From Mesodorylaimus sp. YZB2_4 (Eukaryota; Nematoda; Enoplea; Dorylaimida; Dorylaimidae): a DNA stretch of 64,000 bases. A program made the position numbers and the translations under genes. Positions 1 to 64,000 of this stretch are shown in pieces. The notes beneath the pieces were generated by a model that saw only the letters and a list, made by a program, of their open reading frames with translations, did no database searches and was not told the origin of the DNA. The stretch spans positions 1 through 64,000 of the forward strand of contig JASANH010000712.1 of NCBI GenBank assembly GCA_030248295.1. Direction: 5' to 3'. Positions within the stretch are counted from its first letter, which is position 1. Each line of letters begins with the position of its first letter.

Positions 1-1028
1 ATCAGNATAAATCGATGAAATGGCTCGGTGACCTGTACAAGCTTCTTGGAAACTCGGTAAGTTTTTCACCTTCTTCTCTCGTCAACTTAAACTTTTTAAA
101 TTCCACCTCTCGTTCCAGGCCTATGGAAAGACGATTACGAATTTACGTGCCCATCATGATGTCATATTTTGCGATCGACAGAAAGCGATGGAGATGCACA
201 ATAGCCCTTATCATGCTCGAACTGTTGTGGTGTCACCCAAAAAAAGCTACGAGGTGCACAGTCGGAAAGAAAAGATACGATTCGGCCTGCCATTAACTAT
301 CGGGCTCTTTGTGTATCAATTGGCCAAGCTAAAAGTGATATTTTTAAGATTTTTAAAATTTTTTCATTTAGAGATTGAATCTTTTAGGTGCTGTCCTTCG
401 TCTATGACGTTCTACTCGAATACTGTGATCGGAGTAAAATGGATACTGTTAGAAAGTGACACCGACTCTGTAAGTTTCTGGTTTTCAATTGTTTTATTTG
501 CGATGTTGAAAACTCTTTCATTTCAGATATACTTGGCGCTCAGTACCGACACCCTCGAAGAGACTGTGCTTCCTGACAAGCGCGAGGCGTTTGAGGCAAT
601 CAAGTCCAAATGGTTTGTGGACGATAACGACCCTATGACTCTACGTGAGCCAGGGCTGTTCAAGGTTCGCATTTCGCTTTACAATGCGGTCAATTCAGCT
701 AATCATGTTTAAATTTCAGGTTGAAAAGTCGAGGGACAACTTTATCGGCCTCAGTCCAAAATGCTATATTCTGACGGGAGCCGAAGGTGTCAAAATGTCG
801 CACAAGGGGGTGCAACCGAGCCACAATACCGACGCCCTGACGTATGAGAATTATAAAAAGATACTGTTTGGGGATGAGGGAAAGATATCCGCCATGCATA
901 ATTTTGGCATAAGAATGGGACCTGGAGGGCGTATAGTCTCCTACCTGCAGGAGAAATCTGGTCTTGGTGTGCTTAATATAAAGCGTGTATTCAAGCCTGA
1001 TGGTAGCTCTACGCCATTGCTTCTGTGA
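1..1028 (+). pseudogene. Polinton/adintovirus-type DNA polymerase B, C-terminal part
   Basis: This is the C-terminal part of a family B DNA polymerase of the protein-primed kind that copies Polinton/adintovirus DNA. Five exons can be read: 1-56, 119-334, 388-469, 527-664 and 720-1028, separated by GT/AG introns of 53-62 nt. The Asn-Ser and Tyr-Gly-Lys parts of polymerase motif B lie on the two sides of the first intron. Motif C reads DTDS at 458-469, and the conserved REPGLFK block is at 644-664. The stop is at 1026-1028. Exon 3 contains a one-base frameshift, because the frame of its first half reaches a stop instead of DTDS. The 5' part lies beyond the left edge, where one base (position 6) is also undetermined. 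Family assignment is confident; activity is unlikely in this copy. Confidence 0.85.
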
Positions 1029-1241
1029 CATGTCATTGTCTATATGTATATATATATATATTTTTAATATAGACCGCCAATGCTTGTGTTGTGTGTGTGT
1101 GTGCAACCTGTCATTGCTCGTGTCTTCCATTTCTTGTATGGTACAGTATGTGTGGAACCTGAACTAAAACCAATTGAGTCATTTGTTTTTCCACTATCTT
1201 CAACGAATCATTTCGAAATTCAACAAGTGCACGGACATAAT

Positions 1242-1853
1242 TCAAAAATCGAGCTTCTTTACCACAGTGTCCGGACACTTGTCAACGCCAGCAGGCTCTT
1301 CACCCAGCCCAACAACCCACTCCCCGTCGCCACTGCCCCTCCGTAAAATTAGCTCGGTTTCATCCAATTCTTCTTCATTCACAAATTGTTGGAAATTTGC
1401 GTTGGCGATTCCGAATATCGGCGTCGACTGAAAACGAGCACCACGACGACGGTGACCCGCCCGATGACGGTGACGACGACGAATCAAGAGCCAGGTCAGC
1501 GCGACCAAAATCAAAACCAAAATAACCCCAATGGACACGCCGATGATAATTTTTTTATAAGATTCTTCTTTGCAATTGATTAAACGTGACCAAAAACATT
1601 TACAAACTGAATTTTCCTCGAAAATAATCTGTTCCAAGTTCGGAAATAATTCGTCTAAAGTGATCGGGCAATCGATCGAACTCACTTCGTCGAAAATCAA
1701 AATTACCGCGAACGGGCGACAAATCAAATTAAATAAATCGACGGTTTCGACTTGGCCAGAGCACTCGATTTTGGACGATCCCTCGCAAATACATTTGGCC
1801 GATGCGGTCGTGACCAAGAAAAACCAAAAGAAAATTTTCAAATTGTTTGCCAT
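1242..1853 (-). CDS. Type I membrane protein with Cys-rich ectodomain
   Basis: An unrecognised protein of about 203 residues, starting at the ATG at 1853-1851 because a clear signal peptide follows (hydrophobic residues 4-19). The ectodomain, residues about 20-98, carries regularly placed cysteines beginning CICEG and ends near a C-x-C pair and another Cys. Residues about 102-123 form one strongly hydrophobic membrane segment, followed by an Arg/His-rich cytoplasmic stop-transfer stretch and an acidic tail. The ectodomain resembles the plus-strand protein at 2385-2984 in Cys spacing and in several Leu/Ile positions, so the two are probably paralogues. A leucine-rich-repeat-like phrase (LDELFPNLEQIIF) occurs. 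Its position next to the polymerase suggests an accessory surface protein of the Polinton-like element; that role is inference. Confidence 0.55.
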   Translation of the reverse strand: MANNLKIFFWFFLVTTASAKCICEGSSKIECSGQVETVDLFNLICRPFAVILIFDEVSSIDCPITLDELFPNLEQIIFEENSVCKCFWSRLINCKEESYKKIIIGVSIGVILVLILVALTWLLIRRRHRHRAGHRRRGARFQSTPIFGIANANFQQFVNEEELDETELILRRGSGDGEWVVGLGEEPAGVDKCPDTVVKKLDF

Positions 1854-2384
1854 TGTTTCTGGACTTTCTCGAGTCATCGACTGAACGCTTTTCAAATTTA
1901 AAAATTCTGATACAGGGAAAAAAATTTTTTCTTCTGAAAAATGGAAATGAAATAGCCTAGCCACGAAGTGTCCATTCTTAGTGCATAGGCCCTGCGAATT
2001 TATTTCATTTTCCATTCTAATGAGATACATGCCCTGATGCTATAGACTGCTTACATGTCTAGCGCCAGATTCAAAAAAGAGGGTAGCGCTTCCAGTATTG
2101 ACAGTGCTGTAAAGTACAACACTTTTGCATGCTGTGGCACTTGCATGCTTGTAGACATTATGATGGGAGGCGGTAAAATATTTACAGTAAGAAAGCTTAC
2201 AGTGCTGTACAGTGCTTACGGCTTTTTAAACTGCTATAAAGCAGCCTGGGCGCGGAAAGTTCGTTTAATCTGATAAGGCTATACCGTGCGCCGCCATTGA
2301 AAAATGACTGTATGCATATACTGAACACAGGCACATACACGCATACGCTTACTCGTATCGATTTCACTAAAAATTAAAGCGAGA

Positions 2385-2984
2385 ATGTATTTTGTCTTTA
2401 TTATGGTATTTTTCCTGAGACTTTTTTGCTCTTCTGAATCGGTTTGCTTCTGCGATGGGACCAAAATCATTTGCGGTAGCGTTATTACAGAAAACGATTT
2501 GTTTTTCCTTCAATGTCGCGGTTTCGCTACCGAATTAATTTTTAAAAAGGACTCGATATTGTCACCATGCGACGGAACGTTGAATCCAAAAGCCCTTATG
2601 CCGTATTTGATCAATGTCGAAATTTATGATAAAAAATTATTTTTTTGCCTTGCTGATAAATTTTCACACTGCGAAGAGGGAATGGTTACTTCACCGAGAG
2701 CAATTACATCAATGCAGCGTGAATCGAGCCCTCTTATTGGCACCACTGCCGTGCCTATTATCTTGAACAATGATAGAGCCCTGGCCACAGTAATTATTTT
2801 CATGGAAATGGGGAAGATGGCGATCAGTGATGCGATGGTCACAACGTTTTACGAGACACGCTCATATAAGGTAGCCTCAACTGATTATGTCTTGGAAATA
2901 TTGCACGCTGGAATTAATCTGGAAATAATCCCAGCTAAAACTACATTTAACGAAACGATATTCATTGGTCGCACTGCCGGTTAG
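2385..2984 (+). CDS. Secreted Cys-rich protein, paralogue of the 1242-1853 protein
   Basis: A 199-residue reading frame with an N-terminal hydrophobic signal sequence (residues 1-18) followed by a Cys-rich segment starting VCFCDGTKIIC. The order of Cys, Leu and CR-F-A residues follows that of the divergently placed membrane protein on the other strand: C-x-C-x-G, KI-x-C, L-x2-L-x-CR-x-FA, LIF, then two C-terminal cysteines and CEE/CKE. After residue about 100 the sequence is Thr/Ile-rich and no second membrane span is obvious. Function is unknown. It may be an accessory exported protein of the Polinton-like element. The reading frame is uninterrupted, unlike most neighbours. Confidence 0.5.
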   Translation: MYFVFIMVFFLRLFCSSESVCFCDGTKIICGSVITENDLFFLQCRGFATELIFKKDSILSPCDGTLNPKALMPYLINVEIYDKKLFFCLADKFSHCEEGMVTSPRAITSMQRESSPLIGTTAVPIILNNDRALATVIIFMEMGKMAISDAMVTTFYETRSYKVASTDYVLEILHAGINLEIIPAKTTFNETIFIGRTAG

Positions 2985-3068
2985 TTGTTGTCCAATTTCA
3001 GCTCTGCAAGTGTGCAGGAGACAAGCTTTGAGGACACTCGACCAGTTGCAAATTAAACGGTACTTATT

Positions 3069-3334
3069 TTGAATCAAACGGGAATCGTTGAATTATTTTT
3101 CAAAAATCTTCCTTTTTTCACTTTACCACCCCGCAAAATCCATTTTATTGGTGTCGAAGCGAACATTGAGTGCACTCACGAGCACGTGACAAATCGCCTC
3201 GAATGGTCTTCTAATGCAGCAGAAGCGCCACTGGTACATGTTATATTCAAAGTATCGGGGTAAGAACTTAAAAAATTGTTTATAGTCACGTTTCATATGT
3301 AGTTTTCTTTGCAGCCCCGACATGCATTTTTAAG
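3069..3334 (+). CDS. Small hypothetical exon pair
   Basis: A short plus-strand frame (about 63 residues) ends at a good 5' splice site at 3260 and is followed by a plausible intron to 3314 ending TTTGCAG. Continuing after the acceptor adds a few codons and then a stop. No family is recognised. The intron length (55 nt) matches the other introns of this element, which is the main reason to list it. Confidence 0.25.
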
Positions 3335-3522
3335 TGCAATGGAACGACAACAACAACGTTGACATGTAATAGGGTACATTATGTCTGCATGTGTAATGGC
3401 GGATTTTACCAAAAAGTGACAGCGTTCAGTTTTGTATCATTTTATTTCTCGACATTCAGGTGGTTTTATTTAGGCTTCAACGTGTGAGCTGACAAACAAA
3501 CGCATCATTGCAATGCTCATGA

Positions 3523-4221
3523 TTATGTTTTACTTTTGAACGTAAGCCAATTCATGGCAGCGGTGTTCCCTCTCACCTGCACTTCATCACGATACACACT
3601 TTGCGGCACATTGGCATTGCGTAAAATTTCAATAAAATTTAAAGTGTCATTAGGACGCCTTTTACGAAAATGAGACGGTGCAATAACATACTTTAGCAAA
3701 TCGACAATGTGGCTACCGACACTAGAATCTGACTACACAATTTGCCCATGCTCAGTGAGTGTTGGTTTCAGGGTTTTCAAAATGACCCTAGCACGATTGA
3801 CGTAAGCCTTGGGTAGAAGATCTAAATACGCATCATAATTCTGATCACCTTCCACCTCTTCGCTTGCAATCTGGACTAAGCCATTGTCAGTTTGTGGCTC
3901 CGGCTGGAATGTGAAAATTTTGAATTGAAAAAATTTTGAATTTGAAAATTTGAAACCACGTTTTTCAATAAGGCGAGTTTTCCGTTTCCAGCAAATCTTT
4001 TCGTTGGCCATGAAAGCAATATCTTTTTTTAACTTGGCCAAATGTCGATTTTGTTGAGGCGTAATATCAATGTCGGAATTCTTGACCAGGTTCAGAGCAA
4101 ATTCGGCAATGTCTGTGATGAGTGTAGGACTGGCGTCGGTCAATTGCCTTTTGGCAGCAGACGGGAGTGACAGAGAGAGTAGTTGCAACTCACGTTTAAC
4201 TTTGCCGACAGACTTGGACAT
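3523..4221 (-). pseudogene. Polinton core/minor virion-like protein (split by one TAG)
   Basis: A protein of the small basic class found in most Polintons and adintoviruses. The N-terminal region (residues about 30-85) has the family pattern of helical residues followed by a Lys/Arg-rich block, including KLKKDIAFMANEK and KRKTRLIEKRG. A 53-nt intron (3956-3904) then leads to a second domain with the family phrase LPKAYVNRARVIL. The frame meets TAG at 3733-3735 but stays open and family-like to a TAA at 3523-3525, including GSHIVDLLKYV. The TAG is therefore a break (or a readthrough site) rather than the natural end. It is the last gene of the minus-strand capsid cluster, downstream of the ATPase. 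Confidence 0.65.
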
Positions 4222-4299
4222 TTTTAACAGGCGAATGCACTGTCACAATGTTTTTATTTACACTTTACAGTCTTCATGTGATAATTTTCAACATCTTCT

Positions 4300-4935
4300 T
4301 CACACTGGTAGGAAAACATGCGTGGGATATTCGGATGGAAGAATGTTTGTCATCATTTTGAGTTTTGGGTCAGTTTTCGCTGGGTGCATATTGATGAATA
4401 AATATGAAAATCGTTTGCTGGCTGTTGCTTTCTCGTAAGCATCAAGCAGGAAACCATTTTTTCGACGGAATGCTTGTTGGGCAAATGTTTCCACTGTTCC
4501 TTTCATTCTCGGACCACGCATGAGTGTCAAATATTGGCAGTTTCAAGCAATAGTTCGCATTTCATCTCGATTATCGAACAAAGTTTGAATAATGTAAATA
4601 AGTGTGAATGGAGTATGATGCGAATCCACAGTAAACATACGCACCAGCTGTTTGTAGGTGTCCTTGGTTAGCGATGCTTGTAAATCATCCAGCACTATGC
4701 AAGAACCAGGAATTAAATTGGCCACGTCAGGAAAACCTTCTTTGAATTCCACTTTCGGCATCTCAGAAAAAATACCTTTGTACACTCCATAGTACCATTT
4801 AATCTTTGTAAACGGCTTGGAAAATAATTCATCACTCTCTTCAAGAAGCTTCTTTACGGATCTAGTTTTCCCAGCGCCTGTACCACCAGCGACAATAAAC
4901 GTGGACGGGTGCTGCAGTTCAAACGCCATAACCAC
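4300..4935 (-). pseudogene. Polinton packaging ATPase (FtsK/HerA-type), one in-frame TGA
   Basis: A DNA-packaging ATPase of the A32-like class used by Polintons and related viruses to fill capsids. Walker A reads GGTGAGKT at residues about 17-24, and Walker B reads CIVLDDLQ at about 80-87. Further downstream comes the conserved IIQTLFDN segment. An in-frame TGA occurs at 4543-4545; the same frame then continues with family-typical sequence to a TGA at 4300-4302, giving about 211 codons, a normal length for the family. The gene lies between the major-capsid-like gene and the core-like gene, as expected for a morphogenesis cluster. Confidence 0.8.
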
Positions 4936-5002
4936 GAGTGGATTTTAGATTTTATCATGTACACAGTATTTATATCCGGCAAACAGCATCGATGGAATAA
5001 GA

Positions 5003-6321
5003 TCACTGAACTGACACGTTACCGTCAGAATACAACAGCAGAGTACGTTTAAATTTCAAAAGCACCAGAACCACAACAGTGTAATCACGTTCAACTGCTG
5101 TGTTGTAATCCATTCGAAGACGAAACGTAGCCAGCTCGCGAGGCGAATGCAACGAGCTGGTGCATTCATCCCACTTTTCCAAATTGTAGCCGAAAATTAT
5201 GAATCCGTTACAGTGAGCCGTCTGATCGAGAAAACTCACGCCAGCACGTTCCAAAATACAACCAGTCGATCTCAGGTAGGACATGTATAAACGCAAAATA
5301 TCACCCTTTGAAAAATCTGCCTGGTAATTCTCTCCCACAACTACACCATTTTTCTCCAATGAAATCGACTTGAGGTTGTTATGCATATAATAGAATGGGT
5401 TCTCCTTGACTGCCCAGACAATGGCTGTTTTGTCATCACAATAAACATTTGACTCGGTGACAAGCCCTGATAGATCTCCGCATCTATGCTGTACACCTTG
5501 GGTGCGAATAGAATTGACTTGACTTGGGTGTCGAAATAGTCGTATTGTGCCGGCGTACGCAAGTGTGTACGATGCAGCACTGCCATCGTGTCATCGTGAG
5601 GTCTGATTTTCTTGACGTGCAAGTAGGCCTTCTCAATGCTAATACTAAACTGCCTTTGCTTTGCTGGCGGTTTCTCTTGTGAAAACAAAATTATAAACTC
5701 TGGCCTATTCCTATGCAATTTTAAAATTATATCGGCGTTGGGCATAATATACTTTCTAATTTTGAAAAAATCCACTGGCAAAATGCCCATCAGACGACCA
5801 GTTATACCGAGCAAGAATTCTTCCATACGTTTAATGGCATTCGGATTGTTTGTACCCTTGGCAATATCAGCCGCTGTATCATACATCCATCCGGCACTTT
5901 TCAGCAATGACTGACGAGTTTCGTACGAATAATTGGATATGATCGAATTGTAGCTGATAAATGGGAGGGCACCGTTCGGAGCAACCACCAGTGTATTATT
6001 GATCAGAACTTGTGCACTCGAAAATAAACTGGCCAAAACATTATTGACCAATCCTACCTTGTCATTCATTTTTATCGTGCGATCTTCTACATTTTCTTCC
6101 ACGTAACTAATTTTCAATTCCACTTCGAGCAGAGTAGGACTTAAATCGGTCAAGTAACCTTCGACAATGGGGATATGGAAATCTATACTCGAGTTCACAT
6201 CAGAGGGAAGACAATTGATGGATTCCTGGACCCCAAATCCTTAGTCGTTTACAAGATGTCCGCGCCCGCCGAATGCAACCTGGCTGAGGAGATGCACGAA
6301 CTTGGAAGAGGAACTGAGCAT
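5003..6321 (-). pseudogene. Polinton major capsid-like protein (double jelly-roll family)
   Basis: This matches the protein family often labelled F54H12.2-like in animal genomes, which corresponds to the Polinton/adintovirus hexon-like major capsid protein. Recognisable features in order are an N-terminal segment starting at the ATG at 6321, a conserved VGLVNNVLASLFSSAQV block, an LMGILPVDFF block, an NPFYYMHN-type segment and a long C-terminal jelly-roll-like region ending at 5003. The copy is broken by TAA at 6241-6243 near the N-terminus and by a frameshift near 5430. The upstream basic-protein gene is in the same frame and stops 60 nt before this start. Family assignment rests on remembered pattern, not on a search. 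Confidence 0.72.
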
Positions 6322-6381
6322 GGTATAATGTCTAAACGCGTTTCGGCCAGTGCTTTTTCCACATACTTGCCCTCGAATGGA

Positions 6382-6702
6382 TTAATATCTGCCACGCTTA
6401 CTGGCAGTTCGAGTTGATCCTCTTTTTCTGCCATTCTTTCTTGGCGCTGGCTTCTTTTCAGCCACACGTCCAGGCTTCGAGACTACTTTTCCTTTCTTGG
6501 CTGGTGCCTTGGTATTCTTCTTTTTCTTCTTTTGAGCAGTGGGTGTCGTAGTCGTGGTGGCTCGCTTTTTCCTCACTGACACTTTTCCACCCAAATATTT
6601 CATGGGAATTAAATGAAGTCTTTCCACCGGGTTGTGGGACTGCGAACTTATATGCAGGGAACCGAGTTTACTTTCCATGAAGCTAACATGACAACCAAGC
6701 AA
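6382..6702 (-). CDS. Lys/Arg-rich basic protein of the capsid cluster
   Basis: About 106 residues, strongly basic in the C-terminal two thirds: Thr repeats, then Lys runs, then an Arg/Lys/Gly tail. There are two possible starts, at 6702 and at the internal Met nine codons later. It lies between the penton-like and capsid-like genes. Its composition suggests a DNA-condensing or core role as in other double-stranded DNA viruses, but I do not see a named domain. It shares the reading frame with the downstream capsid-like gene and ends 60 nt before that gene's ATG. Confidence 0.45.
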   Translation of the reverse strand: MLGCHVSFMESKLGSLHISSQSHNPVERLHLIPMKYLGGKVSVRKKRATTTTTPTAQKKKKKNTKAPAKKGKVVSKPGRVAEKKPAPRKNGRKRGSTRTASKRGRY

Positions 6703-6731
6703 TGAGAATGCCGGATGAAAAGTGCGAGATT

Positions 6732-7133
6732 TTATACACGTTTAAAAGTCAGTGCAAGGATGAAATCACTCGTCAACTGCTGCACCACTTTACCGTCATC
6801 ATCAGTAATCGATACCGTAATAGACTCGATATTATCCTTGCATACATTGAAGAAAACGGGTGTGGGGGCCCATAAATTTGAATTGGGCGAGAAACCAATA
6901 ATGGGTAGCTTGCGATTATCATAGGGGGATGAGGAAACAATATCGCAAATTATGTGATACGGGGGTATGTCACTCGGGATCGGGGAAAACAGGTGACAGG
7001 CTGAAATGGCCACCTTGAAATTCAACATGTCAGACAGCGGAGTTACTAAAATATTCGTAAAATGACTCAGTACATTATCTGGAAAATATTCCTTACTCCC
7101 TCTACTACAAAGATGCAAGTTAAACGGATTCAT
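6732..7133 (-). CDS. Polinton penton/minor capsid-like protein
   Basis: An uninterrupted 133-codon frame with the pattern of the Polinton minor capsid (penton-like, single jelly-roll) family. An N-terminal beta-rich stretch includes KEYFPDNVLSHFTN and is followed by a region on the expected Val/Ala/Cys pattern. Near the C-terminus, SITVSITDDDGKVV is followed by a hydrophobic strand. The ATG at 7133-7131 overlaps the integrase stop (TGA at 7132-7130) as ATGA. It is shorter than many family members, so an internal part may be missing. It is one of the few intact reading frames in this element. Confidence 0.6.
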   Translation of the reverse strand: MNPFNLHLCSRGSKEYFPDNVLSHFTNILVTPLSDMLNFKVAISACHLFSPIPSDIPPYHIICDIVSSSPYDNRKLPIIGFSPNSNLWAPTPVFFNVCKDNIESITVSITDDDGKVVQQLTSDFILALTFKRV

Positions 7134-8396
7134 GCCGTGAAATCTTCTTCAAATATCCAGGCGTCGTCTTCGGGACCGTATCCTTGGAATCGAACCAAAT
7201 ATTGCTTTTTCCCGTCTTTGCCTTTACGTTGGCGAATAACTTTTTCAATTCCATACTCTGTCGGCGCTGGCACCTTTTGCAATTCTGGTTCGTAAAAAGC
7301 CCCTGAAAAGAGACTTGTGTTTTAAAGATGAGATTATTAGCCACTCAAATCACCTTTGAGCAGGCGTCCTCTGTGATCCTTGACGCGGTACTGTATTTGG
7401 TCTCGATAGGCTAGAACACTATGGATCTGATAAACTTGAAAACTCCACTGCACATCGTAACCCTTATGACCAACGACGGGTCTCTGCATCGATATTCTGA
7501 CATAGTCATCGACTGCATATTTCGGTTCGTGTGGGACAGTGTCAGTCATTGGGTACATCCTTTCTCGAATGACGTCGGCATCGGCGTCAGTGACGTCGGC
7601 TGGTGCCATCCCAATCGTTCTATGATAGGACCGGTTGTATGACTCAACCAAAGGTTGCAACACATCAATGTATCGTTTGGTCTTTCGATCCAGTAGATAG
7701 CGCATCAGCATTGACTTGAATGTTCTTTGAACCTATGACAACGCGTTTTCTGAACAAGTTGAAACATGCTTCACACTCTTACCCTCTCTACTGTAGATGC
7801 CTTCTTTTCTGAATAAGTAGAATAGTGACGAAGAATACCCAAAGTTTTATAGAGCTTTTTCATTCTTGAATTGTAAAATTCAGTCTGAAAATGTCCATAT
7901 GCACGTAAAGTTTTTGAAAAGTTTAGTAAACTCACTCCCTTGTCCGTATGAAGATGCAACGGTCGACTCTTTGGGTCGCTGTACACTTTCACAAATGCAT
8001 CATGCATCGTATCACTACCTAAAATAAAGGAAATTTAAATTGGCAGAAACAATTTGGAGTTTAAACCTCACTTTTATTTTTGAGCGGGATTACTGTAAGT
8101 ACTTTTAAAAATAAATCAATAATGAAAAGTAAAAACTTGTATCCATCGTTATCATCTTTATAAATTGACAAGTCGGAAAGATCAGCTTCATGAATTTCAT
8201 TGACTTTGTGAACATAAATTCGGTTGGTTGGAAATTTCAAACGGGGTGGTTTAGTCAGTTGATACGACTCTTGAGTCGTGAGGAAATCAGCCGCACGTTT
8301 ACGAGTTTAGCCTGACACAGCACGTGCAAGTTTGGCTTGGCCACCAAATGCACCTTTTGAATCTGGTGTTTTATACACATTCTCCAACTCTTCCAT
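7130..8396 (-). pseudogene. Polinton integrase (rve DDE core plus chromodomain), five exons
   Basis: A retroviral-type integrase that would insert the element's DNA. Five exons are visible on the minus strand: 8396-8072, 8018-7936, 7884-7783, 7732-7354 and 7302-7130, with four introns of 50-53 nt. Exon 1 holds the N-terminal helical region and the first catalytic Asp in EADLSDLS. Exon 2 ends with the second Asp (HTDKG). Exon 3 ends with the catalytic Glu in ASTVER. Exon 4 carries the SYNRSYHRTIGMAP block, and exon 5 encodes a C-terminal chromodomain (EKVIRQRKGKDGKKQYLVRF, then a GYGPEDDAW phrase). A TAA lies in exon 1 after an AVSG phrase (near 8306). The chromodomain is read in a frame different from the longest open frame there, supported by the splice sites. 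Confidence 0.85.
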
Positions 8397-8402
8397 TTTA
8401 TT

Positions 8403-9159
8403 CTAAAAAGCAGAAATCGAAGAAACATTCATAAGCATATACAGAACCATGTCATCACGCGTAACCTCCTTCTCGTGACCGAGCTTAGTGGCAGAACCTT
8501 CGAAAAAATCTAAAACACTTTTAGTACAGTTCACGCACCCTCCTTTCGCGCAGCAACATAGGCATAAGTGAGAATACAACATGTCACAATACACCTTCGC
8601 TAGAATTGAATTTCTACGCGTCTCACTATTCTGCATCACAGGAACATCCCCCGTTTTATTGATTCCCCCCGCGACGGAGGCTGGAGTGATGGAGGATATA
8701 GAACTTGATTTGTATTGTCGATGTGAGACACTGGGAAAATTTTTGTACCAGCCACATCGATTCCATTTTCTCCTCCAGCAACGACCATTGTGGGAGGCTG
8801 CTTCATCTCTGGAGTGATCGTTGGATGCGTAGCCTCTTCCTGCTTGGCGGGCCATTCTCCTGGTAAGATACCCAGAACGTACATCTTGAGTTCTTTATCA
8901 ATGTAAAGTGGGTGAAACTGGGCCTGATTCTTCAGCGACTGGCAAACGTGACGTGGTTCAACAACTTCACCACATCCGGAACATGTTCGGTGTGTTTTGA
9001 TAACGTTATGTCTAAAAAAGAGCGGACAGTGTCAAGTACTGTAATATACATTCGACTTGCCAGACCATACCGAGAGCGATTTAAGTAACTTGAAATTTCC
9101 GAACAAATAGAACAGTACCAAGCATTTGGATCGGCGGCAGTGAGACGACGGGACGACAT
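8403..9159 (-). CDS. Zinc-ribbon-like protein upstream of the integrase
   Basis: The start is at ATG 9159-9157. An N-terminal CSIC pair precedes an intron (donor in the GGTATGG context near 9082, acceptor TTTTTTAG near 9009). The second exon carries another zinc pair, CSGCG, followed by a His and Cys (RHVC). The open frame then runs to about 8636 and is rich in Pro, Thr and Glu. An overlapping frame from 8855 to 8403 carries a further Cys cluster (CLCCCAKGGCVNC) and may be the real 3' end after a frameshift. Function is unknown. The position as first gene of the minus-strand cluster and two CxxC pairs suggest a small zinc-binding regulator or virion protein. Confidence 0.4.
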
Positions 9160-9402
9160 TTTCGAACATTGACGAACTAAGATCAGTCAGTCGCTTAAAT
9201 ACTTGAGGAAGTCTCGTCTTTGACAGCTGATTGAATTCCAGTCATAAGACACCGTGACTGTCTAGACACGCCATCATGACACATGTTACAGTACGTTGCC
9301 TGAATCATGTTTGGACTTGCCTACTGTATAGAAACACGTCACTATGACTCATTTTTTCGTGATGCCTACGAAAACGTGTTTGGACATCCGATTTTAAATT
9401 TG

Positions 9403-9410
9403 CTATAAAA
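9403..9410 (+). promoter_or_regulatory. TATA-like box before the dsRNA-binding gene
   Basis: CTATAAAA lies immediately before the first in-frame ATG at 9413. If transcription starts about 30 bp downstream, that ATG is not in the mRNA and the in-frame ATG at 9470 would be used. The dsRNA-binding domain starts just after 9470, which fits. Confidence 0.4.
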
Positions 9411-9412
9411 AG

Positions 9413-9715
9413 ATGCAACAGCGAACTGTAAATCAGAAGTTTGAGCCAACAAAACGTCTTTGGTCAGAAATGAATGCTACTACTTTTTTGCGTGAGTTTG
9501 CAGCGTACATGGGCATCGTGCCACCAAACTGGGTCGACTTTGCTCAGGCTGCATGTGGTGGCTGGGTGGTACAGGCAAACATCAGCCCGTACTCGGAAAT
9601 GGGTCTTGCCCACTCTAAGAAACATGCTAAACATTTAGCATTCCACCATCTCATTTTGCACTTGCAAACGCTGCCATTGCAAGTGTTATTGACAACTTTT
9701 CCCCGCTATGACTAA
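9413..9715 (+). CDS. Double-stranded-RNA-binding-domain protein
   Basis: A 100-codon frame. From about residue 24 to 86 it follows the dsRNA-binding motif: an N-terminal helix (FLREFAAYMG), PP followed by Trp where Tyr is usual, a strand pair with a CGGWVVQ phrase, and the diagnostic C-terminal helix SKKHAKHLAFHHLILHL, whose Lys residues normally contact the RNA phosphates. The likely start is the ATG at 9470 because a TATA-like box sits at 9403. Stand-alone dsRNA-binding proteins are used by several viruses against RNA silencing or innate sensing; whether that applies here is inference. Transcribed opposite to the integrase and capsid genes. Confidence 0.62.
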   Translation: MQQRTVNQKFEPTKRLWSEMNATTFLREFAAYMGIVPPNWVDFAQAACGGWVVQANISPYSEMGLAHSKKHAKHLAFHHLILHLQTLPLQVLLTTFPRYD

Positions 9716-10121
9716 ACGGTAAGGACTGAACTGATATTGAACGGATAAACAGCTCGAGTGCACATGTACAGTATAGATCATGCTGCAGCAAAAGCCCCTT
9801 TTGATTAGAATATTTTATACTTTTTCAGCAATTGTCGGAAACATTGGCGGTGGGTGGAAAAAACATTGCTGAAAGGGATCTGGCAATGTATAAATGATTA
9901 TATATATGCCGTTAGAATGTATACCGTGTACAGTTTATAGTTTTATCATATATTATATCCTGTATACTGTGCATGAAGACATAACTATGCCTCATTATTT
10001 TTCGCGATGCCGACGGAAACGTGTTTGGTCATGTCCCTAAACTGACGCCAGAGTTGTTCCTGGAAGAAGGTTCCTGGAGTTGTTCCAGTGGTTGGCTGAT
10101 CTCGGGTTGTCATTGTTAAAA

Positions 10122-10502
10122 ATGTCTCACGTCGAGTTTATGCGTGTATGCAAGTGCGGCTCTCCCTCGATTAGGAAGCAAAAGGATCGAAATGGGCGAG
10201 TAATTTCGGTTACATGCCATTCTCGATACTGCCGCCGTGTGATGAATCCGGAAAAGGTCAGGGTGGTGCGATTGGTTAACGGGCTTCCGGAATATCATGA
10301 TACGCAAAAACGATGCGAATGCGGACGGACGACTGTGGTTGACCTAGCCGCCCAGGTATGTCCCACAATTGTGGAAACTTGTTCCTGTTGTGGGCGGCCT
10401 CATAAACCTGGAAGGCGCTATGCAGTATGCAACTGCTGCATCAAATATGCAGCCTCAAACTGCGAAGATCCAAGCACCTGTGATAAACATTGGTCGCGTT
10501 AG
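10122..10502 (+). CDS. Cys-rich protein of unknown function
   Basis: A 126-codon frame if started at ATG 10122. It has many Cys pairs: CKCG near the start, CHSRYC, RCECGR, a CSCCG pair and CNCC, ending with further Cys spaced at four to six residues. The pattern suggests several small zinc-binding sites but matches no family I can name. There is no signal peptide. An AT-rich tail with AATATTAAA at about 10535 may give a polyadenylation signal. It follows the dsRNA-binding gene on the same strand in the accessory part of the element. Confidence 0.45.
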   Translation: MSHVEFMRVCKCGSPSIRKQKDRNGRVISVTCHSRYCRRVMNPEKVRVVRLVNGLPEYHDTQKRCECGRTTVVDLAAQVCPTIVETCSCCGRPHKPGRRYAVCNCCIKYAASNCEDPSTCDKHWSR

Positions 10503-10576
10503 ACAAGAGCTGTATGTTTGTATATTTTTCATGTAATATTAAAAAAATTTTATATTTATAAAACCAAATCGAATCA

Positions 10577-11041
10577 TTTTAGTTGATCTTGAGCACATTT
10601 AACATTACTCGAAACAAGCTGGCAACTGTCTCAGTAGATGCAATGAAACAATTCATATCAGTAATCAACACTATCTTCACTGGCTTCAGAGCGTACGAGT
10701 CAATTTCAAATAGGATGACATGCTTGATATTGTTGGCTGATAGAAAGTAGCGTATTGGTTTGGGTTGTCGTGAGAAAGCTGGAGTGTTTTATCGCACGGC
10801 CAGAATACTTGATGCTTGTCAAATTGGAGAACACAACGCGTGTACGCTTCATATAAAATTAAAATTTCGTCAGACGTGTACCAGTAACAGGGTTTTCCAT
10901 CTTAAACCAATTCGTAAACATTTCGTTCAGTACTTGAGCAAAAATAAGTTTCGCCATTGACGTGTGTACAGTTTTTAATTTCACGTTGCACGGTTGCATT
11001 TCAGTCATCGACTTTCTCAATCCATAGGCAATCAGATGCAT
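10577..11041 (-). pseudogene. Hypothetical protein remnant
   Basis: The frame from 11041 to 10859 reads 60 codons and then stops. A one-base shift at about 10858 opens a second stretch of about 55 codons containing YEAYTRCVLQFDKHQVFW. The two pieces look like one broken gene because composition and codon use are similar and no other frame is open. No family is recognised. Confidence 0.28.
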
Positions 11042-11435
11042 TAAAAATTTCCGTATGAGTTGAATATTTTTCGAATATATGTGAAAATATAACTAGAATC
11101 ATGAACGCTGTGACTATAATATTACTGATTAATATCTTATCAAAATAATTTAATCTTCCCGGTCTTTAAACTCTAGCCAAGAATTCCGTCATTTCGTTTA
11201 GGAATGGGTTACGGCCAGCAATCATGATCTGAAATGAGGGAAATGATGTTGGCTTATATATATATATACTGTATATATATATATTAATTGAAGTCATGAT
11301 GAGATATTGAATATTTGAATTCTACAGCACTCGATGACATGAAACTCTCCAGACTATGACACATTTCCGAAATTCGTTACGCGGCTTAACTCTCTAATCG
11401 TCTTCACAATGCACACTCGCCCCTCATTCTAATTA

Positions 11436-11507
11436 GCCCCCGTGGCGCAACTAATAGAACTTCCGACTTCTAATCGAGCGAGGCGGGTTCGATTCTTAGC
11501 GGGCGCA
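11436..11507 (+). tRNA. tRNA-Arg(TCT)-like sequence, probably a pseudogene
   Basis: A 72-nt sequence with tRNA layout. The acceptor arms GCCCCCG and CGGGCGC pair at six of seven positions. The anticodon loop is CTTCTAA, with anticodon TCT and a stem with one mismatch. A T loop TTCGATT follows. The T stem is poor (two mispairs), so this is more likely a tRNA-derived pseudogene or SINE head than a working tRNA. The boundary of the 3.3-kb tandem duplication falls inside its T arm. Confidence 0.5.
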
Positions 11508-11816
11508 ACACTATTCACTTTTCTAAAATGATTGTTCGTCAATAGTTGATTAAACACTTGTGATATGAGAAGAAGATCATGTAGCTTAAGGCTAGTGGTC
11601 AGTAGCTGAGGGGTGATAATAAGCTGGTATGCTAGCTGGGGGGGCTTCGCCCGCAGCTAGCTACGCCAGCGCGACTCCCTACATAACTCCCTATGATCTG
11701 GTCATTACAATTGCGAAGAGTAGCGCGTTGGCTAGCGAGAACGTCAGTGCAGCAACAACACCAAATCCCTGACGATGCGTTTGTGAGTAATCCATGCGTC
11801 TCGTTGCCTTTTTCCG

Positions 11817-12590
11817 TTGGCCAATTTCAAAGCCGCCTTTTTGGATGAAAATGGGGAGACAGCTGTCAGTCCGTTATCGTTTGCTGATATTGTTAAAAGC
11901 AGCATCACGAAGGAACAATCAACTGCGTTAGGGGAATTCACGCGCGAACAAGGTGCAGTCGCCGAATGGTCTAGCCATCGCTGGGGCAGAATAACTGGAT
12001 CTAAAGTCCATTCCGTTGGGACATTCATGGGTCCTCGTGGGGGCTTCTTACATCGTCGCACTCCAGTTAGTGCTCTCAAACAGGAAAGAATCTGCAGTAT
12101 AGCAGGTGAATAAGAGCAAGATATAGAGAGGCCCATATTCAAAAACATAAGAAATTGATGCGTAGAAACATTTTTTGTTCCATCATAGGTGTGAGGGCTA
12201 CTCTCCAGGCTTGTTCGGTACAAAACACGCTGCATAAATATCCCTGTTTAAGATATATTTCTTAGCTAGCGAGAAATAAGACAACCGCGTCAAATGGAAG
12301 AAAGCGATCAAGTACGGCATTGAGAGCGAAGCAGCTGCAGCGGAATCGTACTTGAAAGTGCATGGGCCTAGGCATAAGAGCCGCTTGAGGCAGGAGCGTG
12401 TTGGATTGGTTGTTCTAGTGGGCGATGGTCATCTCGGCGTTTCCATCGATCGCCTGGCGATATGTTTGTGAGGCCAGGACTGGTGCAAGGGGGAACGGAT
12501 CGTTGAAATCAAGTGTCCCTGGCTTATCAGCGACATGCGACCGTCGTCGTTCCAGGCCGTGTCGAAATTCACTTATCTCTGATGCATACC
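11817..12590 (+). pseudogene. YqaJ/lambda-exonuclease-like viral recombinase nuclease
   Basis: A PD-(D/E)XK nuclease of the YqaJ family, which in viruses and mobile elements resects DNA ends for recombination. Exon 1 ends at 12105 (donor CAG/GTGAAT) and contains FTREQGAVAEWSSHRWGRIT, the N-terminal family signature. Exon 2 starts at about 12281 and carries the catalytic glutamate region (KYGIESEA), a GVSIDRL segment where the family has a catalytic Asp, and the nuclease core VEIKCPW. The Asp region and the EIKCP region are in different frames and a TGA lies between them, so the copy is broken. The true 5' start is unclear. The second copy at 16233 has the same lesions. Confidence 0.6.
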
Positions 12591-12777
12591 AGCTGGAAAC
12601 AATCAGTTTGTCGCAGAGCTCAAAGAAACCTCTAGATAAGCGAATGTGGATAAACTATTTTTGAACCAGGGTGGCATTGTCGTTGAGCATGATTGACTGG
12701 TTGAACTACGTGGTATGCTTAACGATTAAACATACCGAATTTTAAAATAGTACAATAGTCTGATATAAAATACTTAC

Positions 12778-13112
12778 GTTGTCAGAGAGCAGATACAATT
12801 GCAGTCTTCGATTGGTCCTGTGTATTCTATCTCGGAAATGGAACAGGTGCATGAATCCAAGCATTTTAAAGTGATTAGTTTCCTGATTAGGGGTAGCTCG
12901 GTTTAGTGGCTCGAATCGTTGCACTGGATGGTCTTAATTTTAGACACGATGAGGGTGTTGGCGTAATTGGCGCGAGGAAGTATTGATAAAAACCCGCTGT
13001 CGAGTTGTTGATTGTTGCAGTAGATTGAGCCGGTATTAATGCCATTGCAGAAGGAGTAGATCATTTGTATTTTGTTGATGGTGAAAAACAACGTAGCCAG
13101 AACAATAAACAT
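12778..13112 (-). pseudogene. Secreted Cys-rich protein (same family as 2385-2984), one TAA
   Basis: It starts with a strong signal sequence (residues 1-20). A Cys-rich segment follows, with FCNG, IYC, a CLDSCTC cluster and a DCNCIC end just before a 5' splice site (GTAAGT, 12777-12772). An in-frame TAA lies at 12905-12903. The order of G, I-x-C, Ala/Leu-Ile and Cys positions resembles the proteins at 1242-1853 and 2385-2984. Function unknown. It is duplicated at 17194-17528. Confidence 0.42.
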
Positions 13113-14195
13113 TTTGCGGATCGTTTCTGAGAACTTGTCGAGATGAATGCTTGTTTTTAGGACTGACCTTGATTTCGTTTTGATAGATACGAGGAAGGAG
13201 AAAATCCAGTTTCTGCTCTCTGTGTTGCCTGTTTGATAAGCACTCTTATTGTTCGTAGGCCTATCTTGAGACTAGTTTTTTGTGCTTTTCACATGGTCCT
13301 TACTTGCAGTGATTGCTGAATTACTCTTATTGTCGGTGAGGTAGCCTTTTCTAATGAATCCTTGTTTTGTACCTGTTGTGCGCGTGAACAAAACGAAACC
13401 AAGCAACAGGTTTCATTTTTTGATGGCAACTGACGATAAGTTAACGTGATCGTCCCTTGCCTCATGCTGTCTGAGGCGATAGCATAGAATTTCACAAATT
13501 TTTACTGTTTTACAGCACTCGCAATATCCTGTTTCGCTTCTAGACTTGCCTTCTTAACGTGGAAGGCGGCCGGTATGAGGACAGCTTTTTTAATTTTGGA
13601 GGCTGGGCCCCCACCTACCCCAATGTCCTATGGGTTTTGCCAGTTGCCAGCCAGCAGGCATAATGACGGGTGCGGCCGTATTGTGAGGCGATCAACTCTC
13701 ATGACAGGCTCCCTCTGACGGCCTCACTTGGAGCTGCTTCGCTTGAGCATCACCGCCGCGGGCATCTTGCGCCAGAATCGGGGTTTCGGGATGATAGAGG
13801 GCAAGAACGGAGGGCCCCGACTGGCAATTGGGGCCAGTTTTCTCAATCTTAGGCACCACTTCTATCTCCGATTGAATTCCTGGTAAATCGCCCACAGCCA
13901 GTTCTCTGAGAACGGGTTTCCTAAACTGACGTCTTCAGCCAGAATAGAACTGTTGTATTTCAGTCAGGGTTGCCCCCCGCCGTCAACCTCCCACAAGCCA
14001 AATGAGCCGCGCTCCTATGTGGACAGAAGGTGAGTAGGGTAAAAACTTGCAAAAAAAAACGTCGATGTCATGCATGGGCGGCCAGTCCGGTGGGTTGAAG
14101 TGTCGATCCTAGCTGCCTGCAAAAAGACATAACTGGAAGCCAAAGAAAAAATTTCGGCGGCGATTCAAAATTCCGATCCGGTCGACCCACAGCTT

Positions 14196-14272
14196 GGGTC
14201 GGTTCCCCCAAACCAATCCGGCCCGGATCGGTGGGTCGGTTCGGCCGGGTCGGTGGGTCGATCGATGCTGGA
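14196..14272. repeat. GATCGG-rich dispersed repeat, copy 1
   Basis: Imperfect iterations of GGTCGGT and GGATCGGTGGGTCGG end in TCGATCGATGCTGGA. The same arrangement occurs at 18612-18688 (in the tandem copy), at 41437-41540 and, inverted, at 40404-40560. Confidence 0.6.
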
Positions 14273-14578
14273 TTAGAATTATGAATTAATTGACTAGGCG
14301 TGGCTAGGCGAGCGGGCGAGCGGCGTTGCGACACCTAATTGTCCAGACGGCGTGTCCATTTTTATAGTTACGCTGACACGTGACGTTGACTAGCGACCAA
14401 TGGCCTCAAAAAAACTGACACGCAGCCTTTGTTAGTAGACACGCATCTCTTTGCAATAAAACTGTGATAGAAACACAGAAGGGGGACCCGTTTGCTCTAG
14501 TCTCATCCCTTGCACCGACACACTTGTCTCAGATACAGGCCCATAAGGAAATTGATGCATTACGCGCAATAAATTATG

Positions 14579-15899
14579 TAAAATTAGCAAAAAATTCATG
14601 AAATGAAACTGAAACAGGTAGTACATGTGGTTCGCTACACACAACGACTTGGCTGGTCTCAGCCTGCCCACAAAAAAGTCGAACAAGAAAAGTCCTGCCT
14701 GACTACTGGCTGGTCACATGTACTCGGGGTTCTTTAGTTTGACAGATATAAGTTCCTCAAACTATTATCAATGTTGACAGTGACAACGGCTTATATGAGT
14801 ATCAAGAAATTTAGCCCGAACTTGTAGAAATATTCGAATGACGAAGTGCGCTTCATTTGACGCTCTTTTTTGATGTGCACTTGACGCAAAAATTCATTCC
14901 TGCATCATCGTTCAAATTTTGATACATCGAACTGCGATTGCACCTTTCTTGTCGTGCGAGTGCACTCACTATTGCTTTGTTATATCATTACCTTTCTATG
15001 AAGCGATTCATGACAGCTACCAATTCTCTGTGATTTCAAATTTATATAATTAAAAGTGTGTACTAACAACTTCTAAAATGCATAAATTACATGCTTTTAG
15101 ATAGCTGTGTAAATCAGGCTTGCTGACAGCAAATTTATGAGAGAAAAGTGGTGCCTGCATTTGGTCACAGATGAAATTATTTCAGGTATAAACAAGCGTT
15201 TGTGCTTTGGATTTAAAATTCTAGATTTAAAAAATTCAAATGTTATAGTACGCCCATTGAACATATTTCTCCTGTCGTTTCTTATACTGATCGTAATCTT
15301 CATCCGCAGGGATCTAACCCATTAAAATTCTGCCGGCTTTAAATCCATACGCTGCCTCGCACTCATTTTAAAGTGCAGAAGAAGACAAAACTTTATTTTG
15401 TTTTTGGTCCAATTTTTTATTTTTAAACCTTGTCAATGTATAAAGCTAGAGTAGGCCAAACAGTTCAATCTAGGTGATGAGGTATGACATGCCTGCCCAG
15501 TTCTTATTTGCAGTAATTTTATATGACCCAGTACTTAAGGTTTTAAAGATGTGGAAGGATACATTGTCATAAAGTAAAGCAAAGTCATAAAATCCCGCGC
15601 AAAATCCCGTCACACGCACATACACACACACACACACACATACAGATACATATACTTACACATAAATATGTATTTACTGAAAACACATACATATATATAT
15701 TTCGTAAATGAATATCCTCAGTAAATTTCTTTATCTCCTTTCTTTAAATGTATTTTATTCAGCCTATATGTAACATTATACACTTTAGTGTATTTGTATA
15801 TATCAAAAATATATATTTTTATTGAATGAAAATATATACATAAAAAATATATGAACGTTGGATTCTACTAAGTGAAAAATAAATAGATAAATATTTTCT
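14579..15899 (+). repeat. 1,321-bp inverted repeat, left arm
   Basis: The reverse complement of 19831-21151 with no net length change over 1,321 bp. The outer end reads ...ATATTTTCT, so the arm starts AG and ends CT when read from outside, as Polinton termini do. It contains a CA microsatellite (15612-15640) and AT-rich DNA but no supportable gene. The first 206 bp (to 14784) also belong to the tandem 3.3-kb block. Confidence 0.9.
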
Positions 15900-16232
15900 T
15901 CTTAGCATTCTTAGCGGGCGCAACACTATTCACTTTTCTAAAATGATTGTTCGTCAATAGTTGATTAAACACTTGTGATATGAGAAGAAGATCATGTAGC
16001 TTAAGGCTAGTGGTCAGTAGCTGAGGGGTGATAATAAGCTGGTATGCTAGCTGGGGGGGGCTTCGCCCGCAGCTAGCTACGCCAGCGCGACTCCCTACAT
16101 AACTCCCTATGATCTGGTCATTACAATTGCGAAGAGTAGCGCGTTGGCTAGCGAGAACGTCAGTGCAGCAACAACACCAAATCCCTGACGATGCGTTTGT
16201 GAGTAATCCATGCGTCTCGTTGCCTTTTTCCG

Positions 16233-17006
16233 TTGGCCAATTTCAAAGCCGCCTTTTTGGATGAAAATGGGGAGACAGCTGTCAGTCCGTTATCGTTTGC
16301 TGATATTGTTAAAAGCAGCATCACGAAGGAACAATCAACTGCGTTAGGGGAATTCACGCGCGAACAAGGTGCAGTCGCCGAATGGTCTAGCCATCGCTGG
16401 GGCAGAATAACTGGATCTAAAGTCCATTCCGTTGGGACATTCATGGGTCCTCGTGGGGGCTTCTTACATCGTCGCACTCCAGTTAGTGCTCTCAAACAGG
16501 AAAGAATCTGCAGTATAGCAGGTGAATAAGAGCAAGATATAGAGAGGCCCATATTCAAAAACATAAGAAATTGATGCGTAGAAACATTTTTTGTTCCATC
16601 ATAGGTGTGAGGGCTACTCTCCAGGCTTGTTCGGTACAAAACACGCTGCATAAATATCCCTGTTTAAGATATATTTCTTAGCTAGCGAGAAATAAGACAA
16701 CCGCGTCAAATGGAAGAAAGCGATCAAGTACGGCATTGAGAGCGAAGCAGCTGCAGCGGAATCGTACTTGAAAGTGCATGGGCCTAGGCATAAGAGCCGC
16801 TTGAGGCAGGAGCGTGTTGGATTGGTTGTTCTAGTGGGCGATGGTCATCTCGGCGTTTCCATCGATCGCCTGGCGATATGTTTGTGAGGCCAGGACTGGT
16901 GCAAGGGGGAACGGATCGTTGAAATCAAGTGTCCCTGGCTTATCAGCGACATGCGACCGTCGTCGTTCCAGGCCGTGTCGAAATTCACTTATCTCTGATG
17001 CATACC
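16233..17006 (+). pseudogene. YqaJ-like nuclease, second copy
   Basis: A duplicate of the gene at 11817-12590, with the same exon border, same stops and same nuclease motifs. Identity between the copies shows the lesions predate the duplication. Confidence 0.58.
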
Positions 17007-17193
17007 AGCTGGAAACAATCAGTTTGTCGCAGAGCTCAAAGAAACCTCTAGATAAGCGAATGTGGATAAACTATTTTTGAACCAGGGTGGCATTGTCGTT
17101 GAGCATGATTGACTGGTTGAACTACGTGGTATGCTTAACGATTAAACATACCGAATTTTAAAATAGTACAATAGTCTGATATAAAATACTTAC

Positions 17194-17528
17194 GTTGTCA
17201 GAGAGCAGATACAATTGCAGTCTTCGATTGGTCCTGTGTATTCTATCTCGGAAATGGAACAGGTGCATGAATCCAAGCATTTTAAAGTGATTAGTTTCCT
17301 GATTAGGGGTAGCTCGGTTTAGTGGCTCGAATCGTTGCACTGGATGGTCTTAATTTTAGACACGATGATGGTGTTGGCGTAATTGGCGCGAGGAAGTATT
17401 GATAAAAACCCGCTGTCGAGTTGTTGATTGTTGCAGTAGATTGAGCCGGTATTAATGCCATTGCAGAAGGAGTAGATCATTTGTATTTTGTTGATGGTGA
17501 AAAACAACGTAGCCAGAACAATAAACAT
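17194..17528 (-). pseudogene. Secreted Cys-rich protein, second copy
   Basis: A duplicate of 12778-13112. One residue differs (Leu to Ile, in the ANT-x-IVSK segment). The same in-frame TAA and the same splice donor are present. Confidence 0.42.
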
Positions 17529-19200
17529 TTTGCGGATCGTTTCTGAGAACTTGTCGAGATGAATGCTTGTTTTTAGGACTGACCTTGATTTCGTTTTGAT
17601 AGATACGAGGAAGGAGAAAATCCAGTTTCTGCTCTCTGTGTTGCCTGTTTGATAAGCACTCTTATTGTTCGTAGGCCTATCTTGAGACTAGTTTTTTGTG
17701 CTTTTCACATGGTCCTTACTTGCAGTGATTGCTGAATTACTCTTATTGTCGGTGAGGTAGCCTTTTCTAATGAATCCTTGTTTTGTACCTGTTGTGCGCG
17801 TGAACAAAACGAAACCAAGCAACAGGTTTCATTTTTTGATGGCAACTGACGATAAGTTAACGTGATCGTCCCTTGCCTCATGCTGTCTGAGGCGATAGCA
17901 TAGAATTTCACAAATTTTTACTGTTTTACAGCACTCGCAATATCCTGTTTCGCTTCTAGACTTGCCTTCTTAACGTGGAAGGCGGCCGGTATGAGGACAG
18001 CTTTTTTAATTTTGGAGGCTGGGCCCCCACCTACCCCAATGTCCTATGGGTTTTGCCAGTTGCCAGCCAGCAGGCATAATGACGGGTGCGGCCGTATTGT
18101 GAGGCGATCAACTCTCATGACAGGCTCCCTCTGACGGCCTCACTTGGAGCTGCTTCGCTTGAGCATCACCGCCGCGGGCATCTTGCGCCAGAATCGGGGT
18201 TTCGGGATGATAGAGGGCAAGAACGGAGGGCCCCGACTGGCAATTGGGGCCAGTTTTCTCAATCTTAGGCACCACTTCTATCTCCGATTGAATTCCTGGT
18301 AAATCGCCCACAGCCAGTTCTCTGAGAACGGGTTTCCTAAACTGACGTCTTCAGCCAGAATAGAACTGTTGTATTTCAGTCAGGGTTGCCCCCCGCCGTC
18401 AACCTCCCACAAGCCAAATGAGCCGCGCTCCTATGTGGACAGAAGGTGAGTAGGGTAAAAACTTGCAAAAAAAAACGTCGATGTCATGCATGGGCGGCCA
18501 GTCCGGTGGGTTGAAGTGTCGATCCTAGCTGCCTGCAAAAAGACATAACTGGAAGCCAAAGAAAAAATTTCGGCGGCGATTCAAAATTCCGATCCGGTCG
18601 ACCCACAGCTTGGGTCGGTTCCCCCAAACCAATCCGGCCCGGATCGGTGGGTCGGTTCGGCCGGGTCGGTGGGTCGATCGATGCTGGATTAGAATTATGA
18701 ATTAATTGACTAGGCGTGGCTAGGCGAGCGGGCGAGCGGCGTTGCGACACCTAATTGTCCAGACGGCGTGTCCATTTTTATAGTTACGCTGACACGTGAC
18801 GTTGACTAGCGACCAATGGCCTCAAAAAAACTGACACGCAGCCTTTGTTAGTAGACACGCATCTCTTTGCAATAAAACTGTGATAGAAACACAGAAGGGG
18901 GACCCGTTTGCTCTAGTCTCATCCCTTGCACCGACACACTTGTCTCAGATACAGGCCCATAAGGAAATTGATGCATTACGCGCAATAAATTATGTAAAAT
19001 TAGCAAAAAATTCATGAAATGAAACTGAAACAGGTAGTACATGTGGTTCGCTACACACAACGACTTGGCTGGTCTCAGCCTGCCCACAAAAAAGTCAAAC
19101 AAGAAAAGTCCTGCCTGACTACTGGCTGGTCACATGTACTCGGGGTTCTTTAGTTTGACAGATATAAGTTCCTCAAACTATTATCAATGTTGACAGTGAC

Positions 19201-19830
19201 TCGTAACTCGTAACTCACGCTAGTGCTTATAACTCACGGGTGGGACCCATCAACGCTCAAGTTTTACAGACCAGAGAGAATGCGAAGTCGCATGCGAAAT
19301 AACGCAATAAAGTACATTTTGAGGGCCATGTTTTTGAAGTTTCCTTTATAACTTTTCTCTTATAATCGTTTCGAAGTAACTTACATAATGTGTCCCTATT
19401 ATTCGGGCCTACCCCTGCAGAATGATACTTATAGGTACATAAGTACTTTCGCCCTGGAAGATGCTCGGAAGACTGAAATTTTGTAATTCTCTGTTTTGTA
19501 TTTATCCCCTCCCAGTCGACATGCGGGTTAGAGGTAAAAACGGTAAACAAAAAAGGATATAATAAAAAAAATATATACCGCACATGGTTGCAAACATATT
19601 TATATGTTTTGCCATATGCATCTAAACACTCCTTCAGCGCACAACTTTCACATAGCGCAGGGGGCTTTTATTTAATGAAAATATATTTAATACATATACC
19701 GTATATATATATGTATGTTTTTGCGAAAAAAATATATATGTATATTTAGTTAATGCATATACATATACATATGTAAATACATTGTTAACATGTATATATG
19801 TATAATTTTATAAGTGTATATGTACTTTAT
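19201..19830. other. Single-copy spacer between the tandem and inverted repeats
   Basis: It starts with a short direct repeat of CTCGTAA and becomes AT-rich with TATATG repeats from about 19670. I see no supportable gene. Confidence 0.6.
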
Positions 19831-21151
19831 AGAAAATATTTATCTATTTATTTTTCACTTAGTAGAATCCAACGTTCATATATTTTTTATGTATATATTT
19901 TCATTCAATAAAAATATATATTTTTGATATATACAAATACACTAAAGTGTATAATGTTACATATAGGCTGAATAAAATACATTTAAAGAAAGGAGATAAA
20001 GAAATGCACTGAGGATATTCATTTACGAAATATATATATGTATGTGTTTTCAGTAAATACATATTTATGTGTAAGTATATGTATCTGTATGTGTGTGTGT
20101 GTGTGTGTATGTGCGTGTGACGGGATTTTGCGCGGGATTTTATGACTTTGCTTTACTTTATGACAATGTATCCTTCCACATCTTTAAAACCTTAAGTACT
20201 GGGTCATATAAAATTACTGCAAATAAGAACTGGGCAGGCATGTCATACCTCATCACCTAGATTGAACTGTTTGGCCTACTCTAGCTTTATACATTGACAA
20301 GGTTTAAAAATAAAAAATTGGACCAAAAACAAAATAAAGTTTTGTCTTCTTCTGCACTTTAAAATGAGTGCGAGGCAGCGTATGGATTTAAAGCCGGCAG
20401 AATTTTAATGGGTTAGATCCCTGCGGATGAAGATTACGATCAGTATAAGAAACGACAGGAGAAATATGTTCAATGGGCGTACTATAACATTTGAATTTTT
20501 TAAATCTAGAATTTTAAATCCAAAGCACAAACGCTTGTTTATACCTGAAATAATTTCATCTGTGACCAAATGCAGGCACCACTTTTCTCTCATAAATTTG
20601 CTGTCAGCAAGCCTGATTTACACAGCTATCTAAAAGCATGTAATTTATGCATTTTAGAAGTTGTTAGTACACACTTTTAATTATATAAATTTGAAATCAC
20701 AGAGAATTGGTAGCTGTCATGAATCGCTTCATAGAAAGGTAATGATATAACAAAGCAATAGTGAGTGCACTCGCACGACAAGAAAGGTGCAATCGCAGTT
20801 CGATGTATCAAAATTTGAACGATGATGCAGGAATGAATTTTTGCGTCAAGTGCACATCAAAAAAGAGCGTCAAATGAAGCGCACTTCGTCATTCGAATAT
20901 TTCTACAAGTTCGGGCTAAATTTCTTGATACTCATATAAGCCGTTGTCACTGTCAACATTGATATTAGTTTAAGGAACTTATATCTGTCAAACTAAAAAA
21001 CCCCGAGTACATGTGACCAGCCAGTAGTCAGGCAGGACTTTTCTTGTTTGACTTTTTTGTGGGCAGGCTGAGACCAGCCTAGTCGTTGTGTGTAGCGAAC
21101 CACATGTACTACCTGTTTCAGTTTCATTTCATGAATTTTTTGCTAATTTTA
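19831..21151 (-). repeat. 1,321-bp inverted repeat, right arm
   Basis: The reverse complement of 14579-15899. It begins AGAAAATATTTATC at its outer end. The inner end stops at 21151, exactly where the 206-bp segment shared with the tandem block ends. It contains no supportable gene. Confidence 0.9.
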
Positions 21152-21856
21152 TCCCTTTTTCAGTCCTAAATGCAGAAAACATCATTCGGTTATAGGCCAC
21201 TGGTTCTAAAAGCGTTGTATGTAATCTGCAACGAAAATCGCGAAGTGTCATTCTTATGGGTTGTAGGGTCTGCAATATAAAGTACGCATACTTTATATCA
21301 AAATCGTTATTGAACCAAATCGGCTATGAAGTTAGCTCAAGCGCCAACCAAGGATCAGGGTGACTATGAAGCTAAATTGTACTTCAGTAACCGACCAAGT
21401 CAAGGCCAAGCACTAGAGAGACCAAAGTATCTGAGCGAGCTGTAATAGGGACAAAGGGGTTCTCACGGGCCTGAGCCCGAAGTGCTCACAGAGCAGTTCA
21501 GATCAGGTGATCCAGACTAGTTCTCAACCGATGTCTGCAATCAGACCAGTCACTCGACCTCGACCTCGCTCTCGGTCTCGTGCTGGCCCTGACATAGGAG
21601 AGGCGGACCGGTTCCCTGAACCAGTGCACACATAGGCCAGAGGGCATAACACATGCCTATTCCATGCCTATTACAGAGCTATGTGCTATGAACCATGATA
21701 CAGTAGAGCATACGATCTCTCACGCTCTTAAATCATTTTACCCGGCTTTTAACAAAACTTGACAGTTGCTCCCTGACATCATCAAGTTCACATTACATAC
21801 AACTAGCAAATACAGTACACTATAGGAGCACAAAACCAGGTCAAGTTTACTTATTC
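21152..21856. other. Spacer with no recognised gene
   Basis: Non-coding by inspection. It has a CT/CG-rich simple stretch near 21555-21590 (CGACCTCG repeats). I see nothing else that can be supported. Confidence 0.5.
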
Positions 21857-22640
21857 TCACAGCTGGACCAAAAATGATAGCACGTTATCTGGGTGCGGCT
21901 CAATCAACGCATTAATGATGCGTTCGATTGCTACAGAAAAAGCAAAGCGGCCCTCCGCTGTAAAATGTAGTCCGTCTTGCGGCTTCAAATGACCGTGCCC
22001 GATGACCTGAGCGGTGTCAAAATGGACACATTTTCTGGTGCCTTCTCTCTCTTGTACTTCACTAATAGGTCGCGATATTTGAATAATCGACTAAAGCAAA
22101 AGTAAAAGGGTGTGAAATAGAATTGTCATTCCGAAGTTACTCGACAAACCTCTGTAAATTTGAAGGTGCAGATTCTCTTGGAACGATAGTTGCCAACACT
22201 ACTTTCTGGGAACTGTGATTCGCAGCGTACCAGAAAGCCCAGATAGTCAACTTTTTGGCAATCTAAAAGTTATAGGCAATTTATGGCTTGCATAAGCAAT
22301 AATTTCGAAAAAGATTTAGGTTTTACCAGGTTGGTTGGGCCGAGAGACAGATCGCGTCTAACGAGGTCATTCGTACCAGTCACGACTAAAACCAGTTGCG
22401 TCTCAGGCCCTGGTATCACAGAGGCAACAGCCGATATGAATTCTGAATCGGTTCCCGGTACAGCAATTACTGTCGCACCAGCAACCAAAATATTCCTGAG
22501 CATGGAATCCCCAATAAGGAGTACCTTCGGAAATAGCTCCTTGCCTGAGACTAAGCGATCACGTATCAATTCCAAGATGTGACCAGCAACGTTTTCTCCT
22601 TTTCCGCTAGGCCCTACAAGCGGTGATTTTAGAATTATCC
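21857..22640 (-). pseudogene. SGNH/GDSL-type hydrolase, three exons
   Basis: An esterase-like hydrolase. Exon 1 (about 22640-22330) contains block I, KVLLIGDSMLRNI, with the catalytic Ser, and block III, VVTGTNDL, with the Asn of the oxyanion hole. A short intron separates exon 2 (about 22262-22150), which includes KVVLATIVPRESAPS, and exon 3 (about 22090-21857). Exon 3 carries block V, DGLHFTAEGRFAF, with the catalytic Asp and His. Exon 3 has a probable frameshift near 22050, because its first half and the DGLH half are in different frames. The stop is at 21859-21857. It lies directly downstream of the NADAR gene on the same strand and may be part of the same transcript. The substrate is unknown. 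Confidence 0.65.
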
Positions 22641-22839
22641 ATAGAATATGTTATCCAGTGCTTTGTTCATGATCAGGGATTTGTTCTTTCGCAAAGGCAT
22701 GCATGACAAAGCTTTGACAAGTATTATTACCCAAATATCTGTGATTATAAATATATAAATACATGCCATCCTATGTGTAATCATGCAGATTCATAACCAT
22801 GCATAACACTGTATAAATAGTTTTGACCATGCATATTAT

Positions 22840-23290
22840 TGTAAGTATTACCATTGCCCAAGTAGGGATCCGCTCGAATAATTCCAACTAGCCGCTTGCC
22901 TGCCGATTAAATCAATGTTTCTCGAAGATTTGTATTTTGCAAAAACTATAATAGCTGCAGGTTGTCAGCTACTCAGATTCAGACTGTGCTAGAATTTTGC
23001 ATGTACCTTTTCGAAATCAAGGCGATACATTACAGCTGCCCGAACATCATTCCACTGATTTTTTGAAACAATAGCTTTTGATATGCGTTTGATTTCTCTC
23101 GGATCTTTTGCCGCCAGTATTAGCTTCGAGGACTCAAAATCGTGACCGCAGCGTGATTTTACTGCATGTATTGATTCGCTTGTTCAACGCATGAATACTT
23201 AGCACCATTTAACTCAATTTTCGCTGGATAAAAATGGGAAAATTGATGCTCCTCGCCTCGATAAAAAATTGTGGCCATTGCTGCTCTCAT
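22840..23290 (-). pseudogene. NADAR-domain protein (YbiA-like N-glycosidase fold)
   Basis: A NADAR domain, whose relatives cleave N-glycosidic bonds of riboflavin intermediates or remove ADP-ribose from nucleic acid. It starts at ATG 23290, just after a 3' splice site. Exon 1 reads FYRGEEHQFSHFYPAKIEL, then a CVEQA-type segment and, after a frameshift near 23162, SKLILAAKDPREIKRISKA and WNDVRAAVMYRLDFEK. It ends at a donor at 23006. Exon 2 starts at 22945 with FLQNTNLRETLI, then TAA, then SAGKRLV. These are the expected blocks in the expected order. The last domain segment may lie in a further exon near 22760. Substrate and partner are unknown. Confidence 0.7.
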
Positions 23291-23299
23291 ACGCCTAAA

Positions 23300-24840
23300 T
23301 AAGATTTTCGCTGTAAGCCTCGCATTTCATCGTCTTCAGGCGCGCACGCGTTTTCAGATTAAACTAGACACCTGCAGGTTTTTTTAAAGGCTACAGTTTT
23401 TCCGGATTTCCTTTTTGATTTTTACTGTAGCGAGGTAGTGCTATGTTAAAACATGCTACAATTTATCTCATTTTCAAAAGTCCTGACACTTTGCATCATG
23501 TGACCACACTTCGCCAAAAATTACCTTCTGCGCATTGGCATTCCAGAAACGCAATAGCACAGTATCTAGGTTTTTTGCGAAATTTGGCGAATGCCTTTTT
23601 AATTTGCATATAAAGGTAGTTTTTGTTTCCACTCAGCACCACGTGGCGGGGGTGGTCAAAGCTGAGCCCACCTAATGATTGCATACCAGGCGGGGAGCGA
23701 GCTCCAGCCCATTCGAACAGCACCTTATCTTGAGTTACTGGAATTTAACCATTCAGAAAGACGTTATTGCAAATAACCTCTTTTGGTATGCAAGCAAGAA
23801 CAGCACCCTTCTATGAGCTACTGGAATTTCGCTAGCAAGAAGAACGCTGTTGCTTGAAACACAAATTTGGCCCACCCTTCTAAAAATATCCCAACAACAT
23901 ACAGTCACAGCATGCGAAGAATTACATCGCAAGGTCACACAAATTAAAATCACAATGCAGACATTTTTTTACTTTTTTTTTGAATTTTTTGGTTTTTCTG
24001 GTTTTTTTCCTTTTTTAGAAACATAGCAAGGCGTAAACGATATGCCACCAAATCAAATTGCTTGAAAGTGCACCCAAGCAGAATGCAAGAGCTATGTTCG
24101 AAAAGATTTGCAATGATGATAAAGGCTCGCTTAAGTCCTTTCAGGTTGGAAGCAATGTTTTGCGTTTTGATCTCTTGCAATACTGTATTCACTTCTGACC
24201 ATTTTGACGAGAGGATTGCACACTTCCCACTGTACATACATCCACACTACAATACACGCATACGCAACACTAAAAAAAAAGAGAAGCTCACACCTAACAT
24301 TGATTTAGCAAGAGCAGCACACTTACGGAACGCAGGCAGGACGTTTCTGGGAATATAGTCACGCCACACTGTATCATAGCGGACATTGGGCACAGTTTTC
24401 AGTCATGGGGCATTAGGAGCATGAAGCGAGGCGAGGCGGCAACAACATTTCTTACATTAGCGAAGCAAACCTCCAACAACATTAGCGAAGCAAAGCACCA
24501 GTTACAGTTCGTGAGCACACTCAGATTCATATCTGTGAGAATAACAACGGTAAGTTTATCCTAAGCACATATCAACAAAGCATGAATAAGACAAGATAGT
24601 TCAGAAAAGCTCAAAGTTTTTTCTGAAATCAAAAGTCGGAATAAGTCCTCGATTTATGGAAATTTTTCAACACCTGAATTTCAGAAGACAGAAATAGGAT
24701 TGACTTGCAGACCTTTAAAAAACCGTCTAGCATACTGGGCATTCTGGAACAATGATTTGGTGGCTGGCTCCTTGCATTACCGCTTTTGAAAATTAGAGAA
24801 TACTGACATGGAGACCTGCTGGAATTTCGGACGTTTTTTC
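23300..24840. other. Spacer between NADAR gene and Helitron
   Basis: No supportable coding region. Two imperfect direct copies of an AACAGCACC...TTACTGGAATTT segment lie near 23715-23760 and 23798-23840. AT- and T-rich tracts lie around 23965-24020, and GCGAAGC repeats at about 24470-24500. Confidence 0.5.
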
Positions 24841-25900
24841 TTACAGCATGAGGTACACATTTTTCAAATCGTATAAGAAATCATCATACTGCAAACTGTA
24901 ATCATCGCAAAGGACCCATTCACGCTCAGTTCGAACTAAAGCCTTGTAATGGCCAGAAATCATGGCTGCACCAAAATGGTAAGCCAAAGCTGTGCCTTTG
25001 AACTTAGCGTTTCCAATCTCAATTTCATCTGGATCGCAACCAGGATTACCACGATTGTCAAACTCCCTTTCCGTGTGGCGCATCACGTGAATCAAAAGCT
25101 GATCAGGCGGATGGCACAGATCGAACGAACACTTTACAGACTGTTCATGGCAAACATGGCAAGAAACAGTTTCGTCAGACCCCCATACCCGTAATTGCTC
25201 TTGGAAGGTACGACCTGAGCGTGGGTCAAACACCAAGAAACAAGTCGATTCGATTTGTTCGCCTAATTGATTCTGGCTGCATATAGGTCACGCATCGACG
25301 TCGATAAGTAAATCGAAACAAGTCTTCTAGCATTACCCTCTGCAGAATTTTTTCAACAAATTCTCTGGCGCATTGTTGACCAGTAAGAAAGGGCACACCT
25401 AAGCTTTTCCGAACCGCAGTCGCACTTAATGCCCTCACATGGGTGCCAGCCTTTCTCTGTTCGTACGCGAAACAGAGATCTTGCAAAGCTGGAAGAGTGC
25501 CTCCAAACGAATCTTGCTGCAAAAATTCGGTGAAGCGAGGTGAAGCAAACAAGAAATGTATCGAACTGTTTGCATAACAAGAAGAGCCAGGATTAGTCAT
25601 TGCTGCCCACTGTGGTTTCATCGTCATCCGCACACATGGAAAAGCAAGTCCCATATCAAAATTAGAAGATTTCTCTCCCACAATTTTTTCGTCAGGCTGC
25701 CCCTCGACTCTTAGAACTATGCGCTCTTTATTTCGCCCCTTCATTTTTCGAGCCGTCTTGCTCTGATCATACATAGCCGGAGACGGGTCTGTGCCAGCAC
25801 CTGAGAATTCATACCATCTCCTATCCTTTCGAGTGCCTAATCTCACAACTGAAAATTCCACCTGTGGCAAACTCGGAGCAAGGGAAGAACGTAATCGATT
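24841..25900 (-). pseudogene. Ubiquitin-specific protease domain fused to a Helitron helicase
   Basis: A peptidase C19 (USP) domain. The Cys box reads NPGSSCYANSSIHFLF (near 25600), with the catalytic Cys after an Asn-x4 spacing as in USPs. A CHVC pair and FDLCHPPDQLLIHV follow at about 25080-25170. The His box reads ISGHYKALV (near 24960), with a downstream WVLCDD supplying the acidic residue. The frame breaks near 25240. The open frame runs without a stop from the helicase end (CIDEINRLRSSLAPSLPQV) into the USP part, which indicates one polyprotein. USPs remove ubiquitin. A deubiquitinase as the C-terminal module of a Helitron is unusual; OTU-type peptidases are the known case in Helentrons. 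Confidence 0.75.
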
Positions 25901-25904
25901 GATT

Positions 25905-27938
25905 TCGTCGATGCACAGCTTGCTGCATTTGGCCCATTTGGGATCGAAATTGATTAAATGTAAACCCGTTTAGCGATCTCACTCGAGACATTCCAACATA
26001 CATCATGCTACTCTGAAAAAGGCTATTGCCAGCATCCAGAAGCTCGTTCGATAAGCTCACACCTTGAGATTTGTGGATGGTCATGCTGTACGCCAGGGTC
26101 ACGGGAATCTGATGCAAGAATACGACGATGCGAGAATTCAAGTTGAAGGAAACGGGAAATCGAGGGACTATGTGAGCTTCAGTTGCATTATCGAAAAGGA
26201 CCTTAACTCCCATGACGACTTTTTTATCCCACACAAATTCTTGAACTGTTCCAATAGCACTATTCACAAGCCCTGCTCCAACATCGATATTTCTCCGAAG
26301 CATCACCCGAGCCCCAATGGCCAAGTCAAGAACCATCTCGACGCCCGCCATTGTGCTCACTTTTTTCTAACGACTGCGCAACTGTGCCCGAGCTCTTACC
26401 AACTCTGCTGTTGTGTGATGGCCATGGATCCTATCGATGGCTAGCACCTGTACTACCTCGCTTTTTTTTTCGCTAAAATGTAGGAGTTAAATTCCATGAC
26501 CATGTGAGTGGTCGGCAAAAGACACACTGCCCCGAAATCCTTGGAACGAATTTTTGAATACTCGTCGGCTAATGAGTCAATCAATGGCTGTTTCTCAGTA
26601 GACTTCAAGATAATGCAACGCGATTCAAGTAGTGCATCATCATTATCCGTCACAAAGCCGTAGCGAAGTCTCTCTAACAAAGCAGCGTAAACTGGATCTT
26701 CCTTCTGTCTCATGTTCTCCATTAACTCGTCGTAAAGATCGAAATCGCGCTGCCAAATATTGTTGCTGCCTACGCCAAGGTTTCTGGCAACTATAACATC
26801 GCTCGGAATTGCTTCAAAAACATACTGCGCATAGACTGACCTCAACTGAGCGAAATCGCCCATGGCCAGAACACTAACGCCTCCAAACGGTGCATGGCAA
26901 CCAAAGATTTCCTGCAGTCGCTTGCTGACATACAGGAGCAGCAGATTCGAGACCATGCTTACCTCGTCAATGATCAATAACTTCAAGTTATGCAGCGCCC
27001 CAGATAGTTTCGCCCGTTCATCTGCATTTAATTTAAACCAAGGACCCGTCGCGCCGTGCTGCACAGGCAGCTTGAACAAGCGATGCAAAGTAACCCCACC
27101 AACACTGAATGCTGCTAACCCAGTAGGAGCTGAAATCGCAAGAGTTGGCGAGTCAGCTTCAAAGAAGAACTTCTAAACAAATTTTTCTATGGCGCGAATT
27201 AAACAAATTTTTTCCCGTTCCTCCAGCACCAGTCAAAAACATTCGAAAAGGCCCAGAGGTTTTAGTCGATATGCGGCTTGCTACAGTTTCAAAAACTTTG
27301 CGCTGGCCAGCGTTCATTTTTTCGAAGTCTTCTTCCCAAGAACTCATACTTGCATCGACTCCCATTGCAGTGGTCAACTCTTCGACTGCATTCTCGATAT
27401 GAGCCGGCATGCCTATCGCCTCGAGATCAAGAACTTCCTGAGAATCTGGGTCCTCCCCTGCTTTACGTATTTCTTCTTCTTGCGCAGCAAACTGTGCCAC
27501 CTGCGCTTGCAACTTCTGATGATACCCTAACATGCGCAGATTAGTCGTCAACTCCTTTTCGAAAATGGAACTGCAATTGCCAGTGACATCCAGCAGCTCC
27601 TCAGCCTCGCAACGAAATGGCTTGAACATCAACAGCAAGCTGTAACGATACGCCTCGACCTCCTCTGGTCTCTTGCACACAGGATGGCTGACTAAAATTG
27701 GTTCACTGCGTAACTTCACCCCGCCACTACCTTTTACAAAACGCAAATCCCGCTCCTGGCTGACCTCGGGCGTATTAACCTTTTTATACATCCTCATAAA
27801 GTCGTACAGGCATATTTCTTCGAGCATCTTAGGCCTATTTGGATAATGGTCATCGATCCAATTCGGCTCGTATTTTTCTTTTGATGTCAGATTTTCCGCC
27901 TGCATTTGTTTCAGTTTCGACCGCGATTTCATACACAC
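25905..27938 (-). pseudogene. Helitron PIF1-type helicase
   Basis: A superfamily 1 DNA helicase, the C-terminal enzymatic half of a Helitron transposase. Motifs run in order on the minus strand. The pre-helicase segment with NAGQRKVFETV is followed by Walker A, FLTGAGGTGK (near 27215), Walker B, LLIIDEVSMV (near 26975), and motif III, AMGDFAQL (near 26860). The C-terminal motifs are LAYSMTIHKSQGVSLSNEL (near 26070) and MMYVGMSRVR (near 25990). Breaks are a frameshift in the A-run just after Walker A, a TAG a few codons later (near 27175), a frameshift near 26400 and one near 25970. The helicase unwinds donor DNA during rolling-circle transposition. Confidence 0.88.
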
Positions 27939-28001
27939 TGTCCGGGAAGAAGGCGCACGCGCATTGATGTATACCGTTTCTCTCGACTTGCCGTATAAAG
28001 G

Positions 28002-29431
28002 GTGACCGCGCAGCCTGTCAACAGCTTCGATGATTCCACACTCGCGGTTTCGCAGCTTGGCAAAACCATAAGCATAAAGCTGTTTAGAAACGGATTCGTT
28101 GGTTTAATCAATGCTTTCCCAGAGCTCGGTAGCTCCTTTCTCTCCTTTTGTAACGTACCCGCACGTGTAATTTGCCAAGGCTGTTGTTGACTCACCAACA
28201 AATGACACATCGGTATTAGCTCGCCATCCCAAAAGAATGATTTCATTGTGATCATTCACCCTGCGCTCACTTTCCAAGCGTGGTAAATCATTAAACCGTT
28301 TTTCGAATTTCCCTTGTCGACGCTTCTCCGAAACTTGAAGTGGATCTCGAGAATGCAAATCGTCGCGAGCAGGGCGTGGAAAACCAAAACGACATTTTTT
28401 GATGAAACCCGAAGTTTCAGGTACTCCAGAGTCATCCAAATCCCCTCGATTATTCTGTCCACGCCTTTACGGGAGCTTTATAGTTTTTAGGCAGTAAGAA
28501 TTGCAGCGATGCATCTGATAGCTTTCCACCAATTTGTGCAAAATTGGCTCCTTTTGAGCATTCGGCAAACGACATGTGACATGCTTATTTATAAAGTTCT
28601 TTACAACTTCGTCAGAATCAACTCCAGCACGCGGAGCATCCTTCACCCACAGCAACGTGTGGTAATGAATATGTCCCCTTCACTGGTACTCCACCCGCTA
28701 GAAATAGTCCAATACCAAACCCAAGGGAGGAGACTCCTTGCTTAAAATGGCCTCATTGAAAAAAGAAACAAAACGATGATAAAAATGATCTTCCGTCATT
28801 ACCGGATCAATGGCGACCAGGGAAGAAGTACGCACAGTGTCGATATTAGGCAAATCCGAATTCATTACCCTGAGCACCTGCGACATATCCTTCCAGTCAA
28901 ACTCCGCTGCACTCAACGTATGAAATCAGGTAGGAGGCCCGGGCTCACGAATAATGCATAAGACTTTCATCTTGACCTGCTTCCAATACTCCGGACTGCC
29001 CCGCATGTTTCGGGAAACGGTGGTCAAACAATGCTCTAATTGCCTATTTCCATCACAATCATCTGCACAAACTCATCGATGCTCAAATTGTCAAATCGTT
29101 TCGTACTTCGCAAGGTTTGATAAATGCTAGCCGACATAGCTCGCAACTCGTAGTCCCAGAGCAAATGAAATATGTATTGATGGTCACGCCTGAACCTAGG
29201 ATCTTTATGCATGAGGCGATTTTCTGCAAATGCGCTTGGTTTTACTCTCTGCGGCCTAAAAGCTACCTGTCCGAACCGGCCTGTTGGATAGAGTCCAGGG
29301 AAGAGAGCCAAATCGAGTTTTGGGTGACGATTGTCAACCTTGTCCTCTTCAATGCGCATCATTTGAAACATTTTCAGATTCGATTCCTGCGGCATATCAC
29401 GATCTAATGGACGGATGGTGTACGAGTCCAA
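28002..29431 (-). pseudogene. Helitron Rep domain (HUH endonuclease, two-Tyr)
   Basis: The Helitron_like_N/Rep region that nicks donor and target DNA. It is read in several frames. DLALFPGLYPTGRFGQ and RFRRDHQYIFHLLWDYELRA (29380-29110) come first, and SAAEFDWKDMSQVL (near 28900) follows. The HUH metal site is GHIHYHTLLW (near 28650), then CRFGFPRPARDDLHSRDP (near 28385). The paired tyrosines are YTCGYVTK (near 28165). Two stops, TAG and TGA, flank the HUH strand, and frameshifts lie near 28665, 28455 and 28100. The region just after (28090-27960) carries the ECGIIEAVDRL segment that joins Rep to helicase. Confidence 0.86.
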
Positions 29432-29515
29432 AATCCTGGCGCGTTAATCAGTGTCGAGCTCTCGTAGCATTGGCTTTCCAATAGCTTTAGGGAAGGCACC
29501 CCTTTCCGCCAGTTG

Positions 29516-30277
29516 CTAACAAGCTTCCTGCACATCAGCAGCATCGACGATTTCCTTAGCTTCCTCGTCCATATTGCTGCAAGGGCTTATTAGCTCTTTA
29601 ATTCTCAGAATCCATCCGTGCAAATTTATGTCTTTGTACAAAGGATTCTTCGCTTTTAGCCATTGCATGGCTTCCTTGACTTTGTCGAGCCGAATCACTG
29701 ACTGCCAGATCTCCCTGTTTCTGGTTGGCACACTGTTCAATAAAATGTGCAATCCAGGGGCTTTGTCTAAAGCTTCAGACAATTGCTTGATAGTCTCAGT
29801 TAAAGGCAGTGGATAATAAAGAACCTGACCTTTCACAGCCTTTAGCCGATCAGACGGGGGAACTTTGGACCCAACTGACCCTAAACGACAGACAACCTGG
29901 AAGCACTTCCCCAGTTGGAGACACAACTTTTCAAATTCGTTCAGATCTGAAATTTCAGGCGGAACTTCGTCCACTGCAAGATTGTTAAAAATCGATGAAG
30001 GCGAAAACTCGACTCCAGTTTTTATAAACTTATAGCAAACGTTGCAAACAAAGAAGCTCAAGTCATCCTTATCCGGTCGTAATTCAATCACACGCTTGTA
30101 TACAGTAGTCTGGCCCACAGCCCATTTCATGGTGGGCCATGCCCATTCCGACCACCAACATGCAACGTTGGCGTCGTATCCTTTAAACGACGCAACTTGG
30201 GCATTCGTTCCTTTTTCAGACTTACAAAAACCTCTTTCACTGTTTTCCGATGATGCACAGTATGACATGACGCGCAA
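29516..30277 (-). CDS. Helitron N-terminal DUF6570-like region
   Basis: A 253-codon open frame. It carries a zinc pair FFVCNVCYKF, then PPEISDLNEFEKLCLQLGKC, then a phrase with KVPPSDRLKAVKGQVLYYP and VPTRNREIWQSVIRLD. This order is typical of the domain called DUF6570 that precedes Rep in many animal Helitrons. The real N-terminal join is a frameshift near 30200. The N-terminal 50 codons of this open frame before that shift are probably not native. Function is unknown; it may bind DNA. Confidence 0.65.
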   Translation of the reverse strand: MRVMSYCASSENSERGFCKSEKGTNAQVASFKGYDANVACWWSEWAWPTMKWAVGQTTVYKRVIELRPDKDDLSFFVCNVCYKFIKTGVEFSPSSIFNNLAVDEVPPEISDLNEFEKLCLQLGKCFQVVCRLGSVGSKVPPSDRLKAVKGQVLYYPLPLTETIKQLSEALDKAPGLHILLNSVPTRNREIWQSVIRLDKVKEAMQWLKAKNPLYKDINLHGWILRIKELISPCSNMDEEAKEIVDAADVQEAC

Positions 30278-31050
30278 ACACAGTCTGCTTTTTCAAAAAA
30301 AGCCTTCTCCAAAGCTTTCGGATAAGGAAGAGCTGGAAATATTCCCTCAGCTGTCAAGACTGGATCGGCCCGATGGACGTGCGTTTCATCAGCCGTATTT
30401 GGTCCACCAGAAGAGGAACCAGCTTTTACTAACGCCTCCAAAGCCTCGATATCACTTGGAATCAAAGCTTCATCAAATTTTTGTAGTTCTCTGTCGGTAG
30501 CGATAAGCCGATAAATCAAATAAACTAGCAAATTAATGCGCTCGAAATGCACACCTAATTGACGAAGAAACAAAAGCTGGCTTTTGCAATTGCTAGGCAA
30601 GCAGGAAGAAGAATGACCACGCTTATCTCGCTGAACAATTGATGGAAATGATTCGCGTAGCTCATTTTCTGGCCAGCCTTTAGGAATCGCTGGATCTTCT
30701 GGATAACGCAATATAGCTGAACGACAACCTCTAAAATTAGAGCATGAATCAATGCCCGAAATAACACGCCTGATTTGCGAAACATTTGCAAAGGGCTTCA
30801 AAACCTCAGCCAGTTTTCTGCCGCCATTTTCTGGATAATGGCAATGGACATCACAGTGCCAGGTGTCCCTGTCATGTTCTGGATGACGATCATCAGCGCC
30901 TAAAGAGATGACCGGGCAACGCAATGTTCTCGACGAGTCCCTAAAGGCTACTTTTTTTCGGACAAAAAACATTTTCCTTTGCATTTTCGTTTTCACGATT
31001 CTGGGAGTCAGTCGACATCGATTGCCCAAATCGGGATACCTGGCGCGCAC
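30140..31050 (-). CDS. Helitron N-terminal middle region, zinc-binding segments
   Basis: An open frame in phase with the upstream repeat region, separated from it only by TAG at 31062-31060. It has Cys/His groups such as HCDVHCHYP and CVCASCHTVHH and an Arg-rich beginning. I do not recognise a named domain. It leads by a frameshift into the DUF6570-like region. By position it is the middle of the Helitron polyprotein. Confidence 0.5.
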
Positions 31051-31059
31051 TCTGGCGAT

Positions 31060-32462
31060 TTAGGCGACAGCCTTCGCTCTCAGCCGAGCATATCGATATG
31101 GCCTGCTCTCGACCCTTGACACCACAGTTGTCGGTGGTTTGTAAGCGAACTTATAAAAATACGGCTCGCGTGTTCGCGCATGTCCACTTTCCCCACAAAG
31201 TTCAGCCAAAGAGCAATCTGGATTAGAATCGAATATCCCCAAAATTTCTTCCGGAACCTCTTTCAATTTTGATGCCTGATCTTTTAAAGCAGGTGCACAC
31301 TCTTTCCTCTTATTTACAGCGCGCTGAACTAGTTGTTGAGCATCCGTCACAGATTTACTTATGCACGCTTTTCGGTATGCCATTGAAACATTACGAACCA
31401 TTCTCTGTTGGGAGACAATTCTACCAGTTCTCAAAAACCCCCGATTCCTGACATAGGCATATTCACGGCTTGGAACCAAATAAAGAAACTGACGCTGCCG
31501 ATTTTTTTTCCTGTCGACATCACTACCCATTTTCACGTGGCAACATTTCCTCCTTCTATGTCGTTTTGAGGCAGCAGCAACAACTTCGGGATTCGCCAGA
31601 GCATACTTTTTGCTCGCTTTTGCACCGATTTCTCGGTGCCGCTGATTGTACCGGTTTCGCGCCGCTTCCCCAACATCGGGCTTAGCACTGTTATACCTTT
31701 TTCGGGCCTGCTTTCCAACTAGGGCATTCGATCGATTGTATTTTTCCCGCGCTCTCCTTCCCACCTCGGGATTCAAATCACTGTACTTTTCCCGCGCCTT
31801 TTCTTCTACTTCAGCATTCAATCGATTGTATTTCTCACGCGCATTTTCCCCGACTTCCGGAGTCAATCGATTGTATTTTTCCCGCGCTTTCCTTCCTACC
31901 TCAGGATTCAAATCACTGTACTTTTCCCGCACCTTTTCCCCGACTTCGGGATTTAATCGATTGTATTTTCCCGCGCTCTCCTATCCACCTCGGGATTCAA
32001 ATCACTGTACTTTCCCCGCGCCTTTTCCCCAACTTCGGGATTTAATCGATTGTATTTTTCCCGCGCTCTCCTTCCCACCTCGGGATTTAAATCACTGGAC
32101 TTTTCCCGCGCCGTTTCCCCAACTTCAGGATTCAATCGATTGTATTTTTCCCGGGCTTTTATCCCCACTTGGGAATTTGATCTGTCGTAATTCTGACGTG
32201 ATTGTGCTCTGCTGGCGCTCTCTGAATAAAATTGACGTGATCTTTGGCCTGTTTCTGAGTTTTCATACCTTTGACGTACCTTTTTCAAAGCTGATGCGTT
32301 TACTTCAGCAAATCGCCTCTTTGACTCCCGTTCTTTAGAAACATCGCGATCAGAAGAGGCTTCACGCCTTTCATCGTAAGCTTTCCCAGCCGACTTTTTT
32401 CGCCTTTGCTTAGAAACCATCTTTTTAACACAAAAAAGCCTTAAAACCTGTTCCTCCCACAC
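31060..32462 (-). CDS. Helitron N-terminal repeat region (Y-x-x-x-N-P-E-V repeats)
   Basis: The amino end of the Helitron polyprotein. A basic, Arg/Lys-rich start (about residues 1-80) is followed by about 20 tandem units of roughly 14 residues of the form REKYNRLNPEVGEKA, then a basic spacer and a Leu-rich part with QLVQRAVNKRKE. One frameshift near 31968 joins the pieces. The repeats are predicted helical and highly charged. Similar repeats open the large proteins of some animal Helitrons. Function is unknown. Confidence 0.65.
31610..32190 (-). repeat. Coding minisatellite (42-bp units, alternating as 84-bp pairs)
   Basis: Tandem 42-bp units encode the 14-residue repeats of the Helitron N-terminus. 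Two unit types alternate (SDLNPEVGRRA and NRLNPEVGEKA), giving an 84-bp higher-order period. The repeats explain the long frames on both strands here; only the minus strand is considered coding. Confidence 0.8.
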
Positions 32463-33059
32463 CTCTGATCAGCAAAGCATTACAAAGACCAAGAATAACT
32501 TCAGTCTCAAGAAAGTGTTTCAACAAGTACTGACCAGCTTTAAAGTAAATCCAATTTCAGTCGCTCCAGTCATTATCGAGAACCAATTCTTTATGCACGC
32601 CAATACCAAAAAACACAACGCTTCGTAATAAGCGAGTGTGAGTGACCACGCGCACCCGTAACTTCACTACACAAACTCAAAAAAGGCCCGCCCACTAAAC
32701 TCGTAGGCGCCTAAATCGCCACGCACCTGTGGTAAGGAAACAAAAAAAAGTGAGGTAGGCTGCCTGCTCGGCCAGTGTGTACTATACTTCACACACAAAG
32801 TAGCAATCGTAAACTGTAAGAAGGTACCTAAGTACATACAGGAGGTTAGCCTTTCTCATTCCTCCTTAATGGTTATATATACGGATTAGTCACACTGGAT
32901 TCAGCCCCTATCCAATATTGACAAAAAATTTATCGATGGTGATAGGCTATGAGAAGGTGATGGGGTGACTAGTTACGGAGGAAGCTAGCACTGAAGAAAT
33001 CACTAATGGTTTGAGAGATCCCTTAGTTCATTATACGATCATCATCTTTCACATACCGC

Positions 33060-33790
33060 GTGATCAGTCAGCGACCAGGAGATAGGTAAACGATCGCGGG
33101 ATTGAGGGATCGGTCATCGATCATATGGCCAGTCGTCGATTGGGTTTTCGGTCATCGATCAGGTGATTGGTCACTGATAAGGGATCGGCCATCGATCTTG
33201 TGATTAGTTGGCGATCGAATGATCATTTTATCGATCAATTGATCGGTCATCGATCGGGAGATTAGGTGATCCGCCATCGATCGGGATACTGGGTGATCCG
33301 TCATCGATAGGGCGATTGGATAATCGGTCATCGATTGGGTGAACGGTCATCGATCAGGTGATCGGTCATCGGTCAGGTGATCAGTCATCGATTGGGTGAT
33401 CAGTCATCGATTGGGTGATCGGTCATCGGTCAGGTGATCGACCACGGATTAAAAGATCGGCCATCGATCGGGAGATTGGGTGATCCGCCATCGATCGCGA
33501 GATTGGATAATCGGTCATCGATTGGGTGATCGGTCATCAATAAGGTGATCAGTCATCGATCAGGTGATCGGTCATCAGCTGAGAGATCGCTTAGTAGTCA
33601 GGTGACCGGCTAGTGGTCGAATGGTCAGTCATCGATAGGTAATCAATCATCGACAGTGTGATTCGGTGATCGGCCATCGTTAGGGTGATCGGTCATTGAT
33701 CGGGTGGTCAGTTGGCGATCAAATGGTCAATCGTCCATCAGGTGATCTGCCTGCGGCCTTACGATCGATTCAAGATCGGGTGATCAGTCG
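33060..33790. repeat. GATCGGTCATCGAT minisatellite
   Basis: About 730 bp of imperfect short units around GGTGATCGGTCATCGATCGG, 17-22 bp long and often palindromic because of TCATCGATCG and GATCGATC cores. No coding frame is supportable. It flanks the 5' side of the Helitron. Confidence 0.85.
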
Positions 33791-34389
33791 TTAACATGCG
33801 TTCTTACGCTATTTCATATCACTCATCTGTCTTGAGAGTGCTGATCGTTGTTTGCTGTATTTTGAATTTGCCGCCATTTTAAAATGTTATCTCACTTTCG
33901 GGTCAGCGTAATTCACACTCTCTTCGCTTTCAGCAGGTAATCCACGTTCAGTTTTCCTATTCCTCCATCGCCTGTAAGCTAACAATGTTCTAGGGTTACT
34001 CAGGAGCAGCTAACATTATTATAATATTTTGGTCTTTCATGCCCCAAACTTCAGAAATCGAAAACATCATACTATTGTAATAAGAGGCTTTTCTCAGTCG
34101 CAAATTGTTCCGCGCACCATCCTGACTCGATTCAGCTATAGAAAGTTGCCCTAGGCCTCTCCAGACGGTTTTCATAGGGTCTAAAAGTACAAAAAATGAT
34201 AACAAAAATGATAAGTACAAAACACCCGAGTGGACCCCCTACTGAGCACCCTACAGCAATTTGGGTCAATAACTGGTCGAAATCAATGCCAAATGGCACC
34301 AACAGTGATGTTACCCTGTCGTTTGAACATATAGCTGGATCCCCTGCTCTCACACAGCTCCTGATCGGCGTTGTGATCTATCGGGTCCA

Positions 34390-34437
34390 TACATACATAC
34401 CTACATACATAGCTACATACATACATACATACATATA
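34390..34437. repeat. CATA microsatellite
   Basis: CATACATACATAC repeats interrupted by CTACATAGCTA, about 48 bp. Confidence 0.85.
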
Positions 34438-34827
34438 TGACGCGGCACGTTTCTGCCCATAAAAGGATAACAAGTTAAGATTTCGAAAAGATTTTTGGTA
34501 CGCGCCTTTCCCAACTAGTCCCTTATGTCCATACCAAATTTCATCGGTTTTGGCTGCATGGTTCGCGAGTTATAGCGAAAACAAGGAACCTGGTCGGGTT
34601 TTTCGCCCCCACACCCCCAATATGAGTGGGGCCCGAACGGAAAAAGATCTCGCAAATTCCTTTAGTAGAACTCGATCTAGTGTAAAGTTACACTAAGAGA
34701 CGAAATTTCAACGCTTCATAACATCAGGCTGTTGAGATATCGTTGTTGGTGCGGCACATGTACGACATGGGGGACGCTACCGCGCCCCCATGGATAGTGG
34801 CGTGACTCGCGCAAACAGTCCGACACG

Positions 34828-35829
34828 CATCTGTCCGCAATAGGACGCTCGGTGCTATAAAAAGCACAGCGATTAGATGATCCTAATTAGCCAAGCTTGC
34901 CTCAGCTGTCTTTATGTCCTTCTCACGCCTCTCGAAAGACTGCCATACGCAAGCTCATAAAAATTATCGTGGTATAACAACAACAAATTAAAAAAATCCT
35001 GACAGTACATGGTGCGCATAAAAGATTTACAGAACAGACCAGAAACGAAAAATGGACCACATAGGGACTAGTACAATCTGAAAATCCAAGATATCCATGT
35101 CATTTTTGCGGTACTTCTTGCCGCACTTTTAAGCAACGACACGCCCTCCACGTGATTCAGAGTATGCTCACCATTACGTCCTAATACATGAAAGAGACCA
35201 CCACGATCAGCAAGGTGAGAGCGGCTCTTGTTGGCTGGCAGTTTTCTCAGAAAAAACACGGGCCAATTCGATAAGTCGTCTTACAGTAGGTGGGCCATTT
35301 TCTGGAAAAAGACTCATCTCCACTCAGTTACTGCGTTTACCAAATTTTTTCTTTAAAAGATTTGCTTCTGAGTGATCATGTTTCATAATCAACCTTATTT
35401 ATCAGCACCTATTTAAGCGGCAGGCGCCGTCCATACTTTGTCCTTCACTTCCCCTTCACCAGGCTCAACTATTCACCTGGTTCTAGTATCTGGGGGCTAC
35501 TTTAGATTCAACGAAATGTAGGACGGAGCGTGTAGGATGGAGCGTGGAACGTACGTAGGAGGCGTGTAACTCGAGATTTCATTGAATCTAAAGTAGCCCC
35601 CAGATAATGGAACTGGATAATCGGTTCTCGAATTCGCTCGCGTATTCTTTCGAGGAAAGGACTGCCGCCCGACAAAATTAGCTCTAACCTTTCCGATCGT
35701 GGTGGTCACTTTTTATGTGCGTTAGGACTTAACGGTGAACATACTTTAAATCACAGGCCGGTGGGGTGCTTTTAAAAAACGTGTAGAGAAAAAGCTCTAA
35801 AGAAGCAAGCGTCTTATTGCGGACAGATG
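34828..35829. mobile_element. Non-autonomous inverted-repeat element, about 1.0 kb
   Basis: A 22-bp terminal inverted repeat (CATCTGTCCGCAATAGGACG type) lies at 34828-34849 and inverted at 35808-35829 with one mismatch. The inside has no supportable gene. A 30-bp snapback lies at 35488-35605. Target-site duplications were not evident. Confidence 0.45.
35488..35605. repeat. 30-bp inverted repeat with 58-bp loop
   Basis: The arms 35488-35517 and 35576-35605 pair with one mismatch (ATCTGGGGGCTACTTTAGAT...). The loop has GGAGCGTG repeats. It could form a long hairpin in RNA or DNA. Confidence 0.8.
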
Positions 35830-36129
35830 TGCGCTCGATAGTTTGATGAATTGACGCCGTGGTACGTGCATGCCGTTCATTCGATCCTAGGATGCTTGAG
35901 CGGCGGTGTTGCGGTCACGATTTTCATTTTTCGACGAAAAATTCAAATGTCTATCGGCAATTTTATCTCACCCGAGCGGCGAAGGCGACGAAATCGAAGC
36001 TCGTATTCTGATATTCAAGTAAGCTAAGACTTCTGACGTTTGTGCCTGTCCCCTAATAGGCTTCGGCTTAGGTAAGGATTGGTTTGGATTTAGGGATTTA
36101 GGCTCAGCCTTTGCCTGAGGCTCAGTCTA

Positions 36130-36350
36130 CCACGATAAGCCCTTGTTAGACATGGTTAATAATTGTCAGCCCTCGGTTAGTCCAAGTTAACCACAATCAG
36201 CCCCAGTTAGCCCTGGTTAACCATGTTTTGCCCCCCTCTCAGCCCTGATTAACCATGTTCAGACCTAGTTAACCATGGGCAGCCCTGGCTTACTATAGCC
36301 AGCCCCCGGTTAGTCCTGGTTAATGGTGTTCAGCCCTGGTTGACCATGGG
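36130..36350. repeat. CAGCCCTGGTTAACCATG minisatellite
   Basis: About eight imperfect units of 22-30 bp built on GGTTAACCATG and CAGCCC. It lies directly before the LINE fragment. Confidence 0.75.
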
Positions 36351-36447
36351 ACGAACTGCAAGAGCGCCGAAAAGAAGGTTTAAAGAAGGGAACGAATGTT
36401 ATCGAGATATGCAGATAAAACCGTTTCGCCCTGTGTTATAACATGCG

Positions 36448-37841
36448 TTGGGTCTGTGGACCCAAGAGTTCGACCAACTACGGGTTAAAGCTTTTGATCG
36501 CGAGGAAGTAAGGAAGAGGTTAATGAAAACGCATTGGAGGGACCTGGCAACTGACCAGTTAACATTAACAATGGCCAAGTTGATGCAGAAAAACTCGGCT
36601 GAGAGTAGGACAATTTATCCGATCCGTGGGGAGGATGGGACCTTGTACGAAGACCGCCTGGAAGTCATACAGGAAATAAGAAGGCAGTACGCGTGTTTGT
36701 TTACTAGTACAGGATCGATTGACGGGGAGGCCGCTGATCGCTTCTTGGGACAGCCTCCTTACTGCTTGGCAGATGACGAAGACAGGGAGGAACTAGGCAA
36801 GGAGATTGACGAAGAGGAAGTACGGACTGCGATGAGCAAATTCAAGAAAAAGAAGTCGCCAGGCAGCGACGGCCTGCCAATCGAATTTAACAGTCTTTTC
36901 TCGGCTGACATGGGATGGATACTGAGTAAGGTTTACGGGGCCTCATTAAGGCTGGGCGCCCTCCCTCCTAGCTGCTACTTCGGCATTATTTCGCAACTGT
37001 ACAAGGGGGAAGGGGATAAGGCGGAAAGGTCTAACTGGCGGCCACTGACAATGTGGACTATAAGATTCTGGCAAAAGTTCTAGTCATGAGACTGAGGAAA
37101 GTGATGGGAAAGGTGGTCCATCCAGACCAGAATTGCTCGGTGCCTGGAAAAGACATAAGAGACGGGGTCTAGACCCTCTACAATGCTGTAGAGTACATCA
37201 GTGAGACTGGTGCGGAAGGAATGCTTCTTTCTGTGGACCATATGGCAGCCTTCGACATAGTCGAATGGGAATATATGGACAGAGTACTCGAATACTTTGG
37301 GCTAGGACCAGTCTTCCAAAACTGGATTCGACTGATCTATAAACTGGGGAGGGTCTCATCAGCGGTGCAGGTGAATAAATTCATCTCATCTCCCTTTACT
37401 CCAATCAGAGGAGTCCGGCAGGGGTGCTCTTTGTCGGCCTTATTGTACGTGCTCGTCTCAGAGACAGTCAGCAATTCCATTAATGGGGACAAAGCTGTGA
37501 AAGGATTAGACATATTGGGACAGGAGCTAAAAATCAGCAATTTTGCTGATGATACCAACTTTTTGGTGGCGGATCCTGCCTCTATCAAACGCATTTTTGA
37601 AGTGTACAAAACATTTAGGGATGCCTCGGGCGCCACGCTAAAAGAGTCAAAAACCAAAATTTTACCACTAGGTGCGACAGCAGCGAACAGGAGGGGGATG
37701 GAGGAGGATCTGTCCAAGTATTTGGTCCAGCAGTTAAAAGTGTATGGACAGTCTCGACTGAAAGCAAAACTTCGAAATCGGAAACGCCTACGACGACGAT
37801 ATTCAGAACGAGTCGCGAAATCTATTGCAATATCTGGTTAG
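36448..37841 (+). pseudogene. LINE reverse transcriptase fragment (L1/Tx1-like)
   Basis: Reverse transcriptase of a non-LTR element. The first frame (to 37083) has KKKSPGSDGLPIEF and SNWRPLT. After a frameshift near 37052 the frame continues with VHPDQNCSVPGKDI, meets TAG near 37168, then SVDHMAAFDIVEW (catalytic Asp region), GVRQGCSLSALLY and ISNFADDTNF, where the active-site box is FADD. The element lacks both an N-terminal endonuclease and most of the sequence after the fingers/palm, so it is truncated at both ends. The PDQ-x-C-SVPG phrase suggests the L1/Tx1 group. Confidence 0.85.
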
Positions 37842-37859
37842 CTGGGCACTTTTGCTGTT

Positions 37860-37996
37860 TGGTCCCCAACATGGGTTAGCTTAGGCTGGTATTAGACTTC
37901 GGCTTAGGCTTAGGCTGGAATATGACTTAGGCTTAGACTCATACTAGGCTTAGGCTTAGTCTGGTATAAAAATTAAGCTTAGGCTAATATTAGGCT
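37860..37996 (+). repeat. Degenerate TTAGGC repeats
   Basis: Several short runs such as GGCTTAGGCTTAGGCTGG and AGGCTTAGGCTTAG, interrupted by CTGGTAT or CTGGAATATGA. A weaker GGCTTAGG stretch lies at 36058-36105 on the other side of the LINE. TTAGGC is the telomeric repeat of nematodes. Confidence 0.7.
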
Positions 37997-38956
37997 GATG
38001 AAGGCGATCGATTGGAGAAAACGCGTGTTCTGCTTTCAAAGCGAATGAAAATCCGTGAACGAACTGGCCGGCCAAAAAGTTTTGAATCTAAAAAAATGAA
38101 ACTTCATTCAGTGTATCTGGCGGGTGCTTGCAGACATATTGGCAATTGGTCATGAAAGTAGAACGGATGGTAAAATTTAGTTTCGGAGATTTCCAACTTG
38201 AATTTAATCGAAATGGATCTTGATTTTTTCAAGTTGGTTTGTGGGTTCACTCTGACCAACTTGATTAAAATCAAGATCACCAATTTGGTAATCCAGATTC
38301 ATCTTGATTTTTTTCAAGATGAACTTGAATCTTTTCAAGATTGCAACTTGAATTTTTTCAAGATTGGATTTTTCGAATTTTGCTTCCCCTCTTAAAATTC
38401 GAGCGAAATCAATATGTTCGGAACGTAATCAAATTTTTTTGAAATTCAATCAAGTTTGTTCAAAAAGTAATCGAGTTTGTTGAAAATAAATCAAGTTTAC
38501 GGAAAAAAATTCAAGTTGCTCGAAACTACGGAAAGCTACAGCCGCCAAAATCGAGTTATCTCAAAAATCTTGAATTCTTGATTTTTTTTTCCAAGAAAAT
38601 TTGAAATCTTAAATAAAATTTTAATGAACTTGAAAATTCGAAAAAAATCAGGATTTGTTTAGATTCTTAGGTGAATTTTCGCGCACACTTGAAAAAAATC
38701 AAGATTTCTCAACTTGATTTTCAGGAAAATTTGTGTTCACTTGGAAAGAATCAAAATTTTTCGTTTTAGATAAAATCTTTTTTTAAAAGCGCTAACCAAG
38801 AATCGAGATCTCGAAAGTTAAGAGTTCTTAAAGTTAACGTTCTGTCTTCCGAGCTTCCTTTGAAGGGTGGTCGAGGGTCTTTTTGTTCATGTTTGCATGG
38901 ATAATTTGCAATATCGCCCTGTCATCGTATTTGCCTCATTTCTTTTTTTGGACCAG

Positions 38957-39804
38957 GCTTCAGTTGGAGCATTGACGGCCACGACAAACTGGGCCGTTAT
39001 GGGATATACATTCAATGGGCCGTCGATGTTTATTCGCGCAAAATCATTGGGTTACGAGCTTTCGATAACAACCGAAACCGGGGCCTGATTGCCTCCTATT
39101 ACATGGCAGCCGTGAGGGAACTAAAGAGTAAGTCGGCTCTTATGTATAACCATGCAATAGTCAAGCCTTTGGGCTCTTTCAGGAGTCCCGCTCTTTGTCA
39201 CAGCCGACTTTGGATATGAAACCGAACTCATTGCGGACTGCCAAACAGCATTTTGGGGGTCTTTTGATCATCACCAGCGAATGTATTCTGTACAAAATAC
39301 TGCGGTTGAGGCGTGGTGGAGACAAATGCAAAAAATAGCTACTTTAGAATTTCGTGAAGAATTCGAATGGTTGGAAGCGACTGGTTACTGGACTGGAGAG
39401 GCTATCGACCAGTGGGTACTGCTGCGTGTCTATTTGCCAGTAGTCCAAGAAAGTCTGGATTTGGCGTCAGCCATTCGTGAGGCAGCTCCTATCAGGAGTC
39501 AACCGAAGCGTATTCGTCCAGCGGGGCGACCATCGACGCTTTATGAGTTCCCAGAAGCGAAAGGCGGTGTGAAGTCAATGACGGAGATATTCGAGCCGTT
39601 ATCGACACATTCGACATCCCAGAACGACCAGACCCACGTGATTTTGGTGTGCCAATATGGGTCTCGGAGGTCATGAAGTCTTGGTTAGCTCAAACCCGTA
39701 CAATTATAACGCGTCAAAATGCATCGTCTGTGTACAAACGGATGCGAGCTCATCTGCAGGAAGTAGTGTCAGATTTGATGGCTAACACGGGTTCGAGCGA
39801 ATGA
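38957..39804 (+). pseudogene. Integrase-core DDE protein
   Basis: An rve-like integrase core of the kind found in many animal genomes as a stand-alone element gene. Exon 1 follows a splice acceptor at 38955-38956 and holds the first Asp (WSIDGHDKLGRYGIY) and DVYSRKIIGL, then NNRNRG. A GT/AG intron lies at 39128-39182. Exon 2 holds the second Asp (VTADFGYET), the basic QRMYSVQNT segment and the catalytic Glu (VEAWWRQM), then LEATGYW. A frameshift near 39580 leads into a C-terminal part with DFGVPIWVSEVM ending at 39804. All three catalytic acids are present. The 5' exons are not found. Confidence 0.72.
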
Positions 39805-39934
39805 TGCGCTAATATATACTACGATGATGAGCTATGAATATTGTAGCAGCTGTCCTTATTCCAGCATTGTAGCATTGTATATCCTTACAGTATGTGTGGA
39901 TATTGTAGCGCCTGTACTTAGTGTACTGCTGTAT

Positions 39935-40261
39935 CTAATGATTACTCTGTCTCACGGTATCTGTCGATCTGTTGTGACACCTGATTGTGATCGAGATCTG
40001 TGAGATTGGGCAACTAGGGCACAATAACATACCCCTCTGGTGCAGACTCTGAGGCTTATTGAAGTAGACTGTAGTACACACTAAAAATATGAAATTCTTC
40101 TTGCAGGGCATGCAAAGCATGGCACGCACAAGCATTATCAAGGTGTGTCCACAAGTAGCAAGTTCTGTATTTCCACCAGGGTTTACCTCGTATAACACTC
40201 GTCCGCATAATGAGCAAGCTTGATGGAGCACACTTACCACGGGCGCTGCAGCTGGTAGCAC
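39935..40261 (-). CDS. RING-finger-like Cys-rich frame
   Basis: A 108-codon frame with CSLCG, then ATCGHT, then CMPCKK and CPSC. The Cys-x2-Cys, Cys-x-His and final Cys-x2-Cys groups occur in RING order but with irregular spacing. It is inside the DDE-integrase element and on the opposite strand. It could be chance or part of a spliced gene. Confidence 0.28.
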   Translation of the reverse strand: MLPAAAPVVSVLHQACSLCGRVLYEVNPGGNTELATCGHTLIMLVRAMLCMPCKKNFIFLVCTTVYFNKPQSLHQRGMLLCPSCPISQISITIRCHNRSTDTVRQSNH

Positions 40262-40403
40262 TATAGTGACAGTGCTTTGTGGAGTTTTGAGTTTTTAGAT
40301 GATACCTTGCTCGTTCGATGCCTTGGATTGAAAATGACCGCCTGAGGCAGCACGCACTTCGTGGCCGCAGTATGATTCTGCTAAAAGATAGATTGATGCT
40401 ACA

Positions 40404-40560
40404 TTGCTCCAGCATCGACCGATCCGACCCTCAGCCCGGATGTTGATCCCGATCCGATCCATGCTCTGGATCGGTCCGATCCGATCCCGATCCGATCCGA
40501 TCCGGCCGATCCGATCCGGCCGATCCGATCCGATCCGATCCAGCCGATCCGATCCTAACC
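40404..40560. repeat. GATCCG-rich dispersed repeat, inverted copy
   Basis: A run of CGATC and CCGATC units, preceded by CCAGCATCGACCGATCC. It is the inverted counterpart of 41437-41540 and related to 14196-14272. Confidence 0.7.
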
Positions 40561-40658
40561 GATCCCAAGCCGAAAACTGTGTCCAAAATTCTGCGCAATC
40601 TTTGTTCTTCATTCACTGATTAAAAAAACTCAGATTTCAAATCGTTTTACATATCTTA

Positions 40659-40678
40659 ATTGGGCCTTCAGGCCCAAT
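40659..40678. repeat. 9-bp perfect hairpin
   Basis: ATTGGGCCT-TC-AGGCCCAAT, a perfect stem with a two-base loop. Role unknown. Confidence 0.6.
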
Positions 40679-40839
40679 AAGCGGGACTCCAAACAAGCTC
40701 GTTTCTTCGCGTGATCCTCAACGACAGGCCAGGATCCCGACGATTAGGCATGGAGATTCTGCATAAATAAAGAAGAAAGCACGCTAGCTAGGCTAGTCTG
40801 TTTATCGTAGTTTGTAGCAGCTCTTGGGGTGCAAGCAAA

Positions 40840-40926
40840 ACCGGGGCGTAGCCTGCGGTAGTCGTTTGCCTGTCACGCTAGGTGCGCACTTACGATTAGA
40901 GGGGGGAGTTCGACTCTCGCCTGGGT
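40840..40926 (+). other. tRNA-like sequence (possible SINE head)
   Basis: It contains GTAGCCTGCGG, near the A box, and GAGTTCGACTC, near the B box. End arms ACCGGGGCG and CGCCTGGGT pair with one mismatch. The middle does not fold as a clean tRNA. Confidence 0.35.
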
Positions 40927-41436
40927 AAAATTAATTGTCAATACATGACATATGTTTCCTAATCCCCGATAGTGCTGCATGGTGCTTGGTCAGGAATAAA
41001 GCATGACATGACGTGAGCTGGCATGGCTTATCTATATATGGCCTGTATCAGAACTCCCTATTTTTTAAATCAATTTTCAAATTATCTATAATAATAATTG
41101 ATTGGAGAAGTTTCAAAAAAGCTGTGTGACTGAAAAGTGCTTCAGTGAGGTTTAAAGGCTCATACGCAAAACACAGAAAAATCCTATCCCAATCGGGATC
41201 GCCCTGATCCTGATCCAGCTCCGTTAAGCTATCGTTAAGCTTCTTATTCACTTCTTCTATTCGCCATTGCATCTGATTTCTCTCTGACCTCTGGAACCCA
41301 TTAAAAAACTTCACGTACACGATGTCACAGAGACAATGATTATGGGAGAGAATTCAAATGTCAGAGGAGTATCGTAAAACAAGTCACACGCGTGTTTTTC
41401 AAGCAGGTAATGCGCGGCAAATTTGAAATGCCGCTC

Positions 41437-41540
41437 CGGCCGATCCAGCGGTCGGATCGGATCGGGATCCGATCCACTTCCTGGATCGGCGGATCGGTTC
41501 GGTTGGATTGGTGGATCGGTCGATACTGGGACATTGCTTC
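41437..41540. repeat. GATCGG-rich dispersed repeat, copy 3
   Basis: GGATCGGCGGATCGG units ending in GGTCGATACTGGG. In inverse orientation to 40404-40560 within the same element. Confidence 0.65.
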
Positions 41541-42415
41541 TTATTGTGAACCGGGCCCTGTTTTCGTTCTGTATGTTGTAAGCCGGGCTCTGCTGGTTTC
41601 AATCGCAGGAGTTTTGGCGGGGACAACTCTAGGTAAACTATAGTTTCAGGCTCACTTTAAAATAGATATTTCCATGCTGATATCAGGCTTCTTAACTTTC
41701 GAGATCTCGATTCTTGCTTAGCGCTTTTAAAAAAAGATTTTATCTAAAACGAAAAATTTTGATTCTTTCCAAGTGAACACAAATTTTCCTGGAAATCAAG
41801 TTGAGAAATCTTGATTTTTTTCAAGTGTGCGCGAAAATTCACCTAAGAATCTAAACAAATCCTGATTTTTTTCGAATTTTCAAGTTCATTAAAATTTTAT
41901 TTAAGATTTCAAATTTTCTTGAAAAAAAAATCAAGTTTTCAAGATTTTTGAGATAACTCGATTTTGGCGGTTGTAGCTTTCCGTAGTTTCGAGCAACTTG
42001 AATTTTTTTCCGTAAACTTGATTTATTTTCAACAAACTCGATTACTTTTTGAACAAACTTGATTGAATTTCAAAAAAATTTGATTACGTTCCGAACATAT
42101 TGATTTCGCTCAAATTTTGAGGGGGGAAGCAAAATTCGAAAAATCCAATCTTGAAAAAATTCAAGTTGCAATTTTGAAAAGATTCAAGTTCATCTTGAAA
42201 AAAATCAAGATGAATCTGGATTACCAAATTGGTGATCTTGATTTCAATCAAGTTGGTCAGAGTGAACCCACAAACCAACTTGAAAAAATCAAGATCCATT
42301 TCGATTAAATTCGAGTTGGAAATATCCGAAACTCAATTTTACCATCCGTTCTACTTTTATGACCAATTGCCAATATGTCTGCAAGCACCCGCCAGATACA
42401 CTGAATGAAGTTTCA

Positions 42416-43860
42416 CATGCCTCGACTGTGTATATTGCTGCCTCGGAGGCTGCTGATGCACCGTAAAGCCAGTTGTAAGCTACGGAAGGTGTGCGCGGGC
42501 CGCCTCGCCGATTTCCGTCAATTCCGTTATTTTCCTCTCGATTGATCGGATTATTCACTTGATCGAGGTAAGCATGATCGCATCTTGTAGAGAAAATTTT
42601 TCTCTATCTCGTGGTGTAAGAATTATTTGGGTTTTTTGATATTTGCGAGCTATGAAAATTTTCGAAGTTTTGATCTTACGTGCATGGCATTTTCATTTAG
42701 TCCCCGATCTGTGAAAAACGTTTCTAAAATTCCGCAAATGGTTTTAAAACATTCCCGCACCATTAAAATATGTAAAATTATTCGGGCTTTAGAATTTCTG
42801 TTGCTAGGTTTCATGTTATTTCTGATTAAATAAGAGGCGTTTTTTTGGTGCTTTTTAGGCATGGTCGCGAGGCAGTTCATGTAATATTGTCGACAGAGTC
42901 TGCATAGAAAAGGAATCTTTGTGTCATCAACAGTCGTCTATCATCTCTCATCGACAGGCCGAATACGGCGAGTCAGGTAAATGCAGTCTGTTATCGTACA
43001 TGTATACGGTTTTACAGAATAGGCGGCTAGGCTACTGTATAACATTCAGCAGGCCTGAATCAAGCTGTTGAGCTTTCATGTTGAGGTAGGGACAACGATC
43101 ATACTGCAGGTGCAAATTTACGAAACGGTGCAATCAAGATTTGTAGTATATTCAGGAGTTGTTCAGAATAAGGCCAGTCCAACGATGTATTTACCAGTCC
43201 CGGTATAAACGCATTGTCGTCACAGGCAATTGAAGATGGCTTACTTTTCCCACAATATCGAGTCGACTTTTCAACTGGCGGTAGTCTGTTTCTCCAGAAC
43301 CCAACTTCCCTAAAAAGGCGCTCAATAATAAATACCATCTAATAGCCCGACAGTAAAATGGAAATTAGTGCGTATTATTTTGGGAGGGGGCATAAATACT
43401 ATGACCTTGGCAATCGATATACAATGACCTTGGCAATCGATATACAAGTACTTTTACACTCAGGTATGGGCCTACCTAATATACGCAAGCCAAAGGCCAT
43501 GCACTTCTACTTTACTCACGGAATCGAGCCCCAAATTATTGTGGGCACAGTGTGATTACGAAAGGCGCGACGAGTTTTCCGTTCACAACTTAGGCCAGCC
43601 ATGCGTCATTACACCACGGAAAACGACGTGAGCCTCTGCTGTACGCTTATCTACAAATTTGTGCTCCCCCTGCTTGTTATTATCAAGTCAAAACAAGACT
43701 GCAATATTGCACTATTCGCAGACATGTACCTCTGAACGGGTAAGAAGCAAATGTACCTGAGAATCTCAAGCGGCGACTGAGCCTAGCGGCACCAAGCGGC
43801 GCCTAGCGGCAAGCGGCTTTTAGAGTGACCCCGCTTTGGCTCGATCCATATTATTTGAAC
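42416..43860. other. Spacer without a supportable gene
   Basis: Short open frames only. A 20-bp direct repeat around ATGACCTTGGCAATCGATATACA occurs at about 43400-43445. I see no domain. Confidence 0.45.
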
Positions 43861-44270
43861 TGGCGGGTGCCTGCAGACAAATTGGCAATTTGTCGTAAAA
43901 GTAGAGCGGATGGTAAAATTGAGTTTCGGATATCTTCAACTTGAATTTAATCAAGATGGATCTTGATTTTTTCAAGTTGGTTTGTGGGTTCACTTTGACC
44001 ATCTCGATTGAAATCAAGATCACCAATTTGGTAGTCAAGATTCATCTTGATTTTTTCAAGATGAACTTGAATCTTTTCAAGATTGCAACTTGAATTTTTT
44101 CAAGATTGAATTTTTTGAATTTTGCCCCCACCCCTCTAAATTTAAGCGAAATCAAGATGTTCGGAACGTAATCAAGTTTTTTCGGAATTCAATCAAGTTT
44201 GTTTTAAAAGTAATCAAGTTTGTTGAAAATAAATCAAGTTTACGCAAAAATATTCAAGTTGCTCGAAACA
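43861..44270 (+). repeat. Third partial copy of the 727-bp terminal repeat
   Basis: It begins TGGCGGGTGCCTGCAGACAA and follows the left arm of the 38097 element in the same orientation, with substitutions. It ends near 44270. Confidence 0.75.
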
Positions 44271-44635
44271 AATTCAAGTTTACCCGAAACTTGATTTTGT
44301 CACCTATGGTATTCTGTACTTATGACAACAAGGATTGGCCAGGTGGGCCGCTGAGCCACGTAGTTATAGGCCGTGTCACCTCCTGCGTCTATTATATGTC
44401 CAACTCCTCGGCCCAAGTGCATAAAACGCTCCGGCGATAGCGAGCTGCTTTATGCTGAACACGCGTTGTGGTCGCAGCAGCAGGATGCGCTAATCGTAAA
44501 AGCAGAATGATTTCGAGGAAGGTTTTTCTCGTGCGCATTACTTCCCAGAGCAGCACCTATGAGACAGGTTTTTTCGATAAGGCAAAGTTCAGATCTTTGT
44601 TGGTGCCATGGCGGCGTCCACAGTTTCCTTGCCTG

Positions 44636-44768
44636 AAGGCGCATTTATAGTCGACAAAATTCCTACACCTACCCCTAGGGTAGGAGTAATAGCACACGCT
44701 TAAGTATATGGCAATTACACCTACCCTAGGGGTAGGAGTAGAAATTTTGTCGACTATAAATGCGCCTT
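44636..44768. mobile_element. Palindromic MITE, 133 bp
   Basis: Nearly perfect inverted arms (AAGGCGCATTTATAGTCGAC at each end) join in a centre with CCTACCCCTAGGGTAGG and its mirror. A one-arm relative lies at 59412-59446. No coding capacity. Confidence 0.75.
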
Positions 44769-45780
44769 GAAACCTCTTCTCTCTTCGTGATATGTTGTGC
44801 ACCAATGAGACCACGAAAAGGAAGAGAGGAAGGTCGATTAGAGCATTTTTTGGTAGTCCTTGGGAGTAGTCTGCCTGTAATTCAGTGTTGGGGCCGAATA
44901 GTGCTGTCGTACATCCGCGTTACCACCGTATTCGAGCGACTCTGCTGAATTTTTTCAAAAGTTTAAGCCTTGTTGACTTCTGCTGCGACACGGCGACAAA
45001 TGATGAACACAATCGTAACTATTTTGACAGAAGTGTGTAAGCATAGCATACCGTAGATTTCCGAAACAGAAATAATATTAGCAAAACTCAAGCGCATGAT
45101 GAGGGTGAAGCACAGAGCCTAAATTCTATGATTCAATTCTTTGCAACGAAACGAGCGCGTTGCTAGTTGCGGCGACAAACGAACTGATGCTTTCTTCTAA
45201 GGTTTCCGTTTCACTTAAAGTCACAAGGAGTTTTCTCCTAGTGTAAAACGAAAATATTTCCAGTGAAATCTTCTTTTTGTGGCATACGCAAGTACAGTAC
45301 AAAACGAGTGTATAGTATGTTCTGCACAGCATGTGCGACTGCACCGCATCAACACTGCGTGTATTTCACCTTATTCCAAATGGTTGTCGCTGGATAGTGA
45401 CTTCACCTCTTCTGTCTAAACTGAAACAGTGGACAGCGCCATTGTCTGCAATATTGCCTTCTTTGCTTCTCCCTTTTACTGAACCCTTTTACGAGTGAGC
45501 AATACGCCTTATCACAAGCACCATCTCATTCCCTTGCTGCTTCCAGCAATGATTCAAGGTACGTGATTGAGCTAGACACTCGTCCTGGGGTTTGGCTTCC
45601 CTGCTTTTTTTCAGCGTGCTTCAATTCGGTGGGAGATGGCATTTTGAATTGTTCAAAGTAGAGTCAGCCGACCTTGTTGGACTGATCACGTGGTAATCCC
45701 CACACAAGGCGTACACTCTATTTTCAGACTCAAAGTGCGAGCATTTGACGAGAACAATCTCCACTTTTCTTGAATTTGAA
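44769..45780. other. Spacer without a supportable gene
   Basis: Only short overlapping frames; no domain or repeat recognised. Confidence 0.4.
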
Positions 45781-45799
45781 TAACTACTCTTCCGCATTT

Positions 45800-46290
45800 T
45801 AGACTTCGAGGACGAGGTTACCAGGAACAATCTGGACAATCGAATCAGGAAACCGGACATCAACAACAGCAGCAAGTACAACAGCGCTGAGCTTACGATG
45901 AGTTCGGTCACGGAACCCAGGATTGTCGAAATTTGCTAGCCGCTCGAAACGTCTAGTAGAGAATCAAGGACAGGGTTGTCGGTATTGTGGCCGAGTGGAG
46001 CAAATAGTTCCCAATTGCCATCTCTTTACTCTGGCACGTTTTCGTTTAAATGGTCGAAATCCACAGTTGGCCAGTCAGCCTGTAAGTTCTTCGTCTGGGA
46101 ATAACCAAGCAATAACTGGTAGTAGGAGCATCAGAGGTTTGGGTCCACGAGGAAAGATTTCTCGAGACCGTGGGGAAACTAGTTCAAATCGGAATGTGCG
46201 AAGTTCGAATCAGGCGCACAATCTGGCCTTGGATCATCAGGAAGACAGGGAAGAGACAAGTCGAACATGTACATGTAAATCTATTCATGG
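45800..46290 (+). pseudogene. Decayed gag/nucleocapsid of a Ty3/gypsy element
   Basis: An Arg/Gly/Gln-rich stretch is followed by two degenerate zinc knuckles in different frames. The first is an F-G-H-x4-D-C form near 45910. The second is CRYCGRVEQIVPNC near 45980, where the His of C-x2-C-x4-H-x4-C is replaced by Gln. Ser/Asn-rich sequence follows. Several stops are present. It lies upstream of the Harbinger element and of the truncated Ty3/gypsy pol and may belong to it. Confidence 0.35.
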
Positions 46291-46780
46291 ATGGTTGTGA
46301 CGAAGTCAATATTCAAGAAGCCTTTTAGCTTTGGCAGCTGTTGCCTAAAAATTCAGCATAAGCGCAAACAACAATTCTGACGAATAATAACGGCCTGCTG
46401 CTTCCATTGTTGTCGCTCAGCCTTCATAAAAGATGGCCAAGTTCCGCTGGCCATCTCGCAATTGTGAATCATGTCGGCTGCAAGGCGTGTGTCAAGAAAT
46501 GTATTCCTTGCGTACAAGGAGAAACCATTCATGCGTGTATGGTGCTGTATTCTGAAAATGAAATACGACCTGATATTAATGAAGGACACGAAATTACATG
46601 AGATTGAAACTACGACAGGGCAGTTTCACAATCAGTTTAGCACGCGTTCTGGATTCTGGGACATGTCCTAAACTCTAGGACAGTTTCAAGTCATTTCACA
46701 ATCAGCTGGATGTCCTCGGGTGGGACACTTAAGTGTCTTAAGTTTAGGACAAACTCGACCCTGTCCTAAATCACTTTCGG

Positions 46781-47056
46781 GTGTCTTCATTTTCTGAAGC
46801 TTACCGAATACTTCTGGGTGATAGTGGGTATCCTCTGAAGCCATATTTGATGGTTCCCCAGGCAGCAGGACAGGTCAAAGCTCATTGTAAGACTAGGTGC
46901 GCTGTTGAAAGATGCATTTGTGTTTTAAAAAGTCGATGGCATTGTTTGCATGTGAGGTCAAAGTTGAGATTTCGTTCGACTGCTAAATGTTGCAAGCTCA
47001 TGTGCGCTTGCTGCGTGCTGCACAACATCGCTAGAGCCAATAGCTTTGATATTTGA
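46781..47056 (+). pseudogene. Harbinger transposase (DDE_Tnp_4), C-terminal fragment
   Basis: About 91 codons with LLGDSGYPLKPYLMVP (second catalytic Asp) and CAVERCICVLKSRWHCL (catalytic Glu), then CKLMCACCVLHNI. About two thirds of the transposase, including the first Asp, are missing. Confidence 0.82.
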
Positions 47057-47328
47057 GCGATGATTTTTTTTCCCAACTCGCAAACCGTCCTCTGATTGTG
47101 CGAAACAGCATTGACAGCGTCAGCGATCTCGCGCCATGCCGCAGCAAACTTCCTCTTGAAATTGTCCGTTTCAGATGGATTATCGAACAGTTGTTTGTGC
47201 TCCTTGTACGCCCGCAATAATGCTTCTTTTTCAGCCGAATTAAAATTTGGTCGTCCTTTCTGCGCCATCGAGGCGTTTCCCTCATGTGGTTTCGCTACTT
47301 TTTTCGAAGATGTACTTATCGACGCCAT
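47050..47328 (-). CDS. Harbinger Myb/SANT-like DNA-binding protein
   Basis: A frame beginning MASISTSS, with KGRPNFNSAEKEALLRAY and WREIADAVNAV followed by a conserved basic helix (RTVCELGKK). This is the SANT/MADF-like trihelix of Harbinger accessory proteins, which help the transposase enter the nucleus and bind termini. The open frame continues into the transposase antisense (to 46882), and that tail is doubtful. The DNA-binding part appears intact. Confidence 0.7.
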
Positions 47329-48045
47329 TTCCGCAGGTCTGATCAAAGAATAATCACTTTACAGGACATTTAGTTGACAAATCTTACGAATTTTCGAATA
47401 GTAATGGGTGCTCGGCTTGCTCCCCGCTTTTAGTTTTGTGGTCTGACAAGTGTCCGAAGTCACCTATTTTTCATTGTGACACAAGAAATGTCATGTCCTA
47501 AGATGCGCCCAAATCTACAGATAAGACACCTCTAGGACAGCTGTTATGAAACGTCCTAAATTGTTGTCTCAGCGCTGTCCCAAGTTGCCGTCCTAAGTAG
47601 TGTCCTAAATTCGTACCTGTCCCAAACTTAGGACCGCATTGTGAAACTGCCCCCAGCTCAATTCCAGGCAGGCCTAAGCGCAATGCCGCACTCGAGCGAC
47701 TGGCAAGGTTTTGCTTGAGAAATTGCAATAATAAGGGCAGGTACTGGGGCATAGCTGGCCTGGATGGTGTTATAGGGTGGGAAGCCGACTTTACAGTAAG
47801 CTTGTGTGCTAGCAAGTACAGTTGCTTGCGTACAAAATACGCATACGCAAAGTTTGCGTTTACGCATTGAAATTTAGATGCGTTTACGCATACGCATACG
47901 CATTCTAACCAGTGTGCGCATGTACGCATACGCAAACTGGCTTGTACGCAATACACGCAGCTTGAGCTAAAGAATAAATTATTGCGCATTTTTTTCGAAC
48001 AATGGCGACGATAGATAGGGGCAATGTGCTAACATACTCTCAATC

Positions 48046-48200
48046 CGTATTAGCAAAAATTCATGAAATGAAACTAGTAAAAGTAGTACATGTGCCCTGA
48101 TGCGCCATCGGAGCAGGCCAGTCCAAACCGACAAAAGGTGATCAAGAAAGATCCTGCCTGGCTCTAGCTAGTCACATGCACTCGCGGTTTTGGGGTTGAC
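48046..48200 (+). repeat. Diverged copy of the 206-bp repeat at 14579
   Basis: It begins TTAGCAAAAATTCATGAAATGAAAC, as do 14583, 18999 and the inverted copy at 21147. It keeps GTAGTACATGTG, ATCCTGCCTGG and GTCACATGCACTCG-like blocks. It abuts the truncated Ty3/gypsy pol. Confidence 0.7.
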
Positions 48201-48228
48201 AAGTAGACCATAACATCTAGCCTAATTT

Positions 48229-50880
48229 ATGTCACCCGCTTGGGGGAGGTGGCTCCTAGGAAATGCTCACATCTGCAGCTCTTTTATGTGGATATTTCAG
48301 GGGGATTACACCCTTAGCATAACCCATGCCAAAGGGTGTAATAATGGAGCCGCCAATTGTCTATCTCGTCTGCCTGCAGCTGATGCAGTGCTATTTGCGG
48401 CACTATCACCGAAGCAGCATTGCCTCGAATGTGGCCCTGCCACCCTTTTGGCTTTAGTCCCGTTGGTTGGCTCTGCCGATTCTGATTCCGGGTTCTCCGA
48501 TGGGGAACCTGCTCCTGATTCGACGACTACCAACAGAAATGTAGTTCTTGCCTCACAGTCACCACAGGTTCGATTTTCTGCTCCAATGGATACAGAACCC
48601 GATGTATCGCCTTCTAATATCCAAGAAATTTTGCCTGTACCTTTACCCGAGAATTGGTTGGACAATTTCGTCAATCTGACCGATTCATCCAGTCTTGGTA
48701 CAATTGCGGAGCAAAACGAATTCGTCGATCCTGATGGTATGTTCTGTGACTATGCCGATGCTATCGCCGATGCTCAGCATGTGCCTGGTGCTCATGTTTG
48801 GCTTACCGACTCGACTCTAGATGGTAATAATGACGCCTCTCTAGAGCTGGGTGTGCAACCGGATGTAAACCTATCCGATGATTCCGATTCCGAGTGCGAT
48901 TTGGAATTGATCGATGAGTTGGATCCGACGGATCAAGTGGAATCCGACAAATTAGGCATCGACGTCAAACAACTTGCGTCCGACGCGATTTCTGATGCCT
49001 CGTCTCGGCAGACATTACTAAAGTTACAACATGACGATCCCGAACTGTCATCGATCATAGCGTATTTGGATGGTGATCTCAACCAACCGCAGAAAATCGC
49101 CAAGCTCGCCCAGGACTATCTTCTGGACGAAGATGGTGTCCTGAATCACCGATTGAATCATGCGGGTGAGTTAGTTGAGGGTAAGCACATTCATGATCGT
49201 GTGGTTATTCCTCCTGACTTACGCCAATTTATATTCGATGCTGCCCATCGGGATGCTAATCACCCTGGGTTTGAGAGATTATTTTCAGCACTTCGTTGTA
49301 AGTTCTTTTGGTCGACGATGCGTCGTGATCTACGCCGATGGTGTGCCGAGTGTAGCACCTGCGCCCGCTACAAAGCGCCTCATCGATACGAGCGCCCGCC
49401 GATGGAAATCATCAAGCGGACGGCACCTTTCGACACCATTGCGATTAATGTTCAAGGTCCTTCCCCGATCTCTGAACATGGCAATCGTTTCGTCGTCGTG
49501 ATCATGTGCATCTTCAGCAAATGGGCTGAAGCTCATGCAGTGCCTGATCAGAAAGCCGCTAGGATTGCGCGATTGCTAGTAGACGGTTGGATTACCCGTC
49601 ATGGGTCTCCACGCATTCTACTTAGTGATCGTGGCTCCAATTTCCTTTCAAAGCTGGTCTTAAGGCTTTGCAAGGACCTGGGAGTGAAGAAAGTATCGAC
49701 TACTCCGTATCATCCTCAGTGCAATGGCAACGTTGAAAACCTGAACAAATTGATCAGGTTTTCAATGGCTTCCTATGTGTTACCCGATCAGAAGAATTGG
49801 GATAACCGATTGCAACTGATTATGATGCATTATCGACACACACCGCATACAACAACTGGTGTTTCGCCTTACCTTATGTGTCATGGCCGTGATATGCCGA
49901 CGACACTCGACTCCCTATTATCTCGACCTCAGTCCGCGCCAGAATCTGGTACGGATTATGTGGATCAAGTTCGTCTCCATATGGCTACGATCGATGCACG
50001 CGTTCGTCAAAGCATCGAATTGAATCAATTGCGTCAGAAATTGCGATATGATAAGAAGTCCCACCCGCTTTCGTTGAAAGTCGGTGATTGGGTACGGAAA
50101 CCCAATTACCATTTTCAACCAGGGATGTCTAGGAAATTGAGCCTTCATTGGTTAGGTCCATATGAAGTGGTCAAAATTCTAGGCGAATCTGGCGTCTTGA
50201 TTCGCAATTTGCAAGATACATCGAAGCCTTTGGAACGATGGCATCCACAGCATTTGGTCCGAACTACAGAGCGCTTGGAAGGTCATGTGCCTCTCCAAGA
50301 CGTCTCCGATGCGCCTATGGAATCTGCTCCGACACAGGATGGTATTTCACCTGATGCATCTACCAATCCTGGTGCTCCTGCGTCTCAACGTGGTCCTTTT
50401 CGAGTTGGTCAATACGTCTGGGCCAAGGTCACTGGCTTCCCCTGGTGGCCAGCACGAATCCAAGGCTATGGTCCAGACAGCGCTCATGACGATCCGACCA
50501 AACCGGCTGTCAAGAAGGCCCTCACTGACTCGTTGAAACGAATCAATACCGAGCAGGTTTATTGTGTTTATTTTTTCGTCGATGAGGACAAATATGCCTA
50601 TATCCGTGAGTCAGGTATAAAAGATTTTGAGACTAATCTGGTGTACTTTCAGAAGAAGCTCAAAATCAAGTCGTACTTGCCTCGACGTCACCATCCAAAG
50701 AAAGGTCGTTTGAAACTCGCAATTTGCGAAGTTTTGAAACGGATTGAAGAAGCGAAGTTGGCATCTTCCCAGCCTGCAACGAGTGTTGAGGAAGATCCGC
50801 CGAAGACACCTATCAATTGGTTCACATGGTCTCCAAGCATGACTCCCTCAGGAGAGCTTCTTGGAAAACGGTGGTATTAG
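48229..50880 (+). CDS. Ty3/gypsy RNase H tail, integrase and PWWP domain
   Basis: An intact 883-codon frame from the 3' end of a Ty3/gypsy pol gene. Residues about 24-50 are the end of RNase H (HAKGCNNGAANCLSRLP). An Asp/Ser-rich linker of unusual length follows. The integrase HHCC zinc finger is at about 320-380 (CAECSTC at its end). The DDE core runs about 400-565, with D467 (LLSDRGSNF) and E503 (NGNVENLNK). The first acid is replaced by Asn407 (IAINVQGP). A GPY/F-type strand (HWLGPYEVVKIL) lies near 640. A PWWP domain at about 722-830 starts VGQYVWAKVTGFPWWPARI, with PWWP itself at 738-741. PWWP domains bind DNA and histone H3 methylated at Lys36. Reverse transcriptase and gag are missing 5'. 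The chosen ATG is only the first in frame. Confidence 0.88.
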   Translation: MSPAWGRWLLGNAHICSSFMWIFQGDYTLSITHAKGCNNGAANCLSRLPAADAVLFAALSPKQHCLECGPATLLALVPLVGSADSDSGFSDGEPAPDSTTTNRNVVLASQSPQVRFSAPMDTEPDVSPSNIQEILPVPLPENWLDNFVNLTDSSSLGTIAEQNEFVDPDGMFCDYADAIADAQHVPGAHVWLTDSTLDGNNDASLELGVQPDVNLSDDSDSECDLELIDELDPTDQVESDKLGIDVKQLASDAISDASSRQTLLKLQHDDPELSSIIAYLDGDLNQPQKIAKLAQDYLLDEDGVLNHRLNHAGELVEGKHIHDRVVIPPDLRQFIFDAAHRDANHPGFERLFSALRCKFFWSTMRRDLRRWCAECSTCARYKAPHRYERPPMEIIKRTAPFDTIAINVQGPSPISEHGNRFVVVIMCIFSKWAEAHAVPDQKAARIARLLVDGWITRHGSPRILLSDRGSNFLSKLVLRLCKDLGVKKVSTTPYHPQCNGNVENLNKLIRFSMASYVLPDQKNWDNRLQLIMMHYRHTPHTTTGVSPYLMCHGRDMPTTLDSLLSRPQSAPESGTDYVDQVRLHMATIDARVRQSIELNQLRQKLRYDKKSHPLSLKVGDWVRKPNYHFQPGMSRKLSLHWLGPYEVVKILGESGVLIRNLQDTSKPLERWHPQHLVRTTERLEGHVPLQDVSDAPMESAPTQDGISPDASTNPGAPASQRGPFRVGQYVWAKVTGFPWWPARIQGYGPDSAHDDPTKPAVKKALTDSLKRINTEQVYCVYFFVDEDKYAYIRESGIKDFETNLVYFQKKLKIKSYLPRRHHPKKGRLKLAICEVLKRIEEAKLASSQPATSVEEDPPKTPINWFTWSPSMTPSGELLGKRWY

Positions 50881-51266
50881 AATACACGTAACGTACTTAA
50901 TGGTTCTATCTCATTTGAATTTGCCGCGCTTGCGCATCTTCTCAATGAGACACGTCGTCTGCGCCGCTTATGTCAAGATGACCCTAAGTGTGCGCGTGGA
51001 ATTCCCCAGGGAAAACAACAGGCCCTAGGCACTGGAAACCACGCCACTCGTGTTTTGTTTTCGATTGGCGTTGGGTAGTTTTGTTTTTCGAAGTGCCTTT
51101 TAGCTTTAGTTTTGTTTTCTTCCAAAGATTTTTGATTCCTAAATCTCTTTATTTGTGGCATTTATTTTGATTGCTCAAGGTTTTTGAATCTCAAAAATTC
51201 GGGTTTAATTTTACGGGTGGCCTGATTAAAATGTTTTAGGAAAGGCCCCCGCCTTCTACGTCTCCT

Positions 51267-54200
51267 ATGGATGAGACGCCGGGTAGTATCACTATTGATA
51301 CTACCGGCCAACAGATTTCGACGGTCTCGCCTCCAGTGTCTGGTCCATCCGCACCAGCGCCTGGACATGGACCCGGCGATTCGTATTTGTTCTTGATGGC
51401 TGAAAATCAAGCGGCATTCCGTGAATTGGACCGACAGATTCGTGAGCAAGAATCGTTGGTCCACGATCTCGACAGAAAAACGATGGCGGCTGCGGTGTTC
51501 ACCGCCACAGTGGTTCCGGACACGTCATTACAACGACGGAACATTTTGGCGCAGCAAAACGAACGTAAGTTACGTGATATTAGTTCCCATTTGGGTGAGG
51601 TAGCCGAAAAGGCGCCCATCTCTCAAGCGATGGTTACCGATCGGACGGTGCGTGCTGAATTGTACCACGCATTGGCCTGCATAGCCTTGCCAAATACGTT
51701 GGCTTTTCAGCAATTGCACGCTTGCTACAACCGTGTTTATAAGTCATCCAGTATTCCCGGGTGATGGGTCTACTGTGACGTTTATCGGGCATTCTACGTC
51801 GATCGATGACATATACGCCGCATTCGATCGACTTTCCAATTTTTCGGCTACGTCGGGTGCAGTTAGTGTTTATGTGGTGGGTAAAAGCTGGTTCACCACG
51901 GGACGTCCAGGCCTGAATCAAACGCGTCCCGACGACTTTACATATGCGTTCGACAACATCATGACGAATAGCGAGATTGTGGTGATGGCTTCACCCGAAG
52001 ATATCAATCGCATCGATGCAACCGACACAGACGCAGCGATGGACAAGCTGGTTGGCCTGGTGGCTGGCGCTTTTTTCTACACGATGGAGGCCGAATTGCT
52101 GGAAGACAAGGTGGTCACTGCTTGCGCGCCCTACCATCCAGTGAAGTATCCCTCGAGTTTGGATCTATTGGGTCGAATGTTCCCCTCTAGACCAATCTCG
52201 TTGGCCTACTTCATTGTGATTGCTGCGAAAAATGGCGACACCATTATCATCGACACGCAGAGCTGCGGAGTGAATCCCATCTATCGTCTACCATTGATGT
52301 CGCTATTACTCAACGATGGTATCGGTAAGATCTTTTGGGACTATGAGTCGTTGTGCATGCTGGAACATACTTTGTTCCTTCGTCCCAATATGATTCAGAA
52401 TTTAGCGTACTTGTACGACGTGTGGTCGTTAGGTCAGACGTATGGTAGGCCCACGACCAAGAAGGCATTCCACGCGTCGTTCGCATACCAGTTATCGCAA
52501 TTATTCCATCAAAAGCTGGAATCGCCGCCGAACACGCTTGATGGTGCATTGAATGCGATATTCCCCTGCACCCAGCGGCCCCCGGCAATGGCGATTTCTA
52601 GTTCTTTGAACGATTCGCCCAATTTACAGGACGATTTGGAGCGATGCTTGGCCGCACATGGTTTGGCGGTCATCGACTTTTGCATCGCCACAGTGGTCCT
52701 GCACGATCTGTGGTATTTGTCACAGCAAGGTCCGCCACTTTGGTTCTCAGCTCAGGTTTGGCAAGAGGTGATGACTGTCCCTATGCCACCTGCCTTGGTC
52801 GACGCCGCAAAACGAGTTCCGGATGCATTACCTGACTGCCGGTTCTGCACACATACTAGGTGCTATTATGCTTTCGTCGACGATTCTTAAATCGAACACG
52901 ACCCATCCAAAGTTTCGGATCAGCACGTGCGTCTCGTTTCTGAGTACACCATTGCGCGCTGGAAATTGTCAGAATTGGTTGAACGACGCCGTTTATTATG
53001 CGACTCCTAGGGATCGCGATATTTCCCGACGCCTGGCATTCCATCTACAAGTCCACCGGGACTCGCCGCCAGTTCTGCATCTGCCACTGCGCCTGCAGCA
53101 CGGTCGAGCGTACCCGAGCCCTCGGGGATCCCGGGTGACGTATTGGCGTCGATCAAAGAAAACTTGCAAATTCAATCGCAACGCCCCGATGTCGCGGCCA
53201 AGGATCCAACCTTCTTTAAGCCCAACTCGCAGCAGTATCGACAGAAATTGGAACGGTTCGTCGCATACGTGCATCTGGCTGGGTTCCTATGGAACAGGGT
53301 TCCCACTCAACGGTACATCTCTTGGGAAACGAGTCGTCGTGCAGCCTACAGTACATTTGATCGGGCCACAGGTCATATTTTGGATCGTCCTTTGCGTCCC
53401 TCGCCAGAGTTGTATGCCCAGGTTCGTTGGCTCCCTGAGTCTCTGAACCGGGGTGCGCTCTCCTTGCGAGATGCGATTACATTGACGACACCTGGTTTTC
53501 CAGTTAAGGAACTGGCGGAAACCACTTCGCCTTTATTCCCGCTGGATGATATGCCGATATCCGAACGATTGATGCCTGTCCCAGTGTACCAACTGGACGA
53601 AGCTTACCTCTCGTTTCGTGATTTTCCAATTACGCCTGGATCTGTGGCTCGCTGGTGCTGCGACATGTGGAAGTACCAGTGTTGCCAATACCTCACGGTG
53701 CTGCAGGCCCAGGAGCCTTGGAATCGAAACCCTCGACTCCTGTTGGCTGCCGCCTTGGAATTAATCGGATTGCATTTGTGGTCCTTGTTTTACAGCGTGG
53801 AGAAATACGATCCCCAGCGAGATCTCCCTCTGAGTATCGTGGAGATGACGGCCGCATCTGGGGACTTTATTTCATTCGTTCGAAATTCGTTCTATCGAAT
53901 CACGGAAGCGGAATACCGTAAGTTAGTTGAGGGGAATGAGGATGGGCAACGTTTCAGCTTTTGGCCCTCCCCGGATGGGAAATGTGCGATGTTGGTTCCA
54001 TGCAACAAGCACCAAATCACATCGCTGGTCTGTCAACATCGATCGAGGCTGATGGCGGGATACAGTGTCTCCCGCCTGGCTATCGTTTTGGGATTTTCAT
54101 TGCCGGACTGTTCTGGTTCGGTTTACTATCATCCGATTGGTTTGGATAGGCCTGAGACTGTGTCGTCCTCACTAATCTTTCTTAAGTATTTAGCCAATGT

Positions 54201-55833
54201 CTACACGAACGGGTATTTCGATCGGTTCGTCGGCGTCCTGCAGCAAGATCCTGAGAAGCCTGGATCGACCATTCCGATTCCAGTTGCTCTCCGAATGTGG
54301 CGCCGAATGCGTGACGTCTATCGATCGCCTGGAACTGCGCCAGTCTTGCAGCTCTTCTCGACGCTCCATGAGTCCGCCTACGCCTGCCCACAAGATTACC
54401 CTACCTTGGTGCGTCCAGTACGGGCCAGGTCGAGTGCTGGGTCAGCATCGGGTATGGAGGAAGGTGAGATCCCGTCGGGCACAGAGAGTGGGAGTGCGAG
54501 GAAACATGCCCATCGTCGTCCCCGATCAACATTTTGGGCTGGACATTCATTAGCCCATCGAGATGATTTGCCGCCACCACCTCCTCCTGGGAGTGGTGCT
54601 GCTGGCGCCTCATCTGGCACCGCATCTCGATTGCGTTCCGTATTTTATTCGTCATCGTCACGTTCTGGCACAGCTTCGTCTACTCCGCGTACCTCAAGCT
54701 CAACGTCGGGCCAGAAGCATTCTGGGTTGCCGTCTGTTTCTGAAGAACCCGAAGGTACGCCGGTTTCTGGATACACCTACACGAAGGTGTCTGGGGAACA
54801 GCTCGTTGTCGACTACTCTCGTGCGAGCGACCCTTGGTCTGGTATGGATACGACTTCGCCTGCGCCTCCGGTATCCGCCCTGACGCCTACTGTGAGCGCG
54901 CCCTCTCTGACGCCGTCTCGTCAAGTGGCTGCTGTCTCGCCCACGCCGGGTGAGCGGGACTCCAATCAACCGAATGCTGTTTCGACACCTCCCACAGCCA
55001 CGCCAGTCACGCCTGTGGTAGCCCTGACAGCTTGCACGGCGAATGTGGTCACCACCCCGCGTTGGTCCGTCTCGCCTCGTCGAATGGCTCGTCACGGTTC
55101 GCCAGGTAGGTCCTCTGGATCGCGCAGCCGTGTGCCCTCTAAGGATCTTCCCAACAAGCCATTGTGTTGGAGCCAGGATGCGTTCTTGGCTCGGCTGATT
55201 GATCCTATTCGCGAGGTCAAGGTTCCACCACGGATTGAAGATTTCCCGTTCATCCCGTTTGAATACCCCGTATATCCATCGCTGGATTGGCCTGCGTATA
55301 CTTTCGTCATCGCTTCTGAATCCAAAGCGGACTGGGTGGACGAGCTCTATTATGCGTTGCCTTCGATCATTCGGTTTACCTGTCCTCGAACGGGCATCTT
55401 TTGGTATGTTTTGTATTATCCGATTAAGCGAATTGATAAGACCTTCGTCTTGTACCTACGAGACCTTGGTCCTGGTGGTCCGAATGTCCGTTGGGTGGTT
55501 TTGGACTACTTGACGGATGAGAAATGGAATTCGGCTGCAGAGTGGATCGAATCGCGATTTGCTCATCGTTTTATTTGCCGCCGCATGGCATGGAAGGCCC
55601 GACTGCAGTCGCTGGACTCTCTCGAGCTGGAAATGTTCTTTCCTGATGCATTTTCTGGTGGTACGCCTTTTGGGCGAACTGGTCATACCCCGATTATTGA
55701 ATACGGACGAGTTGTTGGCTCTCGTCCCATGGATCCGACTAGTCTCAGCAGTATGGGCACTCGTCCTTCTACTGCTCCGCCTATTCCGCCTCATTTGCAA
55801 TGGGTTAATCAAGAGGAGAAGCTGGATTGGTAG
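51267..55833 (+). pseudogene. Third reading frame of the Ty3/gypsy element, unknown function
   Basis: One long protein of about 1,500 codons is implied. Frame 1 (51267-51764) carries a coiled-coil segment (RELDRQIREQESLVHDLDRK). A shift at about 51740-51764 leads to a frame open to TAA at 52888-52890, then in the same frame to TAG near 53011, then to 55833. The 52020-52800 part resembles a DEDD 3'-5' exonuclease fold of RNase D/EXD type (IIIDTQ, LLNDGIGKIFWDYESLCML), with catalytic acids mostly absent. The middle (53140-54400) is unrecognised. About 54400-55130 is Ser/Pro/Gly-rich, and the end is aromatic-rich. There is no membrane segment, so it is not an envelope gene. Base composition and codon use match the pol frame upstream. 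Confidence 0.6.
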
Positions 55834-56690
55834 GTGATGCCTCTCCAAGCTCCTCCAGTGGTATTTTTGCGACGGTTTTCGGTTTTGTTTGTTTTGGGTT
55901 TCGACTAATTTTCATTATTTTGCGTCATTGCGTCGATTGTGCCTTGTTGTGCCCAGTCCTCTATACAGGGTGTTTAGAGGTCTGCCAAGGTTTCTGATTA
56001 AGGGTGTCTCTTAGATTCCCTTGCTACGCCGTGCTTGTTGCCTTTGATCTCTTGCGGTTTGCAGGATGTTGCCTACCGCCTGAGGTCGCACGCTGGAGTG
56101 CCCTCTAGCTGCCTTTGGTGGGTGCTAGGTCCTCAAGGCGTCTGGACTCCTTCGGTGGTTTCCGGACTGCTCCCCTTCCCTACTACATCAGTATTCTTTC
56201 AGCACTGTCAAGAGAAGCTCCAGTGATCACCCGTTTACAACGTAGCATAGGACCACCACTACGCCGGTTAGATGAGTACGGTTCGTACGTGTGATTTCTT
56301 TGTGAACCGGTGATATCAGTGCGTGGGTTAGGACACCCGGGTGAGAGAGCTTATCGTGCTATTGGGGGAGCATTGTGCCTTGTGGTTTTGGCCTTTGGTG
56401 TGCCCGGGGACTCACCCTTGCCCTGCACTCGGCGGGTCTTTACTAAGATTGGCATTCGCTTGCCTCTCTTCCCCAGGCCTTGTGGATTCTTGCGGAAGTC
56501 TCCATGTCCCTTTTGGTTTCTCGTTTGAGGGTCACCGTATTTCTGGTCCCTGTCCCTCTCTCGCTCGCCTGGATTAGCCTGATGGCTCCCTGGATCTGCC
56601 GGCATGCTTTTCCATGGGATCCCCAGAGCGGTGTGCTCCCTCTGTTCTCGTAGGACGCGTGGGGTCACGCTTTTCTGGCGATGGGAGGAA
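55834..56690. other. 3' untranslated region with polypurine tract
   Basis: GC-rich, with no supportable gene. GATGGGAGGAA (56680-56690) immediately precedes TGTAATAGG and fits a polypurine tract that primes plus-strand synthesis in LTR elements. Confidence 0.4.
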
Positions 56691-57090
56691 TGTAATAGGT
56701 GCCTTCAGTGGTTATCCTATTTGCATAAGACATCTAGTGTGCACAAGAGGCACAGCCTATTTGTCAGACATCTAGTGTGCACACGAGGCACAGACTACTT
56801 GTCTCCTTCCTCCCGGGTCAGGGCTGAGCGAGGCCAAGAGGCCGAGCTGACTGGTTTTCCTAACATGCGAGGGATTGATGGGACTAGTTCCTGGACCGCG
56901 AGCACCACCTATATAAAGGCTCTGCTCCTGGCCTGGCGAGATCAGTTCGATCAGTGAGACTCCTCGACGACCTGACGATTGTAGCTGGCTCTTCCGATCC
57001 TACGTGAGTCCCCCTAGTCCGGCGTAGTGGACGCTAGTAATAAACTATACTGGTACTTGGGCTGCGTGGCTTGATTTGAACCTCTACACC
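56691..57090 (+). repeat. LTR-like sequence (probable 3' LTR)
   Basis: It starts TGTAATAGG after a polypurine tract. Two 35-bp tandem repeats (GACATCTAGTGTGCACA...) at about 56729-56800 look like U3 enhancer units. A TATA box CTATATAAAG lies at 56918-56927 and a polyadenylation signal AATAAA at 57039-57044. The end is about ...CTCTACA at 57090. A second copy is not in the window, so the exact ends are estimates. Confidence 0.5.
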
Positions 57091-58773
57091 ATAGCGCAGT
57101 TGGTTCAGTGTACTAGCACGAGAACCCGACTGTTTCATGGTGCGTGCAACAGCCCTTCTTCGCACTCGTACCGGCGGGTTTGGGCTGATCTTACAAGCGA
57201 GTGGTCCAAGGTCTTCCATAGCCCAAGCCTGGTAGAAAGGCTTATTCCTGCAGAGTAACGATCACCAAGACCCCGATTCCTAAACAAACCCCTCAGGCGT
57301 GTATGCCGCGCCTCCCCAAGGGTGCCTGCAACTGCTCTATGCAATGTTACACCAGCCTGGCTGCGGGTCGAATGTGTAGTAGGCGTGTCTGGCCTGTGGA
57401 GAAGGTAGTGTATCTGGTTGCCTTAGCTGGCCGCCTTATGCACTGAGCAGTATGTGGTTGCCTTGACTGGCCGCCGCATACAGCGTATCAGTTGCCTTCG
57501 TTGGCCGCTCGATACGCTTCTCCAGGCGGGGCTGAAACCCGTCGGGTTGATGTCTCGGGCACCTACGACTAGGTGGAGGGTTTTTGAGTCCATCCGCTCC
57601 CTGCGGTATCTTCTCCAATGTAGGGCTATTCCGCCTATTACAAATGCACCCGGTCCTGAGATGCCTACGCTGGCGGACAGTTCCACTGTCGATGGCGCAG
57701 TAAAGTAAGTAACGTCTGTCAACACCAGAGGATCTTTTACGAAGCACAACAAAGCACGACGATGTCTCAGCCATCCTAGATCTTACCCCCAGACCAATCC
57801 GCAGACAAACCAAGTACCTGCCCTGGAGTCAACTCCTGGACTCTTCCAGTATGAACCAAAGGAAACGACGACCGCAGAGGCCCTTTGAGAGTATGCTAAT
57901 TAAAGTCCCTGGCGGGCGCCTAGCCTGCCCCACGATTCGGCCAATGGGGGTGGACAACACGAAAGGGGTGGCTCCCCGCAAATTCAGAACAAAACAGATG
58001 GAACCGAATCGAGCGAAAAACAAGCAAGGGAGAGCCGATCTCTCCTGGCGGCCTGCACAAATACCGCCCTGGCTCCTCCTAACCGAGCCAACTGCCCAAG
58101 CCACACCCTCAGGAATCTCAGGCGCCCCCAAGCGGCAATGGTCACAACAGGCTCTTATGTTAATCGGGAATTTGTTGCTCGGTTTGACGAGAATGCCAGC
58201 TCTTGTGAGAATTCAGAGAAGCAGTAGTCTTGGAACAGCGGAAGATATCACATTGGACAGGCATACTGGATTGAAGACAGGACCGCACACACGACCGTAC
58301 AAAAGCAATCAGGGAATGCTCAATGGCGTCTATTGGTCATGCAAAGTTCTTTTCAGCTCCAGGTGGGTCAAATTCGGTATGAGTCATCACATTGGACTCC
58401 TATTGGTCGGTGCGTGATGATGAGTCATCCACCATGTAGCCATGCTATCAAACAAGTCCGAACATGTCGCTGACGTCATATCCTCGTGATATGTGATGTC
58501 ATAGGTTTATTGTGTCACTCACGGGTCAACAAGCGTGATTTATCAGTTACGTTAGTATGGCCAATCGGTAAAGGTAGGATGACTCATTTGTAGCGGAGGC
58601 TTAGCCAGCAACTGGTCTGTCAGCCAGAGTATTCCATTGCTTCGAGACAGCTCCGATTCAACTTTACGTCACTGTTGTGTATCTCTTGGAAGGTATGTAC
58701 ATAATGCGTGCAGTGCCTGTGCTTGTGTGTCTAGTCCGATAGCCAGGACTACTGTATGCTCACTTTACTGCAG
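57091..58773. other. Downstream region without a recognised gene
   Basis: It holds an A-box-like TAGCGCAGTTGG at 57092-57103 without a matching B box at the right distance, repeated GGCCGCC words near 57420-57500 and several long but featureless frames. Direct copies of an ATTGG-type segment lie near 58340 and 58390. I cannot support a gene. Confidence 0.4.
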
Positions 58774-59037
58774 ATGCCTCCGAAACGACGGGCCATCAAT
58801 GGTTTTTTTCTTCATGCGCTCACTGTAAAACAAAGGCAGGAGTTGGCAGCTGGTCACAGAATCAAGAATCGCGACGCAGTTGACATTGCCGACCATGATT
58901 GGGCTGTGTACACTAAAGCCGAAAAGGATCTTTGGAAAATGATGGCCAGGAAACTACGTAAATCGGAACTCTACGTTACCAACTGGCGCAATAACCTGGG
59001 ATACGAAGTTAAGTCGTCGATATGCTGCTCACTGTGA
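58774..59037 (+). CDS. HMG-box exon (Maelstrom-like)
   Basis: The ATG at 58774 directly follows a splice acceptor (TTACTGCAG). The frame reads MPPKRRAINGFFLHALTVKQ, then DIADHDWAVYTKAEKDLWKM and a basic tail, in the pattern of an HMG box of the Maelstrom type (A-x-N-x-F-F start, W and EK-x2-W near the end). A splice donor may lie at 58958. Possible further exons are near 59022-59150 and 59239-59312, the latter ending at a GGTAAG donor. Maelstrom acts in the piRNA pathway, but the box alone does not prove orthology. Perhaps a host gene fragment. Confidence 0.45.
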   Translation: MPPKRRAINGFFLHALTVKQRQELAAGHRIKNRDAVDIADHDWAVYTKAEKDLWKMMARKLRKSELYVTNWRNNLGYEVKSSICCSL

Positions 59038-59526
59038 TGAAGGAATGGCCTAAACTCTACACAAATAAGTGTGACATATGGATAGAAATTGCTAACTTGC
59101 AAGAAAACGATAGAATTCGCTCGTTGGACAATGCCTCGATTGTGCATTCGTACTTCAACCGCTCATGTAAACCCCAGAACGTCATACCTTTGGTTTTTTT
59201 TTTTTCGCCGTACATGCTGTACATACAATGCCGGTAGGATTATGAAATTGGACAGACGGAAATCGGCCCCATCCACAGGCGCGTTCCTAATCTGATAATT
59301 GCTCATGATGGTAAGTTGTCTTCCTTCATCTGATATGTATCTATATATGTAGTATTCGCGCTCCGACGAAATGACACTTGATGAAAATTACACCGTTTGG
59401 GTCTTTCAGGAGCATTTATAGTCGACAAAATTTCTACACCTACCAGTAGTAATAGAGGGGGTACTGAGCTGGTACCTTTTGCGGCACAATGGTTAAGCAT
59501 AGACAGTGTAAAGTAGCGCGCGAAGC

Positions 59527-60057
59527 GTCATGTGTTAAACTACCTACAGTAATCCTGGAGCAGTTACAGTAATCCAAAAATCGTCAAAGGGCAGAGACAT
59601 GATTTTAAAATTTTTCAACTGCGAAGGACTGACGAGTTGTTTTTTTTCTACAAACTGATGCCGCATCACATCGCTTGTTGCGACAGTCGCATTCCTATAG
59701 TATAGTTATATCCTCTTTACGATGCGGCAAATAAGCTTATCCGCGATGCGACCGTTATGATAGTATTGTTGCTCGCGGCAGATAAGGGTTGACTGCGTCA
59801 ATTAGCCCGTAAAAGTCGCGCGCTTATTTGACGCATCGCATCGAACTATACTACAGCCTACAGCCTTAAAAGAAGCAGCAGTAAAGAGCCGATAATAGGC
59901 GTTAAAAGCGAGTCGGTGTCCACTGTCATGTGTGAAACTACCTACAGTAATCCTGGGCCAGTTACAGTAATCCTAAAATCGTCAAAGGGCAGAGACATGG
60001 TTTTAAAATTTTTCAATGGCGAAGGACTGACGAGTTGATTTTTTTCTGCAAACTGAT
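59527..60057. repeat. 133-bp direct repeats flanking a 160-bp inverted-repeat segment
   Basis: 59527-59659 and 59925-60057 are about 92 percent alike by eye (GTCATGTG...CTACCTACAGTAATCCTGG). Between them 59694-59736 and 59820-59856 form imperfect inverted arms (CTATAGTATAGTT...GATGCGGCAAATAAGC). From 60058 to 60800 I see only T-rich non-coding DNA. Confidence 0.65.
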
Positions 60058-60964
60058 CAGGTGGCTAGCAAAATTTAAAATATTATTTCTGTTTTCTTTT
60101 CTTTGTCCTTTGTTTCTACGTGGAACTTTGGTTATTTCTTCTGCTTAGTAATATCGTTAAAGGACTGACGAACTGTTTTTGATATATTTTTCATCTTCGT
60201 TACATTCTGTTGTGCATTGCTATATGATCTTATGGCATTTTTTTTTTCTTTTTCGATTTTTTTAAATCTGTGCATTTTCTAAAAGTTTTAATTTGTTTTG
60301 TGCAATGTTTGTACTATCTAATGACATCTTGGTTTTTTCACTTCTGACATTTTATAGAAAAAATAGTTGTGCATAAGTGTAAAGTCTTGAAATTATCGCA
60401 GGCTACAAAGTGCAACCCAGGAAATACGGGTATACGGACACGGCGTTCTGTGCTGGGTGTAAAGTTATTACCCAACACAAAGACTAGTTGCCGTCGATTA
60501 ATTTAAACTACAGTAAGCTATTCAGGGCACACTGGTATGTAATCAATTTAGATATCGACGAAGGGTGTGCTGTAGTCAGTGTAAAGTTACATCAATCCAC
60601 AGAGCCTGCTGCTAATTTTGCTTATGTAACGTATAGTGAGAAATATGAAGTGTAAAGCAGCGCTGTACTTACAGTACAGTAAGCTAGTCTTGCGAAGATC
60701 GCTTATGGATAATAGCTCACATGAATGTCACAACCTATCATGGATAGTGTAGAGTGGATGAAATAACAAATTCAATGACAAGTGTAAGTTTACGTCACAT
60801 AACTTCCATAAACCTACATAATGCCACACAATAACAAATGCTAAACGATAGTATCACAAACAGACTCACTGTTGATCGTCTCCTTGACCACTGCTCGTGA
60901 CCACTCCAGAATTGAAAACTGACCGCTGGAGCTCTTCTGCAAACCACCTTTCACGACGACTGCA

Positions 60965-61400
60965 GAATGGACAATGAGAGCAGAAAGTCTAGACTTGCTC
61001 CATTTATAGCCAAAGTACACCCAAAAGTACACCCAAAAGTACACCCGTGAGTCACCCATAAGTTCACCCCCCCCCCCCCCCCAGATCGGCTATCGAGTAC
61101 ACCCTGACCAATTAGGAGCGAGTATGTACACCCATCGACAATAAAGCGCACCTATGAGTCATCCAAAAAGTCGACCACCCAAGGTCACCCCTAAAGTCAC
61201 CCATTTGAGTACACCTCAGCCAATCAGAATCGAGTATGTGTACCAACCAACATCGGCTATCAGGCGCATATATGAGTCACCCCTAAAAGTCACCCCCGAG
61301 ATCGGCTATCAAGTACACCTTGACCAATTATAGAATCGAGAAAGTACACCCGTGAGTCATCTAGCGCCTCTAATGAGTACACCCAAACGAGATCACCCCC
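60965..61400. repeat. Dispersed AGTACACCC / AGTCACCC motif field
   Basis: At least ten copies of GAGTACACCC- or AGTCACCC-like words with partial larger units (GATCGGCTATC...GACCAATTA) lie upstream of the second polymerase. A run of about 15 C lies at 61067-61082. It may be part of a Polinton terminal repeat or promoter. Confidence 0.55.
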
Positions 61401-61419
61401 TTCCAGAAATCTATAAAGG

Positions 61420-61427
61420 AGGCCGTT
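61420..61427 (+). promoter_or_regulatory. TATA-like box of the second polymerase gene
   Basis: CTATAAAG at about 61420-61427, 101 bp before the ATG at 61528. Pyrimidine-rich CAGTATTCACTCC about 30 bp downstream could contain the start site. Confidence 0.45.
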
Positions 61428-61527
61428 TAGCCGACTGGTCAGTATTCACTCCAGTCTAGCCGGTGAAAAGCCGTCTTCGTTCAGTTCTGTGTTCTTCTTA
61501 ATTTGCATCAAACTCCAAAAATCAGAA

Positions 61528-64000
61528 ATGCCCAAACGGAATGCTTTTTTTGTGGAAGCTCATTTCGGTGATCTTGATGATATTGGTACTGTGGCAATGA
61601 AATTTGTTTGTGGTGATTGTGGCAAGTTGTTCCAATGTCAAGACAAATTGCAACGGCATCAAAGTGATCATTGTGGCCAAGGCAATATTGATTATCAGTA
61701 TCTCGGTGGCTGTTATTGAAGCACCAACGACCATTTTCGATGAGCTGATTGAATTCGGAATTGTGGTCGAGAAGGACAAGCAAATGTGCCATTCGTTTGC
61801 CACCCGGGATTGTGAGGCCATCTTGGAACAGATCCAACCGACGATCCGAAGAAATGGGATGGATGAAGATATGGAACGCAGACTCAATGAGCAGAATATG
61901 GAAGTGGAATATTTGGAAGATGAACTTCCCAGTTTGCAATTCAAAGAGCAGCACAAGGTGGTCAGTGGTGCCTTAAAGTCGACTGTCCCCGGCTGCACCG
62001 AGACCAAATTTTTTCTCAACAAAGATCCAGAAGCCTTGGTCGAAGAAATGTATCAGACCATGATCGATTGGAGTGATCAAAATATGAATTGCAAAAGGCC
62101 AAGTTGAAACCAGAATTTGACAAGATCGAAGAACTCCACAATCAAGTTTCGCAAGTGATTGCCAATGGTCGAAACGTGTTCAGAGAGATGGAAACCTTGA
62201 AGAAATTGGTGGCATTGTACAAGAAGCTGGATCGCTATTTTCGTCAGCTAACCATTATTACGTACAATGGTGGAAAATATGATTTGAATTTGGTGAAGAA
62301 GCTGCTGTTTCCGGAAATGGTCAGGAGAGTTCGACAAGCCCGTATTGAAAGGAAAGAAGCTGGTGATTATACCAAATTAGTGCCGGAAGAGTGTCAATGG
62401 CCAACACTGATCAAGAAAGGTGGTTCAATCATCTGCCTGGCCACTCGTGAACTTCGGTTCTTGGACGCAATGATGTATATGGCCGCTGGTACCAACTTGG
62501 ACAAATTTATCAAGGCATCCAAATGGTTCACAGAAAGGCTGCTATCCGTATGAACTGATCCGAAGCTACAAAGATTTAGAGAAAATTAAAGAATTTTCAC
62601 CCAGGTCGGCCTTTTATTCCACTTTGAAGAATGGTACCATTTCGGTTGAAGAATATGAAAGTGGAAAAAGAATTTGGGACGGATTGGAAGTCAGGAATAT
62701 GTTGGAGTATACCAAAGTCTGCAACTCGTTGGACGTGGACCCGTTTCTGCAAGCCTGTACCATCATGGCCGAAACTTATTGGAAAGATTTCAAAATTGAT
62801 ATTTTCAAAGAAGCCATGAGTATTCCGGGTGTTTGCCTCGCCTATTTGTTCAAGAGTCTTCACCAAGTGCAGCCATCCACCAGCTTTGGTTTATTTTCGG
62901 AGGATGAAAAAGAACTGTGTGAAGAATTATACAGCAACAAATCGTTGTGTGGTGGTCTTTCGTTTATTGGGCAAAGAATTGCCATCAAAGATGAAACTCC
63001 GATTCGGGGCGATCCGCAGAAGTTTGTCAAAAAAGTGGTCGGATACGATTTCAACGCTCTTCATTTATCGGCCATCATGCAAGACATGCCCACTGGCTAT
63101 CCTGATTATTTCAAACTGAATGAAGAAACCGGACAGCAGGAAAGGAAGTCCAAGAGAATGGAAGAAATTCTGAAAGAAAAGCATTGCCACGGAGAAGTGG
63201 AGTATTCGAAGTTTCGGGCTTGGATGGACAATATTTACATTCACCACGCTCACCACGGACCTTTAAAAGAAATTGGGTGTACACCAATGGAGAGTCGATG
63301 GGTTCGCCAGGGATGCCAAACCGAAACCGAAAGTCTTTGAATTCAATGGCTGCTATTACAACCATCATGGCAACGGATGCCTGAACAAGAATGTCAGACC
63401 AACTCCAGCCAACCAGCAGCAACAGCAGCAAGATGCTGCCAAGTATCAAGAACTGTCTGATATGGGTTTTGAAGTGGATATTTTCTGGGAATGTGAATGG
63501 AATGCCGTCAAGAAACTGGCCCGTCTGATCAGAGAAGGGGAACCGGTTGATCCTAGCTGAAAGAAGTTCGCCGATGTGGCCGCCAAGTACAATGAATATT
63601 TGAAGTTGCACCCAATTCGTCAATTCTCACATTCCGCCCAGATCAGCCAGGAAGAAATGTTGAAAGCCATTATGCAAGAAAAGGTTTTCGCTTTCGCAAA
63701 GGTCAATATCTATACTCGAGAAGATATGAAAGAACTGTATGAAGACTTTCCGCCCATTATCAAGCACGCAAGTGTGGGCCTGGACGATATTGGACCGTAC
63801 ATAAGAGAAATCGCTTAGAGGAAAAGCCTGCTCAAGAAGCCACGTGACTGCCTCATCGGCAGTTATTTCGGTGAAGAAATTTGGTTGATGAAACCATTAT
63901 TGAAGTTCTACCAAACGCATGGAGTGGAGATCAAAAAAATTCATACCGTAGTTCATTACGATAAGGAGAATGCCTTCAAGTGGTTCGGGAAAAAAGTGAC
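61528..64000 (+). pseudogene. Second Polinton-type DNA polymerase B, N-terminal part
   Basis: A family B polymerase running off the right edge. In order: a C2H2-like finger (CGDCGKLFQCQDKLQRH) at 61609; an exonuclease I acid pair in TRDCEAIL (61800); exonuclease II in ITYNGGKYDLN (62258-62290); FLDAMMYMAAG (62458); the SIPGVC segment (62819); motif A in VVGYDFNALHLSAIMQDMP (63038-63092); and the segment after motif A with RDCLIGSYFGEEIW (63847). The frame changes at about 61715, 62085, 62530, 63275 and 63560, and stops occur at 63558 and 63816, so the copy is broken. It does not overlap the part of polymerase present at 1-1028, so the two cannot be compared. Confidence 0.85.

What the first reader, a model, noticed from the sequence alone, without database searches (positions are those of the whole stretch)
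48229..50880. Ty3/gypsy integrase carrying a C-terminal PWWP domain
The intact frame joins RNase H tail, integrase zinc finger, DDE core and GPY/F strand to a domain with a complete PWWP motif (residues 738-741) in the right context (VWAKVTGFPWWPARI). Chromoviruses use a C-terminal chromodomain to choose integration sites. PWWP readers bind H3K36 methylation, and the host PWWP protein LEDGF tethers lentiviral integrase to active genes. Here the reader appears built into the integrase itself, suggesting targeting to transcribed gene bodies. I know of no described Ty3/gypsy lineage with this domain.
Basis: partly seen in the sequence, partly recalled or inferred. Interest (0 to 1): 0.87.

Follow-up and report, generated by a model that had tools for sequence, protein, structure and literature searches.

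The report
Jumping gene with built-in PWWP reader
A large group of virus-like jumping genes in one animal genome carries, at the tail of the enzyme that inserts them into DNA, a chromatin-binding PWWP domain where better-known relatives carry a chromodomain, so these elements may choose their landing sites by reading chromatin directly.

Summary
The finding holds and is larger than reported. Window ORF 48229-50880 is a Ty3/gypsy integrase ending in a genuine PWWP domain (46.4 bits, cut-off 25.6; the 50 solved structures listed for its predicted fold are of PWWP proteins). It is no one-off fusion: the genome has 146 PWWP matches, and 19 of 20 loci fetched around them carry the same integrase. 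The domain ends the pol frame in eight groups, some about 30% identical. Complete copies have near-identical LTRs, 4-bp target duplications and one gag-PR-RT-RH-IN-PWWP frame. In an RT+RH+IN tree the PWWP elements form one clade (97/94), with one metagenomic protein. PWWP dN/dS is about 0.1 in the two informative pairs, like the catalytic core. Corrections: the window copy is 5'-truncated and its first catalytic Asp is Asn, so it is dead. The three-aromatic methyl-lysine cage is complete only in the window's group and L027. A crude insertion map shows no enrichment near host genes. Built-in chromatin tethering is well supported; H3K36me-guided gene-body targeting is plausible but unproven. Seven literature searches listed no description of it.

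The parts
48226..50880 (+). Open frame (ATG at 48229; 883 aa): RNase H tail, integrase, PWWP; 5'-truncated copy
48295..48375 (+). RNase H C-terminal tail (res 23-49); homology to sister copy L021 begins about here (48289 by tblastn, 48303 by blastn)
49207..49377 (+). Integrase zinc finger H2C2 (res 327-383)
   Evidence: Pfam PF17921
49447..49449 (+). First catalytic position of DDE: Asn407 here, Asp in all 13 other ORFs looked at
49480..49716 (+). Integrase core rve (res 418-496); D467 at 49627-49629; E503 at 49735-49737 lies just outside the Pfam match
50149..50169 (+). GPY/F motif (WLGPYEV, res 641-647)
50407..50664 (+). PWWP domain (res 727-812)
   Evidence: PF00855; fold
50437..50448 (+). 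Cage positions F737 and W740 (align to Tyr and second Trp of NSD2 GYPWWP)
50572..50574 (+). Cage position F782
50881..57137 (+). 3' part of the element after pol: DNA up to 50929 and from 55530 to 57137 aligns to L021 at 92-97%; 50930-55529 is absent from L021 and holds two ORFs and most of a third, none with a Pfam match

Best explanation
The window holds a decayed copy of a distinct lineage of Ty3/gypsy LTR retrotransposons whose integrase carries a PWWP domain after the GPY/F strand, the place where chromoviruses carry a chromodomain. Shown: the domain, its position, its fold, its presence across eight groups, one origin on the RT+RH+IN tree, recent intact copies, and selection to keep it. 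Inferred: the PWWP domain binds nucleosomes (DNA plus, in groups with a full cage, a methylated histone lysine such as H3K36me2/3) and tethers the integration complex to chosen chromatin, doing in one polypeptide what LEDGF/p75 does for lentiviral integrase. My estimates: real selected lineage 0.95; chromatin tether 0.75; H3K36me-dependent 0.45.
Against: Cage position 1 is V, I, H, H and Q in L011, L014, L023, L026 and L028; position 2 is L in L023; position 3 is L in L025. PWWP matches lie within 20 kb of host-gene marks in 9 of 146 cases, against about 10.6% expected for a uniform spread. The IN-only tree does not resolve one origin (4 changes, 3-4 in bootstraps), and the first RT+RH+IN tree gave only 69/93. 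The model has mean pLDDT 71 with a disordered insert.
Confidence: 0.75

Rival explanations
1. The PWWP domain is a non-specific DNA or nucleosome clamp that stabilises the intasome or target capture, with no methyl-histone specificity and no gene-body targeting.
For: Full three-aromatic cage only in window, L021 and L027 of the 12 sequences aligned. The stretch from the domain's start is basic in the window copy: 24 K+R against 14 D+E in 126 residues. For PSIP1-PWWP, nucleosomal DNA drives binding and the peptide KD is 17 mM (PMC3663649, title and passages). No enrichment near host genes.
Against: The window's own group keeps the full cage. Charge excess is small or absent in L011 (13 against 12) and L028 (13 against 15). 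Sequence cannot separate this from the main reading.
Confidence: 0.35
2. The PWWP domain targets another mark or a protein partner (for example H4K20me, or a histone-independent contact, as the vestigial chromodomain of Ty3 contacts TFIIIB).
For: Cage residues vary between groups, as if groups read different partners. Ty3 precedent for a histone-independent C-terminal domain: PMC8632968, passages.
Against: No positive evidence for any named partner; not testable here.
Confidence: 0.15
3. Artefact: chance motif, or a host PWWP gene fused to one dead integrase copy.
For: The window copy alone is truncated and has lost a catalytic residue.
Against: Same architecture in groups down to about 30% identity with intact frames and LTRs, purifying selection, and two metagenomic proteins with H2C2, rve and PWWP over cut-off.
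Confidence: 0.01

Closest known systems
Chromoviruses (Ty3/gypsy with C-terminal chromodomain)
   Same: Ty3-type gag-PR-RT-RH-IN order, GPY/F strand, a Royal-family small barrel at the integrase C-terminus (Royal family includes chromodomain and PWWP: PMC3119473, abstract and passages); chromodomain-bearing proteins are among the listed database relatives.
   Different: The terminal domain is PWWP; no chromodomain match at E<=0.01 in any of the 16 ORFs scanned; the PWWP rows form their own clade.
Ty3 of yeast
   Same: Closest solved integrase. It has a C-terminal vestigial chromodomain that helps position integration (PMC8632968, passages).
   Different: That chromodomain contacts TFIIIB without histones and integration is at Pol III genes; no such targeting was looked for or seen here.
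LEDGF/p75 (PSIP1) tethering of lentiviral integrase
   Same: A PWWP domain as the chromatin anchor for an integrase.
   Different: There the PWWP is a host protein bound by the integrase (recalled; listings); here it is encoded in the element's own pol.
Retrotransposons that captured chromatin-related domains (cytosine methyltransferases, PMC5890265; arthropod methyl-CpG-binding domain, title seen in the reference list of PMC11244446)
   Same: A chromatin-related domain in a retrotransposon.
   Different: Different domains and elements; the word PWWP does not occur in PMC5890265. Ginger DNA transposons carry PHD, Ulp1 or OTU after a Gypsy-type integrase (PMC2836005, passages).

Membership tests
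Ty3/gypsy (Metaviridae) LTR retrotransposon | Gag, protease, RT, RNase H, integrase in that order on one element | tested here: met
   L023: gag, CCHC, Asp protease, RVT_1, RNase H, H2C2, rve in one 1873-aa frame, each over cut-off. Same order in L011 and L019 (CCHC knuckles, protease below cut-off) and L014 (gag and protease below cut-off). Not met by the window copy, which is truncated.
Ty3/gypsy (Metaviridae) LTR retrotransposon | LTRs with TG..CA ends and short target-site duplication | tested here: met
   8 of 14 copies with repeat pairs; TGT..ACA ends and 4-bp duplications in 5 of 5. Not present around the window copy.
Ty3/gypsy (Metaviridae) LTR retrotransposon | Intact DDE triad | tested here: not met
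   For the window copy: Asn407 at the first Asp. First Asp kept in all 13 other ORFs looked at.
Chromovirus | Chromodomain at the integrase C-terminus | tested here: not met
   PWWP, not PF00385, in all 12 integrase ORFs scanned and in the window.
Chromovirus | RT/IN phylogenetic position inside the chromovirus clade | tested here: inconclusive
   PWWP clade lies among chromodomain and reader-less elements with weak backbone; no named chromovirus references were used.
PWWP domain (PF00855) | Profile match above curated cut-off | tested here: met
   46.4 bits against 25.6.
PWWP domain (PF00855) | Five-stranded barrel plus C-terminal helices | tested here: met
PWWP H3K36me reader | Three aromatic cage residues | tested here: met
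   Window F737/W740/F782. Also in L021 and L027; not complete in the other nine aligned sequences (L025, L011, L018, L014, L009, L023, L024, L026, L028).
PWWP H3K36me reader | Binds H3K36-methylated nucleosomes | not testable with these tools
   Needs protein.
Gene-body-targeting integrase | Insertions enriched in transcribed genes | tested here: inconclusive
   Within 20 kb of host marks: PWWP 9 of 146, PWWP-less 1 of 100, Fisher p 0.052 (one of five distances, uncorrected); uniform expectation about 10.6%.

The most novel reading that the evidence does not exclude
A lineage of Ty3/gypsy elements has swapped the heterochromatin-type chromodomain for a PWWP reader and so carries its own built-in LEDGF: the integrase itself reads H3K36 methylation and steers insertion towards transcribed chromatin, with different groups having since shifted their reading specificity.
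Probability: 0.4. Interest if true: 0.85.

Novelty: new variant of a known kind. Interest (0 to 1): 0.72.

Why it matters
Chromodomain integrases gave an early picture of retrotransposons that read chromatin to choose sites; lentiviruses reach H3K36me chromatin through a borrowed host PWWP protein (both recalled in outline). It would also be a natural counterpart of the PWWP tether that lentiviral integrase borrows from LEDGF.

Tried and rejected
Rejected: chance motif and single host-gene fusion. Rejected: window copy as an active element (N407, 5' truncation). Tested and weak: gene proximity. In flanks of LTR-bounded copies, 10 hand-picked ORFs from 7 of the 8 such copies were scanned; three copies gave a recognisable host domain (L011 iGluR ligand-binding domain, just below its cut-off; L010 ubiquitin; L024 GST), with no control. 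Whether L011 lies inside the iGluR gene was not resolved. IN-only tree: unresolved for one origin. The solved-structure search with downstream ORF 51685-52887 found nothing at E<=1. Host identity: 18S (L039) looks to me like a nematode, perhaps Dorylaimia, from recall only; no tool confirmed it (only looked up the name). Databases: 1 of 63 proteins, 0 of the 120 listed of 259 and 1 of the 120 listed of 337 carry PF00855.

Literature: seven searches bearing on novelty list no PWWP-bearing Ty3/gypsy element by title and start of abstract; one showed 20 of 31 and 97 showed 15 of 59; bioRxiv and most subscription journals are not held. One search was for cage residues. Papers: passages only of PMC11244446, PMC8632968, PMC3119473, PMC3663649, PMC2836005 and PMC5890265; PMC6673714 is not held. 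Recalled, from no call: NSD2 cage residue numbers; that the chromodomain follows GPY/F in chromoviruses; general LEDGF and chromovirus biology; that the BRD1 and DNMT3 chains among the fold matches align by their PWWP parts.

Changed on checking: the first-Asp count is now 13 of 13 after looking at L024; the six PWWP-less integrases were scanned with Pfam; the literature count is seven, not eight; the flank count is 3 of the 7 copies scanned.

Full report
What is there. The window lies at G000:C316:1-64000 of a 145 Mb, 1067-contig genome. ORF 48226-50880 (883 aa from ATG 48229) carries Integrase_H2C2, rve and PWWP, each above its Pfam cut-off. The GPY/F motif is at residues 641-647 and the PWWP tetrapeptide at 738-741. 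The best solved relative by sequence is the Ty3 integrase (7q5b, E 1.6e-19 over residues 320-655); the PWWP part alone finds DNMT3B, NSD2, NSD3 and PWWP2B domains. The frame is not a complete pol: homology to the 95%-identical sister copy L021 begins at about 48289-48303, inside RNase H. There is no direct-repeat pair that could be LTRs between 47000 and 58500. The first catalytic Asp is Asn (residue 407), whereas all 13 other ORFs looked at have Asp. This copy cannot be expected to move itself.

A lineage, not a fusion. The genome has 146 PF00855 matches (150 of 173 candidates scored); some may be host genes. I fetched 20 regions chosen over the ranks. 19 of 20 align to P0001 by tblastn at 28-95% identity. 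L020 is the exception: a 3.0 kb mini-element between two repeats, with gag and PWWP but no RT or integrase core. By my own grouping there are eight groups (window/L021; L027; L025; L011; L014; L023; L026; L028); over the integrase-PWWP part the window is 69 and 59% identical to L027 and L025 and 30-35% to the other five. Of 16 ORFs scanned with Pfam, 13 have PWWP over cut-off, and 12 of these also have H2C2 and rve; the three without are separate upstream ORFs. A search with the L014 integrase-PWWP part finds seven copies at 96-100% over its whole length (itself included; one with a stop) and an eighth at 97% over residues 69-500.

Intact copies. L011, L014 and L023 hold everything from gag to PWWP in one frame of 2153, 2049 and 1873 aa; the gag part is seen as CCHC knuckles in L011, a Retrotrans_gag match below cut-off in L014 and one over cut-off in L023. 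L019 is cut by its contig's end. Repeat pairs of 123-238 nt, 99-100% identical, were found in 8 of 14 copies searched; L017, L021, L025, L026, L027 and L028 gave none. In 5 of 5 examined the LTR ends read TGT..ACA with a 4-bp duplication (L011 TAAT, L014 ACTG, L010 AGTG, L023 CACT, L015 CGGC). So some copies are young.

Side by side with reader-less kin. Of the 150 best H2C2 matches (of 691 candidates), 50 have a PWWP match downstream on the same strand, 48 of them 922-1071 nt away; 100 do not. Six of the 100 were fetched (L029-L034); in none of the six longest frames does Pfam find PWWP or chromodomain at E<=0.05, though L029's frame breaks inside the core and L032's starts within it. Chromodomain matches in the genome number 70, none in a frame longer than 859 aa.

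Phylogeny. On the integrase core alone (65 rows) the PWWP label needs 4 changes, and starred branches force only one. With RT and RNase H added (41 rows) the nine PWWP rows group at 69/93, 72% of bootstraps. With more references and the metagenomic P0201 (48 rows; L009, a near-copy of L014, left out) they are one clade at 97/94, 96% of 200 bootstrap trees (the preceding quick tree gave 94 and put P0201 beside L023). I therefore favour one capture. P0201 comes from another record, so the lineage is probably not confined to this genome. P0006, a second metagenomic protein with H2C2, rve and PWWP over cut-off, has no RT and was placed only in the unresolved tree. No named chromovirus reference was used, so the neighbours' clade names are not tested.

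Selection. dN/dS in the PWWP part is 0.09 for L023-L024 (25.2 synonymous, 11.8 nonsynonymous changes) and 0.11 for L011-L018 (11, 5), against 0.09 and 0.14 in the integrase core; the linker between GPY/F and PWWP gives 0.84 in L011-L018 (4, 11) and 0.27 in L023-L024 (2, 2). The other eight pairs are saturated or have few changes: window-L021 0.45 (3, 5), L023-L022 0.82 (1, 3), L011-L019 0 (1, 0), L014-L009 undefined (0, 1); L011-L014 0.11 and L027-L021 0.12 have very high dS; L027-window and L025-L027 undefined. The domain is kept by selection like the enzyme, though its amino acids change faster in these two and in the more distant pairs.

Where they land. As a rough test I took 427 host-gene marks (kinase, RRM, GPCR and WD40 matches, capped lists, merged by hand) and measured distances. 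Within 20 kb: 9 of 146 PWWP matches and 1 of 100 reader-less integrases (Fisher p 0.052; one of five distances, uncorrected; the others 0.198-1.0). About 10.6% would be expected for a uniform spread. PWWP copies are thus not enriched near these genes; reader-less ones look more depleted. Both sets sit in higher-numbered contigs (which are shorter, where lengths were seen) than the host marks do (medians 184.5 and 323 against 64; the two element sets differ at p 0.11). Standing copies reflect selection after insertion, so this neither shows nor excludes targeting. Among scanned flanks of LTR-bounded copies (7 of 8), L011 lies about 780 nt upstream of an ionotropic glutamate receptor exon, L010 about 0.8 kb from a ubiquitin-domain frame and L024 1.8 kb from a GST exon.

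How it most likely works. The PWWP domain is translated as the last part of pol and, if processing follows other Ty3 elements, stays on the integrase (inferred). It would hold the integration complex on nucleosomes. In the window's group the cage would allow methyl-lysine reading; in others DNA contact or another ligand may dominate. Precedents: chromodomain integrases (recalled), the vestigial chromodomain of Ty3 that positions integration through TFIIIB (PMC8632968, passages), and LEDGF.

Novelty. Seven searches of an open-access library listed no PWWP-bearing Ty3/gypsy element (listings only). I rate it a new variant of a known kind: a Ty3/gypsy element with a C-terminal chromatin reader, but a different reader.

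Noticed in passing
window 51240-55833 +: Three ORFs downstream of the integrase (51267-51764, 51733-52890, 53011-55833) without Pfam match; the stretch 50930-55529 is missing from sister copy L021, whose sequence resumes inside the third ORF, so they probably belong to the element. The second looks RNase D-like by eye only; a solved-structure search found nothing.
   Followed up: partly
L020:4810-7807: A 3.0 kb mini-element between two repeats (238 nt, 99%) whose single frame joins gag to GPY/F and PWWP without RT or integrase core; its left flank looks like a BEL/Pao-type element by eye.
   Followed up: partly
L012:6840-7829, L014:7112-8158, L015:7353-8273, L017:1915-2910(-): Extra ORF of 307-349 aa after the PWWP frame in the L014 group, no Pfam match, with an Arg/Ser-rich tail.
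   Followed up: no
window 41986-44269: Nested inverted repeats with arms of 83-197 nt, 88-93% complementary, about 1.5-2 kb apart.
   Followed up: no
window 37173-37838 +: Reverse transcriptase fragment (RVT_1, E 2.9e-17), not detected by tblastn with seven PWWP elements' pol frames.
   Followed up: no
window 7142-7255 -: Weak chromodomain match (30.4 bits), one of many in the genome with frames of about 72 aa; may be a small repeat family carrying a chromodomain piece.
   Followed up: no
L038 and L039: Two 18S rRNA copies that differ: L038 (C162) looks degenerate, L039 (C791) normal.
   Followed up: no
C132, C432, C47, C183: L011-type integrase copies whose match to L014 stops at residue 371-397; C432 and C47 have no PWWP match near them, so the domain may be lost or cut off there.
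   Followed up: no
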